From NCBI RefSeq assembly GCF_900184245.1, contig NZ_FXXB01000008.1, positions 558,001 through 622,000 on the forward strand: DNA of 64,000 bases, in the 5' to 3' direction. Of this stretch, positions 1 through 64,000 are shown piece after piece. Each line of letters begins with the position of its first letter. Positions within the stretch are counted from its first letter, which is position 1. The position numbers were made by a program, and so were the translations under genes. The notes below the pieces were generated by a model, which worked only from the letters and a program-made list of their open reading frames with translations, searched no databases and had not been told where the DNA came from. The stretch is from Brachybacterium massiliense (GTDB lineage: Bacteria > Actinomycetota > Actinomycetes > Actinomycetales > Dermabacteraceae).

Positions 1-380
1 TCGGTGAGATCCACACGCAGCAGCGGCACCTCGAGATAGGTCACCGCGCCCTGGGCGCGGAGAAAGGCGTCACGCTCGGAACCCGGCTCCGCCTTGCTCG
101 ACAATGGATTATCGCTGTATTTGCCGAGTTCGTGGAGAAGCGCTGTGCCGTGTCCGCGGCGACGGTGCGCCTCCGCGATCTCGAGCTCCACCAGATCGCG
201 GACGGGATGTGCGGTGTTCGGACCGATGCGGCCCACGCCGATCACCTCGCCGTCGACCTCCAGCACCAGGGCGCGGAAGCCCGCCCGCCACCGATCCGGC
301 TTCAGCCAGCTGAAGCGGTGGCCGTCACGTGCGACGTCGGCCTCGGCGGCGGGGCGGAACCTCCGCGACGGGGTGATCAC
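1..380 (-). CDS. GNAT-family N-acetyltransferase (C-terminus cut by window edge)
   Basis: Reading leftward from a GTG at 380, an open frame of 126 codons runs off the window. It shows the GNAT core: a strand LVLEVDGEVIGVGRIG, then DLVELEIAEAHRRRGHGTALLHEL, where RRRGHGTALL is the acetyl-CoA pyrophosphate-binding R/Q-x-x-G-x-G/A loop. GNAT enzymes move an acetyl group from acetyl-CoA to an amine; the substrate cannot be told. The GTG overlaps the stop of the upstream alcohol dehydrogenase (GAGTGATC), so the two are probably translationally coupled. The 3' end is missing. Confidence 0.75.
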   Translation of the reverse strand, partial: MITPSRRFRPAAEADVARDGHRFSWLKPDRWRAGFRALVLEVDGEVIGVGRIGPNTAHPVRDLVELEIAEAHRRRGHGTALLHELGKYSDNPLSSKAEPGSERDAFLRAQGAVTYLEVPLLRVDLT

Positions 381-1453
381 TCCGCGACGGCGTCCGCGAA
401 GGTGGCGGTGTCGATCACGGCGCGGAAGTGGACCTCTCCGGCGACCACGCGGTCGTAGGCGGCGTCGGCCTCATCGACCCCGATCACCTCGATCTTCGCG
501 ACGATCCCGTGCTCGGCGCAGAAGTCGAGCATCTCCTGGGTCTCGGCGATGCCGCCGATGTTGGAGCCGGCGAGCACCTTGTTGCCGCCGATCAGCGAGC
601 CGAAGCCAACGGGCTGCTTCTCAGGGGGAAGGCCCACGACCGCCATCACGCCGCGGGGCGTAAGCAGGCGCAGGTAGCGGTCCACGTCGATGGAGGCGCT
701 GATCGTGTTGAGGATCAGATCGAACTCGCCGCGATGCTCGCGGAAGAAGTTCTCCTCGGTCGTGGCGAGCACGCGGGTCGCGCCGAGGGCGAGGGCGTCC
801 TGCTCCTTCCTCAGCGAGCGGGAGAGCACGGTGACCTCAGCGCCCATCGCGGCGGCGAGCTGCACACCCATGTGGCCGAGCCCGCCCAGGCCCAGCACGG
901 CCACGCGCTTGGCGCGGCCGTCGACCGTCTCGCCCGCGCCCCAGCGGCGCAGCGGGGCATAGGTGGTGATACCGGCGCACAGCAGGGGTGCGGCGGCGTC
1001 GAACTCGATCGCGTCCGGGATCCGCAGCACGAAGCGCTCGTTGACCACGACCTTCTCGGCGTAACCGCCCTGCGTGATCGTGCCGTCGACGTCCTCGGCG
1101 TTGTACGTGCCCACGTTGCCGTTGAGGCAGTTCTGCTCCTGATCGGCGCGGCACTCCTCGCAGGTGCCGCAGGAGTCCACCATGCAGCCCACGCCCACGC
1201 GGTCGCCGACCTTCCACTCGGTGACATCGGAGCCGACGGCGGAGACGACGCCCGCGATCTCGTGGCCGACGGTCAGCGGGAAGTGCGCCTCGCCCCACTC
1301 GTTGCGGATAGTGTGGATGTCGCTGTGGCAGATGCCGGCGGCCTTGATGTCGATGACCACGTCATCGGCGCGCGGATCGCGGCGCTCGATGGCGGCGACA
1401 CGGAAGGGCTGTTCGGGACCGGACTTCTGCAGGGCCTTGACAGTGATCGGCAT
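377..1453 (-). CDS. Zinc-dependent NAD(P) alcohol dehydrogenase (YahK/AdhC-like, cinnamyl-alcohol dehydrogenase family)
   Basis: A 358-aa medium-chain dehydrogenase. Catalytic zinc ligands are visible as C42 (GICHSDIH) and H64 with its GHE motif; the structural zinc loop has C95, C98, C101 and C109. The Rossmann fingerprint GLGGLGHMG follows near residue 180. Proteins of this subfamily reduce a broad range of aldehydes with NADPH in the cytosol. The ATG at 1453 is preceded by GGAGA/ACCTCC-type ribosome-binding sequence; the frame stays open upstream but that part overlaps thiL and does not resemble the family. The stop overlaps the start of the downstream acetyltransferase. Physiological substrate unknown. 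Confidence 0.9.
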   Translation of the reverse strand: MPITVKALQKSGPEQPFRVAAIERRDPRADDVVIDIKAAGICHSDIHTIRNEWGEAHFPLTVGHEIAGVVSAVGSDVTEWKVGDRVGVGCMVDSCGTCEECRADQEQNCLNGNVGTYNAEDVDGTITQGGYAEKVVVNERFVLRIPDAIEFDAAAPLLCAGITTYAPLRRWGAGETVDGRAKRVAVLGLGGLGHMGVQLAAAMGAEVTVLSRSLRKEQDALALGATRVLATTEENFFREHRGEFDLILNTISASIDVDRYLRLLTPRGVMAVVGLPPEKQPVGFGSLIGGNKVLAGSNIGGIAETQEMLDFCAEHGIVAKIEVIGVDEADAAYDRVVAGEVHFRAVIDTATFADAVAE

Positions 1454-1518
1454 GGAGGTCTCCTCGACAGCTCGGGGGTCTGGAGGCGCGTGCGCGCCGC
1501 CGGACAGCCTAGTGGCGC

Positions 1519-2559
1519 TCAGGAGAAATGGTCGAAGCCCTCTCCATCGATGGACGCGCCGTCCAGGAGCACTCCCGGCGCCTCTGCTCCGCTCGGCAGC
1601 ACCCGTCCGATCGCGCGGAAGCCCTCCGGCAGCGCGTCGGGCGCGAAGGTCGCGAGCATCGCGTGCTCCTCGGCCCCGTGGAGCACCCACTGCCACGGGT
1701 CCTCCTCCAGCTCGGCGGCGAGCGGGGCGAGCGCGTCCACGTCGAGCTCCAGCGCCGCGCGGTCGAGGTCGAGGGTGACCTGCGAGGCGGCGGCGAGGCG
1801 GCCGCCGTCCCGCACCAGCCCGTCGGAGAGGTCCATCATCGCGTGGGCGGCGCGGCCCCCGCCCCAGCCGAGCGAGAGATCCGGCTCGGGGGCGTCGTGC
1901 CAGCGCAGCAGCTGCGCGGCCGACGGGTCCTGGATGCGGTCGAGCATGATCGTGGGGCGTCCGCCCTCCCCCGGGCGTACGAGCACCCGCTGGGCGAGCA
2001 CCAGGGCGAGGCCCGCCGCGGACCGGCCCAGCCGAGGCGCGCCGATCGCGAGGACGTCCCCCGCGCGGGCGCCGGAGCGGGTAAGGGGGCTCTGCTGCTC
2101 GGGCAGGGATCCGACGGCCGTGACCGTGACGGTCAGGTGCTCGGCGCGGCCCAGATCGCCGCCGACGATGCTCGCGCCGTCGGCCTCCGCGCGTGCGGTG
2201 AGCCCGATCGTGAGCTCCTCGAACACGGAGGCGTGCGTCCCCTCCGGGGCGGAGAGCGAGACCACCAGGGCATGGGGGCGGGCACCCATCGCCGCGATGT
2301 CGGCGAGGTTCTGCACCGCCGCCTTGTGGCCGATCCAGCGCGGCGTGGTGGTGTGGCCGAAGAAGTCGTGTCGCTCGACGAGGGTGTCGGTGGTGATCAC
2401 CAGGCGAGGCGAGGGCAGGCGCACCACGGCGGCGTCGTCCCCGGGGCCGAGCTCGACCTCGGGACCGAGCCGGAGGTGCGGGAGCATGCGGGCCAGGAGG
2501 GCGGCCTCGCCGCGCGGGACGGGGTCGCTCGGGACGGCGAGCAGACGGGAGCGGAGCAC
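1519..2559 (-). CDS. thiL: Thiamine-monophosphate kinase ThiL with acquired N-terminus
   Basis: 346 aa. ThiL phosphorylates thiamine monophosphate to the active cofactor thiamine diphosphate in the cytosol. GPGDDAAVV near residue 38 and TTDTLVERHDF near 56 are the Asp-rich metal/ATP motifs; IVGGDLGR and MMDLSDGL match the family. The first ten residues (MLRSRLLAVP) are identical to those of the divergent DUF3515 lipoprotein because the 5' end lies in a perfect 66-bp inverted repeat. Removing the left arm (2531-2596) would join GT to GAGCGACCCC and give a GTG start with protein SDPVPRGEAALLARM, the expected family N-terminus. The present start is a GTG six bases after TAGGCT (leaderless type). 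The enzyme core is intact, so function is probably retained. Confidence 0.92.
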   Translation of the reverse strand: MLRSRLLAVPSDPVPRGEAALLARMLPHLRLGPEVELGPGDDAAVVRLPSPRLVITTDTLVERHDFFGHTTTPRWIGHKAAVQNLADIAAMGARPHALVVSLSAPEGTHASVFEELTIGLTARAEADGASIVGGDLGRAEHLTVTVTAVGSLPEQQSPLTRSGARAGDVLAIGAPRLGRSAAGLALVLAQRVLVRPGEGGRPTIMLDRIQDPSAAQLLRWHDAPEPDLSLGWGGGRAAHAMMDLSDGLVRDGGRLAAASQVTLDLDRAALELDVDALAPLAAELEEDPWQWVLHGAEEHAMLATFAPDALPEGFRAIGRVLPSGAEAPGVLLDGASIDGEGFDHFS

Positions 2560-2596
2560 GCCGAGAGCCTACCGGTCGGGCACACTGGGAGCATGG
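2531..2596. repeat. Left arm of perfect 66-bp inverted repeat (probable inserted copy)
   Basis: This stretch is the exact reverse complement of 2623-2688; the arms are separated by 26 nt (2597-2622). It carries, reading leftward, the TAGGCT hexamer, the GTG start and 29 nt of coding sequence of thiL. I judge it to be the newer copy, because deleting it recreates a plausible native thiL start. Confidence 0.95.
2566..2571 (-). promoter_or_regulatory. Duplicated leaderless-type -10 element of thiL
   Basis: TAGGCT six bases before the thiL GTG. It is an identical inverted copy of the DUF3515 promoter hexamer at 2648-2653. Confidence 0.5.
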
Positions 2597-2622
2597 ACCG
2601 GGATCGTGGGGGAAGTCGCCTG

Positions 2623-2688
2623 CCATGCTCCCAGTGTGCCCGACCGGTAGGCTCTCGGCGTGCTCCGCTCCCGTCTGCTCGCCGTCCC
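2623..2688. repeat. Right arm of perfect 66-bp inverted repeat (probable original)
   Basis: Contains the -10 hexamer, GTG start and first codons of the DUF3515 lipoprotein. Because these encode a sensible signal-peptide start (MLRSRLLAVPAAALMAVG), this arm is probably the ancestral copy. Confidence 0.95.
2648..2653 (+). promoter_or_regulatory. Leaderless-type -10 element of DUF3515 gene
   Basis: TAGGCT, then six bases (CTCGGC), then the GTG start: the recurring leaderless layout of this window. Confidence 0.5.
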
Positions 2689-3151
2689 CGCCGCCGCTCT
2701 GATGGCCGTGGGCCTGGTCTCCTGCGGCACCGTGCAGGTGCCGGCCGGTCCCGAGGCCGCGCACCCCGTGTGCGCGGACGTGATCCTCGGCGCACCGCCG
2801 GAGGTGCTCGGCATGGAGCGGCAGGAGACCTCGAGCCAGGGCACCGCCGCCTGGGGCGACGGCGAGGACACCGTGGTGATGCGCTGCGGCGTGACCCCGC
2901 CCGGGCCCACCACGGACATGTGCACCCGCCTGGCCGACGGTCAGGGGCTCGAGGTGGACTGGATCGTGCGCGAGCTCGAGGACGGGGTGTTCCTGTACAC
3001 CACCTACGGCCGCGAGCCCGCGATCGACGTCACGGTGCCGCGCTCGGCCAGCCCGGATCAGCCCTCGGGCGCGGCCATCGACCTCGCCCAGGTGGTCACC
3101 CGCAACATCGAGGCGACCGAGCACTGCGTGGGCCCCGGCGACGAGGTGTGA
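2660..3151 (+). CDS. DUF3515-family lipoprotein
   Basis: 163 aa. Residues 1-22 form a lipoprotein signal peptide: MLRSRLLAVP, a hydrophobic core, and lipobox LVSC with C22 as the lipidated residue. The mature part contains paired cysteines (CADVILG, MRCGV, DMC, EHC) typical of a small disulfide-rich extracytoplasmic domain. DUF3515 proteins of unknown function are regularly found between ddl and thiL in actinobacteria, which matches the position here. Start is GTG after TAGGCT-N6. The first codons lie in the 66-bp inverted repeat. Confidence 0.8.
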   Translation: MLRSRLLAVPAAALMAVGLVSCGTVQVPAGPEAAHPVCADVILGAPPEVLGMERQETSSQGTAAWGDGEDTVVMRCGVTPPGPTTDMCTRLADGQGLEVDWIVRELEDGVFLYTTYGREPAIDVTVPRSASPDQPSGAAIDLAQVVTRNIEATEHCVGPGDEV

Positions 3152-3167
3152 GCAGGAGCAGGACCGC

Positions 3168-4283
3168 TCAGCGGGGGCCGAGGCGCCGCGTGCGCGCCCG
3201 GTCGATCAGCTCGGCGATGAGATCCGGGTAGCGCAGGCCCATGTTCTCCCACAGCACCGGGAACATCGAGTACGGGGTGAAGCCGGGCATGGTGTTGACC
3301 TCGTTGATCAGCACCCGCTGGTCACGGGTGACGAACATGTCCACCCTCGCGAGCCCTTCGAGGCCCAGCGCCGTGAAGGCGCGCGAGGCCGTCTCGCGGA
3401 TCTCCTCGAGCAGCCCGTCGGGCAGTGCGACGGGGACGTCGATGCTCACGGTGCCCTTGCCGAAGTACTTCGCCTCGTAGTCGTAGAACTCGAGATCGTC
3501 CCCGACCTTCACCTCGCCGGGGAGCGTGGTACCCGGCTCCTGGCCGTCGCGTCCCTGCAGCACGCCGCACTCGACCTCACGGGCATCCAGCCCCTCCTCG
3601 ACGAGCACCTTGGGATCCTCGGCGAAGGCGTCCTTCATCGCGGCCTCGAGCTGGGAGGGGTCGTTCACGCGGGTCACCCCGAGGCTCGAGCCGGCGCGCG
3701 CGGGCTTGACGAACCAGGGCAGCGGATGATGCTTGCGCAGGTGGGCGAGGACGCGATGGGACTCCGCCGCCCAACGGTCCTCGTGGATCACGATGCCGGG
3801 GGCGCATTCGAGGCCAGCGGCGCGCAGCACGAGCTTGGTCGCCGCCTTGTCCATGGCGGTGGCGGAGGCGAGCACGCCGCTGCCCACGTAGGGGATGTCG
3901 AGCATCTCGAGCATGCCTTGGACGGTGCCGTCCTCGCCGTAGGAGCCGTGCAGCAGCGGCCAGACGACGTCGACATCGGCGAGATCGTGGACGGCGCCGT
4001 CGCGGAGCGTGCGCAGCGTGATCGGCTCGCCCGGGCGGTGACGGACATCCGGCAGCAGCACCTCATCGCCGGCCGACGCGACCTCGGGGGCGCGGCCGTC
4101 CACGAGGGTCCAGTCGCTCGGGTCGTCGGAGACGTGGAGCCAGCGGCCCTCGCGGGTGATGCCGATCGCGACGACGTCGAAGCGCTCGCGATCGATCGCG
4201 GCGAGGATGCCGCCGGCGGTCACGCACGAGATGCCGTGCTCGCCGCTGCGGCCGCCGAACAGGAGGGCGACGGTGGTGCTCAT
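3168..4283 (-). CDS. ddl: D-alanine--D-alanine ligase
   Basis: 371 aa ATP-grasp enzyme joining two D-alanines for peptidoglycan precursors. Seen: LLFGGRSGEHGISC at the N-terminus, PYVGSGVLASATAMDK, the glycine-rich KPARAGSSLGV loop, and the metal-binding INEVNTMPGFTPYSMFP near the C-terminus. I chose the ATG at 4283 because it begins directly before the family's first strand and has TATCCT six bases upstream. A GTG at 4310 overlapping the gpsA stop (GAGTGAGC) would add nine residues and couple translation to gpsA; both may be used. Confidence 0.95.
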   Translation of the reverse strand: MSTTVALLFGGRSGEHGISCVTAGGILAAIDRERFDVVAIGITREGRWLHVSDDPSDWTLVDGRAPEVASAGDEVLLPDVRHRPGEPITLRTLRDGAVHDLADVDVVWPLLHGSYGEDGTVQGMLEMLDIPYVGSGVLASATAMDKAATKLVLRAAGLECAPGIVIHEDRWAAESHRVLAHLRKHHPLPWFVKPARAGSSLGVTRVNDPSQLEAAMKDAFAEDPKVLVEEGLDAREVECGVLQGRDGQEPGTTLPGEVKVGDDLEFYDYEAKYFGKGTVSIDVPVALPDGLLEEIRETASRAFTALGLEGLARVDMFVTRDQRVLINEVNTMPGFTPYSMFPVLWENMGLRYPDLIAELIDRARTRRLGPR

Positions 4284-4306
4284 GGGCCAAGGATATTCAC
4301 GGAAGC

Positions 4307-5305
4307 TCACTCCGGGCGCACGGAGCGCGCCAGCAGGGCCGAGGTGACCTTGACGATACGTGCGCCGTGATCCACGACCTCCACCACGGCGCGCGTGATG
4401 GGCATGTCCACCCCCAGCTGCCCGGCGAGCTCCGCGACAGCGCGCGCGGTCGCGACGCCCTCGGCGGTCTGCCCCACCTCGGTCGCGGCGGCGTCGACAT
4501 CGAGCCCGCGGCCCAGGGCCAGGCCCAGCCGGTGGTTGCGGCTCAGCGGCGAGGAGCAGGTCGCGACGAGGTCGCCCATGCCCGCGAGTCCCGAGAAGGT
4601 CTCACGCCGACCCCCGAGCGCCACGCCCAGGCGGGTGATCTCCGCAAGGCCCCGGGTGATCAGGGAGGCGGTGGTGTTGTGTCCGTGACCCAGCCCGACC
4701 GCAGCGCCGACGGCGATCGCGATGACGTTCTTCACGCTGCCGGCGATCTCGACGCCGATGACGTCGGTCGAGGTGTAGGTGCGCAGGTAGGGGGCGCGGG
4801 CCCAGCCGGCCATCGTCTCCGCGAGCTCCTGCGAGGGCGCGGCGACCACGCTCGCGCACGGCCTGCGCTCGAGGATCTCGGCGGAGAGGTTCGGGCCCGA
4901 GAGCACGCCCACGAGCTCGGGCACCGCTCCCCCGGCCTGGACCAGGATCTCGCTGATGCGGGCATCGGTGCCGCGCTCGATGCCCTTGGTCAGGGAGAGC
5001 ACCGGCACAGCGGGAAGAGCCAGCCACGGCGCGAGGGTCGCGCGCATGGACTGCGCTGGGATCGCGACCACCACGCCGTCGGCGCCCTCGAGCGCCTCCT
5101 GCACGTCGGAGGTGGCGTGCAGGCCGGCGGGCAGCTCGTGCTCGCCGAGGTAGGTGCTGTTGCGGTGCTGCTCGCGGATCTCGCGGGCGATCTCCTCACG
5201 GCGGGCCCAGAGGGTCACCTCGGCCCCGCCGTCGAGGAGCACCTGCGCGAAGGTGGTGCCCCAGCTGCCGGCGCCCAGCACTGCGAGTCGGGTGGTGGAG
5301 GTCAT
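4307..5305 (-). CDS. gpsA: Glycerol-3-phosphate dehydrogenase [NAD(P)+]
   Basis: 332 aa. GpsA reduces dihydroxyacetone phosphate to sn-glycerol 3-phosphate, the backbone for phospholipids. The N-terminal dinucleotide motif is VLGAGSWGTTFA (about residues 9-20); LSGPNLSAEI, the catalytic lysine in AGSVKNVIAIAVG and the LAGMGDLVATC segment match the family. The start ATG overlaps the plsC stop (ATGA), giving a coupled plsC-gpsA pair that supplies and uses glycerol 3-phosphate. Confidence 0.95.
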   Translation of the reverse strand: MTSTTRLAVLGAGSWGTTFAQVLLDGGAEVTLWARREEIAREIREQHRNSTYLGEHELPAGLHATSDVQEALEGADGVVVAIPAQSMRATLAPWLALPAVPVLSLTKGIERGTDARISEILVQAGGAVPELVGVLSGPNLSAEILERRPCASVVAAPSQELAETMAGWARAPYLRTYTSTDVIGVEIAGSVKNVIAIAVGAAVGLGHGHNTTASLITRGLAEITRLGVALGGRRETFSGLAGMGDLVATCSSPLSRNHRLGLALGRGLDVDAAATEVGQTAEGVATARAVAELAGQLGVDMPITRAVVEVVDHGARIVKVTSALLARSVRPE

Positions 5306-6102
5306 GAGGTCTGCTTCCAGGCGATGTATCCGGGCTGCGGCCTGCCCACCTCAGGGCGGTGGGCGTCCCGGCGGCCGTCGTGGAGGGTGGTGGGCGGCTG
5401 CTGGCCCCGCAGCTCGCCCAGGAGAGCGGCGATCCGCCCCATCAGGTCCTCGGTGACGCGCACCGCGGCCTGGTGGACCGTCTCGCCCTCCTGGACCGAG
5501 ACGGTGTACGGCGCGCCGACGAGCATCTGCACACGGCGCCCGGGGCGGGGCCGCGGCAGCGGGGAGCCGACGGGCCACAGCGCGCGGCCGCCCCAGGCCG
5601 CGATCGGCAGCAGGGGCGCGCCGGTCTCGAGGGCGAGACGGGCCGCTCCCAGGCGCGCCTGCATGGGCCACAGCTCGCGGTCGCGGGTGTACGTGCCCTC
5701 GGGGAAGAGCATGATCAGCTCGCCGCGCTCGAGGGCCTCGCGGGCCGAGGCGAGGGCGTCGCGGCTGCGGGAGGTGCCGCGGTGGACGGGGATCTGGCGG
5801 GCGGCGCGCAGGATCCGGCCCAGCACGGGGATGCGGAACAGGGAGTCCTTGGCCAGGAAGCGCGGCGCGATGCCGCCGGCCTGCAGCAGATGGCCGTAGC
5901 CGAAGGGATCGAAGGCGCTGAGGTGGTTGCCGCACGCGATCACAGGACCGGACTGCGGCAGGTTCTCGGTGCCCCGCCAGCGGGGCCTCGACAACAGGGT
6001 GAGCAGCGGTCGCAGCGGGAGCTGGGCGAGGCCGATGATCGGCCCGGCGCGGCGCGCGGGGACCCTCGCGGCACCGATGTCCCAGCTGCGCAGCAGGGAC
6101 AT
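5302..6102 (-). CDS. plsC: 1-acyl-sn-glycerol-3-phosphate acyltransferase (PlsC family)
   Basis: 266 aa. Acylates lysophosphatidate to phosphatidate at the membrane. The catalytic HX4D motif is NHLSAFDP (H60-D65) and the substrate-binding motif is FPEGTYTR (about 133-140); a weak hydrophobic N-terminal stretch precedes them. The C-terminus after residue 220 is polar and probably disordered. Start ATG overlaps the stop of the upstream gene by one base; stop overlaps gpsA. Confidence 0.9.
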   Translation of the reverse strand: MSLLRSWDIGAARVPARRAGPIIGLAQLPLRPLLTLLSRPRWRGTENLPQSGPVIACGNHLSAFDPFGYGHLLQAGGIAPRFLAKDSLFRIPVLGRILRAARQIPVHRGTSRSRDALASAREALERGELIMLFPEGTYTRDRELWPMQARLGAARLALETGAPLLPIAAWGGRALWPVGSPLPRPRPGRRVQMLVGAPYTVSVQEGETVHQAAVRVTEDLMGRIAALLGELRGQQPPTTLHDGRRDAHRPEVGRPQPGYIAWKQTS

Positions 6103-6683
6103 CAGCGCTCGGCCGAGGAGCCCCGGCCCAGGGCTCTGCGGGAGACCTGCCCCGTCAACGATGCGGCGCCCGGATCGCCCACCAGGGAGCGACGGCGCAG
6201 CGTGGTGGGAGCACGACGGGCCAGGGTGTTCACGGCCGCGGCATGCATCAGGCGGCGCGGGGCGAAGGCCAGGCGGCCGCGCACCGAGAGGTACTTCACC
6301 GCGGTGGTCACCTGCAGCAGCTCGCCGCCCGGCAGCAGCGCGACGCCGATGCGCACCGCAAGCTTGTCGTCGTCGTCGATGATCAGCGCCTCGGAGCCGA
6401 GCACCTCGTCGGCGACGAACTCCTTCTCCGGCGGGGGCACCATGTCGAACAGACGGATCGCCTCGTCGCGCAGCGCCCGCAGCCCGCGGGAAGCCAGCGG
6501 GATGTTCTCGTGGGAGAAGATCGCGTCGGCCCAGAGCCGGGGGTCCTGCTCCTCGACACCGCGGGTGGGGACGATCACCACGTCGCAGTAGTCGGGGATC
6601 GGGATGTCGCGCAGGGCAAGGGAGCCGGCCGCCCCGCCCACCGGGCCCGGCACCGGATCGCCGAAGAGACCCTCGGTGCTCAT
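6102..6683 (-). CDS. DUF2867-like protein
   Basis: 193 aa, no signal peptide. The pattern WADAIFS, a leucine-rich LRALRDEAIRLFDM, DEVLGSEALIIDDDDKLAVRIGV and a C-terminal LAFAPRRLMHAAAVNTLARRA resembles DUF2867 proteins, whose function is unknown. The ATG is embedded in the murA stop (ATGA) and preceded by GGGAGGAGT, so it is translated within the murA-plsC-gpsA-ddl transcription unit. The family call rests on pattern recognition only. Confidence 0.6.
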   Translation of the reverse strand: MSTEGLFGDPVPGPVGGAAGSLALRDIPIPDYCDVVIVPTRGVEEQDPRLWADAIFSHENIPLASRGLRALRDEAIRLFDMVPPPEKEFVADEVLGSEALIIDDDDKLAVRIGVALLPGGELLQVTTAVKYLSVRGRLAFAPRRLMHAAAVNTLARRAPTTLRRRSLVGDPGAASLTGQVSRRALGRGSSAER

Positions 6684-8002
6684 CGGGACTCCTCCCAGAA
6701 CTCCGCCCCCAGAGCGCCGAGCTTGTCGCGGAAGGACTCGTAGCCGCGATCGATCAGGTCGATGCCGCGGATGGTGGAAACTCCCTCCGCGCCGAGCGCC
6801 GCGATCAGGTAGGAGAAGCCGCCGCGGAGGTCCGGGACGGTGATGTCCGCGCCGTGCAGCGCGGTGGGGCCCGAGACCACGGCGGAGTGGTTGTAGTTGG
6901 AGCGGCCGAAGCGGCAGCTCGAACCGCCCAGGCACTCCCGGTACACCTGGATGTGGGCGCCCATGTCGCCCAGCGCCGAGGTGAAGCCGAGACGGTTCTC
7001 GTAGACGGTCTCGTGGAGGATGGAGATGCCGTCGGCCTGGGTCAGCGCGACTACCAGCGGCTGCTGCCAGTCGGTCATGAAGCCGGGGTGCACGTCGGTC
7101 TCCAGCGCGATCGCCTTCAGCGGGGTGCCCGGGTGGAAGAAGCGGATCCCGTCCTCGCGGATCTCCATCCCTCCCCCGACCTTGCGGAAGACGTTCAGGA
7201 AGGTCGCCATCGGCTTCTGCTCGGCGCCGCGCACGAAGACTGAGCCCTTGGTGACCAGCGCCGCGCAGGCCCAGGAGCCGGCCTCGATGCGATCCGAGAG
7301 CGCGGTGTGCTCGTAGCCGGAGAGCCGGTCCACGCCCTCGATCGTGATGGTGCGGTCGGTCTGCAGCGAGATCAGCGCGCCCATCTTCTGCAGCACGGCG
7401 ATGAGGTCCTCGATCTCCGGCTCGACCGCGGCGTTGGTGAGCTCCGTGACGCCCTGGGCGCGCACGGCCGTCAGCAGCACCTGCTCGGTCGCCCCGACGC
7501 TCGGGTACTCGAGATGGATCTTGGTGCCGCGCAGGCCGTTGGGCGCGGTGATGTAGATGCCCATCTCGCGCTTGTCGACCACGGCGCCGAAGCTGCGCAG
7601 CACATCGAGGTGGTAGTTGATCGGCCGGTCGCCGATGCGGCATCCGCCGAGGTCGGGGATGATCGCCTCGCCCAGGCGGTGCAGCAGCGGCCCGCAGAAC
7701 AGGATCGGGATGCGGGAGCTGCCCGCATGCGCGTCGATATCCGCCACATGGGCGCGCTCGACGTTCGAGGGATCCAGCTGCAGCGTGCCGCCGGCGACGT
7801 CGTGCTCGATCTTCACGCCGTGGATGGACAGCAGGTTCGAGACGATCCGCACGTCGGAGATGTCCGGCACCGAGCGCAGCACGCTGGGGTCCTCGCCCAG
7901 CAGTGCGGCGACCATCGCCTTCGAGACCAGGTTCTTCGCCCCGCGGACGGTGATCTCACCGTCCAGGGGACGTCCTCCGCGCACATGGAATGTCGAACTC
8001 AT
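6680..8002 (-). CDS. murA: UDP-N-acetylglucosamine 1-carboxyvinyltransferase MurA
   Basis: 440 aa. First committed step of peptidoglycan synthesis: enolpyruvyl transfer from phosphoenolpyruvate to UDP-GlcNAc. Lysine 23 in RGAKN and the catalytic cysteine C121 in DLGGCRIGDRP are present; a Cys at this position makes it fosfomycin-sensitive in most species. RGGFSYLIAALGAEG and the terminal DKLGALGAEF fit the inside-out barrel fold. AAGGACACC precedes the ATG. First gene of the envelope unit murA-DUF2867-plsC-gpsA-ddl. Confidence 0.96.
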   Translation of the reverse strand: MSSTFHVRGGRPLDGEITVRGAKNLVSKAMVAALLGEDPSVLRSVPDISDVRIVSNLLSIHGVKIEHDVAGGTLQLDPSNVERAHVADIDAHAGSSRIPILFCGPLLHRLGEAIIPDLGGCRIGDRPINYHLDVLRSFGAVVDKREMGIYITAPNGLRGTKIHLEYPSVGATEQVLLTAVRAQGVTELTNAAVEPEIEDLIAVLQKMGALISLQTDRTITIEGVDRLSGYEHTALSDRIEAGSWACAALVTKGSVFVRGAEQKPMATFLNVFRKVGGGMEIREDGIRFFHPGTPLKAIALETDVHPGFMTDWQQPLVVALTQADGISILHETVYENRLGFTSALGDMGAHIQVYRECLGGSSCRFGRSNYNHSAVVSGPTALHGADITVPDLRGGFSYLIAALGAEGVSTIRGIDLIDRGYESFRDKLGALGAEFWEESR

Positions 8003-8067
8003 GGTGTCCTTGCCCTCGAGGGTCAGGCGTCATCGGCGCCCGTCACTGACCGGGTCACCATACCGGA

Positions 8068-8095
8068 GCGACCTGCTCGCGCCCCGGCAGGTCGC
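8068..8095 (-). terminator. Hairpin after leuD
   Basis: Nine-base perfect stem GCGACCTGC/GCAGGTCGC just downstream of the leuD stop. No clear U tract, so a weak or Rho-assisted terminator. Confidence 0.45.
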
Positions 8096-8099
8096 CGCG

Positions 8100-8714
8100 T
8101 CAGTGCGAGTCCGCGGTCCGCGCCGGGAGGGTCTTCGGCATCCAGGCGGGGCGGGTGGCCTCGAAGTCGGTGATGTCCTGCTCGTGGCGGAGGGTCAGGC
8201 CGATGTCGTCGAGCCCCTCCATCAGGCGCCAGCGCGTGTAGTCGTCGATCTCGAAGCGGAACGTCGCCTCGCCCGCGTGGACCTGTCGGTTCTCGAGGTC
8301 CACGGTCACCTCGGTGCCGGGGTTCTCCTCGAGGATCTTCCACAGCTGCTCGAGGTCGTCCTGGGTGAGGATCCCGGCGACCAGTCCCTGCTTGCCCGCG
8401 TTGCCGCGGAAGATCTCGGCGAAGCGGGTGGACAGCACCGCCTTGAAGCCGTAGTCGCGCAGCGCCCAGACGGCGTGCTCGCGGGAGGAGCCGGTGCCGA
8501 AGTCGGGGCCGGCCACGAGCACGGAGCCCTTGGCGTAGGCGGGCTGGTTCAGCACGAACTCGGGGTCATTGGTGCGCCAGGCGTTGAACAGGCCGTCGTC
8601 GAAGCCGGTCTTGGTGACGCGCTTGAGGTAGACGGCGGGGATGATCTGGTCGGTGTCCACGTTGCTGCGGCGCAGCGGGACGCCGATGCCGGTATGGGTG
8701 GTGAAGGCTTCCAT
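8100..8714 (-). CDS. leuD: 3-isopropylmalate dehydratase small subunit
   Basis: 204 aa. Forms the swivelling aconitase-like small domain that partners LeuC in converting 2- to 3-isopropylmalate (leucine pathway). Seen: [32 protein letters not shown] (substrate-binding GSSREH) and [16 protein letters not shown] precedes the ATG. It lies 11 bp behind leuC. Confidence 0.95.
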
Positions 8715-8725
8715 GGGGCTGCTCC

Positions 8726-10165
8726 TCAGGCGATGGGCTGGAGGTCGGAGGGCGCGACGGGGGCGCCGAGGTCCGACGGGGAGGACAGGGTGCCGCGCAC
8801 GGCGGTGGCGGCGGCGACCACGGGCGAGACCAGGTGGGTGCGGCCGCCCTTGCCCTGACGTCCCTCGAAGTTGCGGTTGGAGGTCGAGGCGGCACGCTCG
8901 CCGGGGGCGAGCTGGTCCGGGTTCATGCCCAGGCACATCGAGCAGCCGGCCTGACGCCATTCGGCGCCGAAGTCGAGGAAGATCCGGTCCAGGCCCTCCT
9001 GCTCCGCCTGCAGGCGTACCCGGGCCGAGCCGGGCACCACCAGCACGCGCACGTCGGGGTGCTTGGCGCGCCCCTCGAGCACGGAGGCGAAGGCCCGCAG
9101 ATCCTCGATGCGCCCGTTGGTGCACGAGCCCATGAAGACGGTGTCGACCTTGATGTCCTTCAGCGGGGTGCCGGGGACCAGGTCCATGTACTCCAGCGCG
9201 CGCTCGGCGGCGAAGCGGTCGGTCTCGTCCACGAAGTCCTCCGGGGCGGGCACCGCGGAGGACAGCGGCAGGCCCTGGCCGGGGTTGGTGCCCCAGGTGA
9301 CGAAAGGTTCGAGCTGGTCGGCGTCGATGAACACCTCGGCGTCGAAGACGGCGTCGTCGTCGCTGCGCAGGGTCTTCCAGTACTCGACGGCCTCGTCCCA
9401 GTCGGCCCCCTGCGGTGCGTGGGGGCGGCCCTGGACGTAGTCGAAGGTGGTCTGGTCGGGAGCGATCATGCCGGCGCGGGCACCGGCCTCGATAGACATG
9501 TTGCAGATCGTCATGCGGCCCTCCATGGAGAGCTCACGGATCGCCTCGCCGCGGTACTCGAGCACATAGCCCGCACCGCCGCCGGTGCCGATCTTCGCGA
9601 TCACCGCGAGGATGATGTCCTTCGCGGTGACGCCCGGCTTGAGGGAGCCGGTGACGGTGATCGCCATGGTCTTGAAGGGGGTCAGCGGCAGGGTCTGGGT
9701 GGCGAGCACGTGCTCGACCTCGGAGGTGCCGATGCCGAAGGCGAGCGCCCCGAAGGCGCCGTGGGTCGAGGTGTGGGAGTCACCGCACACGACGGTGATG
9801 CCGGGCATGGTCAGGCCGAGCTGGGGGCCCACCACGTGGACGATGCCCTGCTCCTTGTCGCCGAGCGGGTGGATGCGCACGCCGAACTCCTCGGAGTTCC
9901 TGCGCAGCGTCTCGATCTGGGTGCGGGAGGTGATGTCCGCGATCGGCTTGTCGATGTCGATCGTGGGGGTGTTGTGGTCCTCGGTCGCGATCGTCTGATC
10001 GATGCGGCGCGGGGTGCGGCCCTCCTGGCGCAGGCCGTCGAAGGCCTGCGGGCTCGTCACCTCGTGGAGGAGCTGGAGGTCGATGTACAGCAGGTCCGGT
10101 TCGCCGTTCTCTCCGCGGCGGACCACGTGATCCGCCCAGACCTTCTCCGCGAGGGTCCCCGCCAT
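8726..10165 (-). CDS. leuC: 3-isopropylmalate dehydratase large subunit
   Basis: 479 aa. Catalytic [4Fe-4S] subunit of isopropylmalate isomerase. Cluster ligands are C348 (MGSCTNGR), C408 and C411 (GCSMCLG); [28 protein letters not shown] is an aconitase signature. I placed the start at the ATG at 10165, preceded by GGAAGGA; an upstream GTG would add six residues. Operon with leuD; divergent from an IclR-type gene, a pairing known in actinobacteria for leucine-linked control. Confidence 0.96.
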
Positions 10166-10262
10166 GTCGATCCTTCCCTGCACCCGATCGGGGTGCGCTG
10201 CTGAATGCTGAGACGCGCCCGGAGTGCGGGCGCTCGCTCCATGGTGGGCACGTCCACGATGC

Positions 10263-10290
10263 GACGCACTTGCGTCTCACCAAATAAGAC
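10263..10290. promoter_or_regulatory. Palindromic operator region between leuC and IclR gene
   Basis: Two overlapping symmetric elements: a perfect 14-bp palindrome GACGCA-CT-TGCGTC (10263-10276) and GTCT-N9-AGAC (10274-10290). They sit just upstream of CAGTAT (10293-10298), the probable -10 of the IclR gene, and about 100 nt upstream of leuC. Likely operator for the adjacent IclR regulator; inference only. Confidence 0.5.
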
Positions 10291-10304
10291 GGCAGTATCG
10301 GAGC

Positions 10305-11039
10305 ATGGACAAGACCACTGAGGAGAACGGCAGCGGCGTCGGCGTGCTCGACAAGGCGGCCATCGTGCTCGGCGCTCTCGAGGCCGCCCCCGCCACTCTC
10401 GCCCAGCTCGTGCAGTCGACGGGCCTGGCCCGGCCCACCGCCCACCGTCTCGCGGTGGCGCTCGAGTACCACCATCTGGTCGCCCGCGACATGCAGGGCC
10501 GCTTCATCCTCGGCCCGCGCCTGGGAGAGCTCGCGGCGGCGGCGGGCGAGGACCGTCTGCTCGCCTCCGCGGGGCCCGTGCTCGCGGCCCTGCGCGATCA
10601 CACCGGCGAATCCGCACAGCTCTACCGCCGCCAGGGCGATCACCGCATCTGCGTGGCCGCCGCGGAGCGTCCCATCGGCCTGCGCGATTCGGTGCCGCTG
10701 GGCTCGGCGCTGACGATGCGCGCGGGCTCGGCCGCGCAGATCCTGCTGGCCTGGGAGGAGCCCGACCGGCTCCACCGCGGACTGCTGGGCGCCCGCTTCA
10801 CCGCCACCCAGCTCTCCGCCGTACGGCGCCGGGGCTGGGCGCAGTCCATCGGTGAGCGCGAGCCCGGCGTGGGCTCCGTCTCCGCCCCGGTGCGCGGCCC
10901 CAACGGGCGCGTGGTCGCGGCGCTGAGCATCTCCGGGCCGATCGAGCGCATCACGCGCCAGCCCGGACGCCTGCACGCCGCCTCGGTGATGAGCAGCGCG
11001 AACCATCTCACCGAGCTGCTGCGCCGCGCCGGCTCCTGA
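10305..11039 (+). CDS. IclR-family transcriptional regulator (probable leuCD regulator, NdgR/LtbR-like)
   Basis: 244 aa. N-terminal winged helix-turn-helix around residues 15-65 (IVLGALEAAPATLAQLVQSTGLARPTAHRLAVALEYHHLV), then an effector domain with YRRQGDHRICVAAAE, LPLGSALTMRAGSAAQILLAW-like segment and SVSAPVRGPNGRVVAALSISGP. The divergent position next to leuCD is that of the actinobacterial NdgR/AreB/LtbR group, which controls leucine and other amino-acid genes. Start ATG follows CAGTAT by six bases, suggesting a leaderless mRNA. Regulator identity is by context plus family. Confidence 0.85.
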   Translation: MDKTTEENGSGVGVLDKAAIVLGALEAAPATLAQLVQSTGLARPTAHRLAVALEYHHLVARDMQGRFILGPRLGELAAAAGEDRLLASAGPVLAALRDHTGESAQLYRRQGDHRICVAAAERPIGLRDSVPLGSALTMRAGSAAQILLAWEEPDRLHRGLLGARFTATQLSAVRRRGWAQSIGEREPGVGSVSAPVRGPNGRVVAALSISGPIERITRQPGRLHAASVMSSANHLTELLRRAGS

Positions 11040-11045
11040 GCCGGA

Positions 11046-11864
11046 TCAGTCCCGCTCGATCCAGACGGGCGTGTTCGCGAAGCGGAGCACGTTGACCAGC
11101 TGGCGCGGTGCGGACACCTTGCCGCCCGCCCCCGGGGACCGCTCCCCGGCGACCACCATCAGGCAGGCGTCCTGGCTCGCCTGGATCAGCTCCCTGGGGC
11201 TCTCCGAGGCGGCGATCGTCACATCGCGCACGAACACCGAGGGATGGGTGAGCGCGATCCGCTGCGCGGTGCCGGCGAGGATCTCCTGCGCCTGCTCCGG
11301 GGTGGTCTCCGGGCGCACCACCAGGTGGATGTCGCGCCCGTACGCGCGCGCGAGATCCGCGGCACGGGTGACGACCTCGGTGGCGACCTCGTGGTGGACC
11401 AGCCCGATCGGGCCTCGCCCGTCGATCTCGCCGCGGACCACCACCACGGGGCAGTGCGAGCGCCCGGCCAGCGCCAGGCTCTTGGAGCCGACGATGAGGG
11501 TCATCAGGCGGCCGAGCCCTCGCCCGCCGAGCACCAGCAGGTCGGACTCCTCGCTCGCCTCGACCAGCACCGGCACCGCGTTGCCGTCCACGATCTCCGA
11601 GGTCACAGGCAGATCCGGGTGATCCTCGCGGATGATCGCGACCGCATCCTGGATCAGGCTGTGCGCGGCGTTGCGGAAGCCTGATCCGGCCATGCCGGAG
11701 ATCGGGTCGATGTTGACGTCGAGCTCGGTCCACACGAACGCGTGGACGAGATGGAGATGACCGCCGACGGCTGCGGCGTGACGGGTGGCCCAGCGGACCG
11801 CCTGATCGGATTCGTCGGCATCGAACACACCGACGGTGATTCTCGGAGCATCGCTGTGCGTCAT
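11046..11864 (-). CDS. Universal stress protein, two UspA domains
   Basis: 272 aa, two Usp domains in tandem. The first has the nucleotide-binding pattern LLVLGGRGLGRLMTLIVGSKS (around residues 130-150) typical of ATP-binding Usp proteins; the second (from about 165) ends in LMVVAGERSPGAGGKVSAPRQLV. Such proteins respond to hypoxia or stationary phase in actinobacteria; the role here is not shown. ATG at 11864 has TATCGT six bases upstream. It ends convergently, 6 bp from the IclR gene. Confidence 0.85.
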   Translation of the reverse strand: MTHSDAPRITVGVFDADESDQAVRWATRHAAAVGGHLHLVHAFVWTELDVNIDPISGMAGSGFRNAAHSLIQDAVAIIREDHPDLPVTSEIVDGNAVPVLVEASEESDLLVLGGRGLGRLMTLIVGSKSLALAGRSHCPVVVVRGEIDGRGPIGLVHHEVATEVVTRAADLARAYGRDIHLVVRPETTPEQAQEILAGTAQRIALTHPSVFVRDVTIAASESPRELIQASQDACLMVVAGERSPGAGGKVSAPRQLVNVLRFANTPVWIERD

Positions 11865-11943
11865 GTCACGACGATACTCCGCGGCGGCCGCGCGGGCACC
11901 CGGAACGGGGGAACCGGCCGTGAGCGGGGCCCGGAACGACGAA

Positions 11944-11971
11944 GGAGCCGACATCCGAAGATGCCGGCTCC
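11944..11971 (-). terminator. Terminator after the tRNA cluster
   Basis: On the minus strand GGAGCCGGCATC-TTCG-GATGTCGGCTCC: a 12-bp stem with one G-U pair and a UUCG tetraloop, starting 7 nt past the first tRNA-Glu. Followed by TTCGTCG. Confidence 0.65.
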
Positions 11972-11977
11972 TGCTCG

Positions 11978-12050
11978 TACCCCGTACCGGATTTGAACCG
12001 GTGTTACCGCCGTGAGAGGGCGGCGTCCTAGGCCGCTAGACGAACGGGGC
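11978..12050 (-). tRNA. tRNA-Glu (CTC), copy 1
   Basis: 73 nt without encoded CCA. Acceptor GCCCCGT/ACGGGGT (closing G-U), anticodon arm CCGCC-CTCTCAC-GGCGG giving anticodon CTC, T arm ACCGG-TTCAAAT-CCGGT. Identical to copy 2. Confidence 0.95.
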
Positions 12051-12100
12051 GGACGCAAGGCCTGACGGCCTCGCAGTGCAGGCCCTAGGTGCCTGCGACG

Positions 12101-12173
12101 TACCCCGTACCGGATTTGAACCGGTGTTACCGCCGTGAGAGGGCGGCGTCCTAGGCCGCTAGACGAACGGGGC
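12101..12173 (-). tRNA. tRNA-Glu (CTC), copy 2
   Basis: Identical in all 73 nt to the copy at 11978-12050, in the same orientation 50 bp away; the spacer has a small GCAGGC/GCCTGC hairpin. A tandem duplication for dosage is likely. Confidence 0.95.
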
Positions 12174-12208
12174 GCGAGCCAAGCGACATTCGTGAATGTC
12201 GCGCAGCG

Positions 12209-12280
12209 CTGGGGTACCAGGACTCGAACCTAGAATGACGGTACCAGAAACCGTTGTGTTGCCAATTACACCATACCCCA
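12209..12280 (-). tRNA. tRNA-Gln (CTG)
   Basis: 72 nt, acceptor TGGGGTA/TACCCCA with discriminator G, anticodon arm ACGGT-TTCTGGT-ACCGT giving anticodon CTG, T arm with GGTTCGAGTCC. No encoded CCA. First of three co-oriented tRNAs. Confidence 0.95.
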
Positions 12281-12418
12281 TGGTGAGAAGCACTTTCTGC
12301 TGTCCCGATCCGTTCCGTTCCCCGGTGGTTCCCGTGGACTTTCCGAACTGTTCTGCATGCCGTACCGAGGTAAGACTCTACCGGCTTCTTCGGCGGAGCA
12401 CAAAGCGAGAAGGCCTCT

Positions 12419-12456
12419 GAGCGCTGTGAGGCTCGGCACCCTGCCCCACAGCGCTC
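12419..12456 (-). terminator. Hairpin after gltX
   Basis: Perfect 10-bp stem GAGCGCTGTG/CACAGCGCTC eight bases past the gltX stop, followed on the minus strand by a moderately T-rich run. Confidence 0.5.
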
Positions 12457-12463
12457 GGCCGGC

Positions 12464-13954
12464 TCAGCCCTCGGCGGCCAGACGCTCCCTCAGCGAGCGC
12501 AGGCGCGCGAGGCTCGAGGAGCGGCCCAGCAGCTCCATCGACTCGAACAGCGGCGGGGAGATGCGGCGACCCGAGATCGCGCTGCGCAGCGGTCCGAAGG
12601 CGAGACGGGGCTTGATGCCCATCTCCTCGATGATCGCGCCGCGCAGGGCCTCCTCGAGGGCGGCCGCGGTGAAGGAGTCCTCCGGGAGGGTGCCGATCTC
12701 CGCGATCGCGCGGTCCAGCACCGCCACCGGGTCATCGCCCAGCTTCTTCAGGGCATCGTCCTGGACCACCAGGTCCTCGTCGGCCACGAAGAGGAAGCCC
12801 ATCAGGTCAGGCGCCTCGCCGAGCAGGTTCATGCGGGTCTGCACGAGCGGGGTGGCCGCGGAGACCAGTGCACGCTGCGCCTCGGTGACCTCCTCGCTGA
12901 GCACGCCGCCGGCCTGGAGGTAGGGGATCAGGCGCTCGGCGAGCTCCGCCTCGGGCAGCAGCCGGATGTGATCGGCGTTGATGGCGGTGGCCTTCTTGAG
13001 ATCCACGCGCGCCGGGTTCGGGTTGACGTCGGCGGCGTCGAAGCGCTCGATCAGCTGCTCGCGGCTGAAGATGTCCTCGTCGGCGCTGTAGCCCCAGCCG
13101 AGCAGGGAGAGGTAGTTGACCATCCCCTCGGGAGTGAAGCCCTGGTCGCGGTAGAGGAAGAGATTGGACTGCGGATCGCGCTTGGAGAGCTTCTTATTGC
13201 CGTCGCCCATCACATACGGCAGGTGACCGAACTCGGGCACGCGCTCGGCCACGCCCACGTCGATCAGCGCCCGGTACAGCGCGATCTGGCGCGGCGTGGA
13301 AGAGAGGATGTCCTCGCCGCGCAGCACGTGGGTGATCCGCATGAGCGCATCGTCGACGGGGTTGACCAGCGTGTAGAGCGGCTGTCCGTTGGCCCGCACC
13401 ACCACGAAGTCCGGAGTCGAGCCGGCCTTGAAGGTGATCTCGCCGCGCACCATGTCGGTGAAGGTGATGTCCTCCTGCGGCATGCGCAGGCGCCAGGTGG
13501 GCTCGCGACCCTCGGCGCGGAAGGCGTCCTTCTGCTCCTGGGTGAGATCGCGGTCGTAACCGTCGTAGCCGAGCTGCGGGTCGCGGCCCGCGGCGCGGTG
13601 GCGCTCGACGATCTCCTCCGCGGTGGAGAAGGACTCGTAGATATGGCCGGCGTCCTTCAGCTTCGCGATCACGTCCTGATAGATCTCGCCGCGCTCGGAC
13701 TGGCGGTAGGGCCCGTCCGGGCCGCCCACCTCCACACCCTCGTCCCAGTCGATGCCGAGCCAGCGCATGGCGTCCAGCAGCTGGAGGTAGGACTCCTCGC
13801 TGTCCCGGGCGGCGTCGGTGTCCTCGATGCGGAAGACGAGCTTGCCGCCGTGGTGGCGGGCGTGCGCCCAGTTGAACAGGGCGGTGCGCACCATGCCCAC
13901 GTGCGGGGTGCCGGTGGGGCTGGGGCAGAAGCGCACCCGGACCTCGTCGGTCAC
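12464..13954 (-). CDS. gltX: Glutamyl-tRNA synthetase
   Basis: 496 aa class I synthetase charging tRNA-Glu, and very likely tRNA-Gln too since gatCAB is present in this window. HIGH-type motif is [11 protein letters not shown] (residues 11-21), the KMSKS-type motif is KKLSKRD. The C-terminal anticodon-binding helical domain ends in [15 protein letters not shown] start at 13954 begins at the family's usual N-terminus. The tRNA-Glu and tRNA-Gln genes lie directly downstream on the same strand. Confidence 0.96.
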
Positions 13955-13992
13955 GGCGAAGGTTGCGGGGTGAGGGATGAGCGGCGCGCTGC

Positions 13993-14778
13993 TCAGCGGC
14001 GCACGATCGGGTTGGACAGGGTGCCGATGCCTTCGACCGTGATGTCGACGGTGGCGCCGGCGGGCACGGTGCGCACCCCGGCGGGAGTTCCGGTCAGCAC
14101 CAGGTCGCCGGGCAGCAGGGTCACGACGGTGGAGATCTCGGCGATCAGCTCCGTGACGGAGCGGACCATGTCCGCGGTGGTGCCCTGCTGAGCGATCTCA
14201 CCGTCGACATGGCTCGAGATGGACAGGCCCGCGGGGGCGGTGACGTCCAGGTCCGTCTCGATCCAGGGCCCGATGGGGCAGGAGGTGTCGAAGGCCTTGG
14301 CGCGGAACCACTGGTTCTCCGCGCGCTGGGAGTCCCGGGCGGTGAGGTCGTTGGCGCAGGTGTAGCCGAGCACATGATCGGCCACCTGCTCGGGCGTGAT
14401 GTCCTTGGCCATCCGCTTGATGACCACGGCGAGCTCGGCCTCGAGGCTGACCTCCTCGCTGTAGGAGGGCAGGACCACCGGATCCCCGGGGCCCACCACC
14501 GCGGTGTTGGGCTTGAGGAAGAACAGGGCCTGCTCGGGCAGCTCGCTCCCCATCTCCGCGGCGTGGGCGGCATAGTTCTTGCCGACGCACACCACCTTCG
14601 AGCGGGGGATCACGGGCGCCAGCAGGCGCACGTCCTCGAGCGGCACGATGGTGCCTGTCGGTCGGATCTCTGTGTACAGGGGGTCACCGGTGATCCCGTA
14701 GACCATGTCGCGGCCGTCCTTCTCGCTGACGATGCCGTACATGGGATCTTCGCCGGTGGTGAATCGGGCGATGCGCAT
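13993..14778 (-). CDS. Fumarylacetoacetate hydrolase-family protein
   Basis: 261 aa. FAH domain with [34 protein letters not shown], and acidic metal ligands in [13 protein letters not shown]-terminal [15 protein letters not shown] is the family signature. Members hydrolyse or decarboxylate beta-diketo acids, oxaloacetate or acylpyruvates; which one cannot be told. Commonly found next to gltX in actinobacteria. ATG lies seven bases after TAGACT, again a leaderless-type start; 38 bp upstream of gltX, so probably co-transcribed. Confidence 0.88.
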
Positions 14779-14892
14779 GCCTGTCAGTCTAGGCGCTCAC
14801 CCCTACCGGCCCGGGGGCTGTCCTGCACCACTGGCCACCGGGCCCCGCACCGACTATGGTTTACCTTTCAACCGCACTGTCCTGGAGGGCCC

Positions 14893-15978
14893 GTGAGCAT
14901 CGATCCGCAGTCCATCACCTTCGGTCTCGACACCTTCGGGGATGTGACCGTCGACGCCCAGGGCGATCCGGTGCCCGTCTCGCAGGTGCTGCGGGACGTC
15001 GTGGCGCAGGGAGAGCTCGCCGACCAGGTGGGCATCGACCATTTCTCGATCGGTGAGCACCACCGCCCCGACTTCGCGGTGAGCGCGCCCGACGTGGTCC
15101 TCGCCGCGCTCGCCGCCCGCACCCAGCGCATCACGCTCGGCACCGCGGTGATCGTGCTGAGCTCCGATGACCCGCTGCGCGTGGTCGAGCGCTTCTCCAC
15201 GCTCGACGGACTCTCGAACGGTCGCGCCGAGCTCACCGTGGGCCGCGGCTCCTTCACGGAGTCCTTCCCGCTGTTCGGCTTCTCGATGCAGGACTACGAG
15301 ACGCTGTTCGAGGAGAAGCTGGATCTGCTCGCCGCCGCGATCACCGGTGAGCCGATCACCTGGAGCGGCGCGACCCGCCCCCCGCTGAACGAGCAGTCGC
15401 TCTACCCGCCGCTCGAGCGCGCGCTGCCCACCTGGGTGGCTGTGGGCGGCAGCCCCAACTCGGTGATCCGGGCCGCCCGGCACGGACTGCCGCTGATGCT
15501 CGCGATCATCGGCGGCCCCGCCCAGCGCTTCGCCCCCTACGTGCAGCTCTTCCACGAGGCGAACCAGAAGCTGGGCAACGCTCCACTTCCCGTCGGCGTG
15601 CACTCCCCCGGTCACATCGCCGCCGATGACGCCACCGCTCGCGAGCAGCTGGCGCCGCACTGGATCCACAACCGCAACGAGATCGGTCGCGAGCGCGGCT
15701 GGGGCCCCTCCGGCATCGCGGAGTTCGACGGCGAGATGCAGCACGGCGCTCTGTACGCGGGATCGCCCGAGACGGTCGCCCGGAAGATCGCTGCCACGAT
15801 CGGCTCACTCGGGGTGGATCGCTTCGACCTCAAGTACGCCAGCGGCCCGATGCCGCACGAGCAGCTGATGGAGTCGATCCGGCTCTACGGGACCGAGGTG
15901 ATCCCGCGCGTGCGCGAGCTGCTCGCACAGCACGGGCGGGAGCACGGCGACGCCGACTCCGCCTTCGACGAGGCCTGA
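14893..15978 (+). CDS. LLM-class flavin-dependent oxidoreductase
   Basis: 361 aa bacterial-luciferase-like TIM barrel. Features: ITFGLDTFGDVT at the N-terminus, EHHRPDFAVSAPDVVLAALAARTQRITLGTAVIVLSSDDPLRVVE, GRAELTVGRGSF and a C-terminal GSPETVARKIA. Members use FMNH2 or F420 to oxidise or reduce small substrates; the substrate here is unknown. The GTG at 14893 follows a clear CTGGAGGG; upstream TATGGT could be its -10. The longer frame upstream overlaps the divergent hydrolase and is discarded. Confidence 0.85.
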   Translation: MSIDPQSITFGLDTFGDVTVDAQGDPVPVSQVLRDVVAQGELADQVGIDHFSIGEHHRPDFAVSAPDVVLAALAARTQRITLGTAVIVLSSDDPLRVVERFSTLDGLSNGRAELTVGRGSFTESFPLFGFSMQDYETLFEEKLDLLAAAITGEPITWSGATRPPLNEQSLYPPLERALPTWVAVGGSPNSVIRAARHGLPLMLAIIGGPAQRFAPYVQLFHEANQKLGNAPLPVGVHSPGHIAADDATAREQLAPHWIHNRNEIGRERGWGPSGIAEFDGEMQHGALYAGSPETVARKIAATIGSLGVDRFDLKYASGPMPHEQLMESIRLYGTEVIPRVRELLAQHGREHGDADSAFDEA

Positions 15979-15987
15979 GCCTGCGCC

Positions 15988-16013
15988 GGAGGCGGGGTCA
16001 CAGCTCCGCCTCC
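15988..16013. terminator. Hairpin between convergent genes
   Basis: Perfect 8-bp stem GGAGGCGG/CCGCCTCC spanning the end of the plus-strand oxidoreductase and the last codons of the minus-strand DUF2199 gene. Confidence 0.35.
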
Positions 16014-16540
16014 TCCAGCAGCACCGAACGGACCCGCAGCTCCGCCTCCTTCCGTGTGATGCCCTCGCGCTCCTCGCGCCACAGTCCGTGCCCGCCCGTG
16101 AGCTCGGGGATGATCAGCGGCGGCATGAGCCCGTGCGCTCGCACCTGCACAGGCACGGACAGCGAGTCCGGCGATCCCGGCAGCTCATTGGCCAGCATGC
16201 CTTGATACTCCCCGCGGAAGCCCGGTCTCTCCCAGTGCTCGGCGAGATCGAGGTAGTCCTCCTGGCTCAGCTGGGCCCACGGGGAGTAGACCAGCAGCGC
16301 CTCCTCCCCCTTCACCGGGAGCGACAGGAAGCCCCGGACGTAGCACTCCACCTCGCTGCCGTTGTCCAGCAGGCAGACCTCCCCGGTGGAGCGCACCCGG
16401 GTCAGCCGCTCCCAGCGGTTCATCTGCAGCACCGGTTCGGGATGCAGGAGGTCGATCAGCGGCCAGGGATTGTCCTCGGTGCCGTCGGCGCCCCGGTGGC
16501 GCTCACCGCACCCTGCGCAGTCGTAGTCGATTCCTGACAT
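15998..16540 (-). CDS. DUF2199 protein
   Basis: 180 aa. N-terminal C8-x2-C11-G-x2-H zinc-finger-like motif (YDCAGCGERHRG) followed by YVRGFLSLPV and WAQLSQEDYLDLAEHWERPGF, the DUF2199 pattern. Function unknown; the cysteines may bind zinc. ATG at 16540 has GGGAGGAGC eight bases upstream, which decides it over an earlier Met seven codons before. Confidence 0.75.
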   Translation of the reverse strand: MSGIDYDCAGCGERHRGADGTEDNPWPLIDLLHPEPVLQMNRWERLTRVRSTGEVCLLDNGSEVECYVRGFLSLPVKGEEALLVYSPWAQLSQEDYLDLAEHWERPGFRGEYQGMLANELPGSPDSLSVPVQVRAHGLMPPLIIPELTGGHGLWREEREGITRKEAELRVRSVLLEEAEL

Positions 16541-16688
16541 CTGCTCGCTCCTCCCACCCACGGCGCTCTGCCACGAGATGGACGCACCCTAGGAACGCCG
16601 ACCATTTCCCCTCCAGGCCCCGGCCACCGATGTGGACGAGCGGGCCGTGGGGAGGAAGGCCGTCAGCACGGTGCGGCATCATGGTCGC

Positions 16689-17738
16689 GTGGTTCCCGAC
16701 CCGCGCCCCGCCCCCACGGCGCCGCCCCGCAGCCCGCACCGCACCGAGGTGCCGCCGGCGGCGACGGTGCTCGATGCCGCGCAGGCGCGGGAGGCGAGGC
16801 GCGCGCACGAGGAGCGGGCCGACGCGCTCACCGCCGCCCACCGGGAGCGGAAGGCACGCGGCGAGAAGCACGCGGTCGAGGATTTCCTGTTCACCTACTA
16901 CCCCTTCTCGCCCGCCCGACTGCGGCGCTGGCACCCCGGCTGGGAGGTCGCCTACGACGCGGCGGCCGATGCCGACGGGCGCGGCCGCAGCCTGATCGCG
17001 GACGTCGACGGTGAGGGGCACCGCTCCTGGTACCTCGACTCCCCCGCAGACGGACCCGACGCAGGCGAGCCCGGCGGTGATGGTCCGCGGATCCTTCGCC
17101 GCGCGGATGTGACGCGATATCTCAGCGAGCGCGGTGACGCGCTCGGTTTCATGACCCGGCTGCTGTCCGCGTCCTCGCTGACTCGTCGGCGCCCCGAGTT
17201 CGGCTGCTTCGGGCTGCACGAGTGGGCGATGGTGCATCGCGTCCCCGAGGGCGGCCAGCGCCATGAGGATCTGCCGCTGCGCCTGAGCGCCGCCGAGACG
17301 GACGCCGTGGTCGAGCGGGAGAAGCTGGTGTGCTCCCATATCGACGCTTTCCGCTTCTTCACCCCGTCGGCCGCTCCCCGCAACGCTTTCGAGCCCACGC
17401 GCGAGACTCAGGTGCGGCATGACAACCCGGCCTGCCTGCATGTGGGGATGGATCTGTACAAGTGGGCGATGAAGCTGAGCCCGCTGGTGCCCTCGGCGCT
17501 CGTGCTGGACTGCTTCGAGCATGCTCGCGCGACACGGGTGCTGGACATGGAGGCGAGCCCGTACGACGTGCGACCGCTGGGCTACGGGATGGTGCCGATC
17601 GAGACCCCGGCGGGCAAGGCCGAGTACGTGCGCCGACAGCGCGCGCTGGCCGTACGCGCCGATGCGCTGCGCCAGCAGCTGCTGGCCGCGCTGCAGGACC
17701 TGCCGGGCCTGACGGGCGTGCCGGGCATCGCGGGCTGA
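16689..17738 (+). CDS. Protein of the actinobacterial '3-methyladenine DNA glycosylase' annotation family
   Basis: 349 aa from a GTG at 16689 that follows CATCAT by six bases. Alternative GTGs at 16632 and 16671 extend it; the first 25 residues are proline-rich and not informative. The core EDFLFTYYPFSPARLRRWHPG, CFGLHEWAMVHR, HIDAFRFFTPSAAPRN and LDCFEHARATRVLDMEASPYD is highly characteristic of actinobacterial proteins routinely labelled 3-methyladenine glycosylase. I see no classical HhH-GPD motif, so the enzymatic label is not supported by the sequence itself. Ends 56 bp before the helicase. Confidence 0.7.
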   Translation: MVPDPRPAPTAPPRSPHRTEVPPAATVLDAAQAREARRAHEERADALTAAHRERKARGEKHAVEDFLFTYYPFSPARLRRWHPGWEVAYDAAADADGRGRSLIADVDGEGHRSWYLDSPADGPDAGEPGGDGPRILRRADVTRYLSERGDALGFMTRLLSASSLTRRRPEFGCFGLHEWAMVHRVPEGGQRHEDLPLRLSAAETDAVVEREKLVCSHIDAFRFFTPSAAPRNAFEPTRETQVRHDNPACLHVGMDLYKWAMKLSPLVPSALVLDCFEHARATRVLDMEASPYDVRPLGYGMVPIETPAGKAEYVRRQRALAVRADALRQQLLAALQDLPGLTGVPGIAG

Positions 17739-17794
17739 GCGGCGGCGAGCCCTGCGCGGGCTCGCCCGTCCCTGCACCCTGGCAGACTGGGAGC

Positions 17795-20356
17795 ATGCCG
17801 ATCCTTGCGCCGTTCCTGCCTGAGAGCACTCCTGACGCCGGACAGGACGCGATCGTCGACGGATTCGTCGCCGCCCAGGAGACCGTGGGCCGCACCCTCT
17901 ACCCGCACCAGGAGGAGGCGCTGCTGGCGATCGCCGCCGGTGACCACGTCATCGCCGCCACGCCCACCGGCTCCGGCAAGACCACGATCGCCTACTCCGC
18001 GCTCTTCGCGGCGATGGCCCGGGGCGAGCGCTCGTACTACACCGCACCGATCAAGGCACTGGTGAGCGAGAAGTTCTTCGACCTGGTCGCCCAGTTCGGG
18101 GCCGAGAACGTGGGCATGATGACCGGTGACTCCGCGGTCAACCACGATGCCCCGATCATCGTGTGCACCGCGGAGATCTTCGCCAACCACGCACTGCGCG
18201 ACGGTCCCGGCAGCGATGTGGGCCTGGCGGTGATGGATGAGTTCCACTACTACGGCGACCCGCAGCGCGGCTGGGCCTGGCAGGTGCCTCTGGTGGAGCT
18301 GCCGCGCTGCCAGTTCGTGCTGATGAGCGCGACGCTCGGCGATGTGACGCGCTTCGTCGAGGATCTCACCGAGCGCACCGAGCGCGAGACCACCGTGATC
18401 GACGACGCCCCGCGCCCCGTGCCGCTGGACTTCCGCTGGTCGCTCGAGCCCTTGCCCGAGACGATCGAGACGATCCTCACCGACCGCGACGCGCCCGTCT
18501 ACATCGTGCACTTCACCCAGAAGGACGCCCTCGAGCAGGCGCAGGCGCTGCAGGGACAGAAGATCCTCACCGGCGAGGAGAAGGAGCAGATCCGCGAGAT
18601 CATCGGCGACTTCCGCTTCTCCAAGGGGTTCGGGCAGATCCTCTCCCGCCTGGTGCGCGAGGGGATCGGCGTGCACCACGCGGGGATGCTCCCGAAGTAC
18701 CGCCGCCTGGTCGAGAAGCTCGCGCAGTCCGGACTGCTGAAGATCATCTGCGGCACCGACACCCTCGGGGTGGGGATCAACGTGCCGATCCGCACCGTGC
18801 TGCTGACGGGGCTGGCGAAGTTCGACGGCAAGCGGATGCGCCTGCTGAACGCGCGCGAGTTCCATCAGATCGCCGGCCGGGCCGGCCGCGCCGGCTACGA
18901 CACCATCGGGCACGTGGTGGTGCAGGCGCCGAGCTGGACCATCGAGTTCGAGAAGGAACGGGCGAAGCTACGGGCCCGCGAGGAGGCGGGGAAGACCCCC
19001 AACAGCGCCAAGAAGCGCAAGAAGGAGCCCAAGCCCCGTATCCCCGAGGGCGCGATCAGCTGGTCCGAGGCGAACCTGACCAAGCTCGTCGAGAACGCGC
19101 CCGAGCCGCTGCGCCCGCACATGAAGATCACGGCCTCGATGGTGCTCGCGCTGATCGCGCGCCCCGGGGACGCGATCGCCTCCGGCCGCCACCTGATCAT
19201 GACCAGCCACCAGACCACGGCGCAGAAGCTGAAGCTGGTCAAGGACGCCCTGGAGATCTTCCGCGGGCTGAGGGACTCCGAGATCATCGAGGTGCTCGAG
19301 GCGCCGGATCACCTGGGGCGGCGCTTCGCCCTGGTCGAGGACCTCCAGCTGGACTTCACGATGAACCAGCCGCTGGCGCCCTTTGCGATCGCGATGATCG
19401 ACTCGCTCGACGAGGAGTCTCCGACGCTCACCCTCGACACCGTCTCGATCATCGAGGCGGTGCTGGAGGATCCGCGGCAGATCCTGCTCGCCCAGCAGAG
19501 CTCCGCCAAGGGCGAGCTGCTGGCCGAGCTCAAGGCCGACGGGGTCGAGTACACCGAGCGCATGGCACTGCTCGACGAGGTGACCTGGCCGAAGCCCCTG
19601 CAGGAGGACCTCGAGGCCGCGCTCGAGATCTACGCGCGCTCGCGCCCCTGGGTGCGCACCGACGACCTCTCCCCCAAGTCGGTGGTGCGCGAGATCTACG
19701 AGACCGGACAGACCTTCAGCGAATTCGTGCAGCGCTATGGGCTGCAGCGCTCCGAGGGGATCGTGCTGCGATATCTCTCCGACGCGTACCAGGCGCTGCG
19801 CCGCACCATCCCGCAGGATCTGCGCACCGAGGACCTCGAGGACCTCATCGAGTGGCTCGGTGTGCTGGTGCGCGGCATCGACTCCTCGCTGCTGGACGAG
19901 TGGGAGGCGCTCACCCACCCCGAGGACACCGACCCCGACGGCGCCTCGGAGATCCGTCCCACGACGCCCCGCGGCCTCTCCGCACAGACGAAGGTGCTTC
20001 GCACCATGGTGCGCGCGGCGATGTGGCAGCGGATCGAGCATTTCGCCTTCGAGAGGGAGTCGCGCCTGGCCGAGCTCGACGGCGGCTCCGGCTGGGACCG
20101 GCCGCGCTGGGCGAGCGCGATGGACGAGTACTACGACGCCTACGACGACGTCGGCATCGACGGCGCGGCCCGCTCTCCGCAGCTGCTGCAGATCACCGAG
20201 GAGTCGAAGCTCTGGCGGATCCGACAGGTCATCTCCGACCCCGAGGGCAACCACGACTGGGCGATCGAGGCGGAGCTCGATCTGGAGGCGACCGACGAGG
20301 CGGGCGAGCCGGTGCTCGCCATCACCCACGTGGGCGATCCCACGAGCCGCCCCTGA
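17795..20356 (+). CDS. DEAD/DEAH-box helicase with DUF3516 C-terminal region
   Basis: 853 aa superfamily 2 helicase. Walker A ATPTGSGKTT (residues 55-64), motif II DEFH (148-151), motif III LMSATLG, and motif VI QIAGRAGRAGYD are visible; a basic linker SAKKRKKEPKPR follows near 410. The C-terminal half has the DUF3516-type region seen in actinobacterial Ski2/Mtr4-like helicases, suggesting RNA unwinding or decay; not proven. ATG at 17795 follows CAGACT by six bases (leaderless type). Confidence 0.88.
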   Translation: MPILAPFLPESTPDAGQDAIVDGFVAAQETVGRTLYPHQEEALLAIAAGDHVIAATPTGSGKTTIAYSALFAAMARGERSYYTAPIKALVSEKFFDLVAQFGAENVGMMTGDSAVNHDAPIIVCTAEIFANHALRDGPGSDVGLAVMDEFHYYGDPQRGWAWQVPLVELPRCQFVLMSATLGDVTRFVEDLTERTERETTVIDDAPRPVPLDFRWSLEPLPETIETILTDRDAPVYIVHFTQKDALEQAQALQGQKILTGEEKEQIREIIGDFRFSKGFGQILSRLVREGIGVHHAGMLPKYRRLVEKLAQSGLLKIICGTDTLGVGINVPIRTVLLTGLAKFDGKRMRLLNAREFHQIAGRAGRAGYDTIGHVVVQAPSWTIEFEKERAKLRAREEAGKTPNSAKKRKKEPKPRIPEGAISWSEANLTKLVENAPEPLRPHMKITASMVLALIARPGDAIASGRHLIMTSHQTTAQKLKLVKDALEIFRGLRDSEIIEVLEAPDHLGRRFALVEDLQLDFTMNQPLAPFAIAMIDSLDEESPTLTLDTVSIIEAVLEDPRQILLAQQSSAKGELLAELKADGVEYTERMALLDEVTWPKPLQEDLEAALEIYARSRPWVRTDDLSPKSVVREIYETGQTFSEFVQRYGLQRSEGIVLRYLSDAYQALRRTIPQDLRTEDLEDLIEWLGVLVRGIDSSLLDEWEALTHPEDTDPDGASEIRPTTPRGLSAQTKVLRTMVRAAMWQRIEHFAFERESRLAELDGGSGWDRPRWASAMDEYYDAYDDVGIDGAARSPQLLQITEESKLWRIRQVISDPEGNHDWAIEAELDLEATDEAGEPVLAITHVGDPTSRP

Positions 20357-20375
20357 GCGCACCCCGGACGACGAC

Positions 20376-20407
20376 GGAGGCCGGTGCCCATGCGGGCATC
20401 GGCCTCC
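20376..20407. terminator. Bidirectional terminator hairpin
   Basis: GGAGGCCGGTGCCC-ATGC-GGGCATCGGCCTCC: a 14-bp stem with one G-T pair, 19 nt after the helicase stop and 30 nt past the end of the repeat-peptide gene on the other strand. Confidence 0.7.
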
Positions 20408-20437
20408 GGTCTCGGCGTCTTCAGCGCTGCCGGCTAC

Positions 20438-20668
20438 TCACCAGGGGTTGACCTCGACAGCGTTCGGAGTGGCGTGGCCCCAGGGATTGACCTCGACCGC
20501 CGAGGACGAGACCTTCTTCCACGGATTGACCTCGACGGCGGCGGCCGCGCCGGCACCGGCGAACAGCAGGCCGGTCGCGAGGGCCGCGCCTGCGGCCGCT
20601 CGCGGGAGTCGTGACAGCCAACGGCGTGCAGGGGGCGTCGTGTTCGCCCCGTCGATCTGGGAACTCAT
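20438..20668 (-). CDS. Small secreted peptide with three AVEVNPW repeats
   Basis: 76 aa; I do not recognise a family. Residues 1-44 are a Sec signal peptide: basic RRWLSRLPR, hydrophobic AAAGAALATGLLFAGAGAAAA. The mature tail of about 32 residues is three copies of (A)VEVNPW at an exact 13-residue (39-nt) period, the last ending at the stop codon; spacers KKVSSS and GHATPN differ. The DNA of the copies differs at synonymous sites (AAC/AAT, CCC/CCG), so the peptide sequence is conserved. GAGAGGAC lies before the ATG. The next gene upstream on the strand is a secreted protease. A role as a cell-surface, signalling or processed peptide is speculation. Confidence 0.75.
   Translation of the reverse strand: MSSQIDGANTTPPARRWLSRLPRAAAGAALATGLLFAGAGAAAAVEVNPWKKVSSSAVEVNPWGHATPNAVEVNPW
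20441..20536 (-). repeat. Three in-frame copies of an 18-nt VEVNPW unit, 39-nt period
   Basis: Units at 20519-20536, 20480-20497 and 20441-20458. Confidence 0.9.
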
Positions 20669-20769
20669 CAGTGCTGTCCTCTCGGGATGGGCGGCGTGGG
20701 GGGAAGTCCGCTGAGCACACCATACCTGGCGTGATGACGATCACAAACAGTCGTCTCATGGCACCAGGA

Positions 20770-20800
20770 GGCGCCGGCCCGCGGCTGCGGGGCCGGCGCC
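20770..20800 (-). terminator. Terminator after the serine protease
   Basis: Perfect 11-bp stem GGCGCCGGCCC/GGGCCGGCGCC, 24 nt past the protease stop; separates it from the repeat-peptide gene, which therefore probably has its own promoter in 20669-20769. Confidence 0.6.
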
Positions 20801-20824
20801 CGGGAAGGTGCGGGGGCGGGGCGC

Positions 20825-21859
20825 TCAGGCCGCGGCCGCCTCCTGGTAGACCTGCTGGGCCACGTCGCCCAGGTACGGGCCGTACATGACGTTCGGCTGC
20901 AGGGTGTAGCCGAAGCTGTTCACCGAGATCTGCATGCCGTCGGGGCCGTCACCGGCGAACCAGGGGCCGCCGGAGGAGCCGCCGGTCATGTCGCAGTCGA
21001 TGGCCTGGTCGTCGGTGCCGCCGATGGTGTCGTCGGCGCCGAAGTCCTGGCATTGCTCGAGGGATTCGCCGTCGAAGGGCGCGGCCGCCGGGTAGCCGTA
21101 GGAGGTGTAGAGCTGTCCGCGCTCGGTGTTGAACTCGATGCCCGAGGCGCCCACGGCCTCCGCGAGGGTGCCGGTGCCGGAATCGGGCTGGACCACGGCG
21201 AAGGCGATGTCGTAGTTCATGTCCTCCTGGCCCACCCACTGCTGCGGGGCGTAGAGCTGGGTCGCGCTCCACAGGCCGTGCGGGGTCTGGCCGTTGTCGT
21301 AGCCGGGGGCGAACACCCAGTTGCTGGCCCAGGTGCCGGCCTCGCTGGTGCAGTGGCCCGCGGTGGAGACGGTCGAGCCGTTGTCCGCGGCGACGGAGTT
21401 GCCGGAGCAGACGTAGTCGTTGCCGCCGACGGTGAAGAAGACCTTGCCGATGTGGGCGGTGCCGGTCGCCGCCGCCGCGGCATCCTGCGCACCGCCCTGG
21501 TCCTGCGTCTCGGCCTGCCGTTCGCCCTGCGCATCGGCGGCGGGGGCGATGCTCGGCACCTGCACGGTGCGCGAGGACTCGACCTGACCGTCGGGGGCCT
21601 GGCCCTCCTCGATCAGCTCCTCGGCGGGAGCGGCGGACTCCATCCGCTCCGGGGTCCAGTAGTCCGCGGCGTCGGTCTGTGCGGACTGCGAGAACGTCGT
21701 GCTCTCGAGCTGGTCGTCGCCGGGCTCGGCCGAGGCGAGCCCGGCGACGCCGAGGGCGAGGGCGGCGGCGAACAGAGCGCCGCCCGCGAGGCGTGCGCCG
21801 CGCGCGAGGAGGTGCGCCGGTGCCGCGCAGGGGTCGTGGGGTTCCTGATCGTGAGTCAC
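20825..21859 (-). CDS. Secreted trypsin-like (V8/glutamyl endopeptidase-type) serine protease
   Basis: 344 aa. Signal peptide with hydrophobic core to about residue 43 (cleavage near ASA-E). An acidic propeptide-like stretch (45-130) precedes a chymotrypsin-fold domain with catalytic triad H169 (STAGHCT), D217 (NYDIAF) and S296 (GGSSGGPW), and cysteines 151, 170, 270 and 289 that can pair. Extracellular endopeptidase; specificity not deducible. GTG start at 21859 with GGAAGGA ten bases upstream. A perfect palindrome lies about 90 bp upstream. Confidence 0.88.
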   Translation of the reverse strand: MTHDQEPHDPCAAPAHLLARGARLAGGALFAAALALGVAGLASAEPGDDQLESTTFSQSAQTDAADYWTPERMESAAPAEELIEEGQAPDGQVESSRTVQVPSIAPAADAQGERQAETQDQGGAQDAAAAATGTAHIGKVFFTVGGNDYVCSGNSVAADNGSTVSTAGHCTSEAGTWASNWVFAPGYDNGQTPHGLWSATQLYAPQQWVGQEDMNYDIAFAVVQPDSGTGTLAEAVGASGIEFNTERGQLYTSYGYPAAAPFDGESLEQCQDFGADDTIGGTDDQAIDCDMTGGSSGGPWFAGDGPDGMQISVNSFGYTLQPNVMYGPYLGDVAQQVYQEAAAA

Positions 21860-21947
21860 CGTGGGGGTCCTTCCGGGGTGGGGTCATTGGCCGCGGACCA
21901 CACGCTACGAGCAGTGAGGCATCTCACGACATGGGTCGAAGGTGCCA

Positions 21948-21965
21948 GGTGACCGCCCGGTCACC
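21948..21965. promoter_or_regulatory. Palindrome upstream of the protease
   Basis: GGTGACC-GCCC-GGTCACC, perfect 7-bp arms, 89 bp before the protease start. Operator-like, possibly for a dimeric regulator; the regulator is not identified. Confidence 0.4.
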
Positions 21966-21990
21966 GGGTGGCGGGACGTTCGGACGATGC

Positions 21991-22035
21991 ACAGCGCCCG
22001 CCCCGGAGACGCTCAGGTCTCGGGACGGGCGCTGT
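21991..22035 (-). terminator. Large hairpin after the nar operon
   Basis: Outer stem ACAGCGCCCG/CGGGCGCTGT with an inner GAGAC/GTCTC stem, 120 nt past the DUF6457 stop. The rest of the 298-bp gap 21860-22157 shows only this and the protease palindrome. Confidence 0.5.
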
Positions 22036-22157
22036 CCTCACAGGTGCGGGGCGGTTCTGGACTGTCGTCGGCCCGCCGCCGCGCGATGCGCGCGGTACGA
22101 CCGGACCACGCAGGAATCGCGACGAAAGTACCTGCCGCTCCCCCGCGCGTCGGAGGC

Positions 22158-22433
22158 TCAGGCCGCCGACGCCCGCTCGCGGGTGACATCCTCGACCGCG
22201 GCGCAGGCCTCTTCGAGGCTCGCACCGCGCGCCACCGCCGCGCCCACCAGGAAGGCGGAGATCGGCGCCATCGAGCGCTGCACGCCCTCGGCGACCACCC
22301 CGGTCATCTGGTGGACCCGGTCCACGTCCAGAGCCACGGCGTCCACCTCGAGCTGCCGCGCCACACGGTCCAGCCAGGGCCGCAGGGTCGTCTCCCAGTC
22401 CTCCTGGAGGGTGACAGGGGGTCTCGAGGCCAT
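22158..22433 (-). CDS. DUF6457 small protein, last gene of nar operon
   Basis: 91 aa, helical, no signal peptide. LRPWLDRVARQLEVDAVALDVDRVHQMTGVVAEGVQRSMAPISAFLVGAAVARG matches the short actinobacterial DUF6457 family, members of which are often found near molybdenum-cofactor genes. Its ATG shares a base with the narI stop (TGATGG), so it is translated with the nitrate reductase. A role in cofactor delivery to NarG is an inference from context. Confidence 0.65.
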   Translation of the reverse strand: MASRPPVTLQEDWETTLRPWLDRVARQLEVDAVALDVDRVHQMTGVVAEGVQRSMAPISAFLVGAAVARGASLEEACAAVEDVTRERASAA

Positions 22434-23164
22434 CAGAACTTCACCTTCTCCCAGCCGCGGCGCTCGGCCTCCTTGCGGGGGTCCTTGCTGCGGTAGACGA
22501 TGTAGGGCCGGGTGAGGTAACCCACCGGCGCCGCGAAGACGTGCACCAGACGCGTGAACGGCCAGATGCCGAACAGCGCGACCGCGCTGAGCACGTGCAG
22601 CTGGAAGAAGATCGGCGCCTGCGCCATCAGCTCGGGGACCGGCTGGAAGGTCCAGAAGCTGCGGAACCAGATCGAGACGCCGTCGCGGTAGTCGTAGGTG
22701 CCGAAGGTCGTGTGCACCACGGTCGCCAGCACGCCGCAGATGATCGTCATCGCCAGCAGCAGGTACATCAGCTTGTCACCCGCGGTCGTGGCGCCGAAGA
22801 CGCGCTGGTTGGTGCGTCGGCGGTAGATCAGGATCAGCAGCCCGCCCACGCACGCCACCGCGGCGGCGAGCCCGATCGTGACGGCCATCAGGTGGTAGAC
22901 GTGGTCGCTGATCCCGATCGCCCGCGTCCAGGGCTTGGGGATCCCCAGGCCCACGACGTGGCCGAAGAAGATCCCGATGATCCCGAAGTGGAACATCGGC
23001 GAGCCGATCGCGAGCAGCTTGGACTCGTAGATCTGGCTCGAGCGGGTGGTCCAGCCGAAGCGGTCGGCCTTGAACCGCCAGATGTGCCCGAGCACGAACA
23101 CGGCGAGCACCATGTAGGGGAACACCACCCACAGCATCAGCTGGAGCGTGGTCACGTCGTTCAT
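22433..23164 (-). CDS. narI: Respiratory nitrate reductase gamma subunit (cytochrome b)
   Basis: 243 aa membrane subunit that takes electrons from quinol and passes them by two b-type haems to NarH. Five hydrophobic segments are visible (e.g. LMLWVVFPYMVLAVFVLGHIW; FGIIGIFFGHVVGLG; VTIGLAAAVACVGGLLILIY). Candidate haem-ligand histidines lie in the FHFGIIGIFFGH and IFFQLHVLSA segments. ATG at 23164 is embedded in the narJ stop (ATGA). Confidence 0.95.
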   Translation of the reverse strand: MNDVTTLQLMLWVVFPYMVLAVFVLGHIWRFKADRFGWTTRSSQIYESKLLAIGSPMFHFGIIGIFFGHVVGLGIPKPWTRAIGISDHVYHLMAVTIGLAAAVACVGGLLILIYRRRTNQRVFGATTAGDKLMYLLLAMTIICGVLATVVHTTFGTYDYRDGVSIWFRSFWTFQPVPELMAQAPIFFQLHVLSAVALFGIWPFTRLVHVFAAPVGYLTRPYIVYRSKDPRKEAERRGWEKVKF

Positions 23165-23985
23165 GAGGGCCGTCCTCTCAACAGGTCCACCGGGACTGGT
23201 CCGGGCGCCGCGGCGCCGGAGCCGCATCCGCTCGAGGCGAAGGTCTGCCCTGCGAGGTCCCCGGCGTCGCCGTCGAGCCCGTAGCCGTCCAGGCCCACGG
23301 TCTCCTCCTCGGGACCCTCCTCGGCGAGCCGCAGCACCGCATCGCGGTCATCGGCGTCCAGAGGAGGCAGGGTCGAGCACAGCGCCACCAGAGCCCCGTG
23401 CCAGGGAGAGGAGATGTCCGCCAGGTGCAGGCGCAGCAGCTCCACACCCGGACGGTTCGAGCGCAGGATCTTCGCGCAACGCTCGGCATCGTGCGCGGCG
23501 CCGAACTCGAGGACCACCGGCAGGTGGTCCGGCAGCTCGTCGCTGCCGATCTCGAGGCCGGCCGCGCGGAAGTCCTGCTTGATCCGCAGCAGCGCCATGC
23601 CGCGCCGACGGGTGTCGCCATGGCTGAAGTAGGTCAGGTGCAGGCACCCGCGCCGACGCGTGTCGAAGGTGTCGACGTACTCCTCCTGCACCGAGACCGC
23701 GTCGCGCTCGAGCAGATCATCGACCGTGCGCAGCAGCGCCGAGCGAGCCGGCTCGGGCAGCTCACCGGCGAGCTCGCGCACCGCGGGGTAGCGCGAGACG
23801 GTCTCCTGATCCGGGTAGGTCAGCAGCCAGGACACCGCGATCCAGGTGATCCGCATCTGCTCGGTGCTCATACCGGAGGCGTGCAGCAGGTCGCGGGGCG
23901 AGCGCGCCGGAGAGCGCGTGAGCGTCGCGGTGCTCGTCCCCGCCCCCTCGGAGCGGCGACCGAGCAGTCGTGCCAGGGCTCCCAT
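23161..23985 (-). CDS. narJ: Nitrate reductase assembly chaperone (delta)
   Basis: 274 aa. NarJ binds apo-NarG and assists molybdenum cofactor and Fe-S insertion before membrane docking; it is not part of the final enzyme. WIAVSWLLTYPDQE, EEYVDTFDTRRRGCLHLTYFSHGDTRRRGMALL and DHLPVVLEFGA are family signatures. The ATG shares a base with the narH stop and is preceded by GGGGAGC. The first 38 residues are a basic extension, and a Met at position 39 could be the real start. Confidence 0.92.
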   Translation of the reverse strand: MGALARLLGRRSEGAGTSTATLTRSPARSPRDLLHASGMSTEQMRITWIAVSWLLTYPDQETVSRYPAVRELAGELPEPARSALLRTVDDLLERDAVSVQEEYVDTFDTRRRGCLHLTYFSHGDTRRRGMALLRIKQDFRAAGLEIGSDELPDHLPVVLEFGAAHDAERCAKILRSNRPGVELLRLHLADISSPWHGALVALCSTLPPLDADDRDAVLRLAEEGPEEETVGLDGYGLDGDAGDLAGQTFASSGCGSGAAAPGPVPVDLLRGRPS

Positions 23986-25619
23986 CAGGCGCTCCCCGTG
24001 GCCGGGGTCGGGAACAGCCCGTCGGGCCGTCCGTTGCCGTCCCAGTTCAGCAGGTTGATGCGCACGCCCTCGGGACGCTCCGGGCCGTTCTGCTGCCGCT
24101 TGGTCGCGAAGCCGGGGCCGGACATGCCCAGCGACTCCTCGGGCAGGGACATCCCCATGCCCGGACCGCCGGGAGCGTTCAGCGGGCAGTCGGTGCCGGT
24201 GGACTCCAGATCGTGCGCGGACTCGTGATGTCCGACGGGGATCACGTAGCGGTCCTCGTACTTGGCGATCGCCAGCAGGCGGTACATGTCCTGCATCGTC
24301 TCGCCGTCCATCCCGACGGCGTTGGCGATGCCCTCGCGGGGCTCGTTGCCGAGGTTGATGTCGCGCATGTAGGAGCGCATCGCCGCCATCCGGTACAGCA
24401 CCCGCTCGACCGTGGGGACGTCCCCCGCGGTGAAGAGGTTCGCGAGGTACTCGACCGGGATGCGCAGGGCATCGATCGCGGCGAACAGGTTCTCGGCGTC
24501 CTCGGCGTCGTACCCGGTGTCGCGGACCACGTCCACCACCGGGGACAGCGGCGGGATATACCAGACCATCGGCATGGTGCGGTACTCGGGGTGCAGCGGG
24601 AGCGCGACCTCGTAGTCCTTGATCAGCTTGTAGGTCGGGGAGTTCTGCGCGGCGAGGATCCAGTCGTGGTGGATGCCGGCCTTGCGCGCCTCGGCGATGA
24701 CCTCGGGATCATGGGGGTCGAGGATGATGTCCCGCTGGGCCTCGTACAGGCCCTTCTCGTCCTTGGTGGAGGCGGCCTCGGTGACGCGGTCGGCGTCGTA
24801 GAGCACCAGGCCGATGTAGCGCAGGCGCCCCACGCATGTCTCCGCACAGACCGTCGGCTCGCCCTGCTCGAGGCGGGGGTAGCAGAAGGTGCACTTCTCG
24901 GCCTTGCCGGTCTGGTGGTTGAAGTAGATCTTCTTGTACGGGCAGCCGGTGATGCACATGCGCCAGCCGCGGCAGCCGTCCTGGTCCACCAGCACGATGC
25001 CGTCCTCCTCGCGCTTGTAGATCGCGCCGGAGGGGCAGGAGGCCACGCAGGTGGGGTTCAGGCAGTGCTCGCAGATGCGCGGCAGGTAGAACATGAAGGT
25101 CTGATCGAACTCGAACTGGACCTTGTCCTCGATGCCCTTGAGCATCGGGTCCTTGTCCTTGTGCAGGTAGGTGCCGCCGAGGTCGTCGTCCCAGTTGCCC
25201 GACCACTCGATCTGTACGCGCTCACCGGTGATCAGCGACTTCGGCGGTGCGGTGGGGATGTTCTCCTGCTGCGCGGGGGCGTTGAGCAGGTTGTCGTACT
25301 CGTAGGTCCACGGCTCGTAGTAGTCCTCGATGCCGGGGAGCTTGGGGTTGGAGAACAGCTGCATCAGCTTGGTGATGCGGCCGCCGGCCTTGAGCTTGAG
25401 GCGCCCGTTCTTGCCGAGCTCCCACCCACCCTTCCACTTCTCCTGGTCCTCGTAGCCGCGGGGGTATCCCTGGCCGGGCCTGGTCTCGACGTTGTTGAAC
25501 CAGATGTACTCCGTCCCGGAGCGGTTGGTCCACGCCTGCTTGCAGGTCACCGAGCAGGTGTGGCAGCCGATGCACTTGTCGAGGTTCATCACCATCGACA
25601 TCTGGGCCATGACGCGCAT
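23985..25619 (-). CDS. narH: Respiratory nitrate reductase beta subunit
   Basis: 544 aa iron-sulfur subunit carrying three [4Fe-4S] and one [3Fe-4S] cluster between NarI and NarG. Cysteine groups: CIGCHTCSVTCK (from residue 16), CEHCLNPTCVASCP, CRGWRMCITGCP (Trp in place of the fourth Cys, diagnostic of the 3Fe site) and CTFCYPRLEQGEPTVCAETC. AAGGAGGAAC precedes the ATG. Confidence 0.97.
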   Translation of the reverse strand: MRVMAQMSMVMNLDKCIGCHTCSVTCKQAWTNRSGTEYIWFNNVETRPGQGYPRGYEDQEKWKGGWELGKNGRLKLKAGGRITKLMQLFSNPKLPGIEDYYEPWTYEYDNLLNAPAQQENIPTAPPKSLITGERVQIEWSGNWDDDLGGTYLHKDKDPMLKGIEDKVQFEFDQTFMFYLPRICEHCLNPTCVASCPSGAIYKREEDGIVLVDQDGCRGWRMCITGCPYKKIYFNHQTGKAEKCTFCYPRLEQGEPTVCAETCVGRLRYIGLVLYDADRVTEAASTKDEKGLYEAQRDIILDPHDPEVIAEARKAGIHHDWILAAQNSPTYKLIKDYEVALPLHPEYRTMPMVWYIPPLSPVVDVVRDTGYDAEDAENLFAAIDALRIPVEYLANLFTAGDVPTVERVLYRMAAMRSYMRDINLGNEPREGIANAVGMDGETMQDMYRLLAIAKYEDRYVIPVGHHESAHDLESTGTDCPLNAPGGPGMGMSLPEESLGMSGPGFATKRQQNGPERPEGVRINLLNWDGNGRPDGLFPTPATGSA

Positions 25620-25648
25620 GTCGTTCCTCCTTGTTCTCGCTCGCGGGA

Positions 25649-28600
25649 TCAGTACTCGACAGGGGCGGTGCGCTTGCGGATCATCGTCACCTCGTCACGC
25701 TGGTTCCCGGTCGGGCCGTAGTAGTTGAAGGCGTAGGACAGCTGCCCGTAGCCGCCGATCAGGTGCGAGGGCTTGAGCATGATGCGGGTCAGCGAGTTGT
25801 GGATGCCGCCCCGCTTCCCGTCCCGCTCCGTCAGCGGCACGTTCACGGTGCGGTCCTGCGCGTGGTGCATGAAGGCGGTGCCCTTGGGCATGCGGTGGGA
25901 GACCACCGCCCGCGCCGCCACGACGCCGTTGCGGTTGACGGCCTCGATCCAGTCGTTGTCGGTGATGCCGACGGCCTCCGCGTCCTCGACGCTCATCCAG
26001 ATGGTCTGGCCGCCGCGGGAGAGGTTCATCATGAAGAAGTTCTCCATGTACATCGAGTGGATCGCCCACTTGTTGTGCGGGGTCAGGTAGCGCACCGAGA
26101 TGGCGCCCGTGGCCTCGTCCTTCTCCCCCACCGGTCGCTCGCCGAACAGGGCCGTCATGTCCAGCGGCGGGCGGAACACCGGCAGCGCCTCGCCCATCTC
26201 GAGCATCCAGTCGTGGTCGACGTAGAAGTGCTGGCGACCGGTGAGGGTGTGCCAGGGCTTCTTGCGCTCGACGTTGATGGTGAAGGGGCTGTAGCGGCGC
26301 CCGCCGGACTCCGAGCCGGACCATTCAGGGCTGGTGATCACCGGGACCGGTGCGGCCTTGGTGTCCGCGAAGTGCACGCGCTTGCCCTCGTGCTCGGCGG
26401 CGAGGTCGTGCAGTGTCGTGCCGGTGCGCTTCTCGAGGGTCTTGAAGCCCTCGGTGGCCATGTGGCCGTTGGTGGTGCCCGAGAGCCCGAGGATGAACTC
26501 GCACGCCTGCAGGTCCGTCTCGAGCTTGGGGCGCCCGGCGGCGGGCCCGGTGCGGTGGACGCCGTTGAGCCTGCCGAGCTCGGCGACGTACTCCTTCACG
26601 TCGAAGGTGATGCCCTTGGTGGTCATACCGAGCTTCTCGAGCAGCGGGCCGATCGAGGTGAACTTGGCGTGGATCTGCGTGTAGTCGCGCTCGACCTCCA
26701 CCAGCGTGGGCATGGTCTGCCCCGGGATCGGCTCGCACTCCCCGAACTTCCAGTCCTTGACCCGGCCGTGCGGGGTGGCGAGCTCGCCGGGGGTGTCGTG
26801 CTGGAGCGGGAAGGCGACGACGTCCTTGCGGGTGCCCAGGTGGGTCTCGGCGAGCTGGCTGAAGCGCTTGGCGATGCCGGCCCAGGTCTCCCAGTCGGTG
26901 CGGGACTCCCACGGGTTGGAGATCGCGGGGTTGAAGGAGTGCACGAAGGGGTGCATGTCCGTGGTTGAGAGGTCGTGCTTCTCGTACCAGGTCGCGGCCG
27001 GCAGCACGACGTCCGAGTGCAGCGTGTGGCTCGTCATGCGGAAGTCGAGCGTGAGCATCAGGTCGACCTTCCCCACCGGGGCCTCGTCGCGCCACTTCAC
27101 ATCCCGCGGGCGCAGGTGCTCCGGGGTCTCCTCCTCGGTGGCCGCGGAGTCCACCCCTAGCAGATGGCGGAAGAAGTACTGATCGCCCTTGGCGGAGGAG
27201 CCCAGCGTGTTCGCCCGCCAGATCGACCAGATCTTGGGGTGGTTCTGGTGGGCGTCCGGATCCTCGGCGGCGAAGTTGATGCCGCCGTTCTTGAGCTGGT
27301 CCACCAGGTAGGGGATGGTCTCCTCCCCCGCCTCGGCGGCCCGGTCGGCGACGTCGAGGGAGCTGATGTCGAACTGCGGGTAGAAGGGCTGCCAGCCCAG
27401 GCGCTGGGACAGGGCGACCGCGTCGGCGGTGGTGGTGTTCGCGAAGCGGCCCGCGCCGGTGGTGGCCGCGAGGGTGTCCGCGCCGAAGCGGTCGTAGCGC
27501 CACTGGTCGGTGTGCATGTACCAGTAGGTGGTCTGGGTCATCTGGCGCGGGGGCCGCGACCAGTCCAGCGCATTGGCCAGGTGCAGCCAGCCGGTGATCG
27601 GGCGCACCTTCTCCTGTCCCACGTAATGGGCCCAGCCGCCGCCGTTGACGCCCTGGGTGCCGCACAGGTTGGTCAGGGTGAGGAAGGAGCGGTAGATGGT
27701 GTCGGAGTGGAACCAGTGGTTGGTGCCGGCGCCCATGATGATCATCGAGCGGCCGCCCGAGTCGATCGCGTTCTGCGCGAACTCGCGGGCGATGCGCGCC
27801 GCGGCCTGTCCGGGCACACCGGTGATCGTCTCCTGCCAGGCCGGGGTGTAGAGCGCGTCGGCGTCATCGAGGCCCTTCGCCCACTGTCCGGGCAGGCCCT
27901 CGCGGCCCACGCCGTACTCGGCCAGCAGCAGGTCGAAAACGGTGGTGACGATGCGGCCGTCGATCTCACGCACGGGCACCCCGCGGGCGACATCGCCGCG
28001 CCCGCCCTGGCCGGCGGTGTCGAAGCGCGGCATCAGCACCTCGGCGACATCCTCATGGTGGCCCAGCAGGGACAGCGCGGGATCGATGTCGCCCAGCTCG
28101 AGGTTCCAGCGGCCCTCGCCGTCGGCCGAGTAGCGGTGGCCGAGGGTGCCGTTGGGGACCACGACCTGGCCGGTCGCGACGTCGAACATCATCGGCTTGA
28201 AATCGGCGTGCTCGGTGGCGGCCTCGGCGGTGCGATGCTCGCCCGCCTCGCTGGCCACCAGGAACTTGCCCGGCACCAGCGAGCCGTCCTCGCGCCGCTC
28301 GAGCTGCACCAGGAAGGGCAGGTCGGTGTACTGGGCGGAGTAGGACTGGAAGTACGGGACCTGCTTGTCGACGTAGAACTCGCGCAGGATCGTGTGGCCC
28401 ATCGCCATCGCCAGGGCGGCGTCCGTGCCCGGGTGCGGGGCCAGCCACTCGTCGGCGAACTTCACCGATTCGGCGTAGTCGGGCGCCACGGAGATGACCT
28501 TCTGACCGCGGTAGCGGGCCTCGACCATCCAGTGCGCGTCCGGGGTGCGGGTCAGGGGCACGTTCGAGCCCCACATGATGAGGTAGGCGGCGTCCCACCA

Positions 28601-29407
28601 GTCGCCGGACTCGGGCACGTCGGTCTGGTCGCCGAACACCTGCGGAGAGGCGGGCGGCAGATCCGCGTACCAGTCGTAGAAGGACAGCATCGAGCCGCCG
28701 ATGAGCTGGTGGAAGCGGGCGCCCGAGGAGAAGGAGACCTGGCTCATCGCCGGGATCGGCGAGAAGCCGGTGGCGCGGTCGGGGCCGAACTCCTTGACGG
28801 TGTGCACGTAGGCGGCGGCGACGAGCTCCTCGGCCTCCTCCCAGGTGGCGCGCACCAGGCCGCCCTTGCCGCGGGCGCGCTTGTAGCGCATCGCCTTCTC
28901 GGGATCGGAGACGATCGCCTTCCAGGCCTCGACGGGATCATGGCCCGGGGCCTTCGCCTTCTCCTCGCGGTACAGGCGCAGCAGCTCGGAGCGCACGTAG
29001 GGGTAGCGCACGCGGGTGGGCGAGTAGGTGTACCAGGAGAACGAGGCGCCGCGGGGGCAGCCTCGCGGCTCGTACTCGGGCTTGTCCGGCCCGGCCGAGG
29101 GGTAGTCGGTCTCCTGCGACTCCCAGGTGATCACGCCGTCCTTGACGTAGACCTTCCACGAGCAGGAGCCGGTGCAGTTCACGCCGTGGGTGGAGCGCAC
29201 CACCTTGTCGTGGCTCCAGCGCTCGCGGTAGAAGGAGTCGCCGCTGCGACCGCCCACGCGGTGGGTCTCGCGGTTGTCCTCGCTGATCCTCTCCGAGCGG
29301 CTGAACATCTTGCGCGCGCCGATGAGGGCGTCGAACAGCGGCGAGTCGATCCCGGCGGCGGGGCCGGAGGCTCCGTCCTTCGGTGCCTGGCGGTCCTGGA
29401 TGGTCAT
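25649..29407 (-). CDS. narG: Respiratory nitrate reductase alpha subunit
   Basis: 1252 aa, normal length. Catalytic subunit with bis-MGD molybdenum and an N-terminal [4Fe-4S] cluster (HGVNCTGSCSWKVYVKDG, His plus Cys ligands). The Mo-ligand aspartate region is in WWDAAYLIMWGSNVPLTRTPDAH. Reduces nitrate to nitrite with electrons from NarH; cytoplasmic side of the membrane, no Tat signal. GGAGGAGC precedes the ATG. It follows narK by 52 bp, so its natural transcript probably began upstream of narK. Confidence 0.97.
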   Translation of the reverse strand: MTIQDRQAPKDGASGPAAGIDSPLFDALIGARKMFSRSERISEDNRETHRVGGRSGDSFYRERWSHDKVVRSTHGVNCTGSCSWKVYVKDGVITWESQETDYPSAGPDKPEYEPRGCPRGASFSWYTYSPTRVRYPYVRSELLRLYREEKAKAPGHDPVEAWKAIVSDPEKAMRYKRARGKGGLVRATWEEAEELVAAAYVHTVKEFGPDRATGFSPIPAMSQVSFSSGARFHQLIGGSMLSFYDWYADLPPASPQVFGDQTDVPESGDWWDAAYLIMWGSNVPLTRTPDAHWMVEARYRGQKVISVAPDYAESVKFADEWLAPHPGTDAALAMAMGHTILREFYVDKQVPYFQSYSAQYTDLPFLVQLERREDGSLVPGKFLVASEAGEHRTAEAATEHADFKPMMFDVATGQVVVPNGTLGHRYSADGEGRWNLELGDIDPALSLLGHHEDVAEVLMPRFDTAGQGGRGDVARGVPVREIDGRIVTTVFDLLLAEYGVGREGLPGQWAKGLDDADALYTPAWQETITGVPGQAAARIAREFAQNAIDSGGRSMIIMGAGTNHWFHSDTIYRSFLTLTNLCGTQGVNGGGWAHYVGQEKVRPITGWLHLANALDWSRPPRQMTQTTYWYMHTDQWRYDRFGADTLAATTGAGRFANTTTADAVALSQRLGWQPFYPQFDISSLDVADRAAEAGEETIPYLVDQLKNGGINFAAEDPDAHQNHPKIWSIWRANTLGSSAKGDQYFFRHLLGVDSAATEEETPEHLRPRDVKWRDEAPVGKVDLMLTLDFRMTSHTLHSDVVLPAATWYEKHDLSTTDMHPFVHSFNPAISNPWESRTDWETWAGIAKRFSQLAETHLGTRKDVVAFPLQHDTPGELATPHGRVKDWKFGECEPIPGQTMPTLVEVERDYTQIHAKFTSIGPLLEKLGMTTKGITFDVKEYVAELGRLNGVHRTGPAAGRPKLETDLQACEFILGLSGTTNGHMATEGFKTLEKRTGTTLHDLAAEHEGKRVHFADTKAAPVPVITSPEWSGSESGGRRYSPFTINVERKKPWHTLTGRQHFYVDHDWMLEMGEALPVFRPPLDMTALFGERPVGEKDEATGAISVRYLTPHNKWAIHSMYMENFFMMNLSRGGQTIWMSVEDAEAVGITDNDWIEAVNRNGVVAARAVVSHRMPKGTAFMHHAQDRTVNVPLTERDGKRGGIHNSLTRIMLKPSHLIGGYGQLSYAFNYYGPTGNQRDEVTMIRKRTAPVEY

Positions 29408-30270
29408 GAGGTGCTCCTCCTGGAGGCGAGGTGTGCGGGACGACGGGGACGGGAAACGGTCACCGGGAGGCGAGTCTGGGTTCCTGGGCGCTCGCGCGCG
29501 CTCCGCGGGCGACGAAGTAAGTCACGACGATCGCGCCGAGGGTCGCCAGCAGCAGCAGGATGATCCCGAGGGAGTAGCTGCCGCTGTCGGCGTGGATCGC
29601 GGCCATGATCAGCGGCGGGACGAAGCCGCCCAGGCCTCCGGCCGCGCCGACGAAGCCGGTCACGGAGCCGACCACGGAGGGATCGCTGGTCTGTGCGACC
29701 AGGGCGAACACGGCACCGGATCCGAGGCCGAGGCCCGCGGCCATGACGATGTACACGAGCGTGCCGATCGGCATCAGCGCCGGCTGGAAGGCGAGCACCG
29801 CGGCGGAGACGGCGACGGCGATGTACGAGAGCTGCAGCGTGGTCGCCGCGCCCAGACGGTCCGAGAGGGTGCCGCCGAGCGGTCGCATGATCACCGCGAC
29901 GATCACGAAACCGGCCATGCGGAAAGAGGCGTCGGCCGCCTCGAGCCCGTACCAGTTCTGCAGCATCGTGGGCAGGAAGACGGAGAAGGCGACGTAGCCG
30001 CCGAAGGACAGCGCGTAGAGGTAGCAGGCCTGCCAGGTGACCTTGAGCTTCATGACGGCCAGCGACTGGGCGACGATGTTCTTGCGCGAGGGCGTCCAGG
30101 TGGGGGCGTTGTGCATGAACAGCCAGGCCACCACGGCGTAGAGCACCAGGGCGATGGCGGTCAGCACGAACGGGGCCGCGTTCCCCACCGAGTTCACCAG
30201 CGGCACGGTGGTGAAGGCGCTGATCGCGGTGCCGCCCATGCCCACGCCGTAGAGGCCGGTGGCCATGCCG

Positions 30271-30278
30271 CGCTTGGC
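30271..30278. repeat. 8-bp target-site duplication, left copy
   Basis: CGCTTGGC, identical to 31724-31731. Confidence 0.95.
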
Positions 30279-31723
30279 GGCTCTTCGCGGTTCGTGGTGA
30301 ATGACCCTGCTGTAGCGGGTATTCACGCTACGGTTCTCGCGGCGCTGGCTAACAGGATACGGGTCCGGTAGTTCTCCGCGTTACGGAAGCCGCGGCCGGT
30401 GCGTTTGATGTTCTTGATGCCGGTGTTCGCTGCCTCGACTCGGGCGGTGGTCGCGCCGGTGACGATGAGGACCTCGATCGCGTCCCACCAGGTCACGACG
30501 GTGTCGTAGAGCTTGGTCGCCTCGGGCATGTTCGCGAGCTGGGCGAAGTAGCCCATCCGCATCCGTTCGTCCCAGGCCTGGGCGAGGGTGTCGGTGGCCA
30601 GCAAGCGGCGGAGCTGCTCCTTGATGCCCCAGGCGGCCGAGAGCTCGTCGGTGGGGTCATCGGTGCGGAACACCGACTCCAACCGCTCCCAGGCCCGTGG
30701 AGTGAGGGTGTCAGCGCCGCGTAGCAGCAGCATCCGGTGGGCCCAGGCCGGGTCGTCCTTGCGGCCGCGACGACCGCGATGGGTGCGGGCTAGGCGTTGA
30801 CGGACGGTGGTGACCATGTCGTTTCCGAGCTTGACGAGGTGGAACTTGTCGACCGAGACCGCAACGCGGGGCAGGTAGGTCCGCAGTGCTTTGCGGAACG
30901 CGGCCGAGGGATCGATGGCGACGATCTCGATCCGCTCCCGCCAGAGCTCGGAGCGCTGGGCGAGCCAGTCGCCGACGGCGGTGGAGTCCCGGCCGTCGAC
31001 GATACCGAGGACCTGCCCGGTGGAGAGGTCGACCAGGGTCGTCATCCAGGGCTCGAACCGTCTCCAGGCACCGTCGTCGGTGCGGAACCAGCGCACCGAC
31101 CGGTAGCGGTGCTCATCGATGCCCAGGCGCGTCACTGACACGTCCTCGGCGGTGGGCAGGACCACGGCGGCAGCCGCCAGCGCGGCCTGGACCAGCCACC
31201 ACGAGACGCCATGGGCCCGGGCGACTTCCGAGGCTGCCCGGCCAGAGGTGATCACCGCGGAGACGACCTGATCCCGCAGCCGGGTCGTCGAGCGCGCGCG
31301 GTGCGGGACCTGGTCGGTCGCTTCCCAGAACGTGCGCCGGGCGCAGGCCGACTCGAGGCAGAACCAGCGCCGCTTGGCCCACACCACCGCCATCGCCCCG
31401 GCCACGGGCACGTCTCGCACCTTCTGGGATCGGCGGGAGTGGACCTTGGTCGCGAGCACCCCGCACGACGGACAGCCCGGCGGCTCGATGGATTCGATCA
31501 CCACCCGCCGGCCTCCATCGGGCAGGTCGATCGCGTCGATGACGCGGTAGTCGGGCAGGTTGAAGATCGTGCTCGCAGCATCTCGCTGCGAACCCGTATT
31601 CTCATGCACAGGCTCGTGGTCCTCTGGGATGTGGCTGTCTAGACAACACCCATCACAGCAGGACCACGGGTCGTTCTACGCCAGCGACGCGACGCTCTCC
31701 TTCACCACGAGCCGCGAAGAGCC
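30279..31723 (-). mobile_element. ISL3-family insertion sequence
   Basis: 1445 bp. Terminal inverted repeats begin GGCTCTTCGCGG and extend about 25 bp with two mismatches (left 30279-30303, right 31699-31723). Flanked by a perfect 8-bp duplication, the usual size for ISL3. One transposase gene, same orientation as narK. Confidence 0.95.
30323..31609 (-). CDS. ISL3-family transposase
   Basis: 428 aa, full length. N-terminal zinc-binding segment CPSCGVLATKVHSRR, then DVPVAGAMAVVWAKRRWFC; a helix-turn-helix around ASEVARAHGVSWWLV; DDE-type catalytic region with LGIDEHRYRSVRW, VAIDPSAAFRKA and the conserved C-terminal TTARVEAANTGIKNIKRTGRGFRN. Start is a GTG at 31609 with AGAGGA upstream. Appears intact, so the element may still be mobile. 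Confidence 0.93.
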   Translation of the reverse strand: MHENTGSQRDAASTIFNLPDYRVIDAIDLPDGGRRVVIESIEPPGCPSCGVLATKVHSRRSQKVRDVPVAGAMAVVWAKRRWFCLESACARRTFWEATDQVPHRARSTTRLRDQVVSAVITSGRAASEVARAHGVSWWLVQAALAAAAVVLPTAEDVSVTRLGIDEHRYRSVRWFRTDDGAWRRFEPWMTTLVDLSTGQVLGIVDGRDSTAVGDWLAQRSELWRERIEIVAIDPSAAFRKALRTYLPRVAVSVDKFHLVKLGNDMVTTVRQRLARTHRGRRGRKDDPAWAHRMLLLRGADTLTPRAWERLESVFRTDDPTDELSAAWGIKEQLRRLLATDTLAQAWDERMRMGYFAQLANMPEATKLYDTVVTWWDAIEVLIVTGATTARVEAANTGIKNIKRTGRGFRNAENYRTRILLASAARTVA

Positions 31724-31731
31724 CGCTTGGC
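31724..31731. repeat. 8-bp target-site duplication, right copy
   Basis: CGCTTGGC, identical to 30271-30278. Confidence 0.95.
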
Positions 31732-32292
31732 GGGCGGGAACCAGGAGTTCACATACGGCACACCGATCGCGAAGGTGGTGCCCGCGACCCCGAGGAAGAA
31801 TCCGCCCAGCAGAAGCGTGGAGTAGGTGTACTGGCCGACGAATCCGATGAACAGCACCGGAATGACGGTGATGAGGGAGACCACCGGGAACATGAGGTGC
31901 CCGCCGAGACGGTCGGTGAGGCCGCCCATCAGGATCCGGCCGAGGGAACCGACCAGCACCGGGATCGCGACGATCAGCGAGGCATCGGCGGCCAGGCCCC
32001 TCTCGACGTAGACGGGGCCGAGCGGGCTGAGCAGCGCCCACGCCCAGAAGTTCACGCCGAATCCGAGGGTGACCAGGAGCAGCGCGCGCCAGGCTCCGGC
32101 GGGAACCTCAGTGCTGGGGGTGGCGGAGGGGACGGGGGACGCGGTCATCGACGACTCTCCACGCTCGAGGGCGAGTACGTGGATCGAGGACTGCCCGATG
32201 ACGTCTCGCGAGGGGTGATCTGCACCCTGCAAGAATCCTCGACCGTGAAGACCACAGTAGGGGACTTCGGTCCCGGAAAGCACGCAATCCGC

Positions 32293-32309
32293 GGAAAGCC
32301 TGACTTTCC
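32293..32309. promoter_or_regulatory. Palindrome upstream of narK
   Basis: GGAAAG-CCTGA-CTTTCC in the AT-richer 249-bp gap upstream of narK (32149-32397); a further GGAAAG lies 17 nt upstream and a GGGAC-TTCG-GTCCC hairpin precedes it. Possible operator of the nar operon; no classical FNR box was found. Confidence 0.35.
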
Positions 32310-32397
32310 CCCGAATTATGGACGGCGGTCATTGCATATTCACAGAGAAAGCGACTTCAGCAATGCGAACGTCACGTAATTGTGCCGTGCGGGCCGC

Positions 32398-32925
32398 TCA
32401 CTCGGGAGCGTCGAGCTCCAGGTCCACCATCAGCTCAGCGGCGATCGTCTCGAGCGCCTCGCGCACCTGAGCCTCCTCGACCTCGGCGGGCAGGCGCACC
32501 TCGGCCTCGGCCTCGAAGAGCATGCCGCCCCCTTCGGGCGCCTCGCGGGTCCAGCTGCGCAGCCCGTCGATCGTCGCGCCCTGGGAGCGCAGGGCGGAGG
32601 CCACCTCGCGCACCATCCCGGTGCGGTCCTGGCCCAGCAGGTGCAGGCGCAGCACGGAGCGCGGCCCCCTCTCCTCCCCGGCCGCGGTGCCCTCGGCCGC
32701 CTCCACCGAGAGTCCGACCTCCTCGGACAGGGCGGGCAGCGCCTCGAGGAAGGCCGGGACGCGCTCATCGGGCAGCTCGACCTGGACGATGCCGGCGAAT
32801 TTCCCGGCGAGCAGCGCGAGCTGGCTGTCGACCCAGTTGCCGTCGTGCTCGTCCACAGCGGCGGCGAGTGCGGCCACGAGGCCCGGTCGGTCATCCCCGA
32901 TGGCGGTGAGCACGTAGGTCGTCAT
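32398..32925 (-). CDS. ACT-domain protein, GcvR-like
   Basis: 175 aa with two ACT domains in tandem: residues 1-80 (MTTYVLTAIGDDRPGLVAALAAAVDEHDGNWVDSQ...) and about 90-170 (LRLHLLGQDRTGMVREVASALRSQGATIDGL...). D-R-P-G and D-R-T-G loops are ligand-binding signatures. Resembles GcvR-type amino-acid sensors. ATG follows TACCCT by six bases, so it may have its own leaderless transcript although it lies 48 bp downstream of cimA. Confidence 0.75.
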   Translation of the reverse strand: MTTYVLTAIGDDRPGLVAALAAAVDEHDGNWVDSQLALLAGKFAGIVQVELPDERVPAFLEALPALSEEVGLSVEAAEGTAAGEERGPRSVLRLHLLGQDRTGMVREVASALRSQGATIDGLRSWTREAPEGGGMLFEAEAEVRLPAEVEEAQVREALETIAAELMVDLELDAPE

Positions 32926-32973
32926 GGCCTCAGGGTAGCCCTCCGGGTGCCGACGCGGCACGGGGTTCGCCGA

Positions 32974-34605
32974 TCAGACCCCCGACTTGTACAGGCCGTA
33001 GGTGTAGGCGTCGTAGATCGCCTCCCAGGAGGCCTCGATGACGTTGGGGCCCACGCCCACGGTCTGGAACTCGAGGCCGCGTCCCGAGGTGCGCACGAGC
33101 ACGCGCGTGGTGGCGTCGGTGCCGTGGTGGGCATCGAGGATGCGCACCTTGAAGTCGCGCAGCTCGAAGTCGTCCACCTCGGGATGGCGCTCGCGCAGCG
33201 CGGCGCGCAGGGCGAGGTCCAGGGCGTTGACCGGGCCGTTGCCCTCGGCGATCGCGACCTTCCGCTCATGCGGGCCCTCGCCGTCGGCGTGGAGCTTCAC
33301 GGTCGCCTCGGTCTCCAGGGTGCCGTCACGGCCCAGTTGCGAGGTGGCGCGCCAGGACTCGACGGTCGAGTAGCTCGGCGCCTGGCCCAGCGCGTCCAGC
33401 ACCAGCAGCTCGAAGGACGCATCGGCGGCCTCGTACGAGTAGCCGATCGCCTCGCGCTGCTTGACGGTGGCCGCGAGGCGCGAGAGGAGCTCGGGATGCC
33501 CCGCCAGGTCGATGCCGAGCTCACGTCCCTTGAGCTCGATCGAGGCACGGCCGGCCATGTCGGAGATGATCATCCGCATGTCGTTGCCGACGGCTCGGGG
33601 GTCGGTGTGCTGGTAGAGGTCGGGGTCGACCCGGATCGCGCTCGCGTGCAGGCCTGCCTTGTGGGCGAAGGCGCTCGCTCCCACGTACGGGGCCCGGGGG
33701 TTGACCGCGAGGTTGACGATCTCGCCGATCGCGTGGGCGATGCGGGTGGTCTCCTCGAGGGTCTCGGCGGGGAGGAGGTCCATGCCCATCTTGAGCTGGA
33801 GGTCCGCCATCAGGGTGACCAGGTTCGCGTTGCCGGTGCGCTCCCCGTATCCGTTCACGCAGCCCTGCACATGGGTGATGCCGGCCCGCACCGCGGAGAT
33901 CGCGTTGGCGACCGCGCAGCCGGTGTCGTCGTGGGTGTGCACACCCAGCCGGGCCTCGCCCGCACCCGCGGCCGCGAGGCGGCTGCGAAGGTCCTCGACC
34001 ATCTCGGTCACCTGGTGCGGGAGCATCCCGCCGTTGGTGTCGCACAGCACGAGCACCGAGGCACCGGCCTCGTGCGCGGCGACCAGCACGGAGGTCGTGT
34101 AGTCGGCGTCGTGGAGGAAGCCGTCGAAGAAGTGCTCGGCGTCCAGGAACACCTCACGTCCCAGCCCCACCAGGTGCTGCACCGTCTCGCGCACCATGGC
34201 GAGGTTCTCGTCGCCGGTGGTGCGCAGGGCGCCGGTGACATGGCGCAGATCCGACTTCGCCACCAGCGTGATGGTGGGCGCGCCGGAGTCGACGAGCGCC
34301 GCGACCTGGAGGTCCTCCTGGACGGCGACCCCGGCCTTGCGGGTGGCGCCGAAGGCCGCCAGGCGCGCGCTGCGCAGCTCGAGCTCTGAGGACGCTCGGG
34401 CGAAGAACTCGGTGTCCCGCGGGACGGCGCCGGGCCAGCCGCCCTCGATATAGGTCACGCCGAGGTCGTCGAGGTGCCGGGCCACGGCGAGCTTGTCCGC
34501 GACCGAGAGTGTGAGGCCCTCCTGCTGCGAGCCGTCGCGGAGCGTGGTGTCGTAGAGGTGGAACGAGGGGATCTGCGCGGGAGCCTGTGCGGCGTTCTCG
34601 ATCAT
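32974..34605 (-). CDS. cimA: Citramalate synthase
   Basis: 543 aa, 2-isopropylmalate synthase superfamily. CimA condenses pyruvate with acetyl-CoA to citramalate, a threonine-independent route to isoleucine. Seen: LYDTTLRDGSQQEGLTLSVADKL, LCDTNGGMLPHQV, GVHTHDDTGCAVANAISAVRAG, and a C-terminal regulatory LeuA-dimer domain from about 400. The strand order serA-leuB-ilvE-cimA supports a branched-chain amino-acid role. Homocitrate synthase is less likely by context. Confidence 0.88.
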   Translation of the reverse strand: MIENAAQAPAQIPSFHLYDTTLRDGSQQEGLTLSVADKLAVARHLDDLGVTYIEGGWPGAVPRDTEFFARASSELELRSARLAAFGATRKAGVAVQEDLQVAALVDSGAPTITLVAKSDLRHVTGALRTTGDENLAMVRETVQHLVGLGREVFLDAEHFFDGFLHDADYTTSVLVAAHEAGASVLVLCDTNGGMLPHQVTEMVEDLRSRLAAAGAGEARLGVHTHDDTGCAVANAISAVRAGITHVQGCVNGYGERTGNANLVTLMADLQLKMGMDLLPAETLEETTRIAHAIGEIVNLAVNPRAPYVGASAFAHKAGLHASAIRVDPDLYQHTDPRAVGNDMRMIISDMAGRASIELKGRELGIDLAGHPELLSRLAATVKQREAIGYSYEAADASFELLVLDALGQAPSYSTVESWRATSQLGRDGTLETEATVKLHADGEGPHERKVAIAEGNGPVNALDLALRAALRERHPEVDDFELRDFKVRILDAHHGTDATTRVLVRTSGRGLEFQTVGVGPNVIEASWEAIYDAYTYGLYKSGV

Positions 34606-34612
34606 CTCGATC

Positions 34613-35704
34613 TCACACCAGTCGGGTCATCCAGCCGTGACGGTCCGGGATCCGGCCGTACTGGATGTCGGTGAGCTCCTTGCGCAGGGCCAGGGTGGTC
34701 TCGCCCGAGCCGGCGTCGCCCACGGTCCAGGAGCCGCCGCGGGCACGGAACTCACCGATCGGGTTGATCACCGCGGCGGTGCCGCAGGCGAACATCTCGG
34801 TGATCTCGCCGCTGCCGAGCTGCTCGAGCACCTCGCTCATGACCAGTCGCTGCTCGGACACCTCGAGGCCGCGGTCGCGGGCCAGCTGCAGAATCGACAG
34901 CCGCGTGACGCCCTCGAGGATCGAGCCGGTCAGGGCCGGGGTGAGCAGGCGCCCGTCCCGCGTGATCGCGAAGACGTTCATGCCGGAGAGCTCGTCGATG
35001 CTGGTGTGGGTCTCGGAGTCCAGGAACAGCACCTCGTCGGCCCCGTTCTCCGCGGCCTCGTTCTTGCCCAGCAGCGAGGAGGCGTAGTTGCCGCCGCACT
35101 TCGCGGCGCCGGTGCCGCCGGCCCCGGCCCGTGCGTACTCGTCGGTGATCCACACCACCAGCGGCTGCACGCCGCGAGGGAAGTACGGACCGGCCGGCGA
35201 GGCGATCACGTAGTAGTCCACGGTGTGCGAGGCGCGCACGCCCAGGAACTCCTCGCTCGCGAACATGAAGGGGCGCAGGTACAGCGACTCCTCGCTGGTG
35301 GCCTCCGGCACCCAGGGCTCATCCGCCGCGACCAGCGCGCGCAGCGAGGCGAGGAAGTCCGGCACCGGCAGCTCGGGCAGGGCCAGGCGGCGAGCGGAGC
35401 GCTGGAGACGCTCGCCGTTGGCCTCGGGACGGAAGGTCCACACCGAGCCGTCGGCGTGGCGGAAGGCCTTCAGGCCCTCGAAGATCTCCTGGCCGTAGTG
35501 CAGCACCGCCGCGGCGGGAGAGAGCTGCAGCGGACCGAAGGGGAGCACCTCTCCCCCGCCCCAGCCGCTCTCGACGGTCCATCGGGCGTGGGCCATGAAG
35601 TCCGTGTAGTGCTGGCCGAAGCCGGGAGCGGCGAGGATCCGAGCGCGCTCGGCGTCGCCGACACGGCGGGCGGTGCTGGTCTGGGTGAAGTCGAGCGCAC
35701 TCAC
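34613..35704 (-). CDS. ilvE: Branched-chain-amino-acid aminotransferase
   Basis: 363 aa fold-type IV PLP enzyme performing the last step of Ile, Leu and Val synthesis. The PLP lysine is in TGAAKCGGNYASSLL; EVLFLDSETHTSIDELSGMNVF and EMFACGTAAVINPIG are typical. GTG start with GAGGAGA upstream. Seven bp before cimA. Confidence 0.95.
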   Translation of the reverse strand: MSALDFTQTSTARRVGDAERARILAAPGFGQHYTDFMAHARWTVESGWGGGEVLPFGPLQLSPAAAVLHYGQEIFEGLKAFRHADGSVWTFRPEANGERLQRSARRLALPELPVPDFLASLRALVAADEPWVPEATSEESLYLRPFMFASEEFLGVRASHTVDYYVIASPAGPYFPRGVQPLVVWITDEYARAGAGGTGAAKCGGNYASSLLGKNEAAENGADEVLFLDSETHTSIDELSGMNVFAITRDGRLLTPALTGSILEGVTRLSILQLARDRGLEVSEQRLVMSEVLEQLGSGEITEMFACGTAAVINPIGEFRARGGSWTVGDAGSGETTLALRKELTDIQYGRIPDRHGWMTRLV

Positions 35705-35754
35705 GGGGTTCTCCTCGGTGCAGGGTGGATGGTCAGGTGGTCGGTGGCCGGGGC

Positions 35755-36828
35755 TCAGCGCCCGGCGATCGCGGCGACCAGGTCGTCGCCGATCTGCGTG
35801 GTCCCGCGCGCGCCGAGCGCCTCGGAGCCGGCCCGGGCGGCCAGGTCGTTCTCGACCGCGGCGCGCACCGCGGCGGCCGGCTCGAGGTGGCCGAGATGGT
35901 CCAGCAGCAGCGCGACCGAGAGCACGGTGGCGGTGGGATCGGCGAGGTTCTTCCCAGCGATGTCGGGGGCGGAGCCGTGGACCGGTTCGAACATCGAAGG
36001 GAAGGCACCGGTGGGATTGATGTTGCCGCTCGCGGCCAGGCCGATGCCGCCGCCGACCGCCGCGGCGAGGTCGGTGACGATGTCGCCGAAGAGGTTGTCG
36101 GTGACGATGACGTCGAAGCGCGAGGGGTCGGTGGCCAGGTAGATCATCGCCGCGTCCACATGGGCGTAGTCGACGACGACGTCCGGGTGCTCGGCACCGA
36201 CCTGCTCGACGATGCGGCGGTAGAGGTGGCCGGCGTGAACCAGCACGTTGTGCTTGTGGACCAGGGTGAGCTTCCGGCGACGGCGCTCGGCCTGCTCGAA
36301 GGCGTAGCGCACCACGCGCTCGACGCCGACGGCGGTGTTGAGGGACACCTCGGTGGCGACCTCGAGCTCGGTGCCGGTGCGCAGCGAGCCGCCGTTGCCG
36401 ACGTACGGGCCCTCGGTGCCCTCGCGCACGACCACGAAGTCCATCTCGCCCGGATCCGCGAGCGGCGAGGACACTCCCGGGAACAGCTTGGTGGGGCGGA
36501 GGTTGACGAAGTGGTCGAAGGCGAAGCGCAGCTTCAGCAGCAGCCCGCGCTCGAGCACGCCCGAGGGCACGCCCGGATCGCCGACGGCGCCCAGCAGGAT
36601 CGCGTCGTGCTCGGCGAGGCGCGCCATGTCCTCGTCGGTGAGCGTCTCGCCCGTGCGGTGCCAGCGGCCCGCGCCGAGGTCGAAGTCGGTGGTCTCGACG
36701 CTCACCCCGGCGGGCTCGAGGGCGGCGCGCAGGGCGCGCAGGCCCTGGGGGACGACCTCCTTGCCGATGCCGTCGCCCTCGATGACGGCGAGCTGGAGGA
36801 CGGAGGGATCTGCGGCGTGGGTGCTCAT
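35755..36828 (-). CDS. leuB: 3-isopropylmalate dehydrogenase
   Basis: 357 aa. Oxidatively decarboxylates 3-isopropylmalate with NAD+. [16 protein letters not shown] at the N-terminus, the arginine-rich substrate region and [29 protein letters not shown] are diagnostic. GGAGCACCCC precedes the ATG; 26 bp downstream of serA. Confidence 0.95.
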
Positions 36829-36854
36829 GGGGTGCTCCGGTTCTTCGGGGGCGA

Positions 36855-38459
36855 TCAGTAGACGAGGTCGACGGTGTGGATCGAGCGGGCGTCGATCGCG
36901 GCGCCCAGCTCCTCGGCGAACTCGCGGTCCACGGACTCGTCGAGATCCAGGACCACGAGGGCCTCGTCGCCGCGGCGGCCCTTGCGGGAGACCTGCATGC
37001 CGCCGATGTTGATGCCGGCCTCGCCGAGGCGGAGGCCGTAGGTGCCGATCAGGCCCGGGCCGTCCTGGTAGCGGATGATCAGCAGGTGGTCGCTCAGCGC
37101 GACGTCCAGGGCATGGCCGAACACCTCGGTGAGCTTGTGCTCCTGGTCCACACCGCTCAGGGTGCCGGAGACGCTGACCACGCCACCGTCGCGCAGGGTG
37201 CCGCGCAGGGTGATGACGTTGCGGAAGCGCTCGGTGCTCTCGTCGGTCACCAGCTGCACGGTGATCCCGCGCTCCTCGGCCAGCACTGGGGCGTTGACGT
37301 AGCTGACCTGCTCGGTGACCACCGAGCGGAAGACGCCCCGCAGGGCGGAGAGCTTCAGAGCGGTGACATCGCGCGAGGCGATCTCGCCGTGCACCTCGAT
37401 GTCCAGCAGCTCGGGCGACTCGCCGGCGAGGGCCGTGAAGAGCTGGCCGAGCCGGTCGGCGAGGGCCACGCCGGGGCGCACCAGGTCATCGATCGCGCCC
37501 CCGGCGACGTTGACCGCATCAGGCACGAGCTCGCCGGCCAGGGCCAGACGCACGGACTTCGCGACCGCGACGCCGGCCTTCTCCTGCGCCTCGGCGGTCG
37601 AGGCGCCCAGGTGCGGGGTGAGGGTGACGTTGTCCAGCTCGAGCAGGCGCCGGGCGGTCTCGGAGGCCGTGGGCGGCTCGGAGGAGTAGACGTCCAGCGC
37701 CGCGCCGGCGATGCGCCCGGAGGAGAGGGCCTCGTAGAGGGCGGTCTCGTCGATCAGCCCGCCGCGGGCGGCGTTGACCACGTGCAGGGACGGCTTGGCG
37801 AGCGCGAACTGCTCGGCGCCGATCAGGCCGGTGGTCTCGGGGGTCTTGGGCATGTGCACGGTGACCACGTCGGATTCGCGCATCAGCTCGTCGAGCTCGA
37901 CCACGCGGGCGCCGAGCTCGGCGGCGCGGGTGTGGTTGACGTAGGGGTCGTAGGCGAGCAGCTCGACACCGAAAGGTGCGAGGCGCTCGGCGACCAGCTG
38001 GCCGATGCGGCCGAAGCCCACGACCCCGACCGTCTTGCCCAGCAGCTCGACGCCCGTGAGCTGCTTGCGCTCCCACCTGCCGGCCTTGACCGAGGCGTCA
38101 GCCCGGCCGATGTTGCGCAGCGAAGCGAGGATCAGCGCGACCGCGAGCTCGGCGGCGGAGGTGATGTTCGAGGTGGGGGCGTTGATGACCATCACGCCCG
38201 CGCTGGTGGCGGCGGGCACGTCCACGTTGTCCAGTCCCACGCCGGCGCGCGCGACGACCTTCAGGGAGCGGGCGGCGGCGTAGACCTCGGCGTCGACCTG
38301 GGTCGCGGAGCGGACCAGGAGCGCGTCGGCGTCCACGACGGCCTCGAGCAGGGCACCGCGATCGGTGCCGTCGACGTGGCGGACATCGGCATCGTCGCCG
38401 AAGACCTCGATGGTGGCGGGCGAGAGTTCTTCGGCGAGCAGCACGACGGGACGGGTCAC
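36855..38459 (-). CDS. serA: D-3-phosphoglycerate dehydrogenase
   Basis: 534 aa long-form enzyme (catalytic/NAD domain, ASB intervening domain from about 320, C-terminal ACT domain from about 455). Starts serine synthesis. NAD motif [14 protein letters not shown]; catalytic [14 protein letters not shown]. The ACT domain implies serine feedback. GTG at 38459 with GGAAGG upstream. A promoter TGACCG-N17-TAGTCT lies upstream in 38460-38554; it probably drives serA-leuB-ilvE-cimA. Confidence 0.95.
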
Positions 38460-38554
38460 TGGGGTACCTTCCGGGACGGATCGGCGGCGACGGGGGGAGC
38501 CGTCGTCAGGGCCGAGCACAGACTACTGCCCTGTCCGCCATTCGGTCATCTCGG

Positions 38555-39883
38555 TCAGGATGCGAGATCCAGTCCTGCCAGCACCTGATGGGCCAGGACC
38601 GGGGCCTCCTCCGGGTCGACGTCATGCAGCTGCACCGTGAACTGCTCCCCCTCACGGTGGAGCGTGACGGTCACGGAGTACGTGGTGTCCAGGCCGATCC
38701 CGATCGCCGCCACGGCGAGATCCGCCCCGGGGACCTCGGCCCGCGCGACGTGGCGACTGGCCGAGAGGGGGTACGGGGAGGGCGTGCCCAGTCCGGTGCG
38801 CAGCACTGCGGCGCGCCGCTGGCCGTCCTGGAACATCAGCCCCACCTCGGTCACGTCCGGGTCGCCCACCTCCGGCGGCAGGGACACGGTGAGGCCGCGC
38901 ATGCTGTGCTCGGTCCAGTCCCCGGGGACCTCGGCACCCTCGACCACGGGCAGGCTCGAGGGGTCCTCGATGTGGATGCTGGGAGCGGAGTTGGCGCGGT
39001 AGACCATCAGCACGGTGCCGGCATCCTCGTCGATCGCGAGGCCGTAGGTCACGTTGCGCACCAGCGGCATCTCCCCCTCCTCCGTGCGGACCGGGAGCGC
39101 TCCGCGCACCGAGGCCAGGAAGAGAGGTCCGCTCAGACCCTCGACCTCGAGGTGCTCGACCTCGGTGGCGGCCTCGAGGATGCTCATCCGGGGCCCGTCG
39201 GCCGGGTACTCGAGAGGCTCGAAGCCGTAGCTCTCTGGCAGCCCCTGCTCCGGATCCTGCGCACCGGAGACGGGCATCTGGGCGAACAGCTCGTCGAAGG
39301 CCGCGACATCGACGCCCTCGAGGCCGAAGGCCTCCACCAGCGCCGGTGCGATCTCATCGGAGCGGGAGTTGTCCGCCTCGCACAGCAGCGGAGTATCGAG
39401 GATCTCGATGATCGTCTGCACGAGCACACCGGTGGCCGAGCCGTGCACCGCCTCGCGCCCTCCGAGCGCCTCCTCGACCCGCGGGTCGATGCGGCGGGGC
39501 TCCGTCGTGAAGATCGGCGAGTCCTCGGGGAAGCCCGGGGACCACCAGGTCCCGTAGCGGTCCTCCCGCTCGAGCTGTCCCTTCATGGTGCCGAACTCCT
39601 CGTCGGCCGCCTCCAGGTCGAGCTCGACCAGTGTGAGGTCCTCCTCGCGCGCCCAGGCGTCGAAGGTGCTGCCGGGCTCCTCGGTCGGTTCGTCGGCCTG
39701 CTCCTCCGCGTCCTCGTCGCCGGCGCCTTCCTCCGGCTCGGCGCTCCGGGCGGGGTCCTCGTCCTCGCCGAGGCCGGGCAGAACGGTGCAAGCCCCTGCA
39801 GTGGTCACCACTCCGAGTGCCCCCAGCCCCCTCAGCGCCGTCCGCCTGGTGGCCGTCCGTCTGGTGGTCCTGTGCGGCGCCAT
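38555..39883 (-). CDS. Tat-type secreted lipoprotein of unknown function
   Basis: 442 aa. Twin-arginine RRTALRG then a hydrophobic segment ending TAGAC, a weak lipobox. An acidic linker (about 40-75: EDEDP...EEQADEPTEEPG) leads to a domain I do not recognise, ending with GEQFTVQLHDVDPEEAPVLAHQVLAGLDL. ATG at 39883 has GGGGAGGG upstream; an upstream start would add 20 residues. Lies between serA and ilvC but has no visible link to amino-acid synthesis. Confidence 0.65.
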   Translation of the reverse strand: MAPHRTTRRTATRRTALRGLGALGVVTTAGACTVLPGLGEDEDPARSAEPEEGAGDEDAEEQADEPTEEPGSTFDAWAREEDLTLVELDLEAADEEFGTMKGQLEREDRYGTWWSPGFPEDSPIFTTEPRRIDPRVEEALGGREAVHGSATGVLVQTIIEILDTPLLCEADNSRSDEIAPALVEAFGLEGVDVAAFDELFAQMPVSGAQDPEQGLPESYGFEPLEYPADGPRMSILEAATEVEHLEVEGLSGPLFLASVRGALPVRTEEGEMPLVRNVTYGLAIDEDAGTVLMVYRANSAPSIHIEDPSSLPVVEGAEVPGDWTEHSMRGLTVSLPPEVGDPDVTEVGLMFQDGQRRAAVLRTGLGTPSPYPLSASRHVARAEVPGADLAVAAIGIGLDTTYSVTVTLHREGEQFTVQLHDVDPEEAPVLAHQVLAGLDLAS

Positions 39884-39960
39884 CTGCGACCCTCCCCTGC
39901 CGGCCCTCGTGCCGGCGCTGCCCTGCTCTCGGTCTGTGCACATGATGCACGAACAGCGGC

Positions 39961-39989
39961 GGCGGGCGCACCTCGAAGGTGCGCCCGCC
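39961..39989 (-). terminator. Terminator after ilvC
   Basis: Perfect 12-bp stem GGCGGGCGCACC/GGTGCGCCCGCC with a 5-nt loop, 20 nt past the ilvC stop. Confidence 0.7.
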
Positions 39990-40009
39990 GTCGCGGTGCC
40001 GGGGGTCGC

Positions 40010-41134
<1,125 letters not shown>

Positions 41135-41154
41135 CCGCGGAGGGGGGCGGGGGA

Positions 41155-41697
41155 TCAGCCCAGCAGGCTGCGATCGGTGATCGCCCGTCCGCCGCGGCCG
41201 ATGGCGACCTCGCCGGACTTGACGATCTCGCGGATGCCGAAGGACTCGAGCATCCCCAGCAGCGCCGAGAGCTTGTCCTGGGTTCCGGTGGCCTCGACGG
41301 TCACCGAGTCGGCGGCCGCGTCGACCACCTTCGCGCGGAACATCTGGACGATCTCCAGCACCGAGGTGCGGGTGGAGTTGTCCGCGGTCACCTTGATCAG
41401 GATCAGCTCGCGCTGCACCGTGGCGCGGGCGTCGAGCTGGACGATCTTGAGCACGTTCACCAGCTTGTTCAGCTGCTTGGTGATCTGCTCGAGGCGTCGC
41501 TGGTCGACGTCGACCACCACGGTGATGCGGGAGATCTCCGGGTGCTCGGTCGGTCCGACCGCGAGGGAGGAGATGTTGTACCCGCGGCGCGAGAACAGCG
41601 CGGTGACGCGGGTGAGCACGCCGGGCTTGTTCTCGACCAGCACCGAGAGGGTCTGGCTCTCGGGGGTCATGACGAAATCGGTCGTGTTCATACTCAT
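41155..41697 (-). CDS. ilvN: Acetolactate synthase small (regulatory) subunit
   Basis: 180 aa. N-terminal ACT domain (LSVLVENKPGVLTRVTALFSRRGYNI) that binds valine for feedback, followed by the IlvN C-terminal domain. ATG shares a base with the ilvB stop (TGATG); translated with ilvB. Confidence 0.95.
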   Translation of the reverse strand: MSMNTTDFVMTPESQTLSVLVENKPGVLTRVTALFSRRGYNISSLAVGPTEHPEISRITVVVDVDQRRLEQITKQLNKLVNVLKIVQLDARATVQRELILIKVTADNSTRTSVLEIVQMFRAKVVDAAADSVTVEATGTQDKLSALLGMLESFGIREIVKSGEVAIGRGGRAITDRSLLG

Positions 41698-43454
41698 CAG
41701 ATGTCCCTCTCCCACTCGGGGCTCATGCCCTGGGCGATCTGGATCTCGTCGTTGGAGACGCCGGCGGGCACCATCGGCCACACCATCGCGTCGGCGCTGA
41801 CGGTGAAGTCGATGACCACGGGGCGGTCGTTGATCTCCATCGCCTGCTGGATCGTCGCGTCGATGTCCTCGTCGCGCTCGCACCGCAGGCCCACGCAGCC
41901 GTAGGCCTCCGCCAGCTTCACGAAGTCGGGGACGCGGCGCGAGCCGTGCCCGGTGTTCAGCTCGGTGTTGGAGTAGCGCTGGTCATAGAACAGGTTCTGC
42001 CACTGGCGCACCATGCCCAGGCTCGAGTTGTTGATGACCGCGACCTTGATCGGGATGTTGTCGATGACGCAGGTGGCGAGCTCCTGGTTGGTCATCTGGA
42101 AGCATCCGTCGCCGTCGATCGCCCACACCACCCTGTCCGGCTGGCCGACCTTCGCGCCCATCGCCGCGGGCACGGAGTAGCCCATGGTGCCCAGGCCCCC
42201 GGAGTTCAGCCAGGTGCAGGGGTTCTCGTACTTGATGAACTGGGCGGACCACATCTGGTGCTGGCCCACGCCCGCGACGTAGATCGAGTCCGGCCCGGAG
42301 ATCTCGCCGATGCGGCTGATGACCTTCTGCGGAGCGGTCAGGCCGTCCTCGGTCTCGGTCCAGCCCAGCGGGTAGTTCTCCCTCAGCATGTTCAGGGTGT
42401 TCCACCAGGTCGAGTAATCGCGGGTATCGTCGGCCGCGATGCGCTCGCGCAGCTCGTCGCTCAGAGCGCGGGCGATGTCTGCGGCCTGGCCCACGATCGG
42501 GACGTCGGCCTCGCGGTTCTTCGAGATCTCGGCCGGGTCGATGTCCGCGTGGACGATCTTCGCGTTCGGGGCGAAGGAGTCCAGCACGCCGGTGACGCGG
42601 TCGTCGAAGCGCGCTCCGATGTTGACGATCAGGTCCGAGCGCTGCAGGGCGGAGACCGCGGCGACGGTGCCGTGCATGCCGGGCATGCCGAGGTGGCTGG
42701 GGTGCGAGTCCGGCAGTGCGCCGCGCGCCATGAGGGTGGTGACGAAGGGGGCGCCGGAGACGTCGATCAGCTCGGTGACCTCGGCGCTCGCGTTGCCGCG
42801 CAGCACGCCGCCGCCGAGCAGGAACACCGGGCGCTGGGCCTCCATCAGCAGCGAGGCCGCCTCGCGGATCTGCTTGCTGTGCGGGCGCGGATCCGGGCGG
42901 TAGCCGGGCAGGTCCAGCGATTCGGGCCAGACGAACTGGGTCATCGACTGCTGGGCGTCCTTGGTGACGTCCACCAGCACCACGCCGGGACGGCCGGTCG
43001 AGGCGATGTGGAAGGCCTGCTTGATGACCTTGGGGATGTCGTCCGCGGAGGAGACCAGGAAGTTGTGCTTCGTGATCGGCATGGTCATGCCCACGATGTC
43101 CGCCTCCTGGAAGGCGTCGGTGCCGATGAACATCGAGCCGACCTGGCCGGTGATCGCGACCATCGGGATCGAGTCCATCTGGGCGTCCGCGATCGCGGTG
43201 ATCAGGTTCGTGGCGCCCGGGCCCGAGGTGGCCAGGCACACCCCGACCTTGCCGGTGGCGTGGGCGTAGCCGCTGGCCGCATGGCCCGCGCCCTGCTCGT
43301 GACGGACCAGCACGTGCCGCAGGCCCTCGGCATCCATCAGCGGATCGTAGGTGGGCAGGATGGCGCCGCCGGGAAGGCCGAAGACGACCTCTGCTCCGGC
43401 GTGCTTGAGGGACTCGACCAGCGCCTGCGCGCCGGTCATCTGCTGTCCGGTCAT
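41697..43454 (-). CDS. ilvB: Acetolactate synthase large subunit
   Basis: 585 aa ThDP/FAD enzyme. [17 protein letters not shown] holds the catalytic Glu region; [15 protein letters not shown] is the ThDP motif (GDG...N). Makes acetolactate and acetohydroxybutyrate. GAAGGAG six bases before the ATG at 43454 decides the start. Preceded by a leader peptide and attenuator. Confidence 0.96.
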
Positions 43455-43544
43455 CGGAACTCCTTCGTCGTCTCGGACGGTGGGCATGGCGGTGAACTGC
43501 TGCGTCGACCTCCGCTCCCTCCGCCGCGCTGTGTCCGACGCACG

Positions 43545-43578
43545 AAAAAGCCCCTCCGCCTGGGGCTCGGGGAGGGGC
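43545..43578 (-). terminator. ilvBN attenuator (intrinsic terminator in leader)
   Basis: Perfect 8-bp stem GCCCCTCC/GGAGGGGC, 13-nt loop, followed by TTTTT. Sits 91 nt upstream of ilvB and 31 nt after the leader-peptide stop, so it can abort transcription before ilvB. Confidence 0.85.
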
Positions 43579-43589
43579 GCGGATGACAG

Positions 43590-43633
43590 CTCGTAGTGAC
43601 GAGTGGGCGTCAGCCGCGCTCGGGAACTACGAG
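43590..43633 (-). promoter_or_regulatory. Attenuator regions 1 and 2
   Basis: CTCGTAGT over the Leu-Val-Val codons of the leader (43626-43633) is an exact reverse complement of ACTACGAG (43590-43597): an alternative pairing that a stalled ribosome would break. Confidence 0.6.
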
Positions 43634-43648
43634 AAGGATCGTCTGCAT
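43610..43648 (-). CDS. ilv leader peptide ([12 protein letters not shown])
   Basis: 12 codons: ATG CAG ACG ATC CTT CTC GTA GTT CCC GAG CGC GGC TGA. Ile-Leu-Leu-Val-Val is the run expected for control by the three branched-chain amino acids. The ATG follows TAGTGT by six bases with no Shine-Dalgarno needed, so it is probably a leaderless start. Confidence 0.85.
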
Positions 43649-43654
43649 GCGCCC

Positions 43655-43660
43655 ACACTA
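43655..43660 (-). promoter_or_regulatory. -10 element of the ilv leader transcript
   Basis: TAGTGT, then GGGCGC, then the leader ATG. In the 384-bp ilvB-nirB gap (43455-43838), which also holds the nirB promoter region (TAGGGT at 43789-43794). Confidence 0.55.
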
Positions 43661-43838
43661 GGCCCTTTCCCCCTGCGCGCACCAGGTGTCCGGATCGCGA
43701 GACCATACGGACGGCGGTCCGCGCTCACGACCACGGCGCGCCCGGGCCGACGAGGGCGAAAGTCCTGCGAACAGGGCCGCGACCTCCATAGGGTATGAGC
43801 GTCGTCACCCGTTCCCGAGTGGTTCGAGAGCATCCGCC

Positions 43839-46529
43839 ATGAGCACCCCAGGACATTCCCCCCTCGCCCCCGTCGCAGAGCACGCGCCGCTGAGCGACGC
43901 CCGCATCGTCGTGATCGGCGGCGGTATGACCGGCCACCGCTTCGCCGCGCGCCTGCAGTCCCAGGATCCGGAGGGCGACTGGACCCTCACCGTGATCGGA
44001 GAGGAGAAGGAGATGCCCTACGACCGCGTGCACCTGTCGAACTGGTTCTCCACCCGCAGCGCGGACATGCTCGCCCTGGACACCGGGGTCTGGGACGATC
44101 CGCGGATCACCCTGCTCACCGGGGACAAGGCCGAGTCGATCGACCGCTCCGCGCAGACCGTCACCACCGCTGCAGGCACCGTGGTCCCCTACGACCGGCT
44201 GGTGCTGGCCACAGGCTCCTGGGCGTGGGCGCCGCGCGCCGAGGGCAAGGACCTGCCCGGCACCTTCTCCTATCGCACCGTCGAGGACGTCGAGCGGATC
44301 GCCGAGTGGGTGAGCCTGCGCGGCGAGACGCTGGGACGGCCCGTGCGCGGCGTGGTCGTGGGCGGCGGCGTGCTGGGCCTCGAGGCCGCGGCCGCGCTGC
44401 AGAACCTCGGCGCCACCTCGACCGTCGTCGAGTTCGCCGACCGCATCATGGCCGTCCAGCTCGACCAGGGCGGCGGCGAGATGCTGCGCCTGCTGGTCCA
44501 GGACGAGGGCATCGAGGTGCGCACCGGGGTGGGCGCGAGCCGGTTCGGGCCCGCGGCCGACGGCGCGATCGGCACCGCCGAGCTCACCGACGACTCCTCC
44601 CTGCCCGCGGACGTGGTCATCTTCTCCACCGGCATCCGGCCCCGCGACCGCCTCGCACGCGAGGCGGGCCTCGCGATCGCCGAGCGCGGCGGCGTGGTGG
44701 TGGGCGAGGCCTGCCAGACCTCCGATCCGGCGATCTGGGCGGTCGGCGAATGCGCGTCGTTCAACGACTCCTGCGCGGGTCTGATCGCGCCCGGCAACGA
44801 CATGGCCGACGTGGTCGTGGACCGCTTCCTCGGCGGCACCCGAGTGCACGAGCGCAAGGACGACGGCACCAAGCTCAAGGGCGTGGGCGTGGACGCGGCG
44901 GCCTTCGGGGACGTCAACGCGCTCAGCCCCGGCGCGCTCGAGGTCTCCTTCGTGGATCCCGTCAACCGCAAGTACCGCAAGCTCGTGATGTCCGATGACG
45001 CCAAGCTGCTGCTGGGCGGCGTGTTCGTGGGCGATATCGAGCTGTACTCGCAGCTGCGCCCCCTGATCGGCCGCAACCTCGGCGCGGACCCGTCGGCCGT
45101 GATCGCCCCCGAGGGCGGGGCGGACGCGATGGCGGGCGCGGAGCTGCCCGACGACGCGGTGGTCTGCTCGTGCAACAACGTCGTCGCCGGCACCGTGCGC
45201 CATCCCATCCACGAGCAGTCCTGCCACACCGTCGGCGCGATCAAGGAGTGCACCACCGCGGGCACCGTCTGCGGATCCTGCGTGCCCACCCTGTCCAAGA
45301 TGCTGGGCCAGGAGCTCGCCAAGAGCGGCATCGCCGTCTCCACCGCGATGTGCGAGCACTTCGCCCACTCCCGCGCCGAGCTGTACCAGCTGGTCAAGGA
45401 GGGCGGCCAGCAGACCTTCACCGAGATCGTCACGGCCTTCGGCCGCGGCCGCGGCTGCGCGGTGTGCAAGCCGGTGGTCGCCTCCATCCTCTCGAGCCTC
45501 GGCACCACCTCGGGGCGCCTGCACTCCCCCGTCGGCGAGCAGCTGGGCGCGCTGCAGGACACCAACGACCACGTGATGGCGAACATCCAGAAGAACGGCA
45601 CCTACTCGGTGATCCCCCGCATGCCCGCGGGCGAGGTCACCCCCGAGCAGCTGCTCGTGCTCGCGCAGGTGGCCCTCGACTACGGGCTCTACCTCAAGCT
45701 CAACGGCGCCCAGCGGATCGGCATGTTCGGGGCGCGCCTGGACCAGCTGCCGGAGATCTGGCGCCGCCTGGTCGATGCGGGCTTCGAATCCGGTCACGCC
45801 TACGGCAAGTCGCTGCGCATGGTGAAGTCCTGCGTGGGCTCGACCTGGTGCCGCTACGGCGTGCAGGACTCGACCGGGATGGCTGTCGCCCTCGAGCGCC
45901 GCTACCGGGGGCTGCGCTCCCCGCACAAGCTGAAGATCGGCGTCTCGGGCTGCGCCCGCGAGTGCGCCGAGGCCCGTGCCAAGGACGTCGGCGTGATCGC
46001 CACGACCAAGGGCTGGAACCTCTACGTCGGCGGCAACGGCGGCGCGCAGCCCGCGCACGCCCAGCTGCTGATCGAGGACCTCGACGACGAGAACCTGGTC
46101 AAATGCATCGACCGCTTCCTGATGCTCTACATCCAGGAGGCGGACAAGCTCCAGCGCACCGCGCGCTGGGTCGAGGACCGCGAGGGCGGGATCGAGGAGC
46201 TGCGCCGCGTGGTGGTCGAGGACTCCCTCGGCATCGGCGAGGAGCTCGAGGCCCAGATGGCCAACCACGTCGCGACCTATGAGGACGAGTGGACCGCCAC
46301 GCTGAACGATCCGCAGCGGCTGGCGAAGTTCGTCTCCTTCGTCAACGCCCCAGGCGTGGCCGATCCGGACCTCGCCTGGGTCCCCGAGCGCGGCCAGATG
46401 CGCCCCGCCCACGAGATGGACAGCCGCACCGCGCCCGATCCGGTGCGGGCCCGTGAGCTGGCCGCGCTGAGCCTGGGGGCGACCAGCCCGATGGGCGATG
46501 CCGTCGAGGGCGAGGAGATCGACCGATGA
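43839..46529 (+). CDS. nirB: Assimilatory-type nitrite reductase large subunit
   Basis: 896 aa NADH-dependent sirohaem enzyme reducing nitrite to ammonia. FAD/NAD module at the N-terminus (VVIGGGMTGHRFAARL; GVVVGGGVLGLEAAAAL), BFD-like [2Fe-2S] cysteines (VVCSCNNV...CGSC, then CAVCKP), then the ferredoxin-like and sirohaem/[4Fe-4S] domain with CVGSTWCRYG and SGCARECAEA. ATG at 43839 has GAGAG upstream. Detoxifies or assimilates nitrite made by NarGHI. Confidence 0.95.
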   Translation: MSTPGHSPLAPVAEHAPLSDARIVVIGGGMTGHRFAARLQSQDPEGDWTLTVIGEEKEMPYDRVHLSNWFSTRSADMLALDTGVWDDPRITLLTGDKAESIDRSAQTVTTAAGTVVPYDRLVLATGSWAWAPRAEGKDLPGTFSYRTVEDVERIAEWVSLRGETLGRPVRGVVVGGGVLGLEAAAALQNLGATSTVVEFADRIMAVQLDQGGGEMLRLLVQDEGIEVRTGVGASRFGPAADGAIGTAELTDDSSLPADVVIFSTGIRPRDRLAREAGLAIAERGGVVVGEACQTSDPAIWAVGECASFNDSCAGLIAPGNDMADVVVDRFLGGTRVHERKDDGTKLKGVGVDAAAFGDVNALSPGALEVSFVDPVNRKYRKLVMSDDAKLLLGGVFVGDIELYSQLRPLIGRNLGADPSAVIAPEGGADAMAGAELPDDAVVCSCNNVVAGTVRHPIHEQSCHTVGAIKECTTAGTVCGSCVPTLSKMLGQELAKSGIAVSTAMCEHFAHSRAELYQLVKEGGQQTFTEIVTAFGRGRGCAVCKPVVASILSSLGTTSGRLHSPVGEQLGALQDTNDHVMANIQKNGTYSVIPRMPAGEVTPEQLLVLAQVALDYGLYLKLNGAQRIGMFGARLDQLPEIWRRLVDAGFESGHAYGKSLRMVKSCVGSTWCRYGVQDSTGMAVALERRYRGLRSPHKLKIGVSGCARECAEARAKDVGVIATTKGWNLYVGGNGGAQPAHAQLLIEDLDDENLVKCIDRFLMLYIQEADKLQRTARWVEDREGGIEELRRVVVEDSLGIGEELEAQMANHVATYEDEWTATLNDPQRLAKFVSFVNAPGVADPDLAWVPERGQMRPAHEMDSRTAPDPVRARELAALSLGATSPMGDAVEGEEIDR

Positions 46530-46942
46530 CCACCCAGGAGCCGACCATGATCGACATCTGCGCACTGAGCGACCTCTCCGTCGAGCGGGGAGCCGCGGCG
46601 CTGCTGGACGGGGTCCAGGTAGCGGTGTTCCGCCTGGTGGACGACTCGGTGCGCGCCTGCCAGCAGCGGGACCCCTACTCGGGCGCCAACGTGCTCTCCC
46701 GCGGCCTGGTGGGCTCCCACGAGCTCCCGGGCGAGGGCGAGGAGCCCGGCGAGATCGTGCCCACGATCGCGTCCCCGATGTACAAGCAGGCGTGGAACCT
46801 CGACACCGGCGAGGTGCTCGACTCCGGCGGCGGGCAGAAGCTGCCGATCGCCGTGCACGAGGCCGAGGTGCGCGACGGGCGGGTGCTGGTCTCGGCCCGC
46901 CCACGCGGCGCCGCGGTCTCCGAGCCCGCCGCCGCACCCTGA
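46526..46942 (+). CDS. nirD: Nitrite reductase small subunit
   Basis: 138 aa Rieske-fold subunit. As in other NirD proteins the two Cys-His cluster ligands are missing (ACQQRDPYSGANVLSRGLVG in place of the Rieske CPHH), so no cluster is expected. ATG overlaps the nirB stop (ATGA). Confidence 0.92.
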   Translation: MTTQEPTMIDICALSDLSVERGAAALLDGVQVAVFRLVDDSVRACQQRDPYSGANVLSRGLVGSHELPGEGEEPGEIVPTIASPMYKQAWNLDTGEVLDSGGGQKLPIAVHEAEVRDGRVLVSARPRGAAVSEPAAAP

Positions 46943-47007
46943 TCCGCTCGTTCCCGCCGCGGTGACCTTCCCCGTCACCGCGGCGAGCCCTGCCCCGAAA
47001 GGCTCCC

Positions 47008-48573
47008 GTGCACTCCCCTGCTCCGCTTCCCGACCTCGAGCCCGTCACTCTCGAGCCCGGCTCCGTCGCCCTGATCGGCGGCGGTCCCGGCGCTCTCGAT
47101 CTGCTCACGCTGCGCGGCTGGTCCCTGCTGCGGCAGGCCGACGTGGTGGTCGCCGACCGCCTGGGCCCGACGGCGCTGCTCGAGCAGCTGGGCCCCGAGG
47201 TCGAGGTGATCGACGTGGGCAAGACCCCCGGCCGTCCCAGCCTCGGCCAGAGCGGGATCGGCGAGCTGCTGGTGGAGCGGGCGAGGGCCGGTCATCGCGT
47301 GGCCCGCCTCAAGGGCGGCGATCCCTTCGTGCTCGGCCGCGGCGGCGAGGAGGTGCTGGCCTGCCGAGCCGCCGGGGTGCCGGTGCAGGTGGTGCCGGGC
47401 GTGTCCTCGGCGATCGCGGGTCCGGCGGCGGCCGACGTGCCGGTCACCCACCGCGGTGCCTCCGTCGCCGTGCACATCGTCAACGCGCACGGCGACCTGG
47501 GACCCGCGGATCTCGCGGCACTCGCCGATCCGGGCACCACCACGGTGCTCATGATGGGAATGGGCTGGCTGCCGCGCCTGGTGGCCCAGGCGCGGCTGAA
47601 CGGCATCGACCCCGCCACCCCGGTCGCGATCGTGCAGGAGGCGACGCTGCCCGGTCAGCGTGCCGTGCACGGCACCCTCGCCACGATCGAAGAGATCGCG
47701 GCGGAGGCCGGGATCGGCCATCCCGCCGTGATCACCGTGGGCCGCACCTCCGCCGAGGGCTTCCTGCGCCCGCCGGAGCCCGCCTCCCCGGCGCACGGCG
47801 CGGGGCGCGAGGCGCTGGTGGGCCCAGCACCGGTGCCGGTCGCCGCGGATCCCGTGATGCCTGTGCTGATCGGGACCGCGCACGGCACCCGGCTGCGGGA
47901 AGGGCGCGACGAGATCCGCGCGATCCTGCAGCGCGTCGCCGCGCTGCTGCCCGAGGCGACCGTGCGCGAGGCCTATGTGGACGTGCAGACCCCCACCCCG
48001 GCAGAGGTGGTCGCCGAGATCGCTCCGGCGCGCGGGGACGGCCGGCGCACGCGCGAGCAGAGCCCGCCCGCCGCGGTGGTGGTCCCGCTGTTGCTGACCA
48101 CCGGCTTCCACGTGGGCGACGACATCGCAGGGGCCGTGGCCGATCATGAGGCGGTCGCGGCGGCGCCGATGGGCCCCGATCCGCGTCTGGCCGAGGTGAT
48201 GGCCGACCGGCTCGCGGAGGCGGGCGCGCATGCCGAGGACGCGGTGGTGATGGCCGTGGCCGGCACCCGTGATCCGGCCGGGCAGGCGATGGCGCACGAG
48301 ATGGGCGCCCTGCTCTCGCAGCGGCTGGGCCGGGAGGTCACCGTCGCGTTCATCGCCGCGGCCGAGCCGTCGGTGCCGGATGCCGTCGCGCGCCTGCGCG
48401 GCGGGGACGAGGCGGAGGGGCGGGTGGTCATCGCGTGCTACCTGCTCGCTCGCGGCTTCTTCCACTCCCAGCTCGAGGGCACCGGCGCGGATCTGGTGGC
48501 CGAGCCGCTCGGCGATCATCCGCTGATCGCCGAGCTGCTCGTGGATCGCTATCGCGGGGCGCTGGGCACCTGA
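47008..48573 (+). CDS. Fusion of uroporphyrinogen-III C-methyltransferase (SUMT) and CbiX-type sirohydrochlorin chelatase
   Basis: 521 aa with two enzymes for sirohaem. Residues about 15-255 are SUMT: GGGPGALDLLTLRG, RLKGGDPFVLGRGGEE, VPGVSSAIAGPAAADVPVTHRG and VQEATLPGQR. Residues about 290-515 are CbiX: VLIGTAHGTRLREGRDEI (active His) and LLLTTGFHVGDDIAG. Together they methylate uroporphyrinogen III and insert iron; the dehydrogenase step between them is not encoded here. GTG start with GAAAGG upstream, 65 bp after nirD, so it supplies NirB's cofactor. Confidence 0.9.
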   Translation: MHSPAPLPDLEPVTLEPGSVALIGGGPGALDLLTLRGWSLLRQADVVVADRLGPTALLEQLGPEVEVIDVGKTPGRPSLGQSGIGELLVERARAGHRVARLKGGDPFVLGRGGEEVLACRAAGVPVQVVPGVSSAIAGPAAADVPVTHRGASVAVHIVNAHGDLGPADLAALADPGTTTVLMMGMGWLPRLVAQARLNGIDPATPVAIVQEATLPGQRAVHGTLATIEEIAAEAGIGHPAVITVGRTSAEGFLRPPEPASPAHGAGREALVGPAPVPVAADPVMPVLIGTAHGTRLREGRDEIRAILQRVAALLPEATVREAYVDVQTPTPAEVVAEIAPARGDGRRTREQSPPAAVVVPLLLTTGFHVGDDIAGAVADHEAVAAAPMGPDPRLAEVMADRLAEAGAHAEDAVVMAVAGTRDPAGQAMAHEMGALLSQRLGREVTVAFIAAAEPSVPDAVARLRGGDEAEGRVVIACYLLARGFFHSQLEGTGADLVAEPLGDHPLIAELLVDRYRGALGT

Positions 48574-48595
48574 TCCCGCCCGCTCGCCCGCCCGC

Positions 48596-50428
48596 TCAGT
48601 CCAGCGGGCGGCGGGTCGCGCCGTAGGTGGCCGAGCGCACCAGGTGCGCGTAGACCTTCAGTGCCTGGGAGACCTTGCGCTCGCGCTGAGCGGGACGCCA
48701 GGGCAGCGGGCCCTTCTGCTCACGGCGGCGGGCCAGCTCGTCCTCGGGGACATCGAGCTCGAGCAGGCGCTTGTCGACGTCGATGATGATCCTGTCGCCG
48801 TCCTCGATCAGGCCGATCAGCCCGCCCTCGGCGGCCTCCGGGGAGATGTGCCCGATCGAGACGCCGCTGGTGCCGCCGGAGAAGCGGCCGTCGGTGATCA
48901 GGGCGCAGGTCTTCCCCAGGCCGCGGCCCTTGAGGAAGGAGGTGGGGTAGAGCATCTCCTGCATGCCGGGACCGCCCTGGGGGCCCTCGTAGCGGATCAC
49001 CACGACGTCCCCGGCCTTGACGGTCTTGTCGAGGATCTTCTGGACCGCCTCCTCCTGGGAGTCGCAGACCACCGCGGTGCCCTCGAAGTGGAAGAGGTCC
49101 TCGGTGACGCCCGCGGTCTTGAACACGGCGCCGTCACGGGCGAGGTTGCCCTTGAGCACGGCGAGGCCGCCGTCCTTGGTGTGAGCGTGCGGGACGGAGC
49201 GGACCACCCCGTTCTCGCCGTCGGTGTCGAGCTCGTCCCAGGTGTTGGTGGTGGAGAACGCCTGGGTGGTGCGCACCCCGCCGGGGGCCGCGTGGAAGAG
49301 GGCCTCGGCCTTCTTCGTGGCGGTGCCGCCGCGGATGTCCCATTCGGCGAGCCAGCTGGCCAGGTCCGGGGAGTGGACGGTGTGGATGTCGTGGTCCAGC
49401 AGCCCGGCCCGGTCGAGCTCGCCGAGGATCGCGGGAATGCCTCCGGCGCGGTGGACGTCCTCGACGTGCGCGGTGCCGTTGGGTGCGACCTTCGACAGGG
49501 TGGGCACCAGGCGGGAGATGCGGTCGATGTCGTCGAGGCCGAAGTCGACCTCGCCCTCGATCGCGACGGCGAGGATGTGCAGGATCGTGTTGGTCGAGCC
49601 GCCCATCGCGACGTCCATCGCCATGGCGTTGTGGAACGCGGCCCGGGTCGCGATCGAGCGCGGCAGCACCGACTCGTCGCCGTCCTCGTAGTAGCGCTTG
49701 GCGAGGTCCACGATCCGCCGGCCGGCGTCGAGGAAGAGCTCCCTGCGGAAGGCGTGGGTGGCCAGCGTGGTGCCGTTGCCGGGCAGGGACAGGCCGAGCA
49801 CCTCGGTGAGGCAGTTCATCGAGTTCGCGGTGAACATCCCCGAGCACGAGCCGCAGGTGGGGCAGGCGTTCTCCTCGACCTCGGCGAGCTGGGCGTCGGT
49901 GATGGAGTCATCGGCGGAGAGCGACATCGCATCGACCAGGTCGATGCGGTTCTCGGTCACGCCCTCGACGGGCTTGCCGGACTCGGAGGGGCCGCCGGAG
50001 ACGAAGATGACCGGGATGTTCAGCCGCATCGCGGCCATCAGATGGCCCGGGGTGATCTTGTCGCAGTTGGAGATGCACACCAGCGCGTCGGCGGTGTGGG
50101 CGTTGACCATGTACTCGATCGAGTCGGCGATGATGTCGCGGCTGGGCAGCGAGTAGAGCATGCCGCCGTGGCCCATCGCGATGCCGTCGTCCACGGCGAT
50201 CGTGTTGAACTCCTTGGAGACGCCGCCGGCCTTCTCGATCGCGCCTGCGACCAGGTCGCCCATGTTCTTGAGATGGACGTGGCCGGGCACGAACTGCGTG
50301 TAGGAGTTGGCGATCGCGATGATCGGTTTGCCGAAGTCCTCGCTCTTCATGCCGGTCGCGCGCCAGAGGGCGCGGGCGCCTGCCATGTTGCGGCCGTGGG
50401 TCGAGGTGCGTGAGCGGAGCTGAACCAT
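48596..50428 (-). CDS. ilvD: Dihydroxy-acid dehydratase
   Basis: 610 aa Fe-S enzyme, third step of Ile/Val synthesis. Cluster/substrate motifs [33 protein letters not shown] and [23 protein letters not shown] at 50428 follows TAGCAT by six bases (leaderless type). Converges with the sirohaem fusion gene, 22 bp apart. Confidence 0.96.
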
Positions 50429-50434
50429 GGATCC

Positions 50435-50440
50435 ATGCTA
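50435..50440 (-). promoter_or_regulatory. Leaderless-type -10 of ilvD
   Basis: TAGCAT, six bases, ATG. Confidence 0.45.
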
Positions 50441-50481
50441 CGCCGCCATGCGAGATGGCGGTGTCACCATCCGGACAGCGG

Positions 50482-50511
50482 ACGGCCCGGCCCCGAGCGG
50501 GACCGGGCCGT
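50482..50511 (-). terminator. Terminator after gatB
   Basis: Perfect 9-bp stem ACGGCCCGG/CCGGGCCGT with an inner CCC/GGG, 18 nt past the gatB stop. Confidence 0.6.
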
Positions 50512-50529
50512 GCCGGGATCGCCGGGGCC

Positions 50530-52044
50530 TCAGGAGACGCCGAGCTTGTCCATGATGATCTCGCGCACGCGGCCGGCGTCGGCCTGGCCGCGCGTGGCCT
50601 TCATGATCGGGCCGATCAGTGCGCCGATGGCCTGGACCTTGCCGCCCTGGATCTTCGCGACCACGTCGGGGTTGTCGGCGATCGCCTGATCCACGGCACC
50701 GGTGAGCACCGAATCGTCGGAGACCACGGCCAGACCCTCGGCCTCGACGATCGCGGCGGGATCGCCCTCGCCCTCGAGCACCTTGGTGAGCACCTGCTTG
50801 GCGATCTTGTCGTTGATCTTCTTCTCGTCGACGAGGCCCTGCAGCTCGGCGACCTGCGCCGGGGTGACCGCGAGGGCGCTCAGCTCGGTCTCGCGATCCT
50901 TCGCGATGCGGGCCAGCTCGCCCATCCACCACTTGCGGGCGCTCTGGGCGCTCGCCCCGGCGGCGACGCTCGCCTCGATGAGGTCCAGGGCGTCGGCGTT
51001 GACGACGTCCCGCATCTCGAGATCGCTGAAGCCCCACTCGCCGAGCAGACGGCGACGGCGCGCCGCGGGCAGCTCTGGCAGCGAGGCGCGGATCTCCTCG
51101 ACCCACTCCCGGCCCGGGGCCACCGGCACCAGATCCGGCTCGGGGAAGTAGCGGTAGTCCTCGGCGTCGGACTTCGGGCGGCCCGAGGAGGTGCCGCCGG
51201 TGTCCTCGTGGAAGTGGCGGGTCTCCTGGACCACCTGCTGGCCGGCGTCGAGCACGCCGGCCTGGCGGGAGATCTCGTAGCGCACGGTCCTCTCGATCGA
51301 GCGGAACGAGTTCACGTTCTTGGTCTCGGTGCGGGTGCCCAGCGGCGACTCGGGGGTCTCGCGCAGGGAGACGTTGATATCAGCGCGCACGTTGCCGCGC
51401 TCCATCCGTGCCTCGGAGACGTCCAGCGCCCGGAAGATGTCGCGCAGGGTGCGCACGTAGGCCGCGGCGACCTCGGGGGCGCGCCCCTTGGTGTCCGGGA
51501 TCGGCCTGGTGACGATCTCCACCAGCGGCACGCCGGCGCGGTTGTAGTCGACCTGGGAGTGGGTGGCGCCGTGGATGCGTCCGGTGGCGCCGCCGACGTG
51601 GGTGTTCTTGCCGGCGTCCTCCTCCATGTGGGCGCGCTCGATCTCGACCCGGACGATCTCCCCGTCCTCGAGCTCGACGTCGACCCAGCCGTCGAAGGCG
51701 ATGGGCTCGTCGTACTGCGAGGTCTGGAAGTTCTTGGTGAGGTCCGGGTAGAAGTACTGCTTGCGCGAGAACCGGCAGGTCTCCGCGATCGAGCAGTTCA
51801 GCGCGAGGCCGATCCTGATCGCGTACTCGACGGCCCGACGGTTGACCACCGGCAGCGCGCCGGGCAGGCCCAGCGAGGTCGGGGTGATCGCCGTGTTGGG
51901 CTCGGCGGCGAAGATGTTGGGTGCGCCGTCGAACATCTTGGTGACCGTGCCCAGCTCCACGTGCACCTCGATGCCGAGCACCGGGTCGAAGCGGGAGATG
52001 GCGTCGTCGTAGTCGACGAGGTCGAGGTCGGCTGCAGTGCTCAT
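50530..52044 (-). CDS. gatB: Asp/Glu-tRNA amidotransferase subunit B
   Basis: 504 aa. Recognises mischarged Glu-tRNA(Gln), phosphorylates it and amidates it with ammonia from Gat[16 protein letters not shown] and [19 protein letters not shown] are signatures; the C-terminal YqeY-like tail binds tRNA. ATG at 52044 overlaps the gatA stop; GGAG precedes it. Confidence 0.96.
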
Positions 52045-53549
52045 CACTTCGCTCCGTTCATGAGCTCGGGGGCCTTGGACAGCAGCGGGCCGCCCCAGGA
52101 GTCCTCGAGCAGCGCCTCGAGGGCACCGCCGACGCGGTACAGGCGCTCGTCGGCCCTCGCGGGGGCGAGGAACTGGATGCCGGCGGGCAGGCCGTCCTCG
52201 GCGAGACCGCTGGGGATGGTGATGCCCGGGGTGCCGGCGAGGTTGGCGGGGATGGTGGCGATGTCGTTCATGTACATCGCGGTGGGGTCGTCGATCTTCT
52301 CGCCGAGGCGGAAGGCGACGGTGGGCGCGGTGGGCGAGGCGAGCACGTCGACCTGCTCGAAGGCGGCGGCGAAGTCGCGCTGCACCAGGGTGCGGACCTT
52401 CTGGGCGCTGCCGTAGTAGGCGTCGTAGTAGCCGGCCGAGAGGGCGTAGGTGCCCAGCAGGATGCGGCGCTTGACCTCGTCGCCGAAGCCGGTGCCGCGG
52501 GTGGCCTTCATGACATTCTCTGCAGTAGGACTGTCGTGGGGCACCACTCTGAGGCCGAAGCGCATGCCGTCGAACTTGGCGAGGTTGCTCGAGGCCTCCG
52601 AGGGCATGATCAGGTAGTAGGCGCCCAGGGCGTAGCGGAAGTTCGGGCAGGAGACCCGCACGATCTCCGCGCCGGCGCGCTCGAGCTGCTCGAGCGACTC
52701 GGTGAAGCGGGCGCTGACCTCGGGGGCGAAGCCCTCGCCCTCGAGCTCCTCGATGACGCCCACACGCAGCCCCTTGACGTCCTTGCTGCGGGCGGCCTGG
52801 GTGAAGGCGCCCACCGGATCGGTCAGGGAGGTGGAGTCCAGCGGGTCGTGGCCGGCGATCAGCTCGTGCAGCAGCGCCGAGTCCTCGACGGTGCGGGAGA
52901 CGGGCCCGGCCTGGTCCAGCGAGCTGGCCATGGCGATCAGTCCGTACCGGGAGACGGAGCCGTAGGTGGGCTTGACACCGACGGTGCCGGTGACTGCTCC
53001 GGGCTGGCGGATCGAGCCCCCGGTGTCGGTGCCGATCGCCAGCGGTGCCTCATAGGCGCCCACGGCCGCGGCCGAGCCGCCGCCGGAGCCGCCGGGGATC
53101 CGCTCGCGGTCCCAGGGGTTGCGGGTGGGGCCGAAGGCGCTGGTCTCGGTGGAGGAGCCCATCGCGAACTCGTCCATGTTGGTCTTGCCCAGAATCGGCA
53201 GCCCGGCCCTGCGCAGTGCGGTGACCAGGGTCGCGTCGTAGGGCGGGATCCAGCCCTCGAGCATCTTCGAGCCGGCGGTGGTGGGCTGGCCCTCGGTGAC
53301 CACGACGTCCTTGACGGCGATCGGCACCCCGGCCAGGGCGTGCAGCTCCTCGCCGGCGGCGCGGCGGGAGTCGACGTCCTTCGCGGTGGCGAGCGCCTCC
53401 TCGGTGCTCACGTGGAGGAAGGCGTTCAGGTCGCCGTCGACGGCGGCGATGCGGTCCAGGTGGGCGCGGGTGAGCTCCTCGGAGGAGATCTCCCCGGCCG
53501 AGAGCGCGCCGGCCTGCTGGGCCGCGCTGCGGCGGATGATGTCGTTCAT
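52044..53549 (-). CDS. gatA: Asp/Glu-tRNA amidotransferase subunit A
   Basis: 501 aa amidase. Ser-cis-Ser-Lys triad: Lys in [10 protein letters not shown] and serines in [11 protein letters not shown] and [11 protein letters not shown]. Hydrolyses glutamine to supply ammonia to GatB. I chose ATG 53549 (GAGGAG five bases upstream); a GTG at 53555 overlapping the gatC stop would add two residues. Confidence 0.96.
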
Positions 53550-53551
53550 GG

Positions 53552-53848
53552 TCACTCCTCGCCCAGGATCTGCGGGACGGCGAAGCGGCCGTCCTGTGCC
53601 TCAGGAGCGCCGGCCAGCGCCTGCTCCTGGGTCAGGGTGTTCGCGACGACGTCCTCACGGAAGACGTTCGTCATGGCAATGGGGTGGGACGTCGCGGGAA
53701 CATCCTCGGTGGCGACCTCGGAGACGGAGGCGACAGCGTCCATGATGGAGTCGAACTCGCCCGCGAAGCGGTCGATCTCCTCCTCGGTGAGCTGGATCCG
53801 TGCGAGGTCGGCGAGGCGTGCGACGTCATCTCGTCCGATCGAAGGCAT
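53552..53848 (-). CDS. gatC: Asp/Glu-tRNA amidotransferase subunit C
   Basis: 98 aa wrap-around subunit linking GatA and Gat[33 protein letters not shown] is typical. ATG follows TAGGAT by six bases; first gene of gatCAB. Confidence 0.93.
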
Positions 53849-53854
53849 GGGGAC

Positions 53855-53860
53855 ATCCTA
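53855..53860 (-). promoter_or_regulatory. Leaderless-type -10 of gatCAB
   Basis: TAGGAT, six bases, gatC ATG. Confidence 0.5.
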
Positions 53861-53866
53861 AGCCGG

Positions 53867-54619
53867 TCAGGCCCCTGCGGTGCCCACCCGGTAGTGGTAG
53901 CCGCCGGTGCGAGTGAAGCCGAGATCACGGTAGAGACGGCGTGCGGGGGTGCTGTCCTCCTCCACCTCGAGCAGGGCGCGCCGGGCCCCCTGCACGGCGG
54001 CGAGCGCGAGCAGCGTCCCGGACAGCGCCCGGCCCAGTCCGCGGCGGCGCTGCGCGGGATCCACCGCGATCATGTTGAGCACCGCGACGGTCTCCTTGCC
54101 GACGCTCACCAGCGCGGCCCGGCCGACGGCGGCATCGGCCTCACCGCCGGGAGCCGGCAAGCGCACCTGCAGCGACACGGTGCCGCCGAGGATCTCGCGC
54201 AGCGTCCGCTCCGCCTCCGCCCCCTCCCGCGGTGCCAGGGCCCAGGCGGCGCGGAACCAGTCCTCGTCCAGCGCGCCGGTGGAGATCACGGCAGCGGGGT
54301 GGGGGCGCGGCAGGGTGCCGGTCAGCGGCTTCTCGAGGATCTCGCTGCGGCCCACGAGCTCGTCGCCGCGCTCGGCCAGCAGAGGGTCGAGCGCCTCGGG
54401 CGAGACCCCGTCCACGATGCGGTGCACGGGCCGCTCCCCCGTCATCGCGACCAGCGCCTCGACCCGTTCGAGGGCGGGCACGAGCTGCTCGGCGGAGTCG
54501 GGGGCGTCCAGGGCGAGGATGCTGTGCGCGCGCCGGGTCACGCCGCGGGAGCGGAACACCGCGAAGCCGTCGGCGTCCAGACGCTGGAGCGGCTGCCAGC
54601 CGCCGATCAGCGCCTCCAT
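53867..54619 (-). CDS. GNAT-family N-acetyltransferase
   Basis: 250 aa. The C-terminal GNAT half (about 160-245) has TVAVLNMIAVDPAQRRRGLGRALSGTLLALA with the QRRRGLG acetyl-CoA loop and RRLYRDLGFTRTGGYHYR at the end. The N-terminal half has only weak resemblance to a degenerate GNAT fold. Substrate unknown. ATG 54619 has GGGAGG seven bases upstream; a GTG at 54685 with TAGGCT seven bases before it is an alternative start adding 22 residues. Confidence 0.78.
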   Translation of the reverse strand: MEALIGGWQPLQRLDADGFAVFRSRGVTRRAHSILALDAPDSAEQLVPALERVEALVAMTGERPVHRIVDGVSPEALDPLLAERGDELVGRSEILEKPLTGTLPRPHPAAVISTGALDEDWFRAAWALAPREGAEAERTLREILGGTVSLQVRLPAPGGEADAAVGRAALVSVGKETVAVLNMIAVDPAQRRRGLGRALSGTLLALAAVQGARRALLEVEEDSTPARRLYRDLGFTRTGGYHYRVGTAGA

Positions 54620-54803
54620 CAGGCGCCTCCCGGCGAGCGGACGAGGGGTCGGGGACGAGGCGGAGCCTCGGGAGCGTCGAGTCACCCTCGCGAGCCTACC
54701 CAGCTCGCCGGCGGCGCCCGGCCTACCGCTCGTTCCTCCCTGACGTGGCGGCGGGTTTCCTCGCTAGACTTCGGTCTCCACCGGAGAACGAAGGGACCTC
54801 GAC

Positions 54804-55031
54804 ATGTCCGTCGACCCGAACATCGATTACCACGCCCACGATCCCGAGGACGGCGAGGAGCGCTCAACGGATCCCGTGCTGCGCGAGGCGCAGGAGCTCG
54901 AGGCGAAGATGCGCCGTGCGCTGGCCACGAAGGACGATCCGCTGCGGGACGACGAGTCCACCTCGGAGCGTCTGCGTCGGCTCGAGCGGGAGGGCTCCTC
55001 CCCCAGCACCCCCACCTCCTCGGACGACTGA
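54804..55031 (+). CDS. Small acidic hypothetical protein
   Basis: 75 aa, no family recognised. Highly charged with a probable central helix (LREAQELEAKMRRALATKDD) and a Ser/Thr/Pro-rich end; no signal peptide or membrane segment. GAAGGGA eight bases before the ATG supports translation. 61 bp upstream of the RecQ gene. Confidence 0.6.
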   Translation: MSVDPNIDYHAHDPEDGEERSTDPVLREAQELEAKMRRALATKDDPLRDDESTSERLRRLEREGSSPSTPTSSDD

Positions 55032-55091
55032 TCCTGCCGCCGCCCGGCGGACGCGGGATCATGCGTCGGGGGCGGTTGCCACACTGGGGGC

Positions 55092-57353
55092 ATGAGCGAC
55101 GGCTTCTCGACCCCCGACTCCTCCGCCCCCACCTCGCTGCGCGAGGAGGCCCGTGACGCGCTGCGGGCCCTGACCGGGAACGCGGACGCCGACTTCCACC
55201 AGGGCCAGTTCGAGGCGATCTCCGCGCTGGTCGAGCAGCGGCGCCGGGTGCTCGTGGTCCAGCGCACCGGCTGGGGGAAGTCCGCGGTCTACTTCCTGGC
55301 GGCCCTGCTGCAGCGTCGGCGCGGCGCGGGCCCGGCCCTGATCGTCTCCCCGCTGATCGCGCTGATGCGCGACCAGGTCGCCGCGGCGCGCCGAGCCGGG
55401 GTGCGGGCGGAGGCGATCAGCTCCGCGAATCCCACCGAGTGGTCCGACATCGAGCAGGCCCTGGCCGCTGATCAGCTGGACGTGCTGCTGGTCTCGCCCG
55501 AGCGGCTGGTCAACCCTCGCTTCCGCGAGGAGCAGCTGCCCGCGCTGGTGGACCGCTGCGGGCTGCTGGTGATCGATGAGGCGCACTGCATCTCCGACTG
55601 GGGCCACGACTTCCGTCCCGACTACCGCCGCCTGCGAGACCTGGTGGCGCAGCTCGGCGCCGAGGTGCCGGTGCTCGCGACCACCGCGACCGCGAACTCG
55701 CGCGTGGTGGCGGATGTGGCGGAGCAGCTCGGCGTCCAGGCGACCGGCGGCGGCGCGGCGGGCTCCGAGGTGCTCACCCTGCGCGGCTCCCTGACCCGTT
55801 CCTCGCTGCGCCTGGGCTCGCTGTCGCTGCCCGATGATCGGGACCGTCTCGCCTATCTCGTCGAGCATCTCGACCGCTTCGAGGGCTCGGGGATCATCTA
55901 CACCCTCACCGTCTCCGCCGCGGAGGATCTCGCGGAGCTGCTGGACCGGCCCGACCGTCCGGTGCGCGCCTACACAGGGCGCACCGACGCCGAGGACCGG
56001 GCCGAGCTCGAGCAGGCGCTCAAGGACAACCGGGTCAAAGCGCTCGCGGCCACCAGCGCCCTGGGCATGGGCTTCGACAAGCCGGATCTGGGCTTCGTGA
56101 TCCATCTCGGCGCCCCCAGCTCCCCGGTCGCCTACTACCAGCAGGTGGGGCGTGCGGGCCGTGCCACGGACAGCGCGGACGTGCTGCTGCTGCCGGGCCG
56201 GGAGGACCGCGCGATCTGGGAGTACTTCGCGACCGCCTCGATGCCCTCGCAGGAAAGCGCCGCGAGCGTGCTCACGGCGCTGGCCGAGGCCGATCGGCCG
56301 TTGAGCACCGCGGCGCTCGAGGCGCGGGTGGATGTGCGGCGCACGGCGCTGGACCTGCTGCTGAAGGTGCTCGCGGTCGACGGTGCGGTGCAGAACGTCA
56401 AGGGCGGGTGGATCTCCACCGGCCGGCCGTGGACGTACGACGCCCCGCGCTACGAGCACGTGGCCCGGGCGCGGCGCGAGGAGCAGCAGGCGATGCTCGA
56501 GTACGAGGGGCTGCGTGCCGGTGATCCGCAGCAGTGCCGGATGCTGTTCCTGGCCCGTCAGCTCGATGACGACACCGCGGAGCCCTGCGGCCGCTGCGAT
56601 GTGTGCGCGGGGCCCTGGTACCCGCTGCCCGGCGCCGCACCGGCCGGCGGAGCACAGGCCGATGGCGCTGCGTCGAGCGCGGCCGAGAGCAGCCGGGAGG
56701 CCGTCTCGAAGCTGCTGGACCGGGTGGGGGTCCCCGTCGAGGCCCGCAAGCAGTGGCCCCAGGGGCTGGACCGGCTCGGGGTCACCGGCGAGTCCGGCGC
56801 CCCGCTGCGAGGGAACATCCCGCCCGACGAGCGCGTCGAGGAGGGACGCGCGGTGGCGCGGATGTCCGATCTGGGCTGGGCCGTGCCGCTGCGCGCACTG
56901 CTCGCCACCGATGAGGACGGGCGGCGGCTGGACGCCGAGCTCACCCCGGCGATCGCCCAGCGCGTGATCGAGGTGCTCGGCGCCTGGGACTGGGAGCAGC
57001 GTCCCGCGGCGGTGCTCGCGATCGGCTCCGCGACCCGGCCCCGCCTGGTGCGGGACCTCGCCTCGGGCATCGCGCGCGTGGGCAGGATGCAGGACCTCGG
57101 CGTGCTCCCGCTGGCCGCGGAGGCAGGCCCCCTCCACGGTGCCCGCAACAGCGCCTTCCGGATCGCCGCCCTGCAGGGGCGCTTCGAGATCACCGAGGAG
57201 CTGTCCCAGGCGCTCAGCGCGCTCGAGGGGGCACCGATCCTGCTGGTCGACGACGAGATCGACACACGTTGGACGATGACTCTGGCGGGACGGATGCTGC
57301 GGCGCGCCGGTTCCGGCCCCGTGCTGCCCCTCGCGCTCGCGCTGATCGGGTGA
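55092..57353 (+). CDS. recQ: RecQ-family DNA helicase with C-terminal phosphoribosyltransferase-like domain
   Basis: 753 aa. Motif I is QRTGWGKSAVYF (Trp in TGxGKS), motif Ia IVSPLIALMRDQV, motif II IDEAHCISDWGHDFRPDYRRL, motif VI YQQVGRAGRATDSA; a RecQ zinc-binding segment follows with CRMLFLARQLDDDTAEPCGRCDVC. The last 200 residues are not RecQ-like and end in ILLVDDEIDTRWTMTLAGRMLRRAG, a PRPP-binding-loop signature as in ComF-type phosphoribosyltransferases. No HRDC domain. ATG follows CACACT by six bases. Confidence 0.88.
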   Translation: MSDGFSTPDSSAPTSLREEARDALRALTGNADADFHQGQFEAISALVEQRRRVLVVQRTGWGKSAVYFLAALLQRRRGAGPALIVSPLIALMRDQVAAARRAGVRAEAISSANPTEWSDIEQALAADQLDVLLVSPERLVNPRFREEQLPALVDRCGLLVIDEAHCISDWGHDFRPDYRRLRDLVAQLGAEVPVLATTATANSRVVADVAEQLGVQATGGGAAGSEVLTLRGSLTRSSLRLGSLSLPDDRDRLAYLVEHLDRFEGSGIIYTLTVSAAEDLAELLDRPDRPVRAYTGRTDAEDRAELEQALKDNRVKALAATSALGMGFDKPDLGFVIHLGAPSSPVAYYQQVGRAGRATDSADVLLLPGREDRAIWEYFATASMPSQESAASVLTALAEADRPLSTAALEARVDVRRTALDLLLKVLAVDGAVQNVKGGWISTGRPWTYDAPRYEHVARARREEQQAMLEYEGLRAGDPQQCRMLFLARQLDDDTAEPCGRCDVCAGPWYPLPGAAPAGGAQADGAASSAAESSREAVSKLLDRVGVPVEARKQWPQGLDRLGVTGESGAPLRGNIPPDERVEEGRAVARMSDLGWAVPLRALLATDEDGRRLDAELTPAIAQRVIEVLGAWDWEQRPAAVLAIGSATRPRLVRDLASGIARVGRMQDLGVLPLAAEAGPLHGARNSAFRIAALQGRFEITEELSQALSALEGAPILLVDDEIDTRWTMTLAGRMLRRAGSGPVLPLALALIG

Positions 57354-57377
57354 GCACCCAGGGTCGAGCAGGATGAG

Positions 57378-60323
<2,946 letters not shown>

Positions 60324-60418
60324 TCACGGGCGGCGCGCAGCAGTTCGATGTTCGCGCCCACGCCGAGGGTCACGGAGTCCGCGCCGAGGCCGAACTCCTC
60401 GAGCGCGACGAACAGGCA

Positions 60419-60453
60419 GCGCCACAGCACCCCGATCTCGGGGGCGGGGATCG
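60419..60453. repeat. Left arm of perfect 35-bp inverted repeat (original)
   Basis: Reverse complement of 60483-60517; loop of 29 nt. In the reconstructed protein this arm encodes the native IPAPEIGVLWR. Confidence 0.95.
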
Positions 60454-60482
60454 GTGCGTAGCGGCGCCGGCCGTGACGCGGG

Positions 60483-60517
60483 CGATCCCCGCCCCCGAGA
60501 TCGGGGTGCTGTGGCGC
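60483..60517. repeat. Right arm of perfect 35-bp inverted repeat (inserted copy)
   Basis: Lies within the extra 50-bp unit bounded by the GGCGCCGGCCG direct repeats. Confidence 0.95.
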
Positions 60518-61118
60518 CGGCCGGAGGGGGTGGGGATGCGTCCCTCGTGCACGGCGGCCACCGCGTCCTCGCGCAGCAGCACGTGCAGCTGCGCGCCGGG
60601 GACGCGCTCCTGGAGGGTCGCGAGGTGGTCCACCAGTCCCTCGGCCAGCAGCATCGGCAGGTCGCGCACGGCACCGGGGTCGCCGAGGGTCCTCTCCCCC
60701 GACTGCAGGAAGGTCGCACCGGAGAGGGTGGCCGGGCCGAGCGCCGTGGTCATCAGCGGTCCCTCGTAGCCCAGCAGCGCGATCCGCGCCGCATCCAGCA
60801 TCCGTCGGCGCTGCTCGCGGGCGCGCTGCCAGGCGAGCCCCGTGCCGGTGCCGAGGCGCCAGCCGTAGCTGACCAGGTCGCCGGTGGTCTCAGCCAGCAG
60901 CGCGAGGGTGGCGGGCAGCAGGTGGTCGGCCTCGTCCTGGCCGAGCGCCGAGGGCAGGTAGAGCCGGGTGGCGATCTGCTCCTCGAGGTCGTCGCCGAGC
61001 AGGGCGCGCAGGCGCATCAGGGAGGCCAGGTACGGGTCGTCGGGCAGCTCGAGCCGCAGGGCGTCCTGCGGGGTGGGGGCGCGGAAGGTGCCGTCCCCGG
61101 TGAGGGTGACCAGAGGTC

Positions 61119-62228
61119 TCATGCGCGGCGCTCCAGGGTGGCGGCGGCGAGGACCCGGTCCCCGTCGTAGAGGACGAGGGTCTGGCCGGGGGCGACGCCG
61201 CGGATCGGGGTGCTGAGCTCGATCCGCAGGCTCTCGGCGGGCTCCGCGCCCTCCGGGCCGGCGCCGGCGGGGACCTCGAGGATCCTCGCCTCGGTCGCCT
61301 CGCCGTGGGCGCGGATCTGGGCGTGGACCCTGCGGCCCACCTCGAGCGGTTCGAAGGAGATCACGTCGGTGGCGCGCAGCTCGCGGGTGGACAGCAGCTC
61401 CGCGGCGCCGATCACGACCTGTCGGGAGGAGGGATCGATGTCCACCACGTAGCGCGGTGCGCCGTCGGGCGCGGGGTGCTGGATGCCGAGCCCCTTGCGC
61501 TGGCCGATGGTGAAGCCGTGGGTGCCGCGATGGGTGCCCAGCACGGTGCCGGCCTCGTCGAGGATCTCGCCGGGCGCCTCGCCCAGGTGACGCTCGAGGA
61601 AGCCGCGGGTGTCGCCGTCGGCGACGAAGCAGATGTCGTAGCTGTCCGGCTTGGTGGAGACGCCGAGGCCGCGGGCGCGCGCCTCGGCGCGCACCTCCTC
61701 CTTGGTCTCGTACTCCCCCAGCGGGAACAGGGAGCGGCCCACGGCGTCCGGTCCCATGACCGCGAGCACGTAGGACTGGTCCTTGGCCATGTTGCGCGAG
61801 CGGTGCAGCGAGGGCGCGCCCGCGGGGCCGTCGGTGCGGATGGAGGCGTAGTGGCCGGTGCACACCGCGTCAAAGCCGAGCGCCGTGGCGCGCTCGAGCA
61901 GGGAGGCGAACTTGATCCGCTCGTTGCAGCGCACGCAGGGGTTCGGGGTGCGGCCGGCCGCGTACTCGGACAGGAAGTCCTCTACCACCAGGTCGTGGAA
62001 GTCGTCGGAGAGGTCCCAGACGTAATACGGGATGCCGATGCGGTCGGCGGCGCGGCGGGCGTCGGAGGCGTCCTCGACGGTGCAGCAGCCGCGTGAGCCG
62101 GTGCGGGTCTGGTCCCGGTTCTTGGACAGCGCCATGTGCACGCCCACCACCTCGTGGCCGGCATCCACGGCACGCGCCGCGGCGACGGCGGAGTCCACCC
62201 CGCCGCTCATCGCTGCCAGCACCTTCAC
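61119..62228 (-). CDS. mnmA: tRNA-specific 2-thiouridylase
   Basis: 369 aa. Thiolates U34 of tRNA Lys, Glu and Gln. PP-loop LAAMSGGVDSAVAAA at the N-terminus, catalytic cysteines in PNPCVRCNERIKF and SYDICFV. The GTG at 62228 gives the standard V/M-KVLAAMSGG; AAAGG lies eight bases upstream. A cysteine desulfurase, its usual sulfur donor, lies nearby; a phosphotransferase gene on the other strand sits between. Confidence 0.95.
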   Translation of the reverse strand: MKVLAAMSGGVDSAVAAARAVDAGHEVVGVHMALSKNRDQTRTGSRGCCTVEDASDARRAADRIGIPYYVWDLSDDFHDLVVEDFLSEYAAGRTPNPCVRCNERIKFASLLERATALGFDAVCTGHYASIRTDGPAGAPSLHRSRNMAKDQSYVLAVMGPDAVGRSLFPLGEYETKEEVRAEARARGLGVSTKPDSYDICFVADGDTRGFLERHLGEAPGEILDEAGTVLGTHRGTHGFTIGQRKGLGIQHPAPDGAPRYVVDIDPSSRQVVIGAAELLSTRELRATDVISFEPLEVGRRVHAQIRAHGEATEARILEVPAGAGPEGAEPAESLRIELSTPIRGVAPGQTLVLYDGDRVLAAATLERRA

Positions 62229-62386
62229 CACGTCCGCCTTTCCCTCGTCCGGCTGTCCAGTGTACGGAGCGGGACTCCCCTGCCGGGGTGGTGCGATACG
62301 TGATCTGCGCCCCGCCTGCGCCGCTCCTGCCCCCCGTGCCGCCCTCCGGAAGGTCTCGCCGACGGTGTCCTGGCTACGATCGCGGC

Positions 62387-63229
62387 ATGGAGCTCCCCGG
62401 CCTCGACGCCCCGCAGCAGTCCCTGCTCGCGCAGTGGGCACCTCATGCCGTGCTCGTCCACGACCACAGCTGGGGGCTGGTGCAGACCACGGTGCTCGAG
62501 CTCGAGGACCCGGGCCATGGCACGGTCATCGTCAAGGCCGGCGGGCCCGAGGACCATCATCTCGCGCGGGAGCTGCGTGCGCATCGTGAGTGGCTCCGTC
62601 CCTGGGTGCGCACCGGGCACGCCCCGCAGCTCCTCGCGGCCGACGCCGAGGCCAAGCTGCTGATGACGCAGTTCCTGCCCGGCCGGCTGGTGGAGGGCCG
62701 CCCGGCGCAGGATGATCCGGACACCTACCGGCAGGCCGGTGCGCTGCTCGCCCGCTTCCATGCCCAGCACGCGGAGACCTCGACGGACTGGGACGCACGC
62801 CTGACCCAGCGAGCGCGAGGTTGGCTGGAGCGTCCTCACCGGATCGATGCAGGGTCCGCTGCCGCGCTGCGCGCCGAGATCAGCACCTGGCCCCGCACCG
62901 GGGAGGTGGCGCTGGTACCGACCCACGGGGACTGGCAGCCCCGCAACTGGCTCATCGATGAGGGCACGGTGCGGGTGATCGACTTCGGGCGCGCCGATCT
63001 GCGGCCCGCGGTCGAGGATCTCGCGCGCCTGGCCCGCCAGGACTTCACCCGCGATCCCGCGCTCGAGCTCGCGTTCCTCGAGGGCTATGGGCACGATCCG
63101 CGCGAAGCAGGGCTGTGGCGGCGCACGCTCATGGTCGAGGCGATCGGCACGGCCGTCTGGGCCCATGGCGTGGGCGATGCGTCGTTCGAGCAGGTGGGAC
63201 TGGATCAGATCGCGCAGCTGCTCGGCTGA
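62387..63229 (+). CDS. Aminoglycoside phosphotransferase (APH)-family protein
   Basis: 280 aa protein-kinase-like fold. VIVKAGGPEDHH gives the ATP lysine, PTHGDWQPRNWLID the catalytic loop (H-G-D-x3-N-x) and VIDFGRADL the metal-binding DFG-like motif. Substrate unknown; antibiotic resistance should not be assumed. ATG follows TACGAT by six bases. Confidence 0.85.
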   Translation: MELPGLDAPQQSLLAQWAPHAVLVHDHSWGLVQTTVLELEDPGHGTVIVKAGGPEDHHLARELRAHREWLRPWVRTGHAPQLLAADAEAKLLMTQFLPGRLVEGRPAQDDPDTYRQAGALLARFHAQHAETSTDWDARLTQRARGWLERPHRIDAGSAAALRAEISTWPRTGEVALVPTHGDWQPRNWLIDEGTVRVIDFGRADLRPAVEDLARLARQDFTRDPALELAFLEGYGHDPREAGLWRRTLMVEAIGTAVWAHGVGDASFEQVGLDQIAQLLG

Positions 63230-63254
63230 GCCCGGCCACCCGCTGCGCAGTGCT

Positions 63255-64000
63255 TCAGCCGAAGAGCGCCCCGACCGCCCGAGCCCGCTCGAGCGATTCG
63301 GGCAGCGCCGCGAGCAGGAGATCGATGTCCCGCTCGGTGCTGGTCCAGCCCAGGGACAGGCGCAGCGCCCCGCGCGCCTGCTGATCGCTGACACCCATCG
63401 CCGCGAGCACCGGACTGGCCTGGGTCACGCCGGCCGAGCAGGCGGAGCCTGCGGCGGAATCCACGCCGCGCTCGTCCAGCAGGAACAGCAGCGAGTCGGA
63501 GTCCGCGCCGGGGAAGATCACGTGCACGATGTGGCCGGACTGCGGGGCATCCTCGGGCAGGGTGAAGCGGGCCCCGGGATCGACGGCGCGGATGCCGGCC
63601 CGGAGCCTGGCTGAGAGAGCCCGCAGCCGCCGGGACTGCTGCTCGCGCTCGGCGAGGGTCTCCTGCAGTGCGGCCGCATAGGCGGCGGTGTGCGCAGCGT
63701 CCAGAGTCCCGGAGCGCACTCCTCGCTGCTGGCCCCCGCCGGTGCTGGTCACGGCGAAGGGCACCTCGGGCTTCGCCACGAGTGCCCCCACCCCCACCGG
63801 CGCACCGATCTTGTGCCCCGACAGGGACATCAGATCCACGTCCTCCCAGGACGGCAGGGATACATGCCCCACCCCCTGCACCGCATCGGTGTGGACGAGC
63901 GTGCCGTGGGGGCGGGCAGCCGCGGCGAGGGCGGCCAGGTCCTGCACGGCGCCGGTCTCGTTGTTGACCAGCGCGGCGCTGACCACGCTGACCGCGCCGT
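63255..64000 (-). CDS. Cysteine desulfurase (NifS/IscS family), N-terminus cut by window edge
   Basis: The last 248 residues. NNETGAVQDL, DAVQGVGHV, the PLP lysine in SLSGHKIGAPVGVGALV, GGQQRGVRSGT, and the catalytic cysteine in SAAGSACSAGVTQASPVL. Releases sulfur from cysteine for Fe-S clusters and for MnmA. Confidence 0.93.
   Translation of the reverse strand, partial: GAVSVVSAALVNNETGAVQDLAALAAAARPHGTLVHTDAVQGVGHVSLPSWEDVDLMSLSGHKIGAPVGVGALVAKPEVPFAVTSTGGGQQRGVRSGTLDAAHTAAYAAALQETLAEREQQSRRLRALSARLRAGIRAVDPGARFTLPEDAPQSGHIVHVIFPGADSDSLLFLLDERGVDSAAGSACSAGVTQASPVLAAMGVSDQQARGALRLSLGWTSTERDIDLLLAALPESLERARAVGALFG

Follow-up and report, generated by a model that had tools for sequence, protein, structure and literature searches.

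An inverted duplication between thiL and a DUF3515 gene of Brachybacterium massiliense is best explained by a template switch placing thiL behind a copied leaderless start

Results

The thiL-DUF3515 interval contains a perfect inverted repeat with 66-nt arms

The window analysed here is a stretch of 64,000 nucleotides (positions 558,001 to 622,000 of NZ_FXXB01000008.1), which forms part of the 1.75-Mb contig C3 in an assembly of 8 contigs and 3.87 Mb. Two divergent genes lie near its beginning, namely thiL and a gene encoding a DUF3515 protein. The thiL product belongs to its curated family through TIGR01379 (215.4 bits, cut-off 184.15) and also matches PF00586 (89.2 bits), with an NF004351 score of 301 bits, under the cut-off of 324. 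The features of this locus are given below in window positions.

1519-2559, minus strand: thiL (thiamine-monophosphate kinase; TIGR01379, PF00586), 346 aa with the copied GTG as start, and native codons again from about 2530
2531-2596, minus strand: left arm of the inverted repeat, putative derived inverted copy of the DUF3515 start region
2557-2559, minus strand: copied GTG, the sole in-frame thiL start ahead of the conserved domain, with an in-frame stop further upstream and three sense codons between
2566-2571, minus strand: copied -10 box TAGGCT, N6 before the GTG
2581-2595, plus strand: copied thiL unit, CACACT (2581-2586)-N6-ATG (2593-2595), now pointing towards DUF3515
2597-2622, minus strand: spacer, putative remnant of the ancestral thiL 5' end
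2623-2688, plus strand: right arm, putative native donor, with both divergent -10-like boxes and the DUF3515 N-terminus
2624-2638, minus strand: putative ancestral thiL ATG (2624-2626) and its CACACT box (2633-2638), intact and out of frame with thiL
2648-2662, plus strand: native DUF3515 unit, TAGGCT-N6-GTG
2660-3151, plus strand: DUF3515 gene (PF12028), on the donor side, from the open reading frame and a family scan

An inverted-repeat search returned exactly the arms of the original prediction: 2531-2596 and 2623-2688 are reverse complements at 66 of 66 nt and are separated by a 26-nt spacer. Folded as single-stranded DNA, the 158-nt stretch reaches -105.1 kcal/mol, whereas shuffled sequences average -36.9 (z -21.6) and none of 200 equalled it. 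As the next longest perfect inverted repeats in the rest of the window (spacer at most 1 kb) measure only 35 nt and 14 nt, the 66-nt repeat is not a matter of chance. Two further parts of the prediction were borne out by the open reading frames, since both thiL (1519-2559, minus strand) and the DUF3515 gene (2660-3151, plus strand) begin with MLRSRLLAVP, and both share TAGGCT-N6-GTG (2566-2571 with 2557-2559 on the minus strand, 2648-2662 on the plus strand). What had not been predicted is that the left arm carries a copy of the thiL unit alongside that of DUF3515, so that both -10-like boxes of this divergent pair are present in each arm.

The left arm is the derived one by comparison with relatives

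A search of the genus gave matches in 37 of 38 genomes, our own included (G029 had none), and 29 loci (L006-L034) out of the 36 matching relatives were taken as the comparison set, the other seven being left out. In all 29 the thiL-DUF3515 interval is without the second arm, and no perfect inverted repeat of at least 18 nt (spacer at most 1 kb) was found across these loci. When inverted, the left arm aligns along its full 66 nt with the DUF3515 start of the relative G027 (89%), and the right arm is an ordinary DUF3515 start region, with TAnnnT-N6-RTG found there in 28 of 29 relatives. The absence of the second arm in relatives, taken together with the inverted alignment, indicates that the left arm arose as an inverted copy placed in the thiL 5' end and that the right arm is native. 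A native arm with a derived inverted copy close to it is what a fold-back inverted duplication consists of. The opposite direction, with the left arm as donor, was ruled out, as it is the right arm that matches the conserved DUF3515 start. None of the 29 relatives has a ThiL that shares the MLRSRLLAVP N-terminus, and the prediction that this N-terminus came with the duplication is thus not refuted. Between the arms there are 0 differences in 66 positions, for which simple arithmetic gives a loose upper bound of about 4.5% divergence.

One may ask whether such a structure was selected as a regulatory element, that is, a long hairpin or a doubled set of divergent promoters acting in regulation or termination. 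Its very stable fold and the presence of both -10-like boxes on each arm would suit this idea; its absence from every relative examined speaks against it, and transcripts from leaderless starts would presumably not hold both arms. We regard it as the least probable of the explanations considered here.

The ancestral thiL start appears intact and out of frame

CA[CG]ACT-N6-ATG stands before thiL in 25 of 29 relatives, and in two more the box is at N7; the remaining loci, L022 and L024, have no such box and carry an in-frame thiL ATG close by. Among the 27 relatives having the element, thiL is in frame with it in 26, L012 being the exception. The same ATG is present in the window, where it reads MAGDFPHDPG (compare MAGDTSHGS in L006 and MAGDVPHSS in L010) and then leaves the thiL frame; it is from this comparison with the relatives' N-termini that the spacer appears to be a remnant of the old 5' end. 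Judging by these comparisons, thiL originally started at the upstream ATG, which has a CACACT box of its own and is intact though out of frame.

It had been predicted that deletion of the left arm would recreate GTG AGC GAC as a natural ThiL start. This text does arise upon deletion. Nevertheless, GTG-AGC was ruled out as the ancestral start, because thiL of the relatives is in frame with, and begins at, the conserved CACACT-type ATG upstream (26/27). Moreover, removing 66 nt, a multiple of 3, does not shift the reading frame; even without the left arm the old ATG would not be in frame with thiL, and therefore bases at a junction or in the spacer must have been altered too.

As to the exceptional relative (G003; L012, 1725-1745), its thiL ATG is out of frame in the absence of any inverted duplication, and an in-frame GTG lies 4 nt upstream. 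This difference might be a sequencing indel or another thiL start shift. It follows that loss of the thiL frame can also arise in other ways.

The copied 66 nt carry a predicted complete leaderless start

In the thiL frame the text reads stop-ALG-VLRSRLLAVPSDPVPRGE, and from the upstream stop to the conserved GE there is no in-frame ATG, GTG or TTG apart from the GTG at 2557-2559. The claim that the left arm supplies a new promoter along with an in-frame start agrees with what we see, namely a -10 box and a sole predicted start. The spacing between the two is over-represented: in a 1.264-Mb sample of the strain's own genome (G000), used for both motif and repeat counts, TAnnnT-N6-RTG occurs 124 times and the N7 form 84 times, against about 33 at other spacings. 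For TAGGCT-N6-RTG the corresponding counts are 9 and about 1, and for CACACT-N6-RTG, 9 and about 3. In 0.4 Mb of G027 the TAnnnT-N6 peak is weaker (36 against about 17) and there is no CACACT-N6 peak (1 at N6). A -10 box placed N6-7 before the start, with enrichment of that spacing genome-wide, which we used as the mark of leaderless initiation, was thus found in the 1.264 Mb, and in weaker form in G027. As the copied unit has just this arrangement, the copied 66 nt would constitute, by sequence, a complete leaderless start.

thiL is probably still in use

The out-of-frame position of the old start could suggest that thiL is no longer expressed and that the in-frame GTG is a coincidence, the more so as a random junction has, arithmetically, about one chance in three of being in frame. 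The gene, however, is the only one above the ThiL cut-off, thiE and thiC are both present in the genome, and the thiL reading frame is unbroken, which makes this reading very improbable. A second thiL copy was ruled out: of four genome matches to the ThiL model only one is above the cut-off, and the next match is one that we take to be SelD. The thiL dN/dS ratio is 0.27 both against G026 and against G027, the two closest relatives (309 codons), and dN on the strain's own branch is 0.070, compared with 0.049 and 0.072 on the other two branches. If the event is young, such conservation carries little weight.

A template switch would account for the duplication and the change of start

We consider it the best explanation, with a probability of about 0.68, that a template switch in the lineage of this strain made the inverted duplication, with thiL falling out of its old frame and now depending on the copied leaderless start. 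In this scenario, fold-back copying on the divergent DUF3515 side would transfer about 66 nt to the thiL 5' end, after which replication would return to the original template. The ancestral leaderless start, CACACT-N6-ATG, would thereby cease to be in frame with thiL, and the leaderless unit of DUF3515, TAGGCT-N6-GTG, would be copied in frame ahead of the gene. ThiL would then be made from the copied start, with the N-terminus MLRSRLLAVP. The original prediction of a template-switch-like event that broke the thiL start and repaired it at once therefore holds in part: a template switch is the best explanation, whereas the start codon itself has not been cut. We infer the replication mechanism and the use of the new start, as well as the idea that break and repair were a single event. 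At the presumed point of return the longest direct repeat has 6 nt and does not exceed chance, as 440 of 500 random comparisons were as good, which speaks against this explanation.

A variant of this explanation, whose odds overlap with it, is a history in two steps, in which the duplication initially either was neutral or kept the old ATG in frame, initiation moved to the copied start, and an indel in the spacer came later. Because the arms match perfectly, the 26-nt spacer is the only place where an indel between the two starts could be hidden, and the frame of the old ATG may have been lost in just this manner. On the other hand, the lack of any difference between the arms leaves little time for a second change, and we find the two-step course unlikely, if still the strongest of the competing accounts.

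Four further candidate inverted duplications are present in the sampled genome

In the 1.264-Mb sample we found four further perfect inverted repeats with spacers of 15-44 nt, one of them in the window and three outside it. They are listed here with window positions for the first and locus positions for the others.

60419-60517, no strand assigned: second inverted duplication, 35-nt arms (60419-60453 and 60483-60517) and 29-nt spacer, from alignment with relatives
L114, 10975-11096: inverted repeat, arms 39 nt, spacer 44 nt, in frame within the N-terminal part of a UPF0102 gene
L129, 4327-4433: inverted repeat, arms 35 nt, spacer 37 nt
L129, 5083-5147: inverted repeat, arms 25 nt, spacer 15 nt, near the end of a DUF222/HNH gene

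With its 50 additional nt, the 60419-60517 event causes a frame shift in a conserved minus-strand gene, which in G027 is a 375-aa frame with no Pfam match. The duplication is missing in all 19 relatives aligned, these loci coming from 19 of 34 matching relatives, and for the extra bases at its junction a nearby match extends over just 11-12 nt and was set aside as their source. For the L114 repeat six relatives were aligned, for the L129 pair one, and the sequence there is variable; for this reason the term "derived" is less firm for these events. By comparison, 1.2 Mb of relatives' sequence contained no perfect inverted repeat of at least 25 nt with a spacer of at least 15, and two inverted repeats with spacers of 0 and 4. 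In the strain's own genome there are also two near-perfect inverted repeats with one mismatch and a 2-nt spacer (L132, 16818-16883; L149, 11067-11124), which are perhaps terminators.

In three of the five events, spacer sequence is repeated exactly beside an arm, over 11, 28 and 23 nt (6, 0 and 0 of 500 random comparisons were as good, respectively). The 28- and 23-nt repeats belong to two of the three L114/L129 events; L114 has an 8-nt repeat, which 150 of 500 random comparisons equalled. An order of arm, spacer, inverted arm and spacer again is the trace that one would expect of a fold-back switch that returned upstream of its point of departure. G-rich tandem-like repeats adjoin the inverted repeat at L129 (4200-4330). 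As the 28-nt spacer repeat adjoins other tandem-like repeats, part of it may predate the event.

That one assembly has several perfect inverted repeats whose spacers reach at least 15 nt, against none in 1.2 Mb of relatives, would also fit a library or assembly artefact, in which hairpin or chimeric reads inserted an inverted copy here and at the other sites. Inverted-repeat chimeras from library preparation have been published (PMC13141652, PMC10908179, as far as their accessible text goes), and the frame of a conserved gene is broken by the 60419-60517 event. Nonetheless, the thiL copy is located some 560 kb into a 1.75-Mb contig, with native sequence resuming at both junctions, its removal would leave the conserved ATG out of frame, and spacer sequence is repeated beside an arm in three other events. 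Furthermore, three of the other four events occupy sites that would be permissive, namely an N-terminal linker, the vicinity of a gene end or the sequence past it. An artefact is in our view a quite unlikely source of the duplication, less so than a silent thiL and more so than the two-step history.

Returning to template switching, the five candidates in 1.264 Mb raise the possibility of a burst in this lineage. Outside the window there are 3 events per 1.2 Mb against 0 per 1.2 Mb in relatives, which corresponds to about 0.13 one-sided (arithmetic), and thus the excess over relatives is not significant alone. Two of these three events lie within 1 kb of each other, and no repeat of at least 25 nt was present in the initial 400 kb of the sample. 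Loss of SbcCD as a cause was not supported: the sbcD match is above the cut-off in an open frame, and sbcC matches are likewise found in an open frame, with the sbcC cut-off reached by 0 of 38 genomes. The thiL junction sequence had 0 matches among viral contigs, which is uninformative.

Discussion

The duplication is real in the assembled sequence and derived, and it is best explained by a template switch through which thiL would have come under a leaderless promoter and start copied from its neighbour. Both hairpins and proteins are known to be edited by template switching. Mutations of the template-switch or quasipalindrome type have been described in E. coli lacZ reporters (PMC7202029), in rRNA hairpins (PMC8794818, which reports stem-half insertions and loop inversions in rRNA of Actinobacteria and Firmicutes) and in yeast coding regions (PMC8604942). 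In the accessible text of these reports, as in our case, copying over a short range yields perfect inverted repeats with a short spacer. The cases described there, however, homogenise, invert or extend hairpins that already exist, while the thiL event comprises 66 nt with no visible earlier repeat, and its copy, unlike theirs, carries a promoter and a start codon; the term "start codon" is absent from the main text of PMC8604942.

TAnnnT boxes about 12 bp before the start mark leaderless starts, which are frequent in Actinobacteria according to the accessible part of PMC3160421 (see also PMC3898074 for leaderless genes with TAnnnT). TAGGCT-N6-GTG and the N6 peak of this genome resemble that published signal, but the thiL start unit differs from the leaderless genes described there in being a duplicate of its neighbour's. 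Activation of bacterial genes by tandem duplication, or fusion of gene fragments by deletion, has also been reported (PMC11111574; preprint PMC12803068), and there too, as far as the accessible text goes, a rearrangement provides a new 5' end or promoter. What sets thiL apart is that a 66-nt inverted duplication from a divergent neighbour would have done so, with the old frame lost. Among the matches listed (titles and abstract openings, and few subscription papers), there was no report of a short inverted duplication that had copied a promoter together with a start codon in a bacterium. The mutational class is therefore known, and re-start of a bacterial gene by it was not found in the literature searched.

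A broader proposal, which we hold to be tentative and rather doubtful, is that a gene can be re-started in one step by inverted duplication across a divergent leaderless pair, and that this lineage is perhaps in a burst of template switching, a natural fold-back mutator. By such a route the neighbour's 5' end would arrive as a promoter and a start pointing into the damaged gene, and would be in frame in about one case in three. The additional events within the genome would make both rate and mechanism testable. If our explanation of the thiL locus is true, one switch separates a gene from its start and yet supplies it with a copied promoter and start codon, and actinobacterial genes, many of which are leaderless, would have a way to switch starts and N-termini at once.
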